Shown here: one piece after another, positions 1 through 47,486 of the stretch
Position numbering within the stretch: the stretch's first letter is position 1
Layout of the letters: every line of letters begins with the position of its first letter
Source: Chloroflexota bacterium
Lineage (GTDB): Bacteria; Chloroflexota; Anaerolineae; Anaerolineales; Villigracilaceae
Direction: 5' to 3'
Assembly (NCBI GenBank): GCA_024434165.1
Contig: QMIW01000024.1
Span: 1 to 47,486 of the forward strand
Length of the DNA: 47,486 nt
Translations under genes and position numbers: made by a program
Notes under the pieces: generated by a model
The model's database searches: none
What the model saw: the letters and a program-made list of their open reading frames with translations, nothing else
Told to the model about the DNA's origin: nothing

Positions 1-2
1 CT

Positions 3-275
3 GGCGGAGGATGGCCTGTTGGATCGCTTAATTACAACACATACGGATACGACCGCGTGGGATGGTCACCGCAGGCCGTTACCTATTACCGCTCGGAGCG
101 AACGGCGAGAGGTTTACCTCTTCCGTGCTCGCAGACAATGATTCAGGCGATGAGGGTAATGTGTAATACAGGAACTCATCAGACTTACTGGGCGAATACG
201 CTAACCAATGCAATCGATTCGAATACGGTGTCATCCAAGCGAGGTAACGCGCCACAGCAAACCAGACAATGGTGA
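3..275 (+). CDS. C-terminal fragment of an unrecognised protein (5' end outside the window)
   Basis: An open frame enters from the left edge and stops with TGA at 273-275, giving about 90 residues. The translation has the composition of a real protein tail (for example the stretch [12 protein letters not shown] near its start and several Tyr, Trp and Cys residues), but I do not recognise a family. The next open frame starts 34 bases after the stop with a good ribosome binding site, as in an operon. Base composition is less GC-rich than the polysaccharide cluster further on. A competing open frame (frame 1) ends at 141 and is shorter. The fragment could be the end of a secreted or polymorphic-toxin type protein; that is a guess. 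It may not belong to the same organism as the rest of the window (see the junction near 430). Confidence 0.35.
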
Positions 276-309
276 TCAAAGCAATCAGAGCAGAGAGGAG
301 AATATCGAC

Positions 310-1158
310 ATGAAGAACTTAATTCGCGCGCTGTTGTGTTTTTGCGTCCACGGTATCTGCTTTGCGCAGCAGCCCTATACGGTTTCGGGCAACCTCGCCA
401 AAATTCATGACCCCCGGCCCGTTGCCGCACTGGCCGACCTGATTCAGGAGGGCAACATGGGCTTGCTGCGCGCCATCGGCAAATTCGACCCGCGCCGCGG
501 ATTCAAATTCAGCACCTATGCCACCTGGTGGATTCGCCAGTCCATCAACCGCTCGATTGCCGAGCAGGCGCGGACGATTCGCATCCCCGTGCATTTGTTC
601 GAGTCCATTTCGCGTATTTTGCGCGCCCAGCGCCATCTTACCCAAACATTGGGGCGCGAGCCGACCAACGAGGAACTGGCGCTGGAGGTCGGCTATCTTT
701 CCGCGCCGGATGTTCAGGCGATTTTGCGCGCCCACGCGGAAAACAGGACCATGCACCCCGACCTGAAACGGCGGCTGGATATCGCCTCACAGAAGGTGAC
801 GCGCGCGCTCCGCTCCGCCGAGGAGACGGTCTCGCTCGAAGGTCCCGTCGGCGACGACGAATCCAGTGCGCTGGGCGATTTCATCGAGGATGAAGACGCG
901 CTCTCGCCCATGGATGCCGCCGCGCGCGAGATGCTGCGCGAGCAGATTCAGCACGCGCTCGCCTCGCTCTCTGAACGGGAGAGGGAGGTGCTCGAATTAC
1001 GCTTTGGTCTCAAGGACGGCAAGGAGCACACGCTCGAAGAGGTGAGCCGTTACTTCGATGTGACGCGCGAACGGGTGCGGCAGATCGAAGCCAAGGCGCT
1101 GCGGAAACTGCGGCATCCTTCCAAGAGCAGGGAACTGCGCGATTATCTGGGGGATTGA
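310..1158 (+). CDS. Truncated/chimeric sigma-70 family RNA polymerase sigma factor
   Basis: From about residue 43 the protein is a clear primary-type sigma factor. It shows region 2.2-2.4 ([20 protein letters not shown], then [17 protein letters not shown]), region 3 with [11 protein letters not shown], and region 4 ending in an HTH with [19 protein letters not shown]. This part would bind core polymerase and the -10 and -35 elements. Region 1 and region 2.1, which should precede DLIQEGN, are absent. In their place are about 40 residues that look like a secreted-protein start: Met-Lys-Asn, a hydrophobic stretch, then [11 protein letters not shown]. The ATG at 310 follows an AGAGGAGA ribosome binding site, so it is a proper gene start, but of another gene. 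The protein of 282 residues is probably not functional as written; the cause is either a genuine fusion or a misassembly at about 425-436. Confidence 0.75.
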
Positions 1159-1232
1159 GGAGACCTGCGAAACATTGCAAAGAGTCGGGGATAAATATTC
1201 AGAGTCTGGCTGCCGTACAAACCACTTTCCGA

Positions 1233-1464
1233 TGTCATTGCGAAGCAATCCCATGTTTTTTGGGGAAATTTGCAAAAAAAGGTTGCCGTTTTAACGGGAA
1301 TCTTTTTTTCAACCACCCAGGAGACAAAGGGGCGCAAAGGGAAAAAGTCAAAAAAACATCCTTTGTGACCCTTCGTGGCAAGGGTTTTCCCGCCGAAAAC
1401 AGAAGAGCCCAAAAAAAGTAATGGGAGATTGCTTCGAGCGGACGAACACGCTCTCGCAATGACA
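1233..1464. repeat. Pair of inverted REP-like palindromes
   Basis: The left copy (1233-1252) reads TGTCATTGCGAAGCAATCCC. The right copy (1423-1464) is the reverse complement of the same consensus with a longer centre, and each copy is itself partly self-complementary (CATTGCGA against the GATTGCTTCG half). Together they bracket about 170 bases that hold the nine-base periodic array. Palindromes of this type recur in the intergenic DNA of many bacteria and have no known coding role. Confidence 0.7.
1323..1385. repeat. Degenerate nine-base periodic array, inverted arms
   Basis: The left arm has units such as GACAAAGGG and GCGCAAAGG. The right arm has TCCTTTGTG, ACCCTTCGT and GGCAAGGGT at exact nine-base spacing. 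The arms are complementary in consensus (CAAAG against CTTTG), so the region can fold as a hairpin around an A-rich centre. A sister array with the same period and consensus is at 17580-17673. Confidence 0.6.
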
Positions 1465-1945
1465 TTTGTATGGCAGAGAATTCCGAGTCAAATAAATTCA
1501 AATAGTTTTCAAAGGATTTAAAAGGGCAGATTTGATACTGTATTGCTGGTGGAGCCATCACGGGCAGTTGGATATATTTCCAGGGGGAAGGGAGTTTTTC
1601 ACGAGATGAAAAACCGTCCCATTGCCCGATGATGCGCCAATTGGAGCCTTATGGTCGTGATTGCAGTTGCGCTGATGAGGGCAGGCGCGGGGAGCGATTG
1701 CAGTGTCATCATGCAGGTTTAACGATCAGTACCCCGGTTTGGGTGCTGAATGCTGTGTTTAAGTATGCCGCTTACCCCGCGCCCGAATCGCATCTTGACA
1801 TGAACCTTCGTCACGCATCGCGCAGTTTAGGAAGCGGCAGGGGAGCGGTTCGGAAACAATCGGTCGCACGCAGTTGTTGTTTGGGTGCAAGAAATGCTGA
1901 TTACGTCGTCGTCCGACATCACGAAAAACCAGGTAATTCGAAATA

Positions 1946-3379
1946 ATGAACACATCTCAACTGCCGCTGCTCTTTAGAAGACCGCTGACAACCGCGCTGA
2001 CTTTGTCCACGCAATTCCTTCAGCATCGGTCCCTGCCTGCAGCGATGGTTTTGCTTCAACTGGCGTGGCTGGCTCTCATCGCGGGGACGGGGGCGAGCAC
2101 GAGATACGGCTTGATCCTTGCCCTTGCGGTTTACTCGACCGCCGCAGCGCTCCTCGTCATCTTTGCGCCGGTGGACATCGTTTTGAGGCTCAGGGAATTT
2201 GGGAAACGGCTGCTGCAAAGTGAAAAACGACCGCTCGTGTTGCTCTTTCCCGCCGCGATATTCACCGGTCTTCTTTATGCAAACAGCCAGCACGTGTGGG
2301 GCGATGAAGGGGAAAGTTTCAGGGTGGCGAATATCGTTTCCTCCAGCGAACTTGTCGTTGCCTACATGAAGAGCGGGTGGCTGATTAATCACCCGCCGTT
2401 GATGCCCTTGATCTATGCGTCTGTGATAAACCTGTTCGGGGCGGAACTGGTGTACCTGCGGCTGGTCTCGGCGCTGTTCCTCGGCGGTACGCTGGTCGTC
2501 ACCTATTTTCTGGGACTTGAACTCTACGGCAGGGAGGTGGGTTTTCTTGCGGCGATTCTCTTGTTCTCGTTCCCGCTGGTGATTCGGCTGGGCGCTTCCG
2601 CCATGCTGGATATTCAACTGGCGTTCTTCTTCTGCCTTGCGCTGCTGCTGTTGGTCCGCCTGGCGCGAAAACCGTCCTTCCGGCTTGCGGGCGCCGCAGG
2701 CGTTGTAATGGGGCTGGGTCTCCTGACCAAATACATCATGGTGTTCGTATTCGGTGTCCTGTTCTTGTACATCCTGTTTATCAACGCCTTCCGAACCGTC
2801 AAATTTCATCTCCTGGTCGCGTTCGCGGTTTCGCTCGCTGTTTTTGCGGGATGGCTTGCCTATGCCAATCACATCGGGCTTCTCCCGCGGCAGATTCAAA
2901 GGATATTGAATCTGTCCGGCAGTTATCATGCGCTCAGCAGCATAATGGAAGACGCCCAACCCGCTCAACCGGAGTTGCAGGAGGGAAGCGTTGTTGACCA
3001 GGGGGCTCAAATGCAGGAAGGAATCTTCCGGCTGGGGCTTGAAACGGTGTTTACGAGACTGCCCTCCGCTCTCGGCGTTCACTACATGCCGTTGATCATG
3101 CTCGCCATATTGTATCTGTTCGAGGAGAAGAACCCTTCCAGCCTGGCGATACTGCTTTGGATTGGGGCGGTATCCATATCGCTTCTGCTTACCCTGCCCG
3201 ATCACAGATACTTCCTGCCTGTCTTTCCGGCGATTGCCATCGCTGTTGCCCGCGTATTGCACCGCTTCCCTGCCTGCGCCGAAAGAACGATCCTCCTGGG
3301 TCTTTTATTCGAAGCCGGTAATCTTTATCTGTTTGCCGACTGGATCCGGGAGTCGCATCTGTTTCTGCCCGCCCCATGA
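1946..3379 (+). CDS. GT-C family integral membrane glycosyltransferase (ArnT/PMT-like)
   Basis: 477 residues. Family: lipid-phosphate-sugar dependent transferases that work on the outer face of the membrane. An N-terminal hydrophobic region (about 33-75) is followed by a loop carrying HVWGDEGE, with Asp120-Glu121 in the place of the Asp-Glu metal/catalytic pair of the GT-C fold. About nine further membrane segments lie between residues 150 and 465, with a hydrophilic loop at roughly 330-370 that would face outside. It is the first gene of the polysaccharide cluster; the next starts 31 bases later. The ribosome binding site is weak (AGG about 13 bases before the ATG). It probably decorates the lipid-linked glycan or a protein after export. 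The donor and acceptor cannot be told from the sequence. Confidence 0.8.
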   Translation: MNTSQLPLLFRRPLTTALTLSTQFLQHRSLPAAMVLLQLAWLALIAGTGASTRYGLILALAVYSTAAALLVIFAPVDIVLRLREFGKRLLQSEKRPLVLLFPAAIFTGLLYANSQHVWGDEGESFRVANIVSSSELVVAYMKSGWLINHPPLMPLIYASVINLFGAELVYLRLVSALFLGGTLVVTYFLGLELYGREVGFLAAILLFSFPLVIRLGASAMLDIQLAFFFCLALLLLVRLARKPSFRLAGAAGVVMGLGLLTKYIMVFVFGVLFLYILFINAFRTVKFHLLVAFAVSLAVFAGWLAYANHIGLLPRQIQRILNLSGSYHALSSIMEDAQPAQPELQEGSVVDQGAQMQEGIFRLGLETVFTRLPSALGVHYMPLIMLAILYLFEEKNPSSLAILLWIGAVSISLLLTLPDHRYFLPVFPAIAIAVARVLHRFPACAERTILLGLLFEAGNLYLFADWIRESHLFLPAP

Positions 3380-3410
3380 TTTCGGCTGCGGAGCATCAGG
3401 AGTGAATTTT

Positions 3411-4451
3411 ATGAGGATTTCGGTCATCATACCGGTTCGTAACGGCGGGAAGGATTTCCGTGATTGCCTGGCAGCGTTGTCGAAATCCGCCCGCCCGCCG
3501 GATGAGTTGATTGTCGTGGATGACGCCTCCACCGACGACTCCGCCCGGACGGCATGCGATTTTGGGGCGCGCGTCATTACCCAGGGTGCGGTTCCCGTTG
3601 GTCCCGCAAAGTCGCGCAATTGCGGCGCAGGGGTGACACGGGGTGACATCCTCGTTTTTATTGATGCGGATGTCCGGGTCCATGAGGATACGCTTGCGGC
3701 GTTCGAGGCTTACTTTGAGCGACAGCCGGGCATTTCCGCTTTATTCGGTTCCTATGACGATAACCCGCCCCATCGTAACGCGGTTTCGCTGTATAAGAAC
3801 CTCCAGCATCACTTCGTCCATCAGCACGGAAAACGGGATGCGTCCACGTTTTGGGCTGGTGCGGGGGCAATCCGCCGCGATGTTTTCGAGAAACTCGGCG
3901 GGTTCAACGGAGACTATTCCCAGCCGTCCATCGAGGATATCGAATTGGGTCTCCGGCTCAAAAATTCCGGCTGTGTTATATGGCTCTGCCCGGAAATTCA
4001 GGTGACGCATCTGAAACGCTGGAGTTTCTCCAGTCTGTTGAAGTCCGATATTCTTAACCGGGCGGTTCCATGGACGCGGCTGATCCTTTCCAGTTCGCAG
4101 TTGCCCTCCAATCTGAACCTCGACCTGAAGAGCCGGGTCAGCGCGTTGTGTGTTTGGGCGGCGCTGCTGGGCATTGGGCTGGGTTTTCGTCTGCCCGCTG
4201 CATGGCTGGCAGCATTGCCGGTCCTCGCGTTCTTCATCGCTCTGAACTTCGAACTTTACCGTTTTTTTCACCGGCGCGGCGGTTCTTTATTTGTCCTCGC
4301 GGGGATCGCCCTGCACGCTTTGTATTACTGCTACAGCAGTTTTGTGTTCGGCGCGCTTTGGGTCGGGCATCTCATTTCAAGGCGCGGCAGGGACGCGCGC
4401 CTCATTCCCGCCCCCGTCAAGTTGGTCGAGGAATCCCGCCATGACCGCTGA
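3411..4451 (+). CDS. Family 2 glycosyltransferase with C-terminal membrane segments
   Basis: 346 residues. It starts with the GT-A beta strand ISVIIPVRNGG and carries the nucleotide-binding IVVDDASTDDS motif, a DxD-type FIDADV, a WAGAGAIRRDVFEKLGGFN segment and IEDIELGLRL, where Glu-Asp acts as the catalytic base region in this family. After about residue 240 there are three to four hydrophobic segments, so the enzyme is probably held at the inner face of the membrane. The start at 3411 is chosen because AGGAG lies 8 bases upstream; the frame is open further upstream but overlaps the previous gene. Its end overlaps the next gene by 11 bases. It transfers a sugar from a nucleotide donor to the growing glycan or its lipid carrier; specificity is unknown. 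Confidence 0.87.
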   Translation: MRISVIIPVRNGGKDFRDCLAALSKSARPPDELIVVDDASTDDSARTACDFGARVITQGAVPVGPAKSRNCGAGVTRGDILVFIDADVRVHEDTLAAFEAYFERQPGISALFGSYDDNPPHRNAVSLYKNLQHHFVHQHGKRDASTFWAGAGAIRRDVFEKLGGFNGDYSQPSIEDIELGLRLKNSGCVIWLCPEIQVTHLKRWSFSSLLKSDILNRAVPWTRLILSSSQLPSNLNLDLKSRVSALCVWAALLGIGLGFRLPAAWLAALPVLAFFIALNFELYRFFHRRGGSLFVLAGIALHALYYCYSSFVFGALWVGHLISRRGRDARLIPAPVKLVEESRHDR

Positions 4452-6228
4452 ACCGGAAAAGAAAGTCGTCGTAATAGGCGCCGGTCCGGCGGGGCTGACC
4501 GCCGCCTATCAATTGACCCGGCACAACCTCCCGCCGGTTGTGCTGGAACAGAATGACAAGGTCGGGGGAATCGCCTGCACCGAGAATTACAAAGGCTATT
4601 ATTTCGACATGGGCGGACACCGCTTCTTTACCAAGGCGGATGAGGTGAAAACGTTCTGGCGCGAAACCCTGGGGGACGATTTTCTGCGCCGCCGGCGTCT
4701 TTCGAGGATCTTTTACCGCGGCAGGTTCTTCCACTACCCGCTGAAAATCATGAATGCGTTTTTGGGGCTTGGGCTGTGGCAGGCAATTCTGATCCTGCTT
4801 AGCTACATCAAATGGCAGATCTTCCCCTACAAGCAGGTGGTTACTTTCGAGCATTGGGTGACCAATCGTTTTGGCAGGCGGCTGTTCGAAATCTTCTTCA
4901 AGACATATACGGAAAAGGTATGGGGCATCCCGTGTTCGGAACTTAGGGCGGAATGGGCTGCCCAAAGGATAAAAGACCTCTCGTTGAAATCGGCTCTGAT
5001 CAGCGTGTTCGTAAAACCGCGGGAAGCCATCGCCACCCTGATCGAGGAGTTCGATTACCCGCGGCTGGGTCCGGGCATGTTGTGGAATCAGGTCAGGGAG
5101 CGGATCGAGCAGCGCGGCGGAACGGTGCATTTGAACAGCCCGGTGACGAAGATCCATCGCACCGGCAATCGCATAGATTATGTGGTCGCTTCGCGGAACG
5201 GGGGCGGTGAAACCGTCATCCCCGGCACGGATTTCATCTCGAGCATGCCGGTCTCGGAATTCATAAAGAAACTGGACCCGGCGCCTGCGGCGGTCCTCGA
5301 TGCGGCAAACAAGCTTGCCTACCGTGATTTTCTGATCGTTTGTCTGATCATAAACCGGCGCAACCTTTTCCCCGACAACTGGATCTACGTCCATTCGCCC
5401 AACGTCCGGGTGGGACGGATACAAAATTTCAAAAACTGGAGCCCCGATATGGTTCCAGATGTTACAAAGACCAGCCTTGGGTTGGAGTATTTTTGCACTG
5501 AAGGGGATGACATCTGGAGCATGCCCGATGGGCAGCTTGTCGAACTGGCAAGGAGGGAGTTGAAGCAGATCGGGCTGGCGGATTCAAGCGATGTGATCGA
5601 AGGCTGTGTTTATCGTGTCCCCAAGGCGTACCCGGTCTATAACTCGACCTATCACGGTTATCTGCAAATCATACGGGAATTCCTGGACGGTCTTGAAAAT
5701 TTTCAGACCATCGGCAGGAACGGCTTGCATCGCTACAACAACCAGGATCATTCCATGATTACCGGCATGCTGGCAGTACGGAACGTGGTCTTTGGGGAAA
5801 AGAACGATATTTGGGCTGTGAACAGCGACCTGCGGTACCAGGAAGAGATTCAGCCGGACGAGCGGAAAAAGGATGAGAAAAGACTCGCTGAAACCATCAC
5901 CCGTGTCTTTCCGAAACTCGACCCCGTGTCTTTCGGTCTCTCCGCGGGCATAACGGGCGGCTTGGGCGTTTTTCTTGCCACGCTTTTCCTGGTCTTCAAC
6001 GGCGGGGAGACGATTGCTCCCTACGTGGAACTGTTCGGTTACTTCCTGCCCGGGTTTACCGTCAGTTTGTGGGGCGCCCTGATGGGACTGGTGGATATGT
6101 TCATGCTCGGATTCGTTTTCGGCTCGGCAGCCGCATATTTCAGGAACCTCATGGTGTTTGTCAGCGCGCGCATGATCCATCAGGATATCGAATTGCAGCT
6201 TCTCCAAAGATTGTTCGATTTTGATTGA
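4441..6228 (+). CDS. FAD-dependent oxidoreductase, UDP-galactopyranose mutase / protoporphyrinogen oxidase-like, with C-terminal membrane domain
   Basis: 595 residues. The N terminus has the dinucleotide-binding VVVIGAGPAGLTAAYQL (Gly13-X-Gly15-X-X-Gly18), then LEQNDKVGGIACTE and the MGGHRFFTK segment typical of the UDP-galactopyranose mutase-like/amine-oxidase superfamily. In this setting such enzymes usually modify a nucleotide or lipid-linked sugar. After about residue 485 there is an extra domain with two hydrophobic segments (SAGITGGLGVFLATLFLVFN and the LWGALMGLVDMFMLGFVFG segment) that resembles the small protein encoded next door. ATG at 4441 follows GAGGA and overlaps the previous stop by 11 bases. 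Substrate unknown; oxidoreductase family assignment is firm. Confidence 0.83.
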   Translation: MTAEPEKKVVVIGAGPAGLTAAYQLTRHNLPPVVLEQNDKVGGIACTENYKGYYFDMGGHRFFTKADEVKTFWRETLGDDFLRRRRLSRIFYRGRFFHYPLKIMNAFLGLGLWQAILILLSYIKWQIFPYKQVVTFEHWVTNRFGRRLFEIFFKTYTEKVWGIPCSELRAEWAAQRIKDLSLKSALISVFVKPREAIATLIEEFDYPRLGPGMLWNQVRERIEQRGGTVHLNSPVTKIHRTGNRIDYVVASRNGGGETVIPGTDFISSMPVSEFIKKLDPAPAAVLDAANKLAYRDFLIVCLIINRRNLFPDNWIYVHSPNVRVGRIQNFKNWSPDMVPDVTKTSLGLEYFCTEGDDIWSMPDGQLVELARRELKQIGLADSSDVIEGCVYRVPKAYPVYNSTYHGYLQIIREFLDGLENFQTIGRNGLHRYNNQDHSMITGMLAVRNVVFGEKNDIWAVNSDLRYQEEIQPDERKKDEKRLAETITRVFPKLDPVSFGLSAGITGGLGVFLATLFLVFNGGETIAPYVELFGYFLPGFTVSLWGALMGLVDMFMLGFVFGSAAAYFRNLMVFVSARMIHQDIELQLLQRLFDFD

Positions 6229-6301
6229 AAAACCGTTGCCCCAGCCGGGCTCAACGCAATTTCAAAACACACTCCCCAGGGAGCGAAGGAGGCTGACAAC
6301 A

Positions 6302-6640
6302 ATGAACGGGGACGGGAAGGATATCGAGAAATTGGTGCTCATCCGGCTGATGCGGCTGAATGCGGCGATCTCGGGCTTGGCACTGGGACTTCTTTTGGGG
6401 CTGACGCTCTGCCTTGCAACGAACCTCCTGGTGATCAAGGGCGGCGAGGTTGTCGGTCCGCACCTGGCGCTGCTTGGGCAGTTCTTTTTTGGATACACGG
6501 TGACCTTTGCAGGGAGCGTCGTTGGGTTTCTCTACGCTTTCTTCCTGGGCTTTGCGGCTGGCTACTTCTTTGCCTATATTTACAACAAGCTCGCCGACTT
6601 CCGGGAAAGAAGGCGGCTCGCGCAAGGGAGAGAACAATGA
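6302..6640 (+). CDS. Small two-helix membrane protein, paralogue of the C-terminal domain of the preceding oxidoreductase
   Basis: 112 residues with two hydrophobic hairpin segments (about 22-48 and 55-95). It aligns with the C-terminal tail of the preceding oxidoreductase: both have an A-x-x-LV-x-x-GGE core, a conserved Leu-Gly pair before the second helix, and G-x-x-x-G spacing in that helix. No catalytic residues are evident, so it may be a membrane anchor or partner subunit. The start is set at 6302 because AAGGAGG lies just upstream; an in-frame longer version from 6221 would overlap the previous gene and lacks such a site. The stop overlaps the next ATG (ATGA), implying translational coupling. 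I do not recognise a named family. Confidence 0.75.
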   Translation: MNGDGKDIEKLVLIRLMRLNAAISGLALGLLLGLTLCLATNLLVIKGGEVVGPHLALLGQFFFGYTVTFAGSVVGFLYAFFLGFAAGYFFAYIYNKLADFRERRRLAQGREQ

Positions 6641-7857
6641 TTTTGTTTGCGACCATCCTGATTTCAATTCCGTTCCTGACGATTCTGTTGACCTTCACGC
6701 TTCGCCGGGTCGTTTTCCTTGCGGCAGTCCTTGTCCCGCGGGCGGGAGGCGAAGCGAAAGCATGGATGGAAGAAGAGTCCTTGCCGGATGTTCTGGTCCT
6801 CGCCTCCTGCCGCGACGAAGCGGGCATGATCCCGGACCTGGCGGAGTCGCTGAGGCGCATGGAGTATCCGCAAAGGAAATTCCAGGTCGTGTTGATTGAC
6901 GATGGGTCAACGGATGCGACGGCTGCGGTGATGCGCGAACAGGCGGAACGAAGCGCGGGCTGGATGGTCTTCAAACTTCCAAAGAATCTTGGGAAAGCCG
7001 CCGCCCTCAATGCCGCCCTGGCGCGCTACCCGTTCGGCGAATTGGTCTATATCCTCGATGCCGACCACCGCCCCAATGCCCGGGCGCTCGGCTGCCTCGT
7101 GCCATACTTTGAAGACCCGCAGGTTGCCGCCGTCACCGGATTCACAAAGATCGTGAATCCGGTTTCGAGCCCGAGCGCCTATTACTCCGCTGTGGAAAGT
7201 TACATCAACCAGCTCGTCACGATGCGGGCAAAAGACCGCTTCGGGCTTGCTCCCGCCCTGCTCGGTTCAAACTGCGGATATCGCCGGAAGACCCTGATCG
7301 GCTGCGGGGGCTTCCGCAAGGGAGCCTTCTCGGAGGATTCCGACCTCACCATCACATTTTACATGGCTGGCTGTCGGGTGCGGTTTGCAGAAGATGTAAT
7401 CTCCTGCCAGCAGGTCCCTCAGACCGTCATGGGTTATTTGAAGCAGCATATCCGCTGGGGACGCGGCTTGAATGATGTCTCCAAAATCCACAGCCTGGAT
7501 ATTCTGCGCAAACCGAACCTGCCCTTTCTCCTCCGGCTGGAACTCCTGCTCTTCGCCTCTGGCTACCTGGATCGGCTGGCGTTGATCGGCGCCGGGGTTC
7601 TGACGGTCCATGCGTATTTGAGCGGGGGACCCTTTGGTTTCTTTCTTGCCGTTTTGCTGGTTTCCCTGTTGACCCCTTTTGTGCAGATCATCGGGCTTTT
7701 CATCAGGGAGCGCATGAACGCCGCCATGTGGATCAGGCTTCCCCTTGTGCCCGTCTTTTTCGCATTGGATGTCTTCGCCGCCCTGCGCGCCATGCTGGAT
7801 ACCGTCCTGGACCGGTCGCGTTCATGGGGCAGGACCGAACGGGTGGAAAGCCGCTGA
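6637..7857 (+). CDS. Processive-type family 2 glycosyltransferase (NodC/BcsA/IcaA-like)
   Basis: 406 residues. An N-terminal membrane segment (3-33) is followed by a GT2 domain with VVLIDDGSTDA (Asp88-Asp89), ILDADHRP (Asp141-x-Asp143), SEDSDLT (Glu233-Asp234) and the LKQHIRWGRG motif (Q270-x-x-R-W274). The QxxRW signature is what separates processive or polymerising GT2 enzymes such as chitin-oligosaccharide, cellulose and poly-GlcNAc synthases from the ordinary transferases around it. Three to four C-terminal membrane segments follow from about residue 295. It may therefore polymerise a backbone or add a repeated unit. It starts by ATGA overlap with the preceding small membrane protein, so the two are likely made together. 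Confidence 0.85.
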   Translation: MILFATILISIPFLTILLTFTLRRVVFLAAVLVPRAGGEAKAWMEEESLPDVLVLASCRDEAGMIPDLAESLRRMEYPQRKFQVVLIDDGSTDATAAVMREQAERSAGWMVFKLPKNLGKAAALNAALARYPFGELVYILDADHRPNARALGCLVPYFEDPQVAAVTGFTKIVNPVSSPSAYYSAVESYINQLVTMRAKDRFGLAPALLGSNCGYRRKTLIGCGGFRKGAFSEDSDLTITFYMAGCRVRFAEDVISCQQVPQTVMGYLKQHIRWGRGLNDVSKIHSLDILRKPNLPFLLRLELLLFASGYLDRLALIGAGVLTVHAYLSGGPFGFFLAVLLVSLLTPFVQIIGLFIRERMNAAMWIRLPLVPVFFALDVFAALRAMLDTVLDRSRSWGRTERVESR

Positions 7858-7858
7858 C

Positions 7859-8773
7859 ATGAAAACGATCGCTGTCTGTATCGTCAACTACAACACCCGC
7901 GATTTACTGCGCGCCTGCCTGCATTCGGCGCTGGCGGAAAAGCCCGATGAGATCGTTGTGGTTGACGACGCTTCCACCGACGCCAGCGCGGAAATGGTGG
8001 AAATGGATTTCCCCTCCGTCAGGTTGATTCGCCTGAATGAGAACATCGGTTATGGAGCCGCCTCGAACCGGGCGGTGAGGGATTGCCGCGCCGAACACAT
8101 TCTTCTGCTCAACGGTGATACCGTCGTCAAACCCGGTGCGCTTCGCTGCCTGAACCGGTATCTGGAGGAACGCCGCTCCGCCGCTATTCTCGGTCCGTGC
8201 ATCTTGAACCCTGACGGCTCGCCCCAAACTTCGTGTTTTCACTTCCCGACGCCGCCCCATATTTTTCTGTATCTCTCCGGTTTGTACAGGCTGATTCCCC
8301 GAATTCCAATCCTGCGAAAATTTTCCTTTCAAAAGGCATCCGCTGGTTCAGCCGGGGCGGTCCCCTGGGTGTTGGGCGCGGCGCTGGCGTTTCGCCGCGA
8401 GACCTTCGAAGCCCTTGGCGGTTTCGATGAATCTTTCTTCATGTATTTTGAAGAAGTGGACTTGTGTTATCGCGCTTCCAGGCGGGGCTGGCAGGCGCAC
8501 TTTGTGCCGGAGGCGGAGATTATCCATGTGGGCGGCGCCAGCACGGAACAAGAGCGGGGTGGGATGACCCTGCAATACTTTGCCAGCCTGGCGGAGTTCT
8601 ACCGCAAACATTATCCCAGGCGGGCTCTCGCCGCATTGATCCTGATGGTGAAAACCTTTGCGTTCTTCGGGTTGTTGCGGCCGCCTCTTGAAACAGACCG
8701 GATGATTCAGCGTGGTTTGCTCAACGGGCGCTGGAGCAGGCGGTCCGATGAAGAGAAAGCGGTACCTGTTTAG
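7859..8773 (+). CDS. Family 2 glycosyltransferase, WbbL rhamnosyltransferase-like
   Basis: 304 residues. VCIVNYNTRDLL at the N terminus, EIVVVDDASTDAS, NENIGYGAASNRAV, LLLNGDTVV (Asn-Gly-Asp in place of DxD) and FDESFFMYFEEVDLCYRA are the ordered motifs of the WbbL-like GT2 subgroup, many of which transfer dTDP-rhamnose. One hydrophobic stretch lies near residues 255-275. The ATG at 7859 is one base after the previous stop, so the two genes are coupled; an upstream open extension was rejected for that reason. Substrate assignment to rhamnose is by family resemblance only, and no dTDP-rhamnose synthesis genes are present in this window. Confidence 0.85.
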   Translation: MKTIAVCIVNYNTRDLLRACLHSALAEKPDEIVVVDDASTDASAEMVEMDFPSVRLIRLNENIGYGAASNRAVRDCRAEHILLLNGDTVVKPGALRCLNRYLEERRSAAILGPCILNPDGSPQTSCFHFPTPPHIFLYLSGLYRLIPRIPILRKFSFQKASAGSAGAVPWVLGAALAFRRETFEALGGFDESFFMYFEEVDLCYRASRRGWQAHFVPEAEIIHVGGASTEQERGGMTLQYFASLAEFYRKHYPRRALAALILMVKTFAFFGLLRPPLETDRMIQRGLLNGRWSRRSDEEKAVPV

Positions 8774-8781
8774 GAGACGAT

Positions 8782-10044
8782 ATGCGGCTGCTGCTTTTGC
8801 TCCCATTCGCACCCCGGCTGGATGCCGCCCATGGCGGCGGGCGCGTTATTGCCCAGTTCCTGACAGGGGTCATGAAGCGGCACCGGGTTGCCCTGGTGTG
8901 TTTTCGTGAAGCCGGGGAACCCGGAACCGATCCATTCTTTCGTGAACGATGTGAACTGGTGGAGGAAATCGTCCGCCCGGCGAGCGAAAAATCCGGCGCG
9001 GCGCGGCTTCTGCGGTATCTTCGCTGGATGTCCGCCCTCGTTCGATTGCGTCCCCTTTGGGTTGCGGATTGGGACAGCCCGGCGTTTGCACGGAAAGTCC
9101 GCGAGGCTGCCCAGGGATTTCAGCCGGACGTTATTCAGGCTGAGTACCACATCATGGGGCAGTATCTTTCTGTGCTGGAGGATATTGAAGCGCGGCGGAT
9201 GCTGATCGAATACGAACCGGGGACGCGCGCGGCTGGATACATCCGAACCCTGCCCCCGTTCTTGAACGGACTGCTCAACAGGATTGATGGGATTTCATGG
9301 CGGCGGTACGAACGCTGGTTGTACCGCCGGGTGGGAGCCATCGTCGTTTTCACAGAAGCAGACCGGAGGTCCATTAAAGAAGCGGCGGGGCGGACGCCCA
9401 TCTACGTCATCCCGCCCGGCATGGCAATCCCGGAGCATCCGCTAAACCCGCTTGGCAGTTATCCCAGGAGCCTGCTGTTCGTTGGAAATTTCGTTCACGC
9501 CCCAAACGTGGATGCCGCCCGGCGGCTTGTTCAATCCATCTTTCCAGCCGTGCAAGGGCGGCTGCCCGAAGTTCAATTGTTCATTGTGGGCGCTCATCCT
9601 CCCGCTCGATTGAGGGAATTGGCTGGGGAGAACGTCGTCATCACCGGCTGGGTGCCGGATGTGACACCATATCTTGACCGGGCGGCTGTGTTTGCCGCCC
9701 CGATGTATCTTGGCGGCGGGATGCGAATCAAAGTGCTCGAAGCGCTTGCGGCGGGCAAGGCTGTGGTTACAACGCCGCTGGCGATAGAGGGACTGAACCT
9801 TGCGGACGGCGAAGTCGTTCTGGCTGGGAACGATGCAGAGTTTGCAGAGCGCATCGTCCGCCTGCTGAAAGACGATGAGGAACGCCTCTCGCTTGCCGGA
9901 CGCGCGCGCGCCTGGGCATGCGATCACCTCGGACAGGATCAAGCCAATGAAAAATATGAAACTCTTTACAAAGAATTGCTGGAGTCGCCGCTTCGCTCCA
10001 ACCTTCGGGATAAGGCGTCCGTGATTCAGTCCGGTTTGTTTTGA
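8782..10044 (+). CDS. Family 4 glycosyltransferase (GT-B fold)
   Basis: 420 residues. The N-terminal Rossmann-like half begins LLLLLPFAPRLDAAHGGGRV, with a glycine-rich acceptor-side loop. The C-terminal half carries LLFVGNFVHAPNVDA, then VVITGWVPDV and the donor-binding YLGGGMRIKVLEALAAGKAVVTT motif in which a Glu contacts the sugar nucleotide. Layout and length are normal for GT4. The start at 8782 has AGGAG 5 bases upstream. The gene end overlaps or abuts the next GT2 gene. As a retaining nucleotide-sugar transferase acting in the cytoplasm it probably adds one residue of the glycan. Confidence 0.88.
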   Translation: MRLLLLLPFAPRLDAAHGGGRVIAQFLTGVMKRHRVALVCFREAGEPGTDPFFRERCELVEEIVRPASEKSGAARLLRYLRWMSALVRLRPLWVADWDSPAFARKVREAAQGFQPDVIQAEYHIMGQYLSVLEDIEARRMLIEYEPGTRAAGYIRTLPPFLNGLLNRIDGISWRRYERWLYRRVGAIVVFTEADRRSIKEAAGRTPIYVIPPGMAIPEHPLNPLGSYPRSLLFVGNFVHAPNVDAARRLVQSIFPAVQGRLPEVQLFIVGAHPPARLRELAGENVVITGWVPDVTPYLDRAAVFAAPMYLGGGMRIKVLEALAAGKAVVTTPLAIEGLNLADGEVVLAGNDAEFAERIVRLLKDDEERLSLAGRARAWACDHLGQDQANEKYETLYKELLESPLRSNLRDKASVIQSGLF

Positions 10045-10052
10045 AGTTTCCC

Positions 10053-10934
10053 ATGGAAAAAGCCGCCGAGATTACCGCAGCAATTCCCACCCTTGACCGA
10101 CCGCAGGCGTTGTCGCGCTGCCTGGAAGGGATTTTTAGCGGCTCGCTGCAGCCCGCGGAAGTGCTGGTCGTTGACCAGGGACAAAGCCAGGCGGCACAGT
10201 CCGTCCTCGACCGTTTTCAATCCGAACGGACGCCCATCGTTCACATCCAACAATCCCGGCAGGGGGTTTCCGCCGCGCGCAATCTTGCCGCCGCCCGGGC
10301 AAACTGCCCAATCATCGCCTTTACGGACGATGATTGTGTGCCGGATGAGGACTGGCTCGCATGGATGGCGCGCACATTCGCAGCGTATCCTGCAATCGCC
10401 GGAGTGACCGGGAACATCCTGCCGCTCGGAAGCGAATCTCCGGGGACCTTCGCAGTCTCCGTTCGCATCCGGGACGAACGAATCGAGTTCCGCAGCCGGG
10501 CGCTCCCGTGGTACGGAGGAAGCGGCGGGAACTTTGCCATCCGGCGGGATTGGCTCGCCCGCGTGGGAGGCTTCGATGAACGACTCGGGCCGGGTTCTCC
10601 CGGCAAAGCCGCCGAGGATATGGACCTCTTTTACCGCCTTCTTCGCGCCGGGGCGGTCATCTGCTACGAACCCAAAGCGGTGATCTATCACGAACGTCAG
10701 GACGAAGCGCGCCTCCTTCAAAGTTTTTGGAACTACAGTTACGGAGTTGGCGCCATTTCCGCCAAGCATCTTCGCCGGGGCGACCTGTATGCCGGGTACA
10801 TTTTGGGCGTGTGGGCATTCTGGTTGTTCTGGCGGACTGGGCTCTTTCCCCGAAAGCGGCTTCATGCCGGAGAGGGACTGTTGAGCCTGAGAGGATGCTC
10901 CCGCGGTCTGGCGTACGGTTTCAAACTCGGATGA
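10053..10934 (+). CDS. Family 2 glycosyltransferase
   Basis: 293 residues from ATG 10053. Motifs in order: AAIPTLDRPQAL, VLVVDQGQSQ (Asp-Gln rather than Asp-Asp), AARNLAAAR, FTDDDCVPD with the metal-binding acidic cluster, GGSGGNFAIRRDWLARVGGFDERLGPG and AAEDMDLFYRLLRAG. The C terminus has one hydrophobic segment. An alternative TTG start at 10041 would overlap the previous stop codon (TTGA); neither start has a good ribosome binding site, and ATG is preferred. It is closely related to the next gene: both keep the VDQ variant and an FDERLGPG segment, so they look like a tandem duplication with divergence. Confidence 0.83.
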   Translation: MEKAAEITAAIPTLDRPQALSRCLEGIFSGSLQPAEVLVVDQGQSQAAQSVLDRFQSERTPIVHIQQSRQGVSAARNLAAARANCPIIAFTDDDCVPDEDWLAWMARTFAAYPAIAGVTGNILPLGSESPGTFAVSVRIRDERIEFRSRALPWYGGSGGNFAIRRDWLARVGGFDERLGPGSPGKAAEDMDLFYRLLRAGAVICYEPKAVIYHERQDEARLLQSFWNYSYGVGAISAKHLRRGDLYAGYILGVWAFWLFWRTGLFPRKRLHAGEGLLSLRGCSRGLAYGFKLG

Positions 10935-10999
10935 GCCTATATCATGAAACGTATGAACCAATGTTACGCAATGACACGTTTTAAATCGAGCGGTGCAAA

Positions 11000-11908
11000 A
11001 TGAACATGGAATCCGGTTTGCCTGCCGGCTCGCTGATCATTTGTTCGCGGAACCGTCCGCGCCTTCTTTTCGAGACCGTCGAATCGGTGCTGCGCGGCAG
11101 CCAACTCCCGAATGAGATGGTCATTGTAGATCAAAGCGCCGAGCCCAATCCCGATCTTCTGGAAATGAAAACGGAACACCCGTGTGAGGTCCGCTATCTT
11201 CACTCGAAGACCGCCGGTGTGAGCGCAGGCAGGAATTTGGGAATCGCCTCCTCCCGATACGATGTCCTCATTTTCATTGACGACGATATGTTCGTCGCCT
11301 CAGACTGGTACGGCAGCCTGATGCGGGCTGTCGTCCATGCGGGTCGGTCGGGCGTCGTCACCGGGCGGGTCCTTCCGGGGGAATCGGAGAGTTCCAACCA
11401 CACATCGCCTTCCATCAAGGCGGATCAGGAGCCAGCCGTTTATCAGGGGCGGATCGGCAGGGATGTCCTCTATTCGGGCAACATGGGCGCATACCGGTCT
11501 GTTTTCGATGCGGTGGGCGTTTTCGATGAACGACTCGGTCCGGGGGCGGCGTTTCCCTCCGCTGAAGATAACGACCTCGGCTTTCGCCTGCTCGAGCGGG
11601 GATACCGCATCTGCTATGCGCCGGAGGCGGTCGTGTTCCACCGTGCCTGGCGCTCCAAGGGCGAGATCCTTTCGCTCGAGTGGAGATACGGCATGGGGCA
11701 GGGGGCTTTTTATGCAAAGCACATGAACCGGCGGGATAGCCACATGTCCTCCAGGATGGCGCATGACATCGGCGGGAACCTGAAACATTTCTGGGGTCAT
11801 TTGCGGCGGAGGCGGCGCCTGAGACTCGATTATTTATTCCAGGCATTCGGCTTGCTCTACGGCGCAGTGCGTTGGAGAACCGCACAGATCGGCAGAGGTT
11901 CCCCGTGA
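11000..11908 (+). CDS. Family 2 glycosyltransferase, paralogue of the preceding gene
   Basis: 302 residues. LIICSRNRPRLLFETVESV, MVIVDQSAEPN, GVSAGRNLGIAS, LIFIDDDMFV, SGNMGAYRSVFDAVGVFDERLGPGA-type acceptor loop and SAEDNDLGFRLLERG follow the same order as in the gene before it. The 65-base gap to that gene holds no recognisable feature. The end overlaps the next gene by one base (TGATG). The strongly basic tail RRRRRLRL near residue 275 may help membrane association. Sugar specificity unknown. Confidence 0.83.
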   Translation: MNMESGLPAGSLIICSRNRPRLLFETVESVLRGSQLPNEMVIVDQSAEPNPDLLEMKTEHPCEVRYLHSKTAGVSAGRNLGIASSRYDVLIFIDDDMFVASDWYGSLMRAVVHAGRSGVVTGRVLPGESESSNHTSPSIKADQEPAVYQGRIGRDVLYSGNMGAYRSVFDAVGVFDERLGPGAAFPSAEDNDLGFRLLERGYRICYAPEAVVFHRAWRSKGEILSLEWRYGMGQGAFYAKHMNRRDSHMSSRMAHDIGGNLKHFWGHLRRRRRLRLDYLFQAFGLLYGAVRWRTAQIGRGSP

Positions 11909-12837
11909 TGGAAGCCAGCGTCATCGTCCCAACCTGCAATCGCGCCGGGAAACTCCGCCGTTGTTTGCAGGCGCTCGCCGGTCAAACACACCCGGCTGCG
12001 GATTTCGAAGTCCTTGTTGTGGTGGATGGTTCCACCGACAACACCCTCGAAATGCTCGCCGCGCTGCAAACGCCGTTCCACCTGCGGGTCATCCCCCAGT
12101 CGAACGCCGGTCAGTGCGCAGCGTTGAACCGCGGCGCGGCGGAGGCGCACGGGCGGATCTGCATCTTTCTCGACGACGACATCATCGCGGCTCCCCGCTT
12201 CCTGGCGGAACATCTTCGCCCGCATCGCAGCCGGGACCGGGTTGTTGGCGTCGGGCAAATCAAGCTGACCCTGCCCCCCGAAGCGGATTGGTTTACGCTC
12301 GGCTTCGCGCAGTATTGGGAGATGCACTACGCGGAACTAAATCAAGGCAGACGTCCGCCGGACTGGGACGACTGCTATGGCGGCAATATGTCGGTCTCCC
12401 GCGAGGCGTTCCTGGCGGTGGGCGGGAACGCCACAGACCTGAAACGCGCCTATGATGTCGAACTCGCCTATCGCCTCAGGCAATATGGATGCTCGTTTGA
12501 ATACCTGCCGGATGCGCTGGGAGAACAACTTGAAAGCAAGGGCTTTCGGGAACTTTCCGCCGATGCCGAACTTTCCGGCGAGGCATGTGTCGAGCTGGCG
12601 CGCCGCCACCCGCCAACTCAGCCGAAACTGTTCGGTCATCTTTTGGAAAACCGGCTCTCCTGGAAATTGCTCTGGCGGCTGTTGCAGGCTGCCAACCCCT
12701 CCGCCCGGCGCATGGAAGAACTCCAGCGGTTTACCGGGAAACGGGCGGGATCGTTCAAGTGGTTTCCGCTTTTTTACAACTATTACTTTTGGAGGGGCGT
12801 CCGGCGTGCCGGGCTGGATGCGCCCCGCATGGTTTAA
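11908..12837 (+). CDS. Family 2 glycosyltransferase
   Basis: 309 residues. ASVIVPTCNRAGKLRRCLQAL, VLVVVDGSTDNT, NAGQCAALNRGAA, CIFLDDDIIAAP and CYGGNMSVSREAFLAVGGN with YDVELAYRLRQYG identify a GT2 enzyme of the GT-A fold. No membrane segment is evident, so it is probably a peripheral cytoplasmic enzyme. ATG 11908 overlaps the preceding TGA by one base and was preferred over the GTG three bases upstream. The next gene starts 13 bases after the stop. Confidence 0.84.
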   Translation: MEASVIVPTCNRAGKLRRCLQALAGQTHPAADFEVLVVVDGSTDNTLEMLAALQTPFHLRVIPQSNAGQCAALNRGAAEAHGRICIFLDDDIIAAPRFLAEHLRPHRSRDRVVGVGQIKLTLPPEADWFTLGFAQYWEMHYAELNQGRRPPDWDDCYGGNMSVSREAFLAVGGNATDLKRAYDVELAYRLRQYGCSFEYLPDALGEQLESKGFRELSADAELSGEACVELARRHPPTQPKLFGHLLENRLSWKLLWRLLQAANPSARRMEELQRFTGKRAGSFKWFPLFYNYYFWRGVRRAGLDAPRMV

Positions 12838-12850
12838 TGGAGAAACCATC

Positions 12851-13720
12851 TTGAGAGAGAATTCCCTGCCGCAAACCGGAACATCTGTGAACGAAGAACC
12901 GCAGCCTGCGGTGGTCATCGAACCGCTGAAAGGCTGGTTCTCCTTCGATTTCCGTGAACTGTGGGAATACCGCGAACTGCTCTACTTCTTCATCTGGCGG
13001 GACATCAAGGTCCGCTACAAACAAACGATTTTGGGGGGCGTGTGGGTGATTCTGCAGCCGGTCGTGCCGATGGTGATCTTCAGCATATTTTTCGGCATGC
13101 TGGCGGGCATCCCCTCGGAGGATATCCCCTACCCAATCTTCACCTACACCGCGCTCCTGCCGTGGCATTTGTTTGCGTCCGCTTTTTTCGCTTCGAGTCG
13201 GAGCCTGGTGATGAACCAGAGCCTCATCACCCGGGTGTACTTCCCGCGCCTGTTTGTTCCCCTCTCGGTCATCCTTGGCGGGCTGATTGACTTTGCGATT
13301 GCATTTAGCGTCCTGCTCGGCATGATGTACTACTACAGGATTCAACTCACCTGGGCGGCTCTTACCCTGCCGTTGTACCTGCTGCTCACGCTTCTCACCG
13401 CCCTGGCGTTGGGGTTGTGGACGTCCGCGCTCAACGTCCTGTACCGGGATGTGCACCACGTCATCACGTTTTTGACCCAGTTCCTGATGTTCGCCACGCC
13501 GATCTTTTACCCTGCCAGCCTGGTTCCCGAGCGCTGGCGCGTCCTGTATGGATTGAACCCAATGGTGGGCGTGGTGGAGGGCTTCCGCTGGGCGCTGCTG
13601 GGCAAGGCTCAGACGGTGGAACTTTCCGCCATTCTTTCCGCGCCGGTGGTTGTGTTGTTGTTCGCCGGCGGACTGCTGTTTTTCAACCGCACCGAAAAAA
13701 CCTTCGCAGATGTGATATGA
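12851..13720 (+). CDS. ABC-2 type polysaccharide/O-antigen export permease (Wzm/TagG-like)
   Basis: 289 residues with an amphipathic N-terminal part (FRELWEYRELLYFFIWRDIKVRYKQT) and six membrane segments, among them the family hallmark LITRVYFPRLFVPLSVILGG and, later, FATPIFYPASLVPERWR with LNPMVGVVEGFRW. These are features of the TagG/RfbA/Wzm exporters that move a finished lipid-linked glycan across the membrane. I place the start at TTG 12851 because GGAG lies 9 bases upstream; a GTG at 12887 is the alternative, and no in-frame ATG occurs before the first membrane segment. It overlaps the ATPase gene by ATGA, as expected for subunits of one transporter. Confidence 0.88.
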   Translation: MRENSLPQTGTSVNEEPQPAVVIEPLKGWFSFDFRELWEYRELLYFFIWRDIKVRYKQTILGGVWVILQPVVPMVIFSIFFGMLAGIPSEDIPYPIFTYTALLPWHLFASAFFASSRSLVMNQSLITRVYFPRLFVPLSVILGGLIDFAIAFSVLLGMMYYYRIQLTWAALTLPLYLLLTLLTALALGLWTSALNVLYRDVHHVITFLTQFLMFATPIFYPASLVPERWRVLYGLNPMVGVVEGFRWALLGKAQTVELSAILSAPVVVLLFAGGLLFFNRTEKTFADVI

Positions 13721-14997
13721 GCGATTCCGTCATCCGTGTCGAACGTCTGGGCAAGAGTTACCGCATCGGTCAACTTCAGTCCCATCGAACCTTGCAGGAA
13801 TCCCTGGCAGACGCCGCAAAACTTCCGGTGCGCGCCCTCCGCTCACTCGTCAGGAAAGAGGCGGGGAGATTGTCGAAGAACCCCACGATCTGGGCATTGA
13901 AAGATGTCTCGTTCGAGGTTCGCAAAGGCGAAGTGGTCGGCATCATCGGCAGGAACGGCGCCGGGAAGAGCACCCTGCTCAAGATTCTCTCGAAGATCAC
14001 CCTGCCGACCGAAGGACGCATCGAGCGGCGCGGACGGGTGGGCAGCCTGCTGGAAGTTGGAACGGGCTTTCACCCCGAATTGACCGGGAGGGAGAACATC
14101 TACCTGAACGGCGCGATCCTGGGCATGAGGAAAACCGAGATTGCCCGGAAGTTCGATGAGATCGCTGCGTTTGCCGAGATCAACCGCTTCCTCGATACGC
14201 CGGTGAAGCATTATTCCAGCGGCATGTACGTCCGCCTGGCGTTTGCAGTGGCGGCGCACCTGGAGCCGGAAATTCTGATCGTGGATGAGGTGTTGGCGGT
14301 GGGGGATACCGCTTTTCAAAGGAAATGCCTGGCAAAGATGAACGAGGTCGCCAAAGGAGGCAGGACTGTGTTGTTTGTCAGTCATAATGTCGGTGTCATT
14401 CAAACGCTTTGCAGCCGCGCCATCCTGCTGCAAAACGGGACGGTGCTTGCGGATGGCGATGCGGCTGAAACGGTGGGGGCTTACCTTCGCAGGCTGGAAG
14501 GGTTCGCGTCGCAGGACCTTTCCAGCCGTCCAGATCGAAGCGGAAAGGGATTGATTCGCCTCATGCGGGTGGACATCTCCATTGACGGGAACAATCCCTC
14601 CTCGATTCTCGCAGCGGGGCGCCCGGCGCGTTTTGTCTTCTCGGTGGATCGAGCCCGCCCGGGCATGTCCTGCTCGTTTACGATCTACGACCAGTTCGGT
14701 CAGCCGGTGACCTTTTTCGACTCGGCGGTGCATGGCAGGGGGGATGAAAGCGGGGCGCCAGATACATCTGCGTTTGTGTGCGAGGTGGATGAATTGACCC
14801 TGATGCCGGGACGCTACCGCATCAATGCCGCGGTCATGTGGGACGGCGAGTATCAGGATCACCTTGAAGCGGCGGCGTATTTCAATGTGGAGCCGGGAGA
14901 GTTGGGGGGGCGCCCGGCGCCTCAGGAGAGCGGGTACGGCAATCTTCTGATTCATCATCGTTGGGTTACGCCCGGCTCGAAGGAGGCTCTGCAATGA
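13717..14997 (+). CDS. ABC transporter ATP-binding protein with C-terminal glycan-recognition domain (Wzt-like)
   Basis: 426 residues. ATPase domain: Walker A GRNGAGKS at 78-85, the signature YSSGM at 166-170, Walker B ILIVDE at 186-191 and the switch His223 in LFVSHN. Residues about 260-410 form a separate beta-rich region (FVFSVDRARPGMSCSFTIYD, later LMPGRYRINAAVMWDG) that matches the Wzt C-terminal domain. In characterised Wzt proteins this domain binds the modified non-reducing end of the glycan and couples chain termination to export. The neighbouring methyltransferase and sulfotransferase functions could supply such a cap; that link is inferred. The gene starts in the stop of the permease and ends in the start of the fusion protein. 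Confidence 0.9.
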   Translation: MSDSVIRVERLGKSYRIGQLQSHRTLQESLADAAKLPVRALRSLVRKEAGRLSKNPTIWALKDVSFEVRKGEVVGIIGRNGAGKSTLLKILSKITLPTEGRIERRGRVGSLLEVGTGFHPELTGRENIYLNGAILGMRKTEIARKFDEIAAFAEINRFLDTPVKHYSSGMYVRLAFAVAAHLEPEILIVDEVLAVGDTAFQRKCLAKMNEVAKGGRTVLFVSHNVGVIQTLCSRAILLQNGTVLADGDAAETVGAYLRRLEGFASQDLSSRPDRSGKGLIRLMRVDISIDGNNPSSILAAGRPARFVFSVDRARPGMSCSFTIYDQFGQPVTFFDSAVHGRGDESGAPDTSAFVCEVDELTLMPGRYRINAAVMWDGEYQDHLEAAAYFNVEPGELGGRPAPQESGYGNLLIHHRWVTPGSKEALQ

Positions 14998-17579
14998 GGG
15001 CGCTGGTGGCGGGGTGGTTCAGTTTCGAAGACGGTCACGCCACGGCGGGCGACCTCCTGACCCGCGATGTGGTCTGCGAGTGGCTGGAGGAAGCCGGAAT
15101 CCCTTACGATATTGCCGCCGCGCCTCCGTTCACCGGCGGGCTGGATTGGCGCACCGCAGACCCGCAGGCATTTACCCACGTCGTCTTTGTCTGCGGTCCG
15201 TTCGGGCGGGATGAACATGAACAGGAGTTTCTCAACCGTTTCGACCAATGCCGTTTGATCGGGATGAACCTCTCGATGAAACTTCCGTTGGATGACTGGA
15301 ATCCATTCGACCTTTTGATCGAACGGGACAGTTCGCATCGCGCCCACCCCGATATTTCCTTCCTCTCCCGAAAGCCTCACGTACCCGTGATTGGACTCTG
15401 TTTGGTGGAACATTACGAGGGCGCGCCCGTCGAGGAGGCGAATGCCGCCATTCATCGGCTGTTGGAATCGAACGAGGCTGCGGTGATCCCGATTGATACG
15501 CGCCTCGACACGAATCAAACCGGTCTGCGCACCCCTGCCGAGGTCGAGTCTTTGCTCGCCCGGATGGATGCCGTTGTCACCACGCGCCTGCATGGGACGG
15601 CGCTTTCGCTCAAAAATGGCGTTCCCGTCCTCGCTATTGACCCGGAAGTGGGCGGGTGGAAGATTCGGCGGCTGGCGGAACTGGTCGGCTGGAAGGTCAT
15701 CTTCAACGTGGATGACCTGGATGAGAAAGCATTGCAAAAGGCGCTGGATTTCTGCCTGACGGATGAGGCTCGGGCGTTGGCGCGGGCATGTGGGGACCGG
15801 GCAAGCCAAATGGTCCGGGAAGTGAAGCGCGAATTCATCGCCGAAGTGACTTCCGGGGCGAGTCTCGAAGAAGCGTTCCAAAACAGGCTGGCGCGGGTGC
15901 GTTTGGGGCAGAAAAGCAGGGAAGAGATTGCGGCGCTTCCACTGGTATCCGTTGTGATTCCTTGCTATAACCAGGCGCGCTTTCTGGGGGAAGCCATCGA
16001 GAGCGTCCTGTCGCAAGCGTATCCGCGCATCGAAGTGATCGTGGTGGATGACGGTTCGACCGACCACACCGCCGAAACGGCGGCGCGTTACCCGGCGGTG
16101 CGATACATCCATCAGGAAAATCAGGGACTCGGCGCGGCGCGGAATGCCGGTTTGCGCGAAAGTCATGGGGAAATCCTCGTGTTCCTCGACTCGGATGACC
16201 GCCTGCTCCCCGAAGCGGTCGAACGGGGAGTGCATTACCTTTCCAATGCGCCGGGGAGCGCCTTTGTTTCGGGACGCTATCGCTACATCAAAGAAGACGG
16301 CACGGTTTTGCGCGAGTACAGCCAGAACCCCGCCGAGACCGACCCATACGCATCCTTCCTGCGCGGCAACTATATCGGAATGCACGCGACGGTCGCCTAC
16401 CGGCGGGAGGCGCTTGAAGCGGTTGGGGGATTTAATCCCTCCCTGCCCGCCTGTGAAGATTACGACCTCTATCTTCGCATCGCCCGCAGATATCCTGTCA
16501 CGGTTCATCATGACCTGATCGCCGATTACCGGCTGCATGACCTGAATATGTCCCGCGACCCCGGCTTGATGTTGAAAACCGTGCTGGCGGTGATGAAATC
16601 CAATTGGGATGATGTTCGCGCAAACGAAACATATCGGGAGGCTTATCGGGCGGGGGTTACATCCTGGCGGGAGTATTACAGCGGAAAATTCTTCGATCAA
16701 TTGACCCGACAATGGTCTGCGGGGCAGATGCGGCAAGCCCTGAGTACGATGGGACAGTGGCTTCGCCTTGCGCCGTATCAGTTCGCCGGGTATACCTTTT
16801 GGAGCATGGTTGGATCCGCCGCGCGTGTCATCAAACGGATTCTGTCCCCGGCAGCCAATCGAGGGCTGGCAAAGCGTTTGGGAACTTCACCGATCCCGGC
16901 GAAGGGCGGGGTCAAGTTTGGCGATCTCCGGCGGCTCACACCGGTCAGCCGGGAATTCGGCTTTGAGCGCGGCACGCCGATTGACCGGTATTACATCGAA
17001 GCCTTCCTTGCCCGTCATGCCAACGACATTCAGGGACATGTGCTGGAGGTGGGGGACGATACCTATATGCGCAGGTTCGGCGGCGGGCGGGTGACAAAGA
17101 AGGACATCCTGCATGTGGCGGAGGGCAGCCCGGCGGCGACCATCGTCGCAGACCTGGCGCGGGCAAATCACATCCCCTCGAATCGCTTCGATTGCATCAT
17201 CCTCACGCAGACCCTTCACCTGATCTTCAACGTTCAGGCGGCGGTCGAGACCCTCTGCCGTATCCTGAAGCCCGGCGGCGTCCTGCTGGCGACCTTCCCC
17301 GGCATCAGCCAGATCAGCGTGGATGAATGGGCGGATTCGTGGTACTGGTCGTTCACCATCCATTCGGCGCATCGCTTGTTCCAAAACACGTTCCCGGCTG
17401 AAAACCTGGAGATTCAATCGTATGGAAATGTGCTTGCCGCCACCGCGTTCCTGCAGGGGCTGGCAGCCGAAGAACTCGACCGGGCGGAACTCGACTATTG
17501 CGACTCTCACTACCAAACATTGATCGCAGTGCGGGCGGTCAAACCGGAAAGGATGCAAAAATGGTTCTACCGTTTTTAA
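14994..17579 (+). CDS. Three-domain fusion: polysaccharide pyruvyltransferase-like, family 2 glycosyltransferase, SAM methyltransferase-like
   Basis: 861 residues. Residues 1-290 resemble the polysaccharide pyruvyltransferase (CsaB/WcaK) family: a short strand ALVAGWFSFEDGHATAGDLL, then RMDAVVTTRLHGTALSLKNG and VPVLAIDPEVGG. Residues about 315-560 are a GT2 domain: VSVVIPCYNQARFLGEAIES, VVDDGSTDHT near 349, FLDSDDRL near 397 and CEDYDLYLRIA. Residues about 665-850 have a class I methyltransferase layout, with IQGHVLEVGDDTYMRRFGGG near 681 and LCRILKPGGVLLATFPG near 757, although the SAM-binding glycine loop is atypical. The gene begins by ATGA overlap with the Wzt-like ATPase. Such a chain could both extend and cap the glycan recognised by the exporter. 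Its TAA stop is directly followed by a periodic repeat array. Confidence 0.82.
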   Translation: MRALVAGWFSFEDGHATAGDLLTRDVVCEWLEEAGIPYDIAAAPPFTGGLDWRTADPQAFTHVVFVCGPFGRDEHEQEFLNRFDQCRLIGMNLSMKLPLDDWNPFDLLIERDSSHRAHPDISFLSRKPHVPVIGLCLVEHYEGAPVEEANAAIHRLLESNEAAVIPIDTRLDTNQTGLRTPAEVESLLARMDAVVTTRLHGTALSLKNGVPVLAIDPEVGGWKIRRLAELVGWKVIFNVDDLDEKALQKALDFCLTDEARALARACGDRASQMVREVKREFIAEVTSGASLEEAFQNRLARVRLGQKSREEIAALPLVSVVIPCYNQARFLGEAIESVLSQAYPRIEVIVVDDGSTDHTAETAARYPAVRYIHQENQGLGAARNAGLRESHGEILVFLDSDDRLLPEAVERGVHYLSNAPGSAFVSGRYRYIKEDGTVLREYSQNPAETDPYASFLRGNYIGMHATVAYRREALEAVGGFNPSLPACEDYDLYLRIARRYPVTVHHDLIADYRLHDLNMSRDPGLMLKTVLAVMKSNWDDVRANETYREAYRAGVTSWREYYSGKFFDQLTRQWSAGQMRQALSTMGQWLRLAPYQFAGYTFWSMVGSAARVIKRILSPAANRGLAKRLGTSPIPAKGGVKFGDLRRLTPVSREFGFERGTPIDRYYIEAFLARHANDIQGHVLEVGDDTYMRRFGGGRVTKKDILHVAEGSPAATIVADLARANHIPSNRFDCIILTQTLHLIFNVQAAVETLCRILKPGGVLLATFPGISQISVDEWADSWYWSFTIHSAHRLFQNTFPAENLEIQSYGNVLAATAFLQGLAAEELDRAELDYCDSHYQTLIAVRAVKPERMQKWFYRF

Positions 17580-17673
17580 ACACAAAGTGCACGAAGGTCA
17601 CGAGGAAAAAACACCCGCCAACTCAGCCCCGTTTTTTCCCTTTGTGTACCTTGCGTCCTTTGTGTTCAGGCTC
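17580..17673. repeat. Degenerate nine-base periodic array, inverted arms, inside the polysaccharide cluster
   Basis: Starting at the base after the TAA of the fusion gene, units of nine bases follow (ACACAAAGT, GCACGAAGG, TCACGAGGA). After a spacer, complementary units follow (CCCTTTGTG, TACCTTGCG, TCCTTTGTG). The array fills most of the 124-base gap, the longest gap within the cluster apart from the start. It matches the array at 1323-1385 in period and consensus. It could act as a transcript-processing hairpin or simply be tolerated here. Confidence 0.65.
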
Positions 17674-17703
17674 TTTCCTGCCAATTACAGGAGAGCCGCA
17701 AAA

Positions 17704-18618
17704 ATGAAAGTGACCGTCCTGGTCATGACCTGCAATCACGAAAAGTTCATCGGGCAGGCGCTGGAGAGCGTCTTGATGCAAAAGACGAACTTCGATTACG
17801 AGATTCTCATCAGCGAGGATTATTCCACCGACCGCACGCGCGAGATCGTTTTGGAATTTCAAAAAGCGCATCCCGCCCGGACCCGGCTGCTGCTCTCCGA
17901 ACGGAACATCCACAGCAACGAAATCGTTGCGCGTGGAATTCGAGCCGCGCGCGGGCAGTACATCGCCCTGCTGGACGGCGACGATTACTGGATTTCCCCG
18001 CATAAACTTCAACGCCAGGTCGAATTTCTGGACAGCCACCCCGAATGTTCGATCTGCTTTCACAATGCCAGGATATACCATGAGACGGAGGGACGCGAAG
18101 GGCGCAACTGGACGCCCGCCGGGCATAAGGAAATTTCCACGCTGGAAGACCTTTGGATGGGAAATTTCATCGCCACCTGTTCCACCATGTTCCGCAGGGG
18201 ATTGATTCAGGAGATTCCCCGCTGGTATATTGATTTGAAACCCATGCTCACCGACTGGCCCCTGCATATTTTGAACGCGGAGTTTGGCAGGATCGGCTAC
18301 ATTGACGAAGTGATGGGAATTTACAGGTATCATCCGGGAGGGGAGTATTCCCCCTATAGCGAAGCCCAAAAACAGGAGATCACGCTGAAGTTTTACAGGG
18401 CGGTGAACCGGCACTTGAACTACCGCTATGACAGGATCATCAACGCTGCCATTTCCAGGTATTTTTTTGAATGGGCGGAGGAGTATAAAAACAGGGGAGA
18501 TTTGAAAAGGATGAAGGAATGCCTGAAAATATGCCTGTCGGGACGTCCGTTCAATCCATTCGTCCCGAAGAGAAAACTGCTCAGAATGTGGATAAGCAGT
18601 TTTCTGAAAGCGAACTGA
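17704..18618 (+). CDS. Family 2 glycosyltransferase
   Basis: 304 residues. VTVLVMTCNHEKFIGQALES, FDYEILISEDYSTDRT (Glu-Asp in place of Asp-Asp), ARGQYIALLDGDDYW and LQRQVEFLDSHPECS are typical of a GT2 subgroup common in capsule and exopolysaccharide loci. The C-terminal 60 residues are rich in Lys, Arg and aromatics and probably bind the membrane surface. ATG 17704 follows AGGAG; the open frame extends upstream through the periodic array but that part is not protein-like. The stop overlaps the next start (TGATG). Confidence 0.85.
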   Translation: MKVTVLVMTCNHEKFIGQALESVLMQKTNFDYEILISEDYSTDRTREIVLEFQKAHPARTRLLLSERNIHSNEIVARGIRAARGQYIALLDGDDYWISPHKLQRQVEFLDSHPECSICFHNARIYHETEGREGRNWTPAGHKEISTLEDLWMGNFIATCSTMFRRGLIQEIPRWYIDLKPMLTDWPLHILNAEFGRIGYIDEVMGIYRYHPGGEYSPYSEAQKQEITLKFYRAVNRHLNYRYDRIINAAISRYFFEWAEEYKNRGDLKRMKECLKICLSGRPFNPFVPKRKLLRMWISSFLKAN

Positions 18619-19556
18619 TGCCTTCGCGCAAGCCCATCCTCGTTTCCGGTTCGCACCGCTCCGGCACCACCTGGGTCGGGAGGATGCTGGCAGAAGCGCC
18701 CGGCTTGCTGTACATCCATGAACCGTTCAACGTGACGGACGCCCCAAGCCGGGGAGTTTGCAACGCAAGGTTCGATCACTGGTTTACGTACATCACCCGC
18801 CGGAACGAAGCCGCTTTTTACGAACCCATTCGGAACACCGTCCGATTGAAGTACGACCTCGCCGGCGGGCTTCAAACCTATGGCTCGTTAAAAATGACGG
18901 GCGAACTGCTCCGTGAATATGCCTGTTTTATGAAACACCGCCTGGGAGGCTCGAAGGCGCTGCTCAAGGACCCGATCGCTTTCTTTTCCGCGGAATGGCT
19001 GGCGGAGCGTTTCGACATGAATGTGCTCATGGTCATCCGGCATCCTGCGGCGTTCGTCAGCAGCATCAAAAAACTGAACTGGCGCCATCCGCTGCCGCAT
19101 TTTCTCGCGCAGCCCGACCTGATGCGTGAACGCCTGCATCCCTTTGAAGATGAGATCAAAGACCATGCTGCCGGAGGGCGCGATTTGATTGACGAAGCCG
19201 TTCTGCTTTGGAAACTGATTCACCATACCATGATTCAATATCGAGCCGCTCACACAAATTGGATTTTCGTGCGTCACGAAGACCTGTCTCGTGATCCCAT
19301 TGCGGGATACCAGGAACTCTACCATCGGCTGGGGCTGGAGTTTTCGGCGCGGATTCAACAGGTCATCAAAAGATACAGCGCTCCCGCCAACCCCGGCGAT
19401 ACGGATGCCCCCGTCGGTTCGGAGGAAATCCTCATGCGAAACAGCGCCTCCAACATCTGGAACTGGAAGAGCAGGCTGACGGCTTCGGAAATCGAGAGAA
19501 TCCGCCGCGCCGTGCAGGATATATCGAGCGCGTTTTACGCGGACGAAGATTGGTGA
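18618..19556 (+). CDS. PAPS-dependent sulfotransferase family protein
   Basis: 312 residues. The N terminus has the 5'-phosphosulfate-binding P-loop LVSGSHRSGTTWVGRML (residues 8-24), and about residue 130 has VLMVIRHPAAFVSSIKKL, which corresponds to the 3'-phosphate-binding Arg/Ser motif of sulfotransferases. FVRHEDLSRDP further on is also typical. It would move a sulfate from PAPS to a glycan hydroxyl or amino group. No PAPS synthesis gene lies in this window. The start at ATG 18618 overlaps the previous stop by one base; a longer in-frame version from 18519 lies wholly inside the previous gene and was not chosen. The next gene starts one base after its stop. Confidence 0.82.
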   Translation: MPSRKPILVSGSHRSGTTWVGRMLAEAPGLLYIHEPFNVTDAPSRGVCNARFDHWFTYITRRNEAAFYEPIRNTVRLKYDLAGGLQTYGSLKMTGELLREYACFMKHRLGGSKALLKDPIAFFSAEWLAERFDMNVLMVIRHPAAFVSSIKKLNWRHPLPHFLAQPDLMRERLHPFEDEIKDHAAGGRDLIDEAVLLWKLIHHTMIQYRAAHTNWIFVRHEDLSRDPIAGYQELYHRLGLEFSARIQQVIKRYSAPANPGDTDAPVGSEEILMRNSASNIWNWKSRLTASEIERIRRAVQDISSAFYADEDW

Positions 19557-19557
19557 C

Positions 19558-20568
19558 ATGAACCCATCCCAATCCCATCGCGCTGACATCCCGCCCATTA
19601 TGGATACAGCCCCGCGCCCCTTTTGGTCGGTCATGATTCCCGCTTATCACTGCGCGCGCTTCCTGCGCCAGACCCTGGAGAGCGTGCTGATGCAGGACCC
19701 CGGACCCGATTGGATGCAGATCGAAGTGGTGGACGACCACTCCACGCTGGATGACCCCGAAGCGGTGGTAACAGAAGCAGGCTGCGGGCGGGTGACTTTT
19801 TACCGGCAGGCACAAAACCTGGGGCACACGAAAAACTTCGAGTCCTGTTTGAGGCGCGCACGCGGGAAGGTCATCCATCTTTTGCATGGAGACGACTGCG
19901 TGCGGGACGGCTTCTATCGAAAACTCCAGCATGCTTTTGAAAACCAGCCGGAGATCGGGGCGGCTTTCTGCCGTCAGATCTTCATGGATGAAGCGGGGAA
20001 CTGGCAGTCCATCTCCCCGCTTGAACAGGCGGAGAGCGGCATCCTCGTCAACGGGCTGGAGCGGCTTGCGCTGGAACAGAGAATCATGACGCCCTCGATT
20101 GCCGTGCGCCGCGAGGTGTACGAGAAACTGGGCGGGTTCGACCGCCGCCTGGTTTGCAGTGAAGATTGGGAAATGTGGGTGCGCATCGCTTCGGAATACC
20201 CGGTTTGGTATGAGACCGAGCCGCTGGCGGTCTACCGGATGCACTCCAACTCGAACACGGGACGGCACACCCGCACGGGCGAGGATGTGCGGTATACCCG
20301 CATGGCAATCGAAATCTTCAAGTCCTATTTGCCGCAGGGGAAGGCGAATCGTTTATCGAAAAAAGCCAGGGAAACGTACGCTCTTTCCGCGCTCGATGCC
20401 GCTTATTCCATGTTTCTCAGGCGCGATCGGTCCGCCATGCTTGCGCAAATGCGCGAGGCGGTTTTTCTGAGCCGTTCGTGGAAAGTAATAGCGCGGATCA
20501 GTCGGCTGCTCCTGCGGGCTGGCGCGGATTGGACGCGCCGCATGATTGGGAGGGATGTTCATGACTGA
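19558..20568 (+). CDS. Family 2 glycosyltransferase
   Basis: 336 residues. After a 20-residue leader of low complexity come WSVMIPAYHCARFLRQTLES, IEVVDDHSTLDD, NLGHTKNFESCLRRARG, HLLHGDDCVRDG and KLGGFDRRLVCSEDWEMWVR, which are the ordered GT2 motifs. The HGDD form of the metal site is known in GT2 enzymes of capsule loci. No membrane span is evident. The final codons overlap the start of the next gene by 8 bases. Confidence 0.84.
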   Translation: MNPSQSHRADIPPIMDTAPRPFWSVMIPAYHCARFLRQTLESVLMQDPGPDWMQIEVVDDHSTLDDPEAVVTEAGCGRVTFYRQAQNLGHTKNFESCLRRARGKVIHLLHGDDCVRDGFYRKLQHAFENQPEIGAAFCRQIFMDEAGNWQSISPLEQAESGILVNGLERLALEQRIMTPSIAVRREVYEKLGGFDRRLVCSEDWEMWVRIASEYPVWYETEPLAVYRMHSNSNTGRHTRTGEDVRYTRMAIEIFKSYLPQGKANRLSKKARETYALSALDAAYSMFLRRDRSAMLAQMREAVFLSRSWKVIARISRLLLRAGADWTRRMIGRDVHD

Positions 20569-21625
20569 CCGCAGACCTCTTGGCGCGGCGCTGGTCGGTT
20601 GCGGAGCCGTGTCGAAACTTTACTATGTGCCGGCGCTCAAACAACTTGAAAGCCTCGAACAGGTACGGGTTGCGGCGCTCTTCGACCCGGACCCTGCCAG
20701 CCTGGCTCAAATCCATCAGGAATTTCCAGGCGCAGCGCGGGTTCGGGATTTCGATGAATTGACCGGCTTGGGTCTCGACCTGGCAATCGTCGCATCGCCG
20801 CCGCAATACCATGCCGGGCAGACGATTCATCTCCTGCAAGCCGGGCTGTCCGTTTTGTGTGAAAAGCCGATGGCGCTCTCGGTCGCCGAGGGGGAGGCGA
20901 TGACCGCCGCCGCTTCGACCTCCAACTGCATCCTGTCCATTGGGCTTGTCCGCCGTTTCTTCCCCGCCGCGCAGACAATCCACGATATTGTGTCCCGGAA
21001 TGTTTTGGGGGATGTCCTGTCGTTCTCCTGCTGCGAGGGCAGGGTCTTTCGCTGGCCCGTTCAGTCTGCCTCTTATTTTCGGGATAACGGCGTCCTGCGC
21101 GACATCGGCGTCCACGCGCTGGACCTGCTGACCTGGTGGTGGGGTCTGCCGGAGGAAGTCGCTTACGAGGATGATGCGATGGGCGGAGTGGAAGTGAATT
21201 GCCGCATTCGCCTGAAATTCCCGCAGGGCTTTCGAGGGGAAGTGCGGCTGAGCCGCGATAACCCGCTGCCCAACTTCTATCGAATTCAATTTGAAAAAGG
21301 CTGGCTTCAATGGGATATTGACGAAACGAACAGGCTTCAAATGGGCTTCGTTGATTCCGGTTACTTTCAGGATGTTCAACTTCGCAGGGTGGATGGAAAC
21401 GCCGCTTCACCTGCGGATGACTTCCGGCAAGCCTTTGTCCGTCAGTTGCAGAATGTCGTTTCGGCTGTGCGCGGCGCGGAGGCGCCCGCCGTCCCTGCGG
21501 AGGAGGGATTGCGCAGTTTGAAGGTGATCGAGCAGTGTTACGCGCATCGCACCTTGATGGAAATGCCCTGGCTCGGCGCGCAGGAGGTGATGCGCGCCCG
21601 CCAACTCAAGGATGAAAAGGCATGA
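20561..21625 (+). CDS. Gfo/Idh/MocA family NAD(P)-dependent oxidoreductase
   Basis: 354 residues. The N-terminal Rossmann domain has GAALVGCGAVSKLYYVPALK, then LDLAIVASPPQYHAGQTIHL and the family motif VLCEKPMALSVAEG, in which the EKP Lys is the conserved active-site lysine. DIGVHALDLLTWWWG supplies the usual Asp and His of the C-terminal half. Members oxidise or epimerise nucleotide sugars or free sugars; in this setting a nucleotide-sugar precursor is the likely substrate. ATG 20561 is preceded by GGGAGGGA; a TTG at 20546 and an ATG at 20555 are in frame but less well placed. The stop overlaps the next start by ATGA. Confidence 0.87.
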   Translation: MTDRRPLGAALVGCGAVSKLYYVPALKQLESLEQVRVAALFDPDPASLAQIHQEFPGAARVRDFDELTGLGLDLAIVASPPQYHAGQTIHLLQAGLSVLCEKPMALSVAEGEAMTAAASTSNCILSIGLVRRFFPAAQTIHDIVSRNVLGDVLSFSCCEGRVFRWPVQSASYFRDNGVLRDIGVHALDLLTWWWGLPEEVAYEDDAMGGVEVNCRIRLKFPQGFRGEVRLSRDNPLPNFYRIQFEKGWLQWDIDETNRLQMGFVDSGYFQDVQLRRVDGNAASPADDFRQAFVRQLQNVVSAVRGAEAPAVPAEEGLRSLKVIEQCYAHRTLMEMPWLGAQEVMRARQLKDEKA

Positions 21626-22731
21626 CGATCAAAATTGCGGTACTTGGGGCGAACGGTTTCATCGGCGCCCGCCTCGTGGAAATGCTTACCCTGAACGATT
21701 GGGCGGACGTGCGTCCCATCGTTCGGAGTTATTCCAGCCTGGCGCGGTCGTCGCGCTTCGATTTGGACTCCCGTGTGGCGGATGCCTTCGATGGGCAGGC
21801 ATTGGAGTCCGCGTTTCGCGGGTGCGAGGTCGTCGTCCATGCCGTGGCGGGAGATGTCAAAACCGTCCTCGAAACGATCACTCCGGTGGTTCGAGCCGCT
21901 CAACGGTCCGGTGTGAGGCGGGTCGTTTATCTGAGTTCGGCATCGGTGCATGGGCAGAATCCCAAACCGGGAACGGACGAGCGCAGCACGCTCAGCGACC
22001 GTCAGGCATTGCCGTACAACAATGCCAAAGTTCGGGCGGAGCGGAATCTCCTGAGACTGCGCGACCAGGGCGATGTGGAGGCGGTCATCCTCAGACCCGG
22101 CATCGTCTTTGGACCGCGTTCGACCTGGATCACCCGTTTTGCAAACGATTTGCGCGCCGGGAAAGCCGCCCTGCTGAATCACGGGCAGGGAATTTGTAAC
22201 AGCATCTACGTGGATAACCTCGTCCACGCCGTTTACCTTGCCGCCACGAAACCTTCAACGGACCGGGAGGCGTTCCTCGTTGGCGACCGGGAACAGGTAA
22301 CATGGGCTGATCTCTATCGTCCTGTTGCCGAAGCGCTGGGTTACGACCTTGCGGAGATTCCCGAAGGCGTCGTCTCCGTGGAAAGAACTGCCTGGTTTGA
22401 CCGCCTGGAGCCGGTCCGCGCCTCGAAACCGGTGCAGGGCTTCCTGTCGGTCTTTCCGCATCGGCTCAGGCTGGCGGCTTTCCTTGCCTACCGAACCATC
22501 CTCCAGCCGCAAGCGGTTCCTTCCGCGCCGCCTGAACATCCCCGGCACGACCTCTCCCGCGAGATGAGTATGCTTTACTCCTGTCAATATAAATTGCCCT
22601 GCGAGAAAGCCGCAAGAATCCTGGGGTATCGCCCTCTCGTTCCATTTCAGGAAGCCTGCCGCCGGACGACTGCATGGCTTGCCTTTGCCGGTTACCCGGT
22701 CAAACGCGAATTTGCAGGGGGTATTTCATGA
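21622..22731 (+). CDS. Extended SDR: NAD-dependent epimerase/dehydratase
   Basis: 369 residues. GANGFIG at 9-15 is the nucleotide-binding glycine motif; VVYLSSASVHG around 101-111 provides the active-site Ser/Thr region and YNNAK gives the Tyr132/Lys136 catalytic pair. ILRPGIVFGPRS is the usual substrate-side segment. These enzymes epimerise, dehydrate or reduce nucleotide sugars. With the Gfo/Idh/MocA partner directly upstream and coupled by ATGA, a two-step conversion of one sugar nucleotide is plausible. The product cannot be named from sequence alone. Confidence 0.86.
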   Translation: MTIKIAVLGANGFIGARLVEMLTLNDWADVRPIVRSYSSLARSSRFDLDSRVADAFDGQALESAFRGCEVVVHAVAGDVKTVLETITPVVRAAQRSGVRRVVYLSSASVHGQNPKPGTDERSTLSDRQALPYNNAKVRAERNLLRLRDQGDVEAVILRPGIVFGPRSTWITRFANDLRAGKAALLNHGQGICNSIYVDNLVHAVYLAATKPSTDREAFLVGDREQVTWADLYRPVAEALGYDLAEIPEGVVSVERTAWFDRLEPVRASKPVQGFLSVFPHRLRLAAFLAYRTILQPQAVPSAPPEHPRHDLSREMSMLYSCQYKLPCEKAARILGYRPLVPFQEACRRTTAWLAFAGYPVKREFAGGIS

Positions 22732-23747
22732 TGAATTTGATTCGGAAGGCAGCGGCAGGGCTGACGAAAAGATTCCCGCCGAGGGGCATCATTTTGATGT
22801 ACCACCGTATCGCAAAGGCAGACCTCGACCCCTGGGGGTTGTGCGTATCCCCGCGTCATTTCGCCGAACACCTTGAAGCCATAAAACGACATTTTCACCC
22901 CCTGAGCCTGCATGATCTGTGTGAGCAATGCCGCGATGGGACACTGCCGGACCGGTCTATCGTTCTCACCTTCGACGATGGCTACGCCGATAACCTCCAT
23001 ACCGCCAAGCCCCTTCTCGAACAATATCGCGTGCCTGCCACAATTTTTTTGGTCGCGGATATCCTGCGCGATACCCGTCATTTTTGGTGGGACGAACTCG
23101 AATGGGCTTTGTTGCAGCCGGGTACGCTCCCTGCCGGTCTCGAGTTGAACACGAACATCAAATCCCAAACGTGGCAATTGGGCGATGCCATTCGATACAA
23201 CATGCAGGAGCGGCGGGGAGATCGAAACCGAAAACCCTGGGAGGCTTCCCCCGGAACACGGCTGGCTTTCTTCTATTCGGTCTGGAAACATCTCGTGTTG
23301 CTGCCCAAGCGTGAACGGGCGGAGGCGTTGGATACGATCCGGCGTTGGGCTGGTATTGATTCCGGCAGCCGGGACGAGACCCGCGCGCTTCACCCGGACG
23401 AGGCAGCGGTTCTGTGCCAGGGAGGTTTGATCTCGCTGGGAGCGCATACCGTGACCCATCCCTCGCTCCCGCTACTTTCCAGCGCCAGCCAACTGGACGA
23501 AATTCAGGAGAGCAAGACCCAACTTGAGAATTTTCTCAACCGCCCGGTGACCAGTTTTGCCTACCCTCACGGCGATTATTCCGCGGAAACAGCCGCCCTT
23601 GTTCAAAAGTCCGGTTTTCAGTGTGCCTGCACGACCCAATCCGAATGTGTTTCCTCCGGTGCAGACCCCTTCCAGCTGCCGCGTTTTCAAGTGGAGGACT
23701 GGGACGGCGCGGAATTCCTGAACCGGCTGCTGAGGAAGACCATGTGA
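22728..23747 (+). CDS. Polysaccharide deacetylase (NodB-homology, CE4)
   Basis: 339 residues. GIILMYHRIAK opens the domain, IVLTFDDGYADN supplies the motif-1 Asp pair (Asp83-Asp84), and ISLGAHTVTHPSL is the HxxxH zinc motif. TSFAYPHGDYS and CACTTQSEC follow as later motifs. CE4 enzymes remove N- or O-acetyl groups from sugars using a divalent metal. About 75 residues (around 125-220) separate motifs 1 and 2, longer than in the smallest family members. No signal peptide is visible, so it may act in the cytoplasm or be membrane-associated. It starts by overlap with the SDR stop (ATGATGA) and is the last gene of the cluster. Confidence 0.87.
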   Translation: MMNLIRKAAAGLTKRFPPRGIILMYHRIAKADLDPWGLCVSPRHFAEHLEAIKRHFHPLSLHDLCEQCRDGTLPDRSIVLTFDDGYADNLHTAKPLLEQYRVPATIFLVADILRDTRHFWWDELEWALLQPGTLPAGLELNTNIKSQTWQLGDAIRYNMQERRGDRNRKPWEASPGTRLAFFYSVWKHLVLLPKRERAEALDTIRRWAGIDSGSRDETRALHPDEAAVLCQGGLISLGAHTVTHPSLPLLSSASQLDEIQESKTQLENFLNRPVTSFAYPHGDYSAETAALVQKSGFQCACTTQSECVSSGADPFQLPRFQVEDWDGAEFLNRLLRKTM

Positions 23748-23805
23748 ACAGACCAGCGTCAATCCGCGTCTGTTTACTTTTCATTTCACATGCCGAATTC
23801 TAATT

Positions 23806-23962
23806 AACCCGAGTTGCTGCCTTGGTTTCAAGAGGCTTCCCTCACCCCAAACAAGGTTATATATTCTGGGATGACTTCCCCCTTTCCCGATGGGAGAGGG
23901 CAGGGTGAGGGCTTTGGGCGGGGAACCTGGAAAATCTATTGGAAGGTGGCAACTTGAGTTAA
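23806..23962. mobile_element. MITE-like element, family 1, copy 1
   Basis: About 157 bases framed by TTAA and imperfect terminal inverted repeats; read outward-in, the left end is CCCGAGTTGCTGCCTTGG and the right end CTCAAGTTGCCACCTTCC. The interior carries a CCTCACC/GGTGAGG and CCCTCTCCC-type inverted segment. Copy 2 at 36353-36511 is nearly identical and in the opposite orientation. No open frame inside. TTAA on both sides suggests target duplication of TTAA. Confidence 0.7.
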
Positions 23963-24024
23963 TTAATGCCGCCTTTTGCCGGCGCTGCGGTGTCCGGCTG
24001 GATTCCCTGCGTCTCGCGCGGTAA
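23963..24024. other. Short spacer after the polysaccharide cluster
   Basis: Together with 23748-23805 this flanks the MITE-like copy. I see no clear terminator other than the inverted repeats of the element itself, which may serve to end transcripts arriving from both sides. Confidence 0.4.
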
Positions 24025-25056
24025 TTACGGGCTTCCAAAAACCACTACAAAATAATCCCCATACGAACCGTTGGAATAATACGCATATCCCACGCCCATC
24101 TCGACAGACCTGGCGTTGAGGATGGCATCGCGGTGGATTTGGTCGTTCATCCACCAGGTCATCGCCGCCTGCGGACCGCCTCCGCCGTAGATGATTTCCT
24201 CCGCGTAGGAAGGCGCATACCCCGAAGCGAGGACGCGCGCATACGCGGAGGAGCCGTCTGAGCCGGTGTGACTGATGCGGTTGCTGCACGCCATATCCGC
24301 GGCATGACCTTGCGCCGCGCCCGCCAGCAGGGAATTGATCGTCAGCGCCGGCAGACCGGCGTTGGCGCGTTCCTCATTGATCATTGACGCGATCTGATTC
24401 ACGTACGCGGCGTTCTGGCTGTAATTGCAATTCGCGCCTCCGCCTGTCGAACCGGAGGGTGTGTTCACGCTCCCGGAGGTGGTTGCCTGCGGGGTCGCCC
24501 CGCCGCTGCCGACGGTGATCTTCACCCAAAATGTTTTCTCGATTCCGATCGGCACGTCTTTTCCGTTCGGGTCGTTCAGCGTGAAATAACCCGTGTAGGA
24601 ACCGTTTGCTGTGGGCGCGGTCAACTCCACCGAGACCTGAACCGAGTCTTTCGGAAGCGTATCAGGAATCGGCGCGGAGAGAGGCGCATTCATCTGGTCG
24701 CCCGCCGCAAATTTGAGAACATAGCCAATCCAGGGGCAGGTCCCGTTGTTGATGAATTCCCACGTCTTCGTGAATTTTTCCCCCGGGTTGACGCGCGTCC
24801 CATCCTGGATGGTCACATCGCGGACGAGCACCGCGCTGTTCGTGCAATCCGGCGGGATGGTGACGGCGGGCGTGGGCGTGAGCGTAACATCGGGCGTGAC
24901 GGTCGGCGTGGGCGGCACGTAGCCCGCTTTGGTGGGCGGCAGGGTGGCGGTGACGAACCCTGCCTGTGTGGGGGCTTGCGTTTCTTCCACCTTTACCGAA
25001 ATACAGGAGGATAAAAACAGCGCAGCGATGAAAACGAGTGAAACTTTCTTTGCCAT
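24025..25056 (-). CDS. Secreted lipoprotein with NBR1-type Ig-like domain and CAP/SCP domain
   Basis: 343 residues. A lipoprotein signal ends in LSSC with Cys18. A Thr/Pro-rich linker (about 28-68) leads to a beta-sandwich segment with GEKFTKTWEFINNGTCPWIG and FAAGDQMNAP, matching the NBR1 four-tryptophan (FW) domain known in bacterial surface proteins. After a Gly/Ser/Thr linker, residues 210-343 form a CAP domain: QIASMINEERANAGLPALTI, AAQGHAADMA with the first His, AEEIIYGG with the acidic residue, and WMNDQIHRDAILN with the second His. CAP proteins of bacteria are extracellular; their activity is mostly undefined. The gene is alone on its strand between two repeat clusters. Confidence 0.87.
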   Translation of the reverse strand: MAKKVSLVFIAALFLSSCISVKVEETQAPTQAGFVTATLPPTKAGYVPPTPTVTPDVTLTPTPAVTIPPDCTNSAVLVRDVTIQDGTRVNPGEKFTKTWEFINNGTCPWIGYVLKFAAGDQMNAPLSAPIPDTLPKDSVQVSVELTAPTANGSYTGYFTLNDPNGKDVPIGIEKTFWVKITVGSGGATPQATTSGSVNTPSGSTGGGANCNYSQNAAYVNQIASMINEERANAGLPALTINSLLAGAAQGHAADMACSNRISHTGSDGSSAYARVLASGYAPSYAEEIIYGGGGPQAAMTWWMNDQIHRDAILNARSVEMGVGYAYYSNGSYGDYFVVVFGSP

Positions 25057-25200
25057 GAAACTCCAAAATCAGGACAACTACCCAGCCATCCAGCCGCCTG
25101 AGAGTCCATCCGAATCGCCGATCCCGGTCATGGAATCAGGAGACTTGCTCCCGAACTCCGCCAGCGAGCCGGCTGACTCCAAAGTTATTCGGATAGGTTC

Positions 25201-25334
25201 TAAGTAGTCGGTCGAAATAAATTTTACAAAAACATGCTCTCGGCGCCGTCCTCGCCGCCGGGGAAGGCGCCCAGAATGGGTGCGGCGGCTTGAGCGGGAA
25301 TTTGTTTTCTAAAAACTTACGACCGACCACTTAA
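25201..25334. mobile_element. TTAA-ended GC-hairpin element, family 2, copy A
   Basis: Left end TAAGTAGTCGGTCG, right end CGACCGACCACTTAA, which are inverted copies of one another with few mismatches. Between them are a conserved A+T-rich segment (AATAAATTTTACAAAAACAT), a GC-rich core of GGCG/CGCC pieces that can fold, and GGGAATTTGTTTTCTAAAAA. It is joined head-to-tail with copy B and the two share one TTAA. No coding capacity. Confidence 0.72.
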
Positions 25335-25470
25335 GTAGTTGGTCGAAATAAATTTTACAAAAACATGCTCCCGGCGGCGTCCCCGCCGCCGAGGACGGCG
25401 TCTTCGCGCAGCGAACGGCGGCGGCTTGAGCGGGAATTTGTTTTTTAATGACTTACGACCGACCACTTAA
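25331..25470. mobile_element. TTAA-ended GC-hairpin element, family 2, copy B
   Basis: Same ends and the same ordered segments as copy A, with a longer GC core (CGGCGGCGTCCCCGCCGCCG). Its right-hand TTAA supplies the TAA stop codon of the minus-strand gene that ends at 25467. Confidence 0.72.
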
Positions 25471-27680
25471 AACATCATCAACTGTCCGACCGCCTTCTCC
25501 ACCGGGTCGCTGGCGATCTGCTCTTCAAAGGTGTCGCGGGTCAGGATCGGCAGTTCGAGCAGGCTGCGCAGCAGGCGGTATTTCACCAGGCGATATTCCT
25601 TCAACCGTTCCTTGAGCGCCGGGTCCCGATCCTGCTTGTATGCCACCAGCGCCGCGCGCCCGCCGGGGATGACGATGACGGTCCGTTTATCCGAATGTTC
25701 CAGCGCGCGCTGCACCAGCGCCGAAGCCAGCACGTAAAACTTTCTTGCGGGCTTGCTGTCTTCGAGCCAGGTCAATACTTTATCGTCCCTGGCTGAAGCG
25801 AAGTTGAGCCGCGCCCCGATCTCTTCCAGCAGGGCGAATACCTTTTTCATTTCCTCGCGGCGCGCCGAAGCAATATCCTCCCTGCGCAGGTTCCATCCCC
25901 CGCCGTCCTTCTCGGCGTAGGAATTCAGCACGGCGTAAATCAACCCTTTGGATGGCGTCATCAAGCCCGGGAACTCGCGGTATAAATCTTCCTCCACTTC
26001 GAGGTAGATGGCGTTGGGGTTCTTTTGCAGATACGTCACAATCGCCACTTCCACCCGGTCCGAAAGCGACTCGCCATCCTGCGCCGCCGCAAGACCCCAC
26101 ATCCCCGTATCCACGCCTTCCCCCGAAGAATAATGGACGAATCCATCGCCGCCCTTCAACGCCTGTTCCATGGCGTTTTGTATTTTTCGCATCGCAAGGT
26201 CGAATTCGTCTTCGGTCTGTTTCAAGGCATTGGCTTCTGCCAGCGCGATCAGCCCCGCTGCATGCAAATGCAAATATCTCACCGGTTCGCCGCGCGCCGA
26301 TAAAAATTCGCGCATGGCGCTGCGGACCGTTTCGATCTCCAGCGGCGCGGGCTGGTTTTTTTGCCCGCTTTTCCAAACGATCTGCGCCGGGTCGTGTTCG
26401 GTTCTCAGCGCAGCGCTCTCCAATTGAAAGCCGGCGAGCTGCGCGGCGGTAAACGCCGAGGTCAAAAACGGCGCTTCGGGTTCGGGCAGCAGCCCAAACA
26501 TGGGCACGCCGTCTGCAAGCAGTTCGTTCAAATGGCTGAACATGGCAAACAACGCCGTGGCGCTCCACGCCCAATCGTACCGCCTGCGCCGCAGGGCGGC
26601 TTTGTACGGCTCCACGGCTTCCCTGCCCCACAGCCAGCCCGCCCACAACGCCGAGAACGTCCAGAATGCCTGGTTGGGTCTTGGGATGGAACCGACAACG
26701 GCGGCAATCGGAATCTCGCGTTTGACTTCATGGGCAAGGTCCCTGAGACGACCTTCGTAGATGCAGATGCCGCCGCTCTCCGGGATTTTTCGCCGTTCTT
26801 TGGCGTGCCACGCTTCACACGGGACCGGGGAGCCTGATTCGGCAAACAGAGCGACTCCCCGCTCGAGCATGGTCCACAGGTTATCTTCGCGGAATTGATT
26901 TGGCGTGCTCAACTGCTTCGGCCGCGGACGTTCCGCCGGGTGCGCCCAAAGCGTGTTGCCCGCATCGCACGCCAGCAGGGTGAGCGCGGTCAACGCGCGG
27001 CGGCGCGCCTCGGAGGTGTGCAGGCTGTCCAGCCGGTTGATGATGGTGCTCAACGCATACAACGGACGCGGCAGGTAATGTTCGATGGCTTCCTCCGCGT
27101 AGATGCGGTCTTCGTCTTTGAGGGAGACCACCCGCTCGAACAGCCGCGAACGATGCAGGGCGTCCGTCGCGGCGATTTTCTTCGCGCGTTCCTTATCCTC
27201 CTCGGCTGCAACGTGCTCGCCGGAATCGCCGCAGTGCCTGCATTCGTAGATTCGCGCGTAGGGCACATCCTCGCCTTTGCGCCAGAGGAAGGCGGTTGCA
27301 TAAATTCGCTGCTCGCATTTTTCGCATGTGGTCAGGTACAGGGATTGCAAATGGGCTTCGAGCCGTTCCTCCCCCTTTTTGAGCGCGCCCAGGTCGGCGA
27401 GCGCGGCGATGAATTCGGATTGGGGCGGCGGGTTGGCGAACATCTCCAGCAGGAAGCGCGTCACCGGGTTATTCGCCGTGACCAGCACGCGGTATCCGCT
27501 GCGGGCGGCTTCCAGCGCAAGCCGCGGGGAGAATCCGAACGGGTCCAGCAGCCAGTTGCCGGTCAGGGTTTGATGCGAGAGCCATGCGGAGACCACCCCG
27601 TCTTCCAGCGCAGGCAAAAACCTGGAGAGAGGTCCCGAGTCTGCGGGTTTGAATCCCGGAAGGTAGGGTTTGAAATCCAT
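25467..27680 (-). CDS. Large protein with degenerate DNA-methylase fold and zinc ribbon
   Basis: 737 residues. Near the N terminus WLLDPFGFSPRLALEAARSG and VLVTANNPV resemble motif I and the following acidic/DLNPV segment of DNA amino-methylases of the DUF1156 type, but the glycine loop is poor and the Asp is replaced. A four-Cys zinc ribbon follows (Cys119, Cys122, Cys147, Cys150), also typical of that type. At the place where DPPY and a YVWL helix are expected, the protein has VVGSIPRPNQAFWTFSALWAGWLWG, so the catalytic motif is lost. The C-terminal half has no recognisable motif. It may bind nucleic acid without methylating it. Its TAA lies in a repeat element, and the next minus-strand gene ends one base before its start. 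Function unknown. Confidence 0.75.
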   Translation of the reverse strand: MDFKPYLPGFKPADSGPLSRFLPALEDGVVSAWLSHQTLTGNWLLDPFGFSPRLALEAARSGYRVLVTANNPVTRFLLEMFANPPPQSEFIAALADLGALKKGEERLEAHLQSLYLTTCEKCEQRIYATAFLWRKGEDVPYARIYECRHCGDSGEHVAAEEDKERAKKIAATDALHRSRLFERVVSLKDEDRIYAEEAIEHYLPRPLYALSTIINRLDSLHTSEARRRALTALTLLACDAGNTLWAHPAERPRPKQLSTPNQFREDNLWTMLERGVALFAESGSPVPCEAWHAKERRKIPESGGICIYEGRLRDLAHEVKREIPIAAVVGSIPRPNQAFWTFSALWAGWLWGREAVEPYKAALRRRRYDWAWSATALFAMFSHLNELLADGVPMFGLLPEPEAPFLTSAFTAAQLAGFQLESAALRTEHDPAQIVWKSGQKNQPAPLEIETVRSAMREFLSARGEPVRYLHLHAAGLIALAEANALKQTEDEFDLAMRKIQNAMEQALKGGDGFVHYSSGEGVDTGMWGLAAAQDGESLSDRVEVAIVTYLQKNPNAIYLEVEEDLYREFPGLMTPSKGLIYAVLNSYAEKDGGGWNLRREDIASARREEMKKVFALLEEIGARLNFASARDDKVLTWLEDSKPARKFYVLASALVQRALEHSDKRTVIVIPGGRAALVAYKQDRDPALKERLKEYRLVKYRLLRSLLELPILTRDTFEEQIASDPVEKAVGQLMMF

Positions 27681-27681
27681 C

Positions 27682-28650
27682 TCACACCAGCGCTTTGCTG
27701 ATGACTTTTCGCGGGGCGGCGTTCAGGTCAATTTCGATGGCGGAAAGCAAAATTTGAATCGCAAGAATGACCGACAGGGTGGGAAGGATGACCGTGCCGG
27801 TCGGCGCGGCGACGCCGAGGTTGGCATATTGAATCCATTTGGTGATGCCGAAGATGAGCCCGAAGAGCAGAAGCGGGATGCCCGTCAGCAGGTAGATGGA
27901 CATCATCGAGAAATCGAAGATGAAATATTTGAGGATGATGCGCCTGATGAGCGTGCGTGTGAGTTTGAAAGGGAACTCGAACAGCGCGCGGCGGATGGAG
28001 AGGCTGGAGGTCTCGCCCCCGTAGCGGGCGGGGATGGTTACGTCCATGACGAAGGCGTCGAGCAGGTAGAGGTGCGAGAGCATGGAGGTCTCGAAAAAGT
28101 AGCCGTTGTCGAGCTTTTCGAGCGGCAGCTGCGCCAGCACGTCGGCGCGGATGGCGAAGTAACCGTTCGTCGGGTCGAAGATGTTCCAGTAGCCGGTGGC
28201 GGCTTTGGTGAGAAAACTCAAACCGAGGTTGCCGATGCGCCGGACGAGCGGCATTTGCCGCAGCGCCCCAAAATCACGGAAGCGGTTGCCTTTTACGTAG
28301 TCGGCGCCGCCTTCGATAAGCGGCGTGACCAGCGCCGGGATGTGCGCCGGGTCCATCTGCCCATCGCCGTCCAGTTTGACGACGATCTGCGCGCCAAGTT
28401 CCAGCGCCCTGCGAAACCCGCTTACCATGGCTCCGCCCACGCCCCGGTTTTTCTCGTGTCGAATCAGGGCGATGCGTTTGTCCTGTTTGGCGGCGGCGGT
28501 TACGAGATCTGCGCTGGAGTCGGGGGAGGCGTCGTCCACCACGATGATGGATGTGACGTAGGGGGGGATTCCGCCCAACACGTTTCGGATGTCCCGTTCC
28601 ACGCGGTACGCCGGGATGACGACGGCGATTTTGAATTTGGCGAAATTCAT
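27682..28650 (-). CDS. Family 2 glycosyltransferase, dolichol-phosphate mannose synthase-like, with C-terminal membrane segments
   Basis: 322 residues. IAVVIPAYRVERDIRNVLGG, IIVVDDASPDSS, NRGVGGAMVSGFRRALELGA and IVVKLDGDGQMDP are the motifs of the DPM1/DPMS-like GT2 group that attaches sugar to a polyprenyl phosphate. Two membrane segments near residues 235-300 match DPMS relatives with a membrane tail. Such an enzyme would provide the lipid-linked donor used by GT-C transferases such as the one at 1946-3379; the link is inferred. The frame is open far upstream, but the start is set at 28650 because the family begins there and a TACAAT -10 lies 7 bases upstream, suggesting a leaderless message. 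Confidence 0.86.
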   Translation of the reverse strand: MNFAKFKIAVVIPAYRVERDIRNVLGGIPPYVTSIIVVDDASPDSSADLVTAAAKQDKRIALIRHEKNRGVGGAMVSGFRRALELGAQIVVKLDGDGQMDPAHIPALVTPLIEGGADYVKGNRFRDFGALRQMPLVRRIGNLGLSFLTKAATGYWNIFDPTNGYFAIRADVLAQLPLEKLDNGYFFETSMLSHLYLLDAFVMDVTIPARYGGETSSLSIRRALFEFPFKLTRTLIRRIILKYFIFDFSMMSIYLLTGIPLLLFGLIFGITKWIQYANLGVAAPTGTVILPTLSVILAIQILLSAIEIDLNAAPRKVISKALV

Positions 28651-28701
28651 GTGTAAAATTGTAATCGAAAAGGTGATAGAATTTCGGCAAGGAACAATCG
28701 A

Positions 28702-29850
28702 ATGCCCCCTGGTGAACAGATTCTCATCGTGGAAAGCGACCCAGATATTGCCGATTTGATCGGGAGACAATCGCTCAAGCCGCTCGGTTATCAGGTGACG
28801 GTGGTCGGCGATGCGGCTTCGGCGCTCAAGCACGCGGTACAGACCCCGCCCGACCTGATTCTCGCCAATATCAACCTGCCCGGCTTGAGCGGGAAAGACC
28901 TGCTGGCTGCGTTCGGTTCGCAGAATATCAAATCCCCGGTGATCGTGATTGCCGAAAAAGGACAGGAGCCCGATGCGATTCAGGCGTTCCGCCTCGGCGC
29001 AACGGACGTGATGTTCTGGCCCCTGCGCGATGCGGAAGTGGTCTCCATCGTCGAGCGCGCCATGCGCCAGACGCAGGAGGTGCGCGAACGCCAGAAACTG
29101 GACCGCCAGCTCAAAGCCACCAACGACGAACTGCAAAAACGCCTGCGCGACCTGACGACCATCCTCGGTATTGCCAAGGCGGTGGTTTCGGTCACCGACC
29201 AGCGCCAGTTGTTCGACCGCATCCTCGAAAGCGCGCTGCAACTGGGGGAGGCGGATCTCTGCTGGCTGATGCTGCGCGAGGACAAGGGCAACACCTTTTT
29301 GCTGCGCGCGCACCGCAACCTGCCCGATTCCTGGTCGAAGAAAATGAACCAGCCGGTGGACGACGGCATCAGTTCACTGGTGGCGCTCTCCGGCGAGAGT
29401 CTCTTTATGAATGGCACGCCGCTGCAAAAGTTCAAACTGGCGGCGTTGGGGAAATCGGTCGGCGTGATTCCCATCAAGATAAAGGCTGAAGTCATCGGTC
29501 TGCTGATGATCGTCCGCCGGAACGACCGGGAGTTTACCCGCGACGCGCAGATGATGCTGGAAGCCATGGCGGATTACGCCTCGATTTCGATGGTCAACGC
29601 GCGCCTGTTCCGCGCGCTCGAGCAGGCGGTGGAAAGCGCCCGTGCTGGGGAAAAACACCGCCACGCGGCATTGGAAACCCTGCGGGGAACGATCCACAGC
29701 GAGGTGCAGGCGGCGCTGTATCCGCTCAACCTTGTGTTGACGGAAATGCCCGGTGCGCTCAACCCCGAACAGAGGAAGGCGCTCGAATCGGTGCAAGCCG
29801 CGCTGCAGCGCCTTTCGCGTTCCTCCGAAAAAACGGTCACACCAAGATAA
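28702..29850 (+). CDS. Degenerate receiver domain plus GAF domain signalling protein
   Basis: 382 residues. Residues 5-125 follow the CheY fold: ILIVESDPDIADLI with the acidic pocket, PDLILANINLPGLSG where the phosphoacceptor Asp is replaced by Asn56, then SPVIVIAEKG and MFWPLRDAEV (a Trp stands where the Lys is expected). A short coiled segment (126-150) leads to a GAF domain at about 150-310 (ILESALQLGEADLCWLML, later DAQMMLEAMADYASISMVNARL). The last 70 residues are helical and Ala/Glu-rich, with no kinase domain. It cannot be phosphorylated in the usual way and may sense a ligand through the GAF domain. The histidine kinase gene follows after 25 bases, so the two are probably partners. 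AAGGA lies 8 bases upstream of the start. Confidence 0.83.
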   Translation: MPPGEQILIVESDPDIADLIGRQSLKPLGYQVTVVGDAASALKHAVQTPPDLILANINLPGLSGKDLLAAFGSQNIKSPVIVIAEKGQEPDAIQAFRLGATDVMFWPLRDAEVVSIVERAMRQTQEVRERQKLDRQLKATNDELQKRLRDLTTILGIAKAVVSVTDQRQLFDRILESALQLGEADLCWLMLREDKGNTFLLRAHRNLPDSWSKKMNQPVDDGISSLVALSGESLFMNGTPLQKFKLAALGKSVGVIPIKIKAEVIGLLMIVRRNDREFTRDAQMMLEAMADYASISMVNARLFRALEQAVESARAGEKHRHAALETLRGTIHSEVQAALYPLNLVLTEMPGALNPEQRKALESVQAALQRLSRSSEKTVTPR

Positions 29851-29875
29851 ATAACAAGAGTCACCCCGCAACCTC

Positions 29876-31324
29876 ATGGCAAAACAGGAACTGATCCTAC
29901 TGGCGTTGGACGCATCTCCCATTCTGGATTTGATGGAACGGGCATTGCGCGCCGCCGGGTTCGAGGTTGCCGTGGTCAAAGACCGCCCGGGGCTGGATAA
30001 GTCGGCGCAGGAAGCCATTCCATCCCTGATCGTCGTCGGCGAGACGTTTGCAGACCAGGACGGGTTTTCCGTTGCAAACGATATGCTGGAGCGATTCCCC
30101 ACCCTGCCGATCATCCTCTATGCCAGGCAGGATACGACCGGCAGCGCCAAGTCCGCGCTCAAGACCGGCATGACGGGTTATCTATACCCGCCGCTCAAGA
30201 TGGAAGACATCGTCAGCGAGGTTCAGCGCAGCCTTGCCCGCGCCCGCAAACTGGGAGACTGGCTGAGGCGCGAAGTCAGGCGCACGACGGCGTCGCTGGA
30301 GGAGAAAGCCAAGATTTCGGAAGCGGAGCGCGTCAAGCTGGAGGCGATCATCTCCAACATCCAGGACGGCGTGATCGTGCTGGACGACCGGCACAACATT
30401 CTGCTGGCAAACAGGATGGTGCGCGACATCTTCAGCCTGGACGACAGACCCCTGCAAGGCAGGGCATTACGGGATGTGATCTCGAACGCCGACCTGAACG
30501 CCCTGCTGGCGCGTACGCGCGAAGGCGCGCTGAAATATCACGAGGTCAACTTCGACGACGGGCGCGTCTACAACGCGCAATACACGCCCATTCCGAAGAT
30601 CGGCGGCGCGATCACCATGCAGGATATTTCCTACCTGAAGGAACTCGACCGTCTCAAGAACGATTTCATCCATACCATTTCCCACGACCTGCGCTCCCCG
30701 TTGACCGCCGTATTCGGCTACATGGAACTGGTCGAGCGTACCGGTCCGTTGAATGAAAACCAGTTGGAATTCATGCGCCGCCTGCAGGGCAGCGTCCAGC
30801 ACATGACCAATCTGGTGAACGACCTGCTCGATCTGGGACGGCTCGAAGCGGGCTTCGACACCCGCCGCGAAATGGTCCAGCCGGAGAACGTGCTCAGATA
30901 TACGCTCGATGTCTTCGATGCGCAGGTCAAGAAAAAGAAGATTGTAGTGGAAACCAATATCGCCGGGGATTTAAAACCGATTCGCGCCAACCCGATTCGT
31001 ATCCGCCAGATGCTGGACAACCTGGTGGGGAACGCCATCAAATACACGCCGGAGGGCGGGCGCGTGCGGGTGGAGATGTCCATGCAGGAGAATCAGATCG
31101 TGGTTCGGGTGGAGGATACGGGACCGGGCATTCCGCCGGAGGAGCAGAACCGCATCTTCGAGAAGTTCTACCGCGCCTCGAACCGGCCGCAGGGCGTGGA
31201 AGGCACCGGGCTGGGTCTGGCAATCGTCAAATCGGTGGTGGACAGCCACCAGGGACGTGTGTGGGTGGAATCAAAAGTGGGGGAAGGCTCCGCCTTCGTG
31301 GTGCTTCTGCCTGCGCACGAATAG
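29876..31324 (+). CDS. Hybrid sensor histidine kinase with degenerate N-terminal receiver and PAS domain
   Basis: 482 residues. An N-terminal receiver-like domain (about 5-122) lacks the phosphoacceptor Asp: the expected position reads LIVVGETF (Gly55-Glu56). A PAS domain covers about 155-255 (IISNIQDGVIVLDDRHNILLAN). The HisKA helix has FIHTISHDLRSPL with the phosphorylatable His270, and the ATPase domain shows the N box NLVGNAIKYTP, G1 VEDTGPGIP, F box RIFEKFYRAS and G2 GTGLGLAIVK. No membrane span is visible, so it is a soluble kinase. It probably passes phosphate to a response regulator encoded elsewhere, because the adjacent receiver at 28702 lacks its Asp. Confidence 0.9.
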   Translation: MAKQELILLALDASPILDLMERALRAAGFEVAVVKDRPGLDKSAQEAIPSLIVVGETFADQDGFSVANDMLERFPTLPIILYARQDTTGSAKSALKTGMTGYLYPPLKMEDIVSEVQRSLARARKLGDWLRREVRRTTASLEEKAKISEAERVKLEAIISNIQDGVIVLDDRHNILLANRMVRDIFSLDDRPLQGRALRDVISNADLNALLARTREGALKYHEVNFDDGRVYNAQYTPIPKIGGAITMQDISYLKELDRLKNDFIHTISHDLRSPLTAVFGYMELVERTGPLNENQLEFMRRLQGSVQHMTNLVNDLLDLGRLEAGFDTRREMVQPENVLRYTLDVFDAQVKKKKIVVETNIAGDLKPIRANPIRIRQMLDNLVGNAIKYTPEGGRVRVEMSMQENQIVVRVEDTGPGIPPEEQNRIFEKFYRASNRPQGVEGTGLGLAIVKSVVDSHQGRVWVESKVGEGSAFVVLLPAHE

Positions 31325-31464
31325 AAAGACCATTTATTGAACGGGCGGAAAGTCTTTGGAGAGGCGGAATTCCAGTGGGTATTATGAGTAGATCATCGCT
31401 TCGCGGGATTATTGATTTAAGATGGGTCAATTGTCCTCTATCCCTATGCAAGAGAGAGCAAAAC

Positions 31465-33264
31465 ATGAACCTGAATCGTATGTTCTTCGTCGCGGCACTG
31501 AGTATTTTTGCATTGGGCATATTGTCACCTGTTGTGGCTGTAAGGGCGCAAGAATCGCAGCTGTTTGAGGGAACAATTGCCTATGTGGCAATGGACGGTA
31601 ATATCGTCATTGCAGCCGGGGATGGAAGGCAGGTCCAAATTACATCGGATGCTAATTTGGATCAAATGTCAGAGTACGAAACCACCTATGACTACCTGAG
31701 TTTTTCCCCAAACGGCACATATCTTGCTTATTATCGCAACGCTTCCAGTGATGCCGAATCAGGGATTTTTGTATATGATATTTCAGGCGGTTCAATCGTC
31801 GGAAGGTTTTCTGAAGATATTGGACTTCCCGTGCAATGGCACAAGGATAGCGATTCTTTTTATGTGAAGAAAAAGGAAGATATCAATATCGGTTCAGGCA
31901 CCATTATCAATAAAATCTACCGACAATATTTGTCTGGGGAGATTGTTCAGCTGGGTGAGTATTATGAAGATGATGCAGGATATACGATCAACTATGATCT
32001 TGAGACGGTTTTTTACACACCGGAAGCCAATACCCCAACCGGGATTCTTTACAACTGGACAGAGAATACCAGTTATCAAATTGCCCTCGTTGATTTCCAT
32101 GTATCGGGATTCTGGTCGAGGGATGGGTTGACCTATGTCTGCACCGGCGACAACACGGAATACTCGGTGATTGACCTGCAGACGGGTGAAATAACGAAAA
32201 CAATTGAGGCATTGCCGCCCCTTGAGCACATATTTCCCAATGGGGACGTTTACCGGCTAAGGTCCGTAGCCACAGATTTATCGCCAGATGCAACTCATTT
32301 GTTATTAAACGACGACCTGAATTTGTATGATCTTAACCTCAACACATCGAACTACGAAATCCTCTATACATCAAGCCATGACGATCCTGATTACCGGCTC
32401 TATGGAACATGGTCAAGCAGCGGCAGACTCGTCATGTTTGTCGAATTTTCTGTGTACAGCAGTTATTACGACGACACATTGGGCGATCAAGGCGTATATG
32501 TTTTAGATGGGGGAGCGCCGCCGGTTCTTGTAGCAAATGATGCCGAGTTCTTGTTCTGGCTCTCGAAAGACTCGGAAAGGTTTCTCTACAAACAATACAC
32601 AAAGGCGGGCCAGCAAACCCTGGTTGATCTTATGGTTTTTGATTATACAAACCGAACGAATGTAAAAATAGGAAGGCTCCCTACGATAAACGATCCCGGT
32701 TATGACCCATTCAGATTCAATTTTGATGTTGCATGGACGAACAATACCCCGGGTATACAAGGCATCGCGCCATCGGTAGAACCATCTCCCTCCAATGAGC
32801 AGGCGCCTCCCCAGCCCCTGAATACACCCCTGGCACCGCCGTCTGTACCTTCGTTTCCGCTCCTTGATATTAATGCAACCTATTTGCCTGTTTGTGGCAT
32901 GTGCATGCTGCTCCTGATATTGCTTGTCGTTTTAGCGGTCTTTCTGGCTCGTTCTCGCAGGCGGAAGGGTCGAGAACAGGAACAAAGAACACAATCCATT
33001 AAATTGCGCTCGCCAAATGAGGAACAGGTTGGGGTTGCGGTTGAGTTGGCAAAAGCAAAAAAATACCAGGAGGCGTTCGATATACTGCAAAAGATCGTCC
33101 GCGCCGAGCCGGGTAATGCCAGTGCGTGGTTCAATCTCGGCAGGGTTTTTGCAAGTGTGGGAAATTTCGACGGCGCCGGGAGATGTTTCCGGGAAGCCGA
33201 AAAACTCGGACACCCAAAAGCTGTTGACGCATTGGATTGGTTGAGAAAACAGAAAACCCAATAA
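31465..33264 (+). CDS. Surface beta-propeller-like protein with transmembrane anchor and cytoplasmic TPR tail
   Basis: 599 residues. A signal sequence of about 29 residues (ending near VRAQ) precedes a long beta-rich region (35-430) with TolB/WD40-like turns such as YLSFSPNGTYLAYY and ATDLSPDATHLLL. A Pro/Ser-rich linker (about 435-465) leads to one membrane helix (about 475-497), followed by a basic stop-transfer stretch SRRRKGRE. The last 80 residues form TPR-like helices (AKKYQEAFDILQKIVRAEPG, NASAWFNLGRVFASVGNFDG). The layout suggests an outside sensor or binding propeller coupled to an inside protein-interaction module. The gene is more A+T-rich than its neighbours. The start at 31465 was preferred to upstream frame extensions because it gives the signal peptide. 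No named family recognised. Confidence 0.78.
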   Translation: MNLNRMFFVAALSIFALGILSPVVAVRAQESQLFEGTIAYVAMDGNIVIAAGDGRQVQITSDANLDQMSEYETTYDYLSFSPNGTYLAYYRNASSDAESGIFVYDISGGSIVGRFSEDIGLPVQWHKDSDSFYVKKKEDINIGSGTIINKIYRQYLSGEIVQLGEYYEDDAGYTINYDLETVFYTPEANTPTGILYNWTENTSYQIALVDFHVSGFWSRDGLTYVCTGDNTEYSVIDLQTGEITKTIEALPPLEHIFPNGDVYRLRSVATDLSPDATHLLLNDDLNLYDLNLNTSNYEILYTSSHDDPDYRLYGTWSSSGRLVMFVEFSVYSSYYDDTLGDQGVYVLDGGAPPVLVANDAEFLFWLSKDSERFLYKQYTKAGQQTLVDLMVFDYTNRTNVKIGRLPTINDPGYDPFRFNFDVAWTNNTPGIQGIAPSVEPSPSNEQAPPQPLNTPLAPPSVPSFPLLDINATYLPVCGMCMLLLILLVVLAVFLARSRRRKGREQEQRTQSIKLRSPNEEQVGVAVELAKAKKYQEAFDILQKIVRAEPGNASAWFNLGRVFASVGNFDGAGRCFREAEKLGHPKAVDALDWLRKQKTQ

Positions 33265-33305
33265 AGCCGGTAACACAGGCGCGCCTGCAAAATGCACATA
33301 AAAAT

Positions 33306-33345
33306 GTTGCCGCCGGGGGTGAGCCCGGCGGCAACTTTCGCCAAA
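33306..33345. terminator. Bidirectional intrinsic terminator
   Basis: A perfect 12-bp stem (33306-33317 with 33324-33335, GTTGCCGCCGGG paired to CCCGGCGGCAAC) around a 6-base loop lies between two convergent genes. On the minus strand it is followed by ATTTTTATG, a good U tract; on the plus strand the following CTTT is weaker. Confidence 0.75.
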
Positions 33346-33523
33346 GGAGGAGACAGGGATGAGCAAATCAGAGGTGTCTTGTTGCCGTCTCCAATTGCAT
33401 GTTACCCCTGTTTTGGTTTTTCGGGCATCGTAAAATGTCACCGAATGTATGTGATGATGTTCACAAGCCGAATTTCAGGTTTTGAAAGCGCTTCCGCGCC
33501 GGCGATGCAGCAGGCAGGGTAAT

Positions 33524-34132
33524 TCACTTGCGGGGCAGGCGGGAGAGAATGGACGTATCGCGTGTCTTTTGCGGCGCAGATGTGGTCGTCCCTGTGCGCA
33601 TGCTCTCCAGTTCGGCGCTGAAACGCATCCAATCCTGTACAAGCAGTACGAAATGCGGGGTCTTATCCTTGAAGAAAAGCGGCGAGAGAAAGAGCCGCAG
33701 CGCAGGCTGCGACATGGGGAACGATGTCAACTCGATCACAATCGCGGTCATTTTCGAAAGCGGCGCAACGACATCATACAGGGACCTGGGAACGCTTTTC
33801 GGCGGGAACAACGCCCCCATGCTGGAGGACGACGCACGGCGGATCCGTTTGTACGAAATGTTCAACCGCAGGAACGGCGTTGCCAGCCGGAGATGGTCGC
33901 TGAACGGCTGGACATACGCGCTCTTTCGCAGCAAAAACATCAGCAGGCTGATGAACAAACTCAACCCGCCGAGGCTCGCAAACACAAGCCAGCGCCATTC
34001 CTCATACCCCCAACTGTACAACGCCCAAGCCAGTCCAAACAGCCCAATACCCAAGAAGAGAATCGCCGGATACCAGCGGTTCATCATGTGGGTGTAGATG
34101 ACGAGAGGATAACGACGTCCGCCTTTTGCCAT
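33524..34132 (-). CDS. Two-helix membrane protein with a PH-like cytoplasmic domain
   Basis: 202 residues. Two membrane segments close to the N terminus (about 20-41 and 46-68) are followed by LLRKSAYVQPFSDHLRLATP, which looks like the first strands of a bacterial PH-like domain after a membrane hairpin. The rest is mixed alpha/beta with a hydrophobic FVLLVQDWMRFSAELE helix near the end. I do not recognise a named family. It starts 17 bases before the 3' end of the translin-like gene on the same strand, so it probably belongs to the ssb transcript. Confidence 0.7.
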   Translation of the reverse strand: MAKGGRRYPLVIYTHMMNRWYPAILFLGIGLFGLAWALYSWGYEEWRWLVFASLGGLSLFISLLMFLLRKSAYVQPFSDHLRLATPFLRLNISYKRIRRASSSSMGALFPPKSVPRSLYDVVAPLSKMTAIVIELTSFPMSQPALRLFLSPLFFKDKTPHFVLLVQDWMRFSAELESMRTGTTTSAPQKTRDTSILSRLPRK

Positions 34133-34147
34133 GGATGAAAAGCGCCT

Positions 34148-34831
34148 CTACGGTTCGAAACTTCCGCCGCTTCTTTTTGGACCTTTGGACTCGTCCGCTT
34201 TCAATTGAGCGATCAGCTTCCCGATGGCTTGTTCGAGATGCCCGCCCCGCAGGCTGAAGGTGACATCGCCGCGCGTCTTCTCGATTATGCCGCGCGCCAG
34301 GTCGGTCTGACGGCGCAGTCCGTTGGTGATGGCGTCGGGGTAATCCATGGTGACGAGGATGGAGTAGATGTCGTCCATGTAGCCGAGCAGGCGCTCCGCT
34401 TCTTCGGAATAGCCGTGACGGAGAATATCCAGCGTGCGGCGGCGCAGTTCGCCGACGACCTCCGCCAGCCCGTTGAGAAAGGTTGCGGGTTCAACGATCA
34501 GCTCTTCGGGAGTCTGAAGCGGCTGGTTCCGAATCAACGCGCAGGTGACGTTCGCTTCCACGAATTCCTTGAGCGCGTCCTGTGTGTATCCCGCATAATA
34601 CAGGTCGGGGTGGGCGGCGAGGGATTCGCGCAAGGCATCCGCCAGTTGACGGGCTTCGCGCAGTTGGGCGTCCATTGTTTCGGTGTCGTCGCGGTGCACG
34701 GCTCGGATGGCGAGCGAACACGCGCGGGTCAGTTGACGCGCCTGTGCGAGCGCCTGGTCGCGTGCGGCTGTACGCGCCTCGAAACTTTTGCGAATCTGCT
34801 CGGCGATGGCTTCAAGTTTGTCCATTGTCAT
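34148..34831 (-). CDS. Translin-superfamily protein
   Basis: 227 residues, almost entirely alpha-helical. The region LYYAGYTQDALKEFVEANVT, the EAERLLGYMDDIYSIL helix, VTMDYPDAITNGLRRQTDLA and EKTRGDVTFSLRGGHLEQAI is characteristic of translin/TRAX, which bind single-stranded RNA or DNA as ring-shaped oligomers. Bacterial members are few. ATG 34831 overlaps the stop of the DUF3467-type gene (ATGA); a second Met two codons later is the alternative. Lying downstream of ssb, it may take part in nucleic-acid handling, but no direct evidence is in the sequence. Confidence 0.82.
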   Translation of the reverse strand: MTMDKLEAIAEQIRKSFEARTAARDQALAQARQLTRACSLAIRAVHRDDTETMDAQLREARQLADALRESLAAHPDLYYAGYTQDALKEFVEANVTCALIRNQPLQTPEELIVEPATFLNGLAEVVGELRRRTLDILRHGYSEEAERLLGYMDDIYSILVTMDYPDAITNGLRRQTDLARGIIEKTRGDVTFSLRGGHLEQAIGKLIAQLKADESKGPKRSGGSFEP

Positions 34832-35205
34832 TCTTTGGGCGGTTCGGGTTTCGGTGGTTCGGATGGCGGTGCCTGGAAGGGACGGAAGAGGCTGTCTGCC
34901 AGGGATGAGTTGCTGGGGAGGTGGATTTCGCCGAAGGCGGCTTCGTAACGCGCGATGTTTTCGGTGAGGGCTCTCAGCAGGAGTTTTGCGCTCAGCGGGG
35001 TCATCACCACACGCGCGCGAATCTTTGCGTTGGTTTCGCCGGGCAGAAGGTGTGCGAAATCGAAGACAATGTCGGAGGGAGAATGGGCGATGCGCGCGAG
35101 GTTGGCGTAGACCAGTTCGAGGTCTGGCGGGAGCACCAGCGCGGGACCGGCAGGCTTGGGAGGGGTTTGGGGTGTGGTCATTTTTTTGTGAGCCCCTGAA
35201 GACAT
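34828..35205 (-). CDS. DUF3467-type small protein
   Basis: 125 residues if started at 35205, 117 if started at ATG 35181. The core LELVYANLARIAHSPSDIVFDFAHLLPGE with ARVVMTPLSAKLLLRALTENIARYE is the pattern of the DUF3467 family, small proteins of unknown role. Both ends are Pro-rich. The 35205 start has GAAGG 7 bases upstream, better spaced than anything before 35181. It lies between ssb and the translin gene on one strand and overlaps the latter by ATGA, so the three are likely one transcript. Confidence 0.78.
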   Translation of the reverse strand: MSSGAHKKMTTPQTPPKPAGPALVLPPDLELVYANLARIAHSPSDIVFDFAHLLPGETNAKIRARVVMTPLSAKLLLRALTENIARYEAAFGEIHLPSNSSLADSLFRPFQAPPSEPPKPEPPKE

Positions 35206-35232
35206 TCAATGCCTTCAGAGGCTTGATAATTT

Positions 35233-35661
35233 TTAGAAGGGAATGTCGTCTTCAGGGGGAAGTTCCGCCATATCCATATTGCCGATGCCGGCGACGGGTC
35301 CGCTTTCGCCTTCGGCACGTGAAGACAGGAAACGCACAGTTTGCGCGGTGACCTCGAAAGAAGCACCGGCTGTACCGTCCTGTTTGGTCCAGATGCGCGG
35401 ACCGCCCGTGGTTTTATCGGGTGTCAGGCGCCCTTCAATCAGTACCTTGGTGCCTTTCTTGAGATATTGGTTGCATACTTCCGCTGTTTTGCCCCAAGTG
35501 GAAATACGAAACCAAATGGTCTCCTTGACCTGCTCACCGTTACCAGCGGTATATTGACGGTTGGTGGCAACCGAAAAGGATGTAACAGCCTGGCCGGAGG
35601 GGGTATATCGCATCTCCGGATCCTTGCCAACATTGCCGACGATGATTAGCGTGTGATACAT
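35233..35661 (-). CDS. ssb: Single-stranded DNA-binding protein
   Basis: 142 residues. An OB-fold begins YHTLIIVGNVGKDPEMRYTPSG, with ETIWFRISTWGKTAEVCNQY and KKGTKVLIEGRLTPD as later conserved strands. The C terminus ends in the acidic tip DDIPF, which recruits replication and repair partners. GAGGAGA lies about 8 bases before the start. The protein is short, with a brief linker of about 25 residues between the OB-fold and tip. It leads an apparent operon with the DUF3467-type and translin-like genes and perhaps the membrane protein. Confidence 0.93.
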   Translation of the reverse strand: MYHTLIIVGNVGKDPEMRYTPSGQAVTSFSVATNRQYTAGNGEQVKETIWFRISTWGKTAEVCNQYLKKGTKVLIEGRLTPDKTTGGPRIWTKQDGTAGASFEVTAQTVRFLSSRAEGESGPVAGIGNMDMAELPPEDDIPF

Positions 35662-35816
35662 GGGGGAATCTCCTCGTGAGTTAGGGTACCCGTCGAAACA
35701 CGGCGGGGGGAAATGTGACCACGCTCATTTTACCCCTGCTCGTGTTTTGTAAGAAAGTAATTTAAGGAATTGTCTTGTTAAAATAAACTTCCACTTGAAA
35801 TCGAGGAGAAAAGATC

Positions 35817-36350
35817 ATGTCTGAAACCGCCCCAAAACGCTATCATCCTGCGCATGTCGTCATCCATTGGCTGATGGCATTGCTCGTTGTCCTGATGCTT
35901 GGAGTTGGCAAGGTTGTCATGCCGGGCATCTCTCCCGAAGACCCGCAAAAGGCGATGATGCTTCAGTCCCACACTTATATCGGCGGGGCGATTGCCGTCC
36001 TGTTGATCGTCCGGCTGATTCTGCGCTTCACCACCAAACGCCCCGCGCCCGCGGATGCGGGGAACGCCTTCCTGAATTGGACGGCGAAGGCGGTGCATTT
36101 CCTGCTTTATTTGCTCCTGATCGGCATGGCGGTCAGCGGGCTGGGCTTGTTCCAGATGGCGAACCTGCCTGCCGTGTTCAGCGGCGCACAGCCGTATCCC
36201 GCCAACTTCTTCGATTATCTGCCGCGCGGCGGTCACGGACTGGTCTCCTGGCTGCTGCTGGGGCTGGTGGCTCTGCATTTCGGCGCGGCGATGTATCACC
36301 AGTTCATTCGCAGGGATAATCTGCTCGGACGCATGTGGTTCGGCAAATAA
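35817..36350 (+). CDS. Cytochrome b561 family protein
   Basis: 177 residues with four membrane helices. YHPAHVVIHWLMALLVVLML places the first His ligands in helix 1, and LQSHTYIGG, AVHFLLYLLLIGM and ALHFGAAMYHQFI supply further His residues, as in bacterial b561 proteins that bind two haem b and move electrons between quinol and other acceptors or oxygen radicals. GAGGAG precedes the ATG. Upstream at 35777-35792 is GTTAAAATAAACTTCC, almost the same as the sequence before the cupin gene (36511-36526); both contain a possible -10 (TAAAAT). Confidence 0.88.
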   Translation: MSETAPKRYHPAHVVIHWLMALLVVLMLGVGKVVMPGISPEDPQKAMMLQSHTYIGGAIAVLLIVRLILRFTTKRPAPADAGNAFLNWTAKAVHFLLYLLLIGMAVSGLGLFQMANLPAVFSGAQPYPANFFDYLPRGGHGLVSWLLLGLVALHFGAAMYHQFIRRDNLLGRMWFGK

Positions 36351-36352
36351 GT

Positions 36353-36511
36353 TAACTCAAGTTGCCACCTTCCAATAGATTTTCTAGGTTTCCCGCCCAA
36401 AGCCCTCACCCTGCCCTCTCCCGATGGGAGAGGGGGAAGTCATCCCAGAAGATATAACCTTGTTTGGGGTGAGGGAAGCCTCTTGAAACCAAGGCAGCAA
36501 CTCGAGTTAAG
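36353..36511. mobile_element. MITE-like element, family 1, copy 2
   Basis: About 159 bases in inverted orientation to the copy at 23806-23962, with the same terminal inverted repeats (CTCAAGTTGCCACC at the left, its counterpart at the right ending CTCGAG) and TTAA on both sides. The interior segments, including CCCTCTCCCGATGGGAGAGG, match copy 1. It sits two bases after the stop codon of the b561 gene. Confidence 0.72.
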
Positions 36512-36518
36512 TTAAAAT

Positions 36519-36550
36519 GAACTTCCGAAGAGCGACTTCGGAAGTTCTTA
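36519..36550 (+). promoter_or_regulatory. Perfect hairpin in the leader of the cupin gene
   Basis: A 12-bp perfect stem (36519-36530 with 36536-36547, GAACTTCCGAAG paired to CTTCGGAAGTTC) with a 5-base loop is followed by TTATTT and then the cupin ribosome binding site GGAGG. A TAAAAT that could be a -10 lies just upstream (36513-36518). It may be a terminator for the upstream gene or a 5' leader hairpin. Confidence 0.55.
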
Positions 36551-36563
36551 TTTGGAGGCTGTC

Positions 36564-36926
36564 ATGACCGTAAAACATTCCCATGATGTCGAAGCGAAGA
36601 ACGTCGCCGCGGGGAAAGATACGACCATTCAGGTGTTGATCTCTTCGCAGGAGGGACCGAACTTTGCCCTGCGGAAATTTTCCATGCAGCCCGGCGGCGG
36701 AATGCCGCGTCACACCAACACGGTGGAGCATGAGCAGTACGTCCTGCGCGGCGAAGCGGTCATCACCATCGGCGGCGAGACGCATCACGTCAAAGCCGGG
36801 GATGTGGTCTTCATCCCGGCGGGAGCGATCCACTCGTATCAAAATACAGGCAAGGAGCCTTTCGAGTTTTTGTGCATCATTCCCAACAAGGAGGATGTGA
36901 TCAGGATTGTGGATGAGGCATGCTGA
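36564..36926 (+). CDS. Small single-domain cupin protein
   Basis: 120 residues. The cupin motif 1 reads MPRHTNTVEHEQYVLRGEAVITIGG (two or three His and one Glu as metal ligands) and motif 2 GDVVFIPAGAIHSYQNTG (last His ligand). Length and motif spacing fit a lone beta-barrel cupin that binds one metal ion; activity cannot be told. ATG 36564 follows TTGGAGG. It stands alone between a MITE-like element with hairpin and a nine-base periodic array that begins six bases after its stop. Confidence 0.87.
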   Translation: MTVKHSHDVEAKNVAAGKDTTIQVLISSQEGPNFALRKFSMQPGGGMPRHTNTVEHEQYVLRGEAVITIGGETHHVKAGDVVFIPAGAIHSYQNTGKEPFEFLCIIPNKEDVIRIVDEAC

Positions 36927-36931
36927 TGCAA

Positions 36932-36967
36932 GAAAGACCTTCGAAGTCTTGAAGACCCGGAGGTCTG
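36932..36967. repeat. Nine-base periodic, self-complementary array
   Basis: Four units at nine-base spacing (GAAAGACCT, TCGAAGTCT, TGAAGACCC, GGAGGTCTG) share an AAGAC/GTCTT core, so the whole can pair with itself. It lies 6 bases after the cupin stop codon. The remaining DNA to 37143 shows no gene. Confidence 0.5.
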
Positions 36968-37143
36968 TACTTTCCACCGTTCACTGAGTGTAGCGCAAAA
37001 CTGCCGGTGACCTATGCTCAAAGCCGCCGCCGTTCGCCGGTGGGTGCAGGTGAGACGCAGCCCCCGGCGCAGGGATCGGATAGTTAGAATGAGAGGCTGG
37101 ACAGGCTGCCTCTGCTCGGAATGACCTATAAGGTTGTTGCGCA

Positions 37144-37854
37144 CTACAATGGCGTTTTCATCGGAATCCCCGCTTTGCGCGGATACTTCGGCGGTGTGGC
37201 GGCGACTTTCTCCACCAGCACGAGATAACGGTCGTCCGGCACGCCCGGCAAATGGACGGGAATCAACTGCTTCAATTTCCCGCCCAGGATTTTCATCGCC
37301 TTTTCAGCGGACTGCGCCTCGGCGGGTCCGCTTTCGCCTTTTTGGGCGAGCATCGTTCCGCCGATTTTTACCAGCGGCAGCAGGTACTCGCTCAGGATGT
37401 TGAGGTTTGCCACCGCGCGCGCCACTGCCCAATCGTACGACTCGCGGTGCGCGGGGTTTTGTCCCAAATCCTCGGCGCGGGTGTGAATGATCTCGATGTC
37501 TTCCAACCCCAGCGTGCGGATGATGTGCTGGCAGAACATGGCTTTCTTGCCAACCGACTCGACCAGCGTCACGCGCATGTTCGGATAAATGATCTTGAAG
37601 GGAATGCCAGGGAACCCGGCGCCCGTTCCCACGTCCACGAGGCGGTGCGGAGGGTTGGCTTTCCACGCCGCCACGCAGGAATACGAATCCAAAAAATGCT
37701 TGGTGCGGATGGACTCGACATCACGAATGGCGGTCAGGTTGAATTTCTGGTTCCATTCCACCAGTTCCTTTTCGTAATGGATGAGCGCCATCACCTGCCG
37801 CGCCGTAAGGTGGACGTTGAAAAGCGTTTTCGCATCCTGGATGAGAGAGTCCAT
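37144..37854 (-). CDS. rsmG: 16S rRNA (guanine-527-N7) methyltransferase
   Basis: 236 residues. LVEWNQKFNLTAIRDVESI near the N terminus, the SAM-binding HRLVDVGTGAGFPGIPFKI, VTLVESVGKKAMF and VARAVANLNILSEYLLPLVKIGG are the ordered RsmG/GidB motifs. The enzyme methylates G527 of 16S rRNA. The open frame extends 38 codons upstream, but the family starts at MDSLIQD. A TATAAT on the minus strand (plus coordinates 37862-37867) ends 7 bases before this ATG with no ribosome binding site, so the message is probably leaderless. Confidence 0.92.
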   Translation of the reverse strand: MDSLIQDAKTLFNVHLTARQVMALIHYEKELVEWNQKFNLTAIRDVESIRTKHFLDSYSCVAAWKANPPHRLVDVGTGAGFPGIPFKIIYPNMRVTLVESVGKKAMFCQHIIRTLGLEDIEIIHTRAEDLGQNPAHRESYDWAVARAVANLNILSEYLLPLVKIGGTMLAQKGESGPAEAQSAEKAMKILGGKLKQLIPVHLPGVPDDRYLVLVEKVAATPPKYPRKAGIPMKTPL

Positions 37855-37970
37855 ATATGGGATTATAAAACAAACGGCTGGTGCGTCGTTGGGAACGGCG
37901 AAGCGCCCCGTTCGGATTGGAGATTGCAGACGAAAAAAGAGGATGACACCTTGCGCGTCATCCTCCACCG

Positions 37971-38012
37971 ATCACTGGTTACTGCTCACTGCTCACTGAT
38001 CACTGATTACTT
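37971..38012. repeat. Seven-base periodic array at the 3' end of the DUF4349 gene
   Basis: Six units of seven bases (ATCACTG, GTTACTG, CTCACTG twice, ATCACTG, ATTACTT) run into the minus-strand gene so that its TAA stop (38007-38009) lies within the last unit. A nearby short hairpin (GGATGAC with GTCATCC, about 37941-37963) may act as a terminator. Confidence 0.65.
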
Positions 38013-38951
38013 CTTCACTTCTTCAACCTGCGGCTCCGCCTTTTTCTTTCCGCGCATCCGGCGGAAGACGGCGCGTGCGCCGAGGAAGACCAGGTAAAGC
38101 GGAATGCCAACGGTGACCAGAACAGGCAGCGTGTAAAGCGTGAAGCGGATGACAAAGTCCACGAAGCCCTGCCAGAAGTAGATCAGGTCCTGAATGGCGT
38201 CGCGCGCCACGCCCTGCGGTTCCCAGCCGCCGATCTCGATGGGCTGGACGGTCTCTTCAGCGATGATGCGGATGCTGATGGCGGAAAGCGCGGCGGCTTC
38301 TTCGTAGTATTGAATCTGTCCCTTCACCAGCTCGATCTGCTCGCGGTAATACATCAATTGGTTGAAGATGTTGACGACCTCATCGGTGTTTTGCGCGTTC
38401 TCCATGAGTTCGGTCAATTCGCGTTCGGCGGCTTCGTAATTCTTGAGGCGGGACTTCAAATCCACATACTCGGCGGTGACATCCTGACCGGAGCGGGTCT
38501 CGTTCTGGACTTCGACCACATCCGCCTTGATCTTGTCCAACGCCTCATCCAGACGTTCAGACGGCACGCGGATGGTGACAGCCGCTTCAGGGACGGGGGT
38601 ATAGTCGCTGGTGTAACTCTGGTACAGGCTGGATGAGACCACGAATCCGCCCATTTTCTGCGCCATCTCCTGTATCTCGTTCATGCGGGCTTCCACATCC
38701 GCAACGACAATGGACAGGTCGGCGTTTTGGATGACGATGCGTTCCACGCTCGCGGCGCGGGCATCGCCGCCCCCGCCTGAGCCGGGCGCTTCCTGCGCGG
38801 CGGGCTTGTAAGTGGGCATGGCTTCGGGCGCGCCGGCGTAATCGTACTCTTCCAGCATGGCGGGCGCTTCGGTGGCTGCCCGGCTGCCTCCGCAGGCTGT
38901 CAGAATCAATGCGGCGATGAGAACAATACCAAAGGGCAAAATGCGTTTCAT
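38007..38951 (-). CDS. DUF4349 lipoprotein
   Basis: 314 residues. A lipoprotein signal ends in LTAC with Cys20. After a Gly/Pro/Ala-rich linker, residues 70-235 have the DUF4349 pattern: IVIQNADLSIVVADVEARMN, GGFVVSSSLYQ, VTIRVPSERLDEALDKIKA and TAEYVDLKSRLKNYEAAERE, followed by a helix pair. A membrane helix at about 270-292 and a Lys/Arg-rich tail complete it, so the fold is displayed outside and anchored at both ends. The role of the family is unknown; it is often found in bacterial cell envelopes. The stop codon is part of a seven-base periodic array. Confidence 0.86.
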   Translation of the reverse strand: MKRILPFGIVLIAALILTACGGSRAATEAPAMLEEYDYAGAPEAMPTYKPAAQEAPGSGGGGDARAASVERIVIQNADLSIVVADVEARMNEIQEMAQKMGGFVVSSSLYQSYTSDYTPVPEAAVTIRVPSERLDEALDKIKADVVEVQNETRSGQDVTAEYVDLKSRLKNYEAAERELTELMENAQNTDEVVNIFNQLMYYREQIELVKGQIQYYEEAAALSAISIRIIAEETVQPIEIGGWEPQGVARDAIQDLIYFWQGFVDFVIRFTLYTLPVLVTVGIPLYLVFLGARAVFRRMRGKKKAEPQVEEVKK

Positions 38952-39021
38952 CTTCTTCTCCTTTTCATTCGGCGATTTCTCTGCCTAAAGGACGCGCCTT
39001 GTCGGGAAATAGTTCCGCCCC

Positions 39022-39110
39022 ATTAGACGATGGACAGTGGACGACGGACAATGGACGGTTCTGGCAGGGAATGGGATCGTCCATGGTCTACGTTCTGTCG
39101 TCCATCGTCC
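39022..39110. repeat. Seven-base periodic array with two inverted arms
   Basis: The left arm (39022-39056) has five units ending in GAC (GATGGAC, AGTGGAC, GACGGAC and AATGGAC among them). The right arm (39079-39110) has GTCCATG, GTCTACG, TTCTGTC, GTCCATC and GTCC, again at exact seven-base steps. The two arms are complementary in consensus and are separated by about 22 bases. The array ends 4 bases before the stop codon of the minus-strand phosphoesterase gene. Confidence 0.7.
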
Positions 39111-39114
39111 AAAC

Positions 39115-39846
39115 TTACCACCCTTCCGCGATTCTCACCGCATGTTTTTCCGGCAAGCCCGCCGAGCGGATGCGTTCCTGCACTTCGGCGATGTTGTATG
39201 CCACGCGCTTCGGAGTCCATGTGCGGGCTTCGGTGTCGTAGATGGCATAGGCGGCGCGCGGGTCCCGGTCTCGGGGTTGACCCACGCTCCCGGGGTTCAG
39301 GATCAACTTCGGGTGGAGGCGAAGCGGCACGTCCGGTCTGGTCTGCTCCACCGTCACCCGGTCCGATCTCTCGTCGCGCACGAAAATGCTCTGGATGTGC
39401 GAATGTCCCACAAAACACCAGGGCGTGTCGAAATGGTCGAAGTTCAAACGCGCGGTCAGCCCGTTCAGGATGTACTCCCACAGCGGGTCGCGCGGACTGC
39501 CGTGCGCAATGGTCGCCTCGCCGCGCACTTTTGCCTTGGAAGGCAGGGAGCGCATGAAATCCACGTTGGTGGCGGTCAGCACTTTTTCGTGATGCAGGAG
39601 CGAACGTTTTGCGTCGCCATTGAACGTCTCCAGCGGCATCTTGCCGATGACCGCCACATCGTGGTTACCCAGCAGGCAGGTGAGGTTTTTGATCTCGCGC
39701 ACTTCCTCCACCACGGCGTTCGGGTCGGGACCGTACCCGACGAGGTCGCCGAGGCACCACGTCTCGTCCACATCACCGGCGTCCTTCAAGACGGCTTCGA
39801 GCGCCGTGTAATTTGCATGAATATCCGACATGACCAGAATGCGCAT
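39115..39846 (-). CDS. Calcineurin-like metallophosphoesterase (YfcE/MJ0936-like)
   Basis: 243 residues. The metal-binding motifs appear in order: ILVMSDIHANYTALEAVL (Asp-x-His), ETWCLGDLVGYGPDPN (Gly-Asp), LTCLLGNHD (Gly-Asn-His-Asp), AHGSPRD and CFVGHSHIQ (Gly-His-x-His). Length and motif layout match small phosphodiesterases of this superfamily; the substrate is unknown. It starts one base before the 3' end of coaBC on the same strand, so the two are co-transcribed. Confidence 0.88.
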   Translation of the reverse strand: MRILVMSDIHANYTALEAVLKDAGDVDETWCLGDLVGYGPDPNAVVEEVREIKNLTCLLGNHDVAVIGKMPLETFNGDAKRSLLHHEKVLTATNVDFMRSLPSKAKVRGEATIAHGSPRDPLWEYILNGLTARLNFDHFDTPWCFVGHSHIQSIFVRDERSDRVTVEQTRPDVPLRLHPKLILNPGSVGQPRDRDPRAAYAIYDTEARTWTPKRVAYNIAEVQERIRSAGLPEKHAVRIAEGW

Positions 39847-39847
39847 G

Positions 39848-41053
39848 TTACTCCAACAGCCTTATAACGTGCTCGATGATTTTTTCAGCCGCTTCTGTTT
39901 TGGTCATCAACGGCAGTGGTTCCTTTTTGCCGTCCGCAAACAACAGCGTGATGCGGTTGGTCTCCACCGCAAATCCGGCGTCGCTGGCAGAGATGTCGTT
40001 TGCGGCGATGAAATCCAAGCCTTTGGATTTTAATTTCTCGGATGCGTTTTCCAGCAGGTCGCGGCTCTCGGCTGCGAACCCCACCATGACGGAAAAACGC
40101 CTCGTTCCCGACCCGGAGCCTGTCACTGTTTTCAGGATGTCGGGCGCCGCTTTGAGTTCGATCTGGGGAATCCCATCCCGCTTCTTGAGCTTGTCCTTCG
40201 CCGCATGTTTCGGGCGGAAGTCCGCCGCCGCTGCCGCCATGATCAGCGCATCCGCGCTTTCGTTGAGCAGGACGTCGAGCATGTCCTGCACGCTTTTTAC
40301 ATTGACAATGTTCGCGCCCACCGGCGGGGTCAACGCAGTGGGCGCGGTGATGAGCGTCACGTCCGCGCCCTGGTCGAGGGCGGCTTGCGCGAGGGCGTAG
40401 CCCTGCCTGCCCGAAGAGCGGTTGGTGATGACGCGCACCGGGTCAATGGCTTCCTGGGTTCCGCCGGCGGTGACGACGACTTTTTTACCGGCGAGCCTGC
40501 CGCTTCGTCCGAGCGCGAGGCGGATGTGACCCAGCGCCTCGGCAGGCTCCACCATGCGTCCCTTGCCGGAAAGCCCCGAGGCGAGGTGTCCCTCCGCCGG
40601 ACCGACGGCAATCACCCCGCGCGAGGTGAGCGTGGCGAGATTCGCCTGCGTGGCGGGGTGGTCGAACATGCCGCCATCCATGGCGGGCGCGATGAGGATG
40701 GGACATTTTGCCGCCAATGCGGTGACGGTAAGGAGGTTATCGGCGATGCCATGCGCGAGTTTCGCCATGGTATCCGCAGTGCAGGGCGCAATGACGAGCA
40801 GGTCGGCTGTCTTGCCGAGGCTGATGTGCATGACGTGGGCTTCGTCTCCCCACAGGTCTTTGTCGGTAAATGCTTTGCGCCCGGTGACGGATTGGAACGT
40901 GAGCGGGCTGACGAATTTTTCCCCCGCGCCTGTCAGAATGACATCCACCAGCGCGCCCGCCTGTGTCAGTTTGGACGCGATATCTGCCGCCTTGTACGCC
41001 GCAATGGACCCCGTGACGCCAAGAATGATGTGTTTACCCGAAAAGATGGACAT
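39848..41053 (-). CDS. coaBC: Bifunctional phosphopantothenoylcysteine decarboxylase / phosphopantothenate-cysteine ligase
   Basis: 401 residues. The FMN-dependent decarboxylase half begins IILGVTGSIAAYKAADIASK and has VIAPCTADTMAKLAHGIADN and LIAPAMDGGM. The ligase half has VVVTAGGTQEAIDPVRVITN, SSGRQGYALAQAAL, and the KDKLKKRDG loop. The enzyme makes 4'-phosphopantetheine for coenzyme A. The segment LASGLSGKGRM has Ser where the E. coli Dfp enzyme has its active-site Cys, and PAMD replaces PAMN; both substitutions may occur in other lineages. The start is at 41053; a TATAAT (plus 41063-41068) ends 9 bases upstream, indicating a nearly leaderless message. Confidence 0.93.
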   Translation of the reverse strand: MSIFSGKHIILGVTGSIAAYKAADIASKLTQAGALVDVILTGAGEKFVSPLTFQSVTGRKAFTDKDLWGDEAHVMHISLGKTADLLVIAPCTADTMAKLAHGIADNLLTVTALAAKCPILIAPAMDGGMFDHPATQANLATLTSRGVIAVGPAEGHLASGLSGKGRMVEPAEALGHIRLALGRSGRLAGKKVVVTAGGTQEAIDPVRVITNRSSGRQGYALAQAALDQGADVTLITAPTALTPPVGANIVNVKSVQDMLDVLLNESADALIMAAAAADFRPKHAAKDKLKKRDGIPQIELKAAPDILKTVTGSGSGTRRFSVMVGFAAESRDLLENASEKLKSKGLDFIAANDISASDAGFAVETNRITLLFADGKKEPLPLMTKTEAAEKIIEHVIRLLE

Positions 41054-41218
41054 ACTCAGGCGATTATACTTCCAACAGCGGGGAATCCCTGCCGCGAAAT
41101 TTTTTGGGAAAAATCTGCAAGCCATTCTTCCTGCCCCTGCCGGGTACGCAGCGCGGCTTGATTTGGATGCCGTAAGGCAGGTGTAAGTATTTTTTCCGGG
41201 TTTTCAGCCGGAAATCCG

Positions 41219-41247
41219 TGTACAAAAAAGATGACCGCCCATATAAT
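41219..41247 (+). promoter_or_regulatory. Sigma-70 type promoter of the methyltransferase / GT4 pair
   Basis: TGTACA at 41219-41224, a 17-base spacer and a consensus TATAAT at 41242-41247. The start codon follows 25 bases later with AAGGAAA as ribosome binding site. Confidence 0.6.
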
Positions 41248-41272
41248 TGGCGTTCAATAAGGAAACCTGCCC

Positions 41273-41944
41273 ATGGATGCAGCCATCGCCCGCGTAAACC
41301 GCTCCAAGGAAGACGCCCGCACAAGTTACAACCGCCTCAGCCGCTGGTACGACACAATCGCTGGAAGCACCGAGAAGAAGTACCGCGACATGGGCTTGCA
41401 GAAATTATCCGCCCAGCCCGGCGAAACGATTTTGGAAATTGGCTTTGGGACGGGGCACTGTCTCGTGTCGCTGGCGCAGGCTGTCGGTCCGGCTGGGCGC
41501 GTGATCGGGTTGGATATCTCCGATGGGATGCTTGCCGTCGCCAGAGACCGCCTCCAAAAAGCGGGCTTGGACGGGCGCGTGGATTTGCGCCTCGGCGACG
41601 CCGCCAGGCTGGAGTTTGTCGAAGCGGGCTCGCTCGACGGCGTCTTCATGAGTTTTACGCTGGAACTTTTCGACAACCCGGAGATCCCGCTTGTGCTTCA
41701 GGAATGCCGCCGCGTTTTGAAACCCGGCGGGCGCATCGCTGTCGTTTCCATGACGAAGACCGAGCCGCCCGGCGTGGCGGTCCGCATTTACGAATGGTTC
41801 CATGAGACCATGCCGAACTACGCCGATTGCCGTCCCATTTTTGCGCGGCGGGCGATGGAACAAAACGGCTTTGCGATTCAGGACGTGAGCGTCTCGTCCA
41901 TGTGGGGGCTGCCGGTGGAAATTGTGCTGGGGAAGAAGGCATGA
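41273..41944 (+). CDS. Class I SAM-dependent methyltransferase (UbiE/phospholipid methyltransferase-like)
   Basis: 223 residues. ARTSYNRLSRWYDTIAGSTE at the N terminus and GETILEIGFGTGHCLVSLA (motif I), GRVIGLDISDGMLAVAR (motif II) and VLKPGGRIAVVSMTK mark a UbiE-like methyltransferase; FYSRLS..YD-type starts are common in quinone and phosphatidylethanolamine methyltransferases. Substrate unknown. It has its own promoter, and its stop overlaps the start of the glycosyltransferase (ATGA), so both probably act on one product, perhaps a lipid. Confidence 0.85.
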   Translation: MDAAIARVNRSKEDARTSYNRLSRWYDTIAGSTEKKYRDMGLQKLSAQPGETILEIGFGTGHCLVSLAQAVGPAGRVIGLDISDGMLAVARDRLQKAGLDGRVDLRLGDAARLEFVEAGSLDGVFMSFTLELFDNPEIPLVLQECRRVLKPGGRIAVVSMTKTEPPGVAVRIYEWFHETMPNYADCRPIFARRAMEQNGFAIQDVSVSSMWGLPVEIVLGKKA

Positions 41945-43281
41945 AAATCGTCTACCTTGCAACCGGCGCGGCGAACATGTATTGCGGCAGCTGCATGCAC
42001 GATAATGCGCTCGCCGCCGGGATGAAGGATGCGGGCGAAGACGTCAGCCTGTTTACGTTGTACACGCCGATGCGTCTCGATGAAGAAGCGGTCGGCGAAA
42101 AGCAGATCCTTTACGGCGGCATCAAAGCCTACATGATGCAGCGCTTCCCGAATCCCTTCCCGGGGCGGGATTTGCTGATGCGCCTGGCGGGTTCGCAATT
42201 CCTGCACCGCCTGATGCCCCATTTCGACATCGGCTCGGCAGTGGACCCGGTGGCAAACGCCGAGTTGACCATTTCCATGCTGAGGGGCGAGCAGGGCAAC
42301 CAAAAGGAACTGCTGCAGGAACTCATCGAGTGGATTCGAAAACATTACCAGCCCGATGTCATCCACGTCACCAACGCGCTGATGATCGGCGTCGTCCGTG
42401 AATTGAAGCGTTCGCTGAACATCCCCATCACCTGCGGCTTGCACGGCGAAGACATTTTCCTCGAAGGCTTGCCGCCGCAATATCAGAACGAGGCGCTTGC
42501 CTTGATCCGCGACCGCGCGCACGACGTGGACCGCTTCCTCGCCATCAGTTCGTATTACGGCGACATGTTCTCGAAGTGGGTGGGCATTGACCCGGACAAG
42601 ATAGATGTGGTCTACCCGGGTATCGCCCTGAACGATTACCGCGATTTGACTCCCGACCCATCCGCCGCCCGCCCGCTGACGATTGGATTCCTCGCGCGCT
42701 TCGTCCCGGAAAAGGGGCTGCATCTGCTCGTGGATGCTTTTGCCACCCTTGTGCGTTCCGGCGAATTCCCCAACCTGCAGCTGCTCGCGGGCGGATACAT
42801 GAGCCGCGCCTACAAGACGTATATTGACGGCATCCGCAAGAAGATAAAAAGCAGCGGTCTCGAAGAGCGCATCCACCTGCTCGGCACGCTGGACCGCGCT
42901 CAAAAGTTGAACCTCTTCCGCCGGATGGATGTGTTCTCCGTCCCCGCGCCGTACCGCGAGCCAAAGGGAATCTCCATCCTTGAGGCGCTTGCCGCCGGCG
43001 TGCCGGTCGTCCAGCCGGAGCATGGCTCCTACCCCGAATGGATTCGAGCCACGCAGGGCGGTCTGCTGTGCCGGCCCAACGACAGCCTCGACCTGGCGGA
43101 GAAACTCGCCGTCCTCCTGCGCGACGCGGCGCTGCGCAAGCGGCTCGGCCGGCAGGGGCGGCAGGCGGTCTTTGAAAAATTCTCCTCTGAAGCCATGGCA
43201 TCCGCCACGCTGGATGTAATGCGGAAGTTGAAAGAACCGCAGGCAATCGCCTCCAAACTCCCCCTTGACGCATCTCGATGA
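41941..43281 (+). CDS. Family 4 glycosyltransferase (GT-B)
   Basis: 446 residues. The acceptor-side domain starts KIVYLATGAANMYCGSCMHD, with an unusual Cys pair (Cys15 and Cys18) beside the glycine loop. The donor-side domain has LTIGFLARFVPEKGLHLLVD, IHLLGTLDRAQKLNLFRRMD and VPAPYREPKGISILEALAAG, where EPKGISILEA is the GT4 donor motif. The -35 element of the aromatic operon lies in its last codons. Coupled to the preceding methyltransferase, it could glycosylate a lipid or other small acceptor. Confidence 0.87.
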   Translation: MKIVYLATGAANMYCGSCMHDNALAAGMKDAGEDVSLFTLYTPMRLDEEAVGEKQILYGGIKAYMMQRFPNPFPGRDLLMRLAGSQFLHRLMPHFDIGSAVDPVANAELTISMLRGEQGNQKELLQELIEWIRKHYQPDVIHVTNALMIGVVRELKRSLNIPITCGLHGEDIFLEGLPPQYQNEALALIRDRAHDVDRFLAISSYYGDMFSKWVGIDPDKIDVVYPGIALNDYRDLTPDPSAARPLTIGFLARFVPEKGLHLLVDAFATLVRSGEFPNLQLLAGGYMSRAYKTYIDGIRKKIKSSGLEERIHLLGTLDRAQKLNLFRRMDVFSVPAPYREPKGISILEALAAGVPVVQPEHGSYPEWIRATQGGLLCRPNDSLDLAEKLAVLLRDAALRKRLGRQGRQAVFEKFSSEAMASATLDVMRKLKEPQAIASKLPLDASR

Positions 43282-43293
43282 CAGGCATAGAAT
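43265..43293 (+). promoter_or_regulatory. Strong sigma-70 type promoter of the aromatic operon
   Basis: TTGACG at 43265-43270, exactly 17 bases, then TAGAAT at 43288-43293. The -35 overlaps the 3' end of the upstream glycosyltransferase gene. Transcription would begin at about 43300, only a few bases before the ATG of the leader ORF at 43304. Confidence 0.75.
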
Positions 43294-43303
43294 AGCGCCC
43301 AAT

Positions 43304-43381
43304 ATGCTTAAGTCCGCCCGCTGGTTTGCGTTTTATTTTTATTACGGTTTCCGAGGTTCGGTTGCCGTTGGTGGCGCTTAA
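43304..43381 (+). CDS. Aromatic-rich leader peptide of the aro operon
   Basis: A 25-codon ORF (ATG 43304, TAA 43379-43381). Residues 7-16 read WFAFYFYYGF: one Trp, four Phe and three Tyr, eight of ten aromatic. The second half (residues 17-25) is plain Arg, Gly, Ser, Val and Ala. It lies between a consensus-like promoter and a strong terminator hairpin, and the genes beyond that make chorismate and tyrosine/phenylalanine precursors. This is the layout of amino acid attenuation: ribosome stalling at the aromatic codons when charged tRNA is scarce would favour read-through. There is no ribosome binding site and the start codon lies about 3-4 bases from the predicted transcription start, so translation would be leaderless. 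An alternative antiterminator fold was not resolved by eye. Confidence 0.78.
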   Translation: MLKSARWFAFYFYYGFRGSVAVGGA

Positions 43382-43409
43382 GTAAACAGAGATTAAACCT
43401 GTTCACCTA

Positions 43410-43445
43410 AAGAGCGAGACCACGACGGTCTCGCTCTTTTATTTT
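43410..43445 (+). terminator. Attenuator terminator hairpin
   Basis: A perfect 12-bp stem (43410-43421 with 43427-43438, AAGAGCGAGACC paired to GGTCTCGCTCTT) with a 5-base loop, followed by a T-rich run TTTTATTTT. It lies 28 bases after the leader-peptide stop and 64 bases before aroH. Confidence 0.85.
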
Positions 43446-43508
43446 CTCCTCGCTTCCCCCTTTTCCAAAAATGGGAGAGGGCCGGGGTGAGAGTTTTAGG
43501 AGACCCTT

Positions 43509-43880
43509 ATGCCCATCCGTGGAATTCGCGGCGCGACCACCGCCGCCGCAGACGAGCCCGAACTCATCCTCGAAGCCACCCGCGAACTGCTCGAGGAAAT
43601 CCTCGCCGAAAACAGCGACATGCGCCCCGAAGACATTGCCAGCGCCTTCTTCACCGTCACCGACGACCTCGCCTCCACCTTCCCGGCGCAGGCAGCCCGC
43701 CAAATGGGCTGGGACCTCGTCCCGATGCTGTGCGCGCGTGAAATCCCCGTGCCGGGCAGCCTGCCCAGGGTGATTCGCGTGCTCGTTCATTGGAACACGG
43801 AAGTACTACAATCAGAAGTGACGCACGTCTATTTGCGTGACGCCGTAAGGCTAAGACCCGATTTGGTCTCGGCGCAGTGA
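43509..43880 (+). CDS. aroH: Chorismate mutase, AroH type
   Basis: 123 residues, the normal length of the monofunctional AroH family (Bacillus type). RGIRGATTAAADEPELILEA at the N terminus carries the conserved Arg-Gly segment, followed by IASAFFTVTDDLASTFPAQA, MGWDLVPMLCAREIPVPGSL and RVIRVLVHWNT, the ordered motifs of the trimeric alpha/beta enzyme. It converts chorismate to prephenate. AGGAG precedes the ATG. A CCCCTTTTCC/GGGAGAGGG inverted segment related to the core of the family 1 element lies between the attenuator and this gene. A period-eight array begins four bases after its stop. Confidence 0.9.
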   Translation: MPIRGIRGATTAAADEPELILEATRELLEEILAENSDMRPEDIASAFFTVTDDLASTFPAQAARQMGWDLVPMLCAREIPVPGSLPRVIRVLVHWNTEVLQSEVTHVYLRDAVRLRPDLVSAQ

Positions 43881-43883
43881 GAG

Positions 43884-43990
43884 TGTAAAAACGTACACAC
43901 GTACACATGTAAACACGTAGACACGCTCCACTATCTTGTGTACCTGTATACCTGTCTACCTATATACCTGCGTACTTGCATACCTGCCTG
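43884..43990. repeat. Eight-base periodic array with two inverted arms
   Basis: The left arm (43884-43923) has five units (TGTAAAAA, CGTACACA twice, TGTAAACA, CGTAGACA). The right arm (43935-43990) has seven units (CTTGTGTA, CCTGTATA, CCTGTCTA and so on) at exact eight-base steps. The arms are inverted relative to each other (TACACA against TGTGTA) and flank an 11-base centre. It fills nearly all of the aroH-aroF gap. Confidence 0.75.
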
Positions 43991-44012
43991 CTTTCCACAA
44001 GGAGAAACCACC

Positions 44013-45059
44013 ATGATCATCATAATGAAATCCAACTACACCCCGCAGCAACTCGAAGCCGTCGTTGCGGCTGTCCGCGCGCACGGATTGACCCCGCACA
44101 TCACCTACGGGGTCGAGACCGCCATCGTTGCCGCTGTCGGGGAGTTCCATGTCTCGTCGCTGGACCCGTTCGAAGTCCTCGAAGGAGTCGAGAGCGTGAA
44201 GCGCATCTCCCAGCCGTTCAAACTCGGCTCGCGCCAGGTCCACCCCCAGAATACCGTCTTCCCCATTGACGGCTTCAGCGTCGGCGGCGAGGACATCGTC
44301 CTGATCGCAGGACCGTGCGCGGTGGAGTCGCGCAGCCAGATTTTGGAAACCGCTCACGCGGTGAGAGAGGCGGGCGCGAACGCCCTGCGCGGCGGGGTCT
44401 TCAAACCGCGCACATCCCCATACTCGTTCCAGGGTCTCGGCGAGGAGGGGCTCGAATATCTCGCCGAGGCGCGCGAGCAGACGGGCATGCCCATCGTGGT
44501 CGAGATCATGTCGCAGACCCAGCTCGAACTCATGCTGAACTATGTGGATGTCTTTCAAGTCGGCGCGCGCAACATGCAAAACTTCAACCTCCTGCGCGCG
44601 CTCGGTGAAACGCGCAAGACGGTGCTGCTCAAACGCGGCTTGAGCGCGACCATCGAGGAACTGCTCATGTCCGCCGAATATCTTCTCGCGGGCGGCAACA
44701 AGCAGGTCATCCTGTGCGAACGCGGCATCCGCACGTTCGAGACCTCCACGCGCAACACCACCGACATCAACGCGATTCCCGTTTTGAAACATCTTACGCA
44801 CCTGCCCGTCATCCTCGACCCGTCGCACGCCACCGGCCACGCCGATTACGTCGCCGCGATTGCGCGCGCCGCCATTGCCGCAGGCGCCGACGGGCTCATC
44901 GTCGAGGTCCACCCCGATCCCGCCCATGCGGTTTCCGACGGCAAGCAATCGCTCAAGCCCGAAAAGTTCGCCGAGATGGTCAAACAAGTCAAAGCCATTG
45001 CCGAGGTCATGGGGCGCCGCATCGCACCCATCAGGAAGTCCGTTGCGGTTGGATGGTAA
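44013..45059 (+). CDS. aroF: 3-deoxy-7-phosphoheptulonate synthase (type I-beta, with N-terminal regulatory domain)
   Basis: 348 residues. Residues 1-70 form a ferredoxin-like domain ([20 protein letters not shown]) as in the Thermotoga-type DAHP synthases, where it confers feedback control by aromatic amino acids. The barrel has [77 protein letters not shown] and [13 protein letters not shown]. It condenses phosphoenolpyruvate with erythrose 4-phosphate. ATG 44013 follows AAGGAGA; the frame is open further upstream through the periodic array, which is not protein-like. Confidence 0.94.
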
Positions 45060-45061
45060 TC

Positions 45062-45940
45062 ATGGAGGATGGCTTTTCGCTGAAGGATTCGACCGTTGGG
45101 ATCGTTGGATTGGGACTCATGGGCGGTTCGCTCGCCATGAGCCTGAAAGGGAAGTGTGCCCGCCTGATCGGATACGATACGCATCCTCCCACGCTCGAAG
45201 TTGCTCTTTCCAAAGGAATCGTTGACCACGCTGAGATGTTATTCCCCTCTCCCACAGGGGGAGGGGAAAGGGGAGAGGGCAAAGTCAACCTCCTCATCCT
45301 TGCGACACCTGTGCCTTCTATCGTCAACTTTCTCCAACAGTTATCGGTCTCTGAGCTCAAATCCCCGATCATCATCCTGGACATCGGCTCCACAAAACGC
45401 GACATCCTTCGAGCCATGTCTGCCCTGCCCGAAAACTTCGACCCCCTCGGCGGGCATCCCATTTGCGGCAGGGAAAAACTCGGTTTGGAAAATGCGGACG
45501 CTAACTTATATCAAAACGCGCCATTCGTCATCACTCCTCTTGAACGCACCACGCAACACGCACTACGCATCGCTCGGCAGCTTGTCTCAGCCCTCGGCGC
45601 AAAATATATTGAAATGAACGCCGACGATCACGACCGCATCCTTGCCTCCACGAGTCACCTGCCTTTTTTGCTGGCATCCGCCCTTGTCCATTCCACTGCG
45701 CATGACTTTGCTCCCCTCACCGGACCCGGCTTCCGCTCGACATCCCGCCTCGCAGGGACTCCTTCAAGCATGATGTTGGGAATTCTCAAATCCAATCGAG
45801 ATAATGTTCTAAGTGCATTGTCCGCATTTCAAGAGCAACTTGCTCGAATCAAACTCTCGCTCATGGCTGAAGATTACACGGCGCTCGAAAACATTCTCAA
45901 CCAATCCCAAGCCGACTATCTTGCACTGGTGGATGGGTAG
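45062..45940 (+). CDS. tyrA: Prephenate dehydrogenase
   Basis: 292 residues from ATG 45062 (295 from an in-frame ATG at 45053 that overlaps the aroF stop). STVGIVGLGLMGGSLAMSLK is the NAD-binding motif; LILATPVPSIVNFLQQL, ILDIGSTKRDI, DPLGGHPICGREKLGLENA (catalytic His region) and DHDRILASTSHLPFLLASAL follow in family order. It oxidises prephenate to 4-hydroxyphenylpyruvate. Between ALSKGIVDHAEML and VNLLILATP lies FPSPTGGGERGEGK, encoded by DNA at about 45239-45285 that matches the CCCTCTCCC/GGGGAGAGGG repeat core seen in non-coding DNA here; homologues usually have a short plain loop. The TAG stop belongs to a periodic array unit. Confidence 0.9.
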   Translation: MEDGFSLKDSTVGIVGLGLMGGSLAMSLKGKCARLIGYDTHPPTLEVALSKGIVDHAEMLFPSPTGGGERGEGKVNLLILATPVPSIVNFLQQLSVSELKSPIIILDIGSTKRDILRAMSALPENFDPLGGHPICGREKLGLENADANLYQNAPFVITPLERTTQHALRIARQLVSALGAKYIEMNADDHDRILASTSHLPFLLASALVHSTAHDFAPLTGPGFRSTSRLAGTPSSMMLGILKSNRDNVLSALSAFQEQLARIKLSLMAEDYTALENILNQSQADYLALVDG

Positions 45941-46015
45941 ACAGGTACACACGGAAACAGGTACACAAGTCTCCAATCGCTAATTCTCCAATTCTCTCTT
46001 CCACCAATTACTTCC
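45936..46015. repeat. Periodic arrays (eight-base, then seven-base) between tyrA and aroA
   Basis: Four units of eight (GGTAGACA, GGTACACA, CGGAAACA, GGTACACA), starting inside the last codons of tyrA so that TAG is part of the first unit, are followed by six units of seven (GTCTCCA, ATCGCTA, ATTCTCC, AATTCTC and so on) up to the aroA start. No ribosome binding site for aroA can be seen in it. Confidence 0.65.
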
Positions 46016-47392
46016 ATGCGTATCCTCCCCATCCTCCATCCCCTCAACGCCGCCGTCCGTGTGCCTGGTTCGAAGTCCCTCACCAACCGCGCCTTGTTGG
46101 TTGCCGCCCTCGCAAATGGACAAACCCGCCTCGTCAACGCGCTCTTCTCCGACGACTCGCGCTACTTTGCCCAAGCCCTGCAAACCCTCGGCTTTGACGT
46201 TCAACTTGACGAAGCCGCCTCCGAAATGACCGTCACCGGGTTGGGCGGGAAAATCCCGGCAAAGAAGGCTGAACTTTTCATCGGCAATGCAGGGACAGCC
46301 GCCCGGTTTCTCTCCGCGTTTCTCACGCTCGGCAGCGGCGAATACATTCTCGACGGCGATGCCAGGATGCGCGAACGCCCCATCGGCGATTTGGTGGAAT
46401 CTTTGTCTCATTTGGGTTGCAGCATTCGACCAGTGAAACAAGAGGACGATAGACCATTGACCGCAGACCATCGTCCCCCGTCCATGGTCCATGGTCAAAT
46501 TTCCCCTCCCCTCAAAATCATCGCCTCGGGCCTCCCCGGCGGAAAGACCAAAATCGCAGGCAGCATCTCCTCCCAATTCCTCTCCGCCCTGCTCATGGTC
46601 GCTCCCTACGCCCGGACTCCCATCGAAATCGAACTCACCACCGACCTCAACTCCAAACCCTACGTGGACATGACCCTGGCCGTCATGCGGGACTTCGGTG
46701 TGGAAGTGAAACGCAGCGGCTATCAATCCTTCTCCGTGCCAATTACTACTTACCAATTACCAATTCCCAATCTCCAGTCTCTAAGCGCTGCTTCTCCAGG
46801 TCTCAAATTATCCCCCTCAAACTACACCATCGAAAGTGATGCCTCCGCCGCCTCCTACTTCTTCGCCGCGCCAGCCATCTGCGGCGGGACAGTGAAAGTG
46901 AAAAACATCTCGCGCAATTCAAAGCAGGGCGATATTGCCTTCCTCGATATACTTCAAAAAATGGGTTGTACGGTGACCGAGTCAGATAACTCGATCATGG
47001 TCCATCGTCCATCGTCCATCGCCGGGCTTGACATAAACATGCGCGATATCCCGGATACCGCCCAGACCCTTGCCGCCATTGCGCCGTTTGCGGCATCCCC
47101 CACACGGATTCGCGGCATCGCCTCCGCCCGCCTCAAAGAAACGGACCGCATCCATGCAGCCTGCACCGAACTGGGGAGACTCGGCGTCCGCGTGGAGGAG
47201 CATGAAGATGGAATGACCATCTATCCCGTCGAAACGATGCGTCCCGCCGTCATCCAGACTTACAACGATCACCGCATGGCGATGGCGTTCTCACTCATCG
47301 GTCTGCGCTTCGACGGCGTCACAATTGAAAATCCGTCCTGCGTCTCAAAGACCTTTCCCGATTTTTTCCAGGTTTTAGAATCGTTGCGTTAA
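46016..47392 (+). CDS. aroA: 3-phosphoshikimate 1-carboxyvinyltransferase (EPSP synthase)
   Basis: 458 residues, about 30 longer than usual. VPGSKSLTNRALLVAALANG, FIGNAGTAARFLSAFLTLG, DGDARMRERPIGDLVESLSH, SSQFLSALLMVAPYA, ESDASAASYFFAAPAI, DIPDTAQTLAAIAPFAA and RLKETDRIHA are the ordered family motifs, so the enzyme joins shikimate 3-phosphate and phosphoenolpyruvate. Three stretches of seven-base periodic DNA lie inside the frame: 46445-46500, 46740-46781 and 46993-47020. They encode loops between conserved motifs and account for the extra length. The 42-base insert is a multiple of three. The TAA stop is supplied by the TTAA end of a family 2 element. An ATG with no clear ribosome binding site suggests coupling to tyrA. 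Confidence 0.92.
   Translation: MRILPILHPLNAAVRVPGSKSLTNRALLVAALANGQTRLVNALFSDDSRYFAQALQTLGFDVQLDEAASEMTVTGLGGKIPAKKAELFIGNAGTAARFLSAFLTLGSGEYILDGDARMRERPIGDLVESLSHLGCSIRPVKQEDDRPLTADHRPPSMVHGQISPPLKIIASGLPGGKTKIAGSISSQFLSALLMVAPYARTPIEIELTTDLNSKPYVDMTLAVMRDFGVEVKRSGYQSFSVPITTYQLPIPNLQSLSAASPGLKLSPSNYTIESDASAASYFFAAPAICGGTVKVKNISRNSKQGDIAFLDILQKMGCTVTESDNSIMVHRPSSIAGLDINMRDIPDTAQTLAAIAPFAASPTRIRGIASARLKETDRIHAACTELGRLGVRVEEHEDGMTIYPVETMRPAVIQTYNDHRMAMAFSLIGLRFDGVTIENPSCVSKTFPDFFQVLESLR
46445..46500. repeat. Seven-base periodic array inside aroA
   Basis: Eight units at seven-base spacing switch midway from a GACC-type (GACCATT, GACCATC) to the complementary GTCC-type (GTCCATG twice), forming an inverted array. 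It shares its consensus with the array at 39022-39110. It is translated as part of a loop of about 19 residues. Confidence 0.7.
46740..46781. repeat. Second seven-base periodic array inside aroA
   Basis: Six units at seven-base spacing (CAATTAC, TACTTAC, CAATTAC, CAATTCC, CAATCTC, CAGTCTC), 42 bases in all and so frame-neutral. It encodes the stretch around ITTYQLPIPNLQSL, which has no counterpart in typical EPSP synthases. Confidence 0.7.
46993..47020. repeat. Third seven-base periodic array inside aroA
   Basis: GATCATG is followed by three copies of GTCCATC at exact seven-base spacing. It encodes part of a loop before GLDINMRDIPD and has the same unit as the array at 39022-39110. Confidence 0.6.
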
Positions 47393-47486
47393 GTAGTCGG
47401 TCGAAATAAATTTTACAAAAATACGCTCCCGGCGGCGTCCCCGCCGCCGAGGACGGCGGCATGAGCAGGAATTTGTTTTCTAAAAA
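47389..47486. mobile_element. TTAA-ended GC-hairpin element, family 2, copy C (cut by the window end)
   Basis: It starts GTTAAGTAGTCGGTCG at the aroA stop codon, continues with the same A+T segment (AAATAAATTTTACAAAAA), the GC-rich core and the GGAATTTGTTTTCTAAAAA segment found in copies A and B, and is still incomplete at 47486. Its first TTAA contains the TAA of aroA. Confidence 0.72.

Follow-up and report, generated by a model that had tools for sequence, protein, structure and literature searches.

An aromatic-rich leader ORF and a terminator precede the aroH-aroF-tyrA-aroA operon in the window, the whole stretch of 47,486 nt analysed here, which belongs to a 4.4-Mb genome of the Anaerolineales in 173 contigs. 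Judged from sequence and folding models, this leader is very probably a ribosome-mediated transcription attenuator that would tune expression of the operon to how much charged aromatic tRNA is available. The promoter match, the ORF, the terminator, the operon, their conservation, the retained aromatic codons and a species-matched antiterminator were obtained by computation; transcription start, translation, stalling and read-through are what we infer.

Layout of the leader and the operon

A sigma-70-type promoter sequence, TTGACG-17-TAGAAT, lies at 43265-43293 on the forward strand, as the initial annotation had it, with 10 of 12 consensus matches. It was the top scorer of four promoter-like sites in a pattern scan of 42000-47486. 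This local scan is weak alone, since it returned five terminator-like sites against 5.8 expected and four promoter-like sites against 2.2. The leader ORF (MLKSARWFAFYFYYGFRGSVAVGGA; 43304-43381, forward strand) starts at the ATG at 43304 and stops at the TAA at 43379-43381. As described originally, its 25 codons carry eight aromatic residues within codons 7-16 (W7, F8, F10, Y11, F12, Y13, Y14 and F16), and Trp, Phe and Tyr are all present. The regulatory codons are 43322-43351. The ATG is positioned 10 nt past the -10 box. Because of the promoter match and this spacing, a 5' UTR of about 0-4 nt is suggested, and the leader ORF is probably carried on a nearly leaderless message.

The intrinsic terminator occupies 43409-43439 on the forward strand, with arms at 43409-43421 and 43427-43439 and a loop of 5. 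The stem is followed by TATTTT, and the T-rich tail reaches 43445. The terminator and its T run had been noted before as a perfect 12-bp structure; the stem has in fact 13 pairs. Just past the aromatic run, a small hairpin of 7 pairs (CGGU..CCG / CGG..GCCG; 43345-43367, forward strand) is predicted within the ORF, with compensatory changes at one of the seven pairs, in 2 of 47 genus sequences.

The four downstream genes, whose assignments were borne out by Pfam, are on the same strand: aroH, chorismate mutase type I (43509-43880; PF07736, E 2.1e-45); an aroF-type DAHP synthase gene (44013-45059, ATG at 44013; PF00793, E 3.5e-81); tyrA, prephenate dehydrogenase (45062-45940; PF02153, E 4.4e-24); and aroA, EPSP synthase (46016-47392; PF00275, E 1.8e-117). 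The stretch 43442-43500 between the terminator and aroH, with TGGGAGAGGGCCGGGGTGAG at 43472-43491, looks like a dispersed repeat, and the spacer between terminator and aroH varies among relatives. A motif like TGGGAGAGGGCCGGGGTGAG seems to be read through within tyrA (SPTGGGERGEG). No second copy of TGGGAGAGGGCCGGGGTGAG was found in the window with up to 3 mismatches allowed, and 43472-43491 is the sole copy.

In the proposed mechanism, transcription would begin a few bases before the ATG. When aromatic amino acids are plentiful, the ribosome would reach the stop codon and occupy segment 2 (43370-43389), and the terminator would form. When charged Trp, Phe or Tyr tRNA is short, the ribosome would stall at codons 7-16 and cover segment 1 (43305-43318), the 5' arm of a putative protector hairpin. 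Segment 2 would then be free to capture the 5' arm of the terminator as an antiterminator, and the polymerase would read on. If there is no translation, segment 1 would pair with segment 2 and the terminator would form again. A response to each individual amino acid is inferred.

As another explanation we considered that a T-box, a riboswitch or an RNA-binding protein causes the attenuation and that the ORF is secondary. A T-box is present in the same genome before trpE (L205:2097-2452, reverse strand; Rfam RF00230, 80.3 bits, E 5e-17), detected in a permissive scan at a score below the gathering score of 93; none was detected at the gathering score. In our reading, UGG would stand at its specifier position. 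A permissive Rfam scan of 43200-43560 gave weak matches, the best being a plastid 3'-UTR family over the terminator (28.4 bits, gathering 55.8; E 0.0016), and no T-box. No Rfam family, amino-acid leaders included, reached its gathering score in the whole window (0 matches), and the conserved part is the ORF with the aromatic codons. With these results such a sensor at aroH is highly improbable. One genome thus seems to hold two kinds of RNA sensor, for the trp genes and for the common aromatic genes.

No convincing aromatic leader was found for trpE or pheA of the same genome in the ORF and terminator scan. There pheA is preceded by an aminotransferase gene, and the sole same-strand scan matches (L206:49 and 109, which share a frame) resemble the tail of the gene in front of that aminotransferase gene.

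Distribution of the leader and chance controls

In the genus, aroH is present in 52 of 57 genomes, and the sample consisted of 50 aroH loci, the window's own included. The leader was detected in 47 of them; in the other three (L010, L022 and L044) the sequence breaks off 106-170 nt ahead of aroH. Relatives without the ORF had been named in the initial annotation as evidence that would count against an attenuator. Within the genus this check favours the attenuator: all 47 loci that have enough upstream sequence carry the leader, and so does an additional genus locus, G045.

A covariance model built from the 47 genus leaders gave one strong match (E <= 1e-23) per genome in 50 of the 57 genomes. 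The remaining matches were far weaker (E 1e-6 to 0.1); many covered the terminator part alone and some were full-length. A match at E <= 0.1 was obtained in 32/32 of the genomes with a completeness of 90% or more and a contamination of 5% or less. The promoter spacer is 17 in 45 of the 47 leaders. The distance from the end of the -10 box to the start codon is 10 nt in 43, 8 nt in 3 and 13 nt in 1, the last being most likely L019, in which the scan took as start the TTG directly after the ATG.

Eight genus regions with weak model matches were searched for a second copy of the leader with the cut loosened to at least four aromatics. In five of them no ORF with a terminator was found under this loosened cut. 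L270 and L272 gave both elements with peptides unlike this leader, and the ORF and terminator of L271 were A+T-rich and chance-like. In L270 and L272 a terminator of the same GAGACC type stands behind another hydrophobic short ORF (MAFVSA.FAFIPLLFASFWTV.LVRKTRTFS).

In the class, aroH was found in 144 of 199 genomes. The class set comprised 140 places (80 + 60), of which one, G045, belongs to the window's genus. The scan required five or more aromatic residues within 10 codons of an ORF, and a terminator at most 110 nt downstream. Both elements were found before aroH in 54/80 and 26/60 places, that is, 80/140. The ORF was present in 64/80 and 46/60 places at this threshold, and in 59/80 and 42/60 (101/140) at 6/10 or more. 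Of the 60 places that failed, 30 have the ORF (at least 5/10) without an accepted terminator and 30 have no ORF. Over all three sets, which partly overlap, 157 of 200 loci passed.

Eight Chloroflexales loci have such an ORF, seven of these with a terminator accepted by the scan. The two Ktedonobacteria loci failed; one has a Tyr run YYYR and the other merely YYR. Nine aroH loci from Bacillota, Planctomycetota and cyanobacteria all failed, and one of these, L100, has a Trp-rich frame and no accepted terminator. The Anaerolineales loci L118 and L119 lack the leader, and in both aroH lies directly behind another frame. Short ORFs with YYYR, YYR and YYYYR occur before aroH in L103 and L124 (Ktedonobacteria) and in L106. 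By eye their architecture is different, with an inverted repeat (CCCTCTGGC/GCCAGAGGG in L124) beside, not overlapping, a GCAGAAGC terminator. At about 25 listed places in class genomes, AroH lies inside an open frame of about 420-550 codons, which may be an enzyme fusion.

Dinucleotide shuffles of the first 80 class loci, in five sets, gave the ORF with a terminator in 0/80 each, whichever aromatic cut-off was applied, against 54 in the real loci at 5/10 or more. For the ORF alone at 6/10 or more, the counts were 59/80 real and 0 in every shuffled set; at 5/10 or more they were 64/80 real and 1, 1, 5, 1 and 1. These controls bear on a simple explanation of the locus: a glycosyltransferase gene on the same strand stops at 43281, 128 nt ahead of the terminator, which could merely end that gene while the aromatic ORF is there by chance. 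However, a glycosyltransferase homologue is upstream in 7 of 116 loci, the window's own counted, and in 95 leader-positive loci, a number that includes some duplicate records, none lies within the 0.6-2.5 kb examined. The leader and terminator layout travels with aroH, not with the upstream glycosyltransferase. Since the shuffled loci, moreover, never combined an aromatic ORF with a terminator, we regard this explanation as almost certainly wrong.

Antiterminator folding and ribosome states

The initial annotation had recognized the layout of ribosome-mediated attenuation, which is supported by its association with aroH, by codons that stay aromatic and by the antiterminator described below. 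It had not established an antiterminator. We folded the window leader, cut before the 3' arm of the terminator, in three ribosome states. With no ribosome, segment 1 (43305-43318) is paired to 43370-43384. When a ribosome sits on the regulatory codons and no RNA behind it is free, segment 2 (43370-43389, across the leader stop codon) pairs with segment 3 (43399-43421, overlapping the 5' arm of the terminator; all segments on the forward strand). This predicted antiterminator consists of the pairs GGU/ACC, CGCUU/GAGCG, GU/AC and AACAG/CUGUU. With the ribosome on the stop codon the antiterminator is lost, and the RNA behind the ribosome partly pairs with the terminator arm. In these folds, stalling at Trp codon 7 leaves the antiterminator free. 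The pairings suggested earlier (43354-43358 with 43396-43400, and 43370-43374 with 43403-43407) were not those chosen by the folds. Two further pairings seen by eye were also dropped: GGUUUC (43346-43351) with GAGACC sits where the stalled ribosome lies, and GCCGUUGG with the terminator loop is clearest in L092 and L122; in both cases the window folds picked other pairs.

The full window leader folds far better than its shuffles (z -5.7). For a wider comparison, 84 divergent leaders (less than about 75% identity in ungapped comparison) were chosen from the 157 that passed the scan; their folding-energy z averages -1.74. At least 6 bases of the terminator 5' arm were paired upstream in 83/84 with the ribosome in mid-run versus 24/84 with the ribosome at the stop codon, the RNA behind the ribosome being removed in both states.

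The species-by-species match of antiterminator and terminator was analysed by swapping terminators among the 84 leaders. The energy sum for matched antiterminators was -1383.7 versus a permuted mean of -1147.6 (sd 21.5), and 0 of 10,000 permutations were as low. In the 57 leaders without GAGACC or GAGGCC terminators the result was again 0 of 10,000. A shared base composition could favour matched pairs; nonetheless, the antiterminator strand still stands out from its dinucleotide shuffles (mean z -1.70; p <= 0.05 in 37/84 and p > 0.5 in 5). Against synonymous recoding the mean z was -1.09 (p <= 0.05 in 25/84 and p > 0.5 in 14). The own terminator was within the best 5% in 18/84, and in 28/84 more than half of the foreign terminators paired equally well. 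The matching is thus a strong collective signal that is not visible in every species.

In the genus alignment, RNAalifold found the terminator and the hairpin within the ORF. It did not find the antiterminator; the columns of that element hardly vary, and their alignment around the variable loop is poor. Of the two features that relatives had been expected to show, the aromatic codons are retained, whereas covariation for the antiterminator core was absent at the genus level, the core being nearly invariant.

The folding model separates the ribosome states under one assumption. If the RNA behind the ribosome is excluded, freeing the terminator arm costs on average 10.0 kcal/mol with a stalled ribosome and 3.2 with a ribosome at the stop codon (84 leaders), and the stalled value is the higher one in 82/84. 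If pairing across the ribosome is allowed, the means are 8.5 and 7.4, and stalled exceeds stop in 47/84 by energy and in 39/84 by paired fraction; for the window the order reverses (3.9 stalled versus 6.9 kcal/mol at the stop codon). In the model, therefore, stalled and finished ribosomes are well separated only if the RNA behind the ribosome cannot pair. The model needs trailing ribosomes or steric hindrance, which we assume. Without a ribosome, the arm in the window is nearly free (0.9 kcal/mol to open). Because it still costs a mean of 6.5 kcal/mol over the 84 leaders in this state, the protector state is, by these folds, not general among them.

Codon content, sensing range and known leaders

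Thirty-one Trp-containing leaders have 25 codons. Codons 10-13 are aromatic in 31/31 of these and swap Phe and Tyr (19:12, 12:19, 18:13 and 14:17), with TTT/TTC and TAT/TAC changes as well. In L045, L094 and L095 the frame differs past the aromatic run, so that the tail becomes RLPLVALK and similar, while the nucleotides near the stop codon are kept; the tails of L097, L098 and L207 are similarly shifted. From the interchange of Phe and Tyr and the change of frame behind the run, codons and RNA, not the peptide, seem to be under selection. The changed tails with retained stop-codon RNA make it unlikely that the peptide as such is the effector.

The same observations weigh on a nascent-chain arrest peptide like TnaC, which would sense free aromatic amino acid, not starvation. 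This explanation would lead one to expect what the genus shows, a hydrophobic aromatic peptide whose length is almost constant. TnaC-type arrest, however, requires a fixed residue order. In this leader Phe and Tyr are interchanged freely and tails are frame-switched, and leaders from other parts of the class differ in sequence. Furthermore, raising a biosynthetic operon amid plentiful product would be a response of the wrong sign. An arrest peptide is consequently very improbable here.

The initial annotation had proposed that one leader could sense Trp, Phe and Tyr. Sensing of all three fits the codons of this species and is not a general rule: Trp is present in 33 of 47 genus leaders, always at codon 7, and in 39 of the 84 representatives, the genus included. 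By codon content, the Phe and Tyr codons are the general part of the leaders, and Trp varies.

The attenuator may operate as described with only Phe, or Phe and Tyr, limitation mattering and the single Trp codon passive. Trp has one codon, which opens the run and is absent from 14 of the 47 genus leaders, and trpE has its own T-box. A similar case is the AroR leader of Corynebacterium glutamicum, which, according to passages of a review (PMC11802643), reacts when Phe is limiting but not when Tyr is. On the other side, Trp keeps the codon 7 position in 33/33 Trp-bearing genus leaders and also occurs in other class leaders, and in the fold the antiterminator stays free when the ribosome stalls at codon 7. 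We consider a passive Trp codon a serious possibility, albeit a rather doubtful one.

Leaders with and without Trp (L002-L098, L123) are intermixed on trees of the downstream genes. In the tree of aroH and DAHP synthase, which has 57 rows and extends to other genera, the Trp/no-Trp state needs 11 changes, at least 9 of them forced by well-supported branches. Grouping the 11 main-type no-Trp leaders together was rejected (p-AU 2e-10), the constrained group being defined by leader sequence though chosen after the aroH tree had been viewed. The tree program flagged long branches (L092, L106 and others) and unequal base composition. The tree of aroH only (67 rows) needs 14 changes, 8 of them forced. 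The sister loci L011 and L012 differ in leader type. We tentatively propose, as a reading that falls somewhat short of probable, that the aromatic attenuator is multivalent, extends to the level of the phylum and has a sensing range that can evolve as a module. Close relatives would many times have exchanged one leader type for the other, with or without Trp, through recombination or recurrent change. The common pathway would in this way be retuned between Phe/Tyr and Phe/Tyr/Trp control, while the T-box runs trpE.

In the E. coli trp and pheA leaders (TrpL and PheL), codons for the product in a leader ORF are combined with a protector, an antiterminator and a terminator, and each leader is tuned mainly to one amino acid. 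The present leader shares this arrangement and, by analogy, would work like trp-type attenuators. Unlike TrpL and PheL, it gathers Phe, Tyr and often Trp codons into a single run ahead of a common-pathway operon; judged by spacing, its 5' UTR is almost absent, and its host is from another phylum. The E. coli ilvGMEDA leader likewise senses several end products of a branched pathway, in that case the branched-chain amino acids, in Proteobacteria. In Sinorhizobium meliloti, the trpL (peTrpL) leader ORF of an attenuator lies right at the 5' end of the transcript. Our leader resembles it in this position, as judged by promoter spacing; S. meliloti belongs to another phylum and its leader senses Trp only. 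The protector, antiterminator and terminator scheme is also described, and the ilvGMEDA operon named as attenuated, in passages of PMC1183508.

The closest functional parallel that we saw is AroR, whose aromatic leader peptide (Phe-Tyr-Phe) precedes the DAHP synthase (aroF) operon of C. glutamicum and is ribosome-mediated according to the same passages of PMC11802643. Unlike AroR, which is actinobacterial, the present leader has eight aromatics including Trp and stands before aroH-aroF-tyrA-aroA; the likeness is functional and by description. The uORFC-13-1 motif before aroF, with 24 unique examples from Acholeplasma and environmental DNA and at least one Phe residue, is similar by description in that a Phe-coding uORF adjoins a terminator; no antiterminator is described for it in the relevant passages of PMC8632094.

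Among the full-text literature matches listed, none concerned leader-peptide attenuation in Chloroflexota; the comparative survey of Lopatovskaya et al. (2010) may mention it. In the passages concerned, a leader-gene survey calls its Chloroflexi diagram noise (PMC4833913), and a survey of riboswitches and T-boxes mentions the phylum Chloroflexi (PMC3766115). The authors of a 2010 survey (PMC2965389) write that they knew of demonstrated leader peptide systems in Proteobacteria and Actinobacteria only, and they add a case from Firmicutes. The present leader would represent a familiar class of attenuator whose input, a mixture of aromatic codons, is uncommon, and we found no earlier description of one in Chloroflexota.

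If this is true, Chloroflexota join the phyla with leader peptide systems, at the entry enzymes of the aromatic pathway. More than 100 natural variants in codon content, terminator sequence and frame are at hand. They make it testable how a leader chooses the amino acids that it senses, and how an antiterminator and a terminator coevolve inside a coding sequence.
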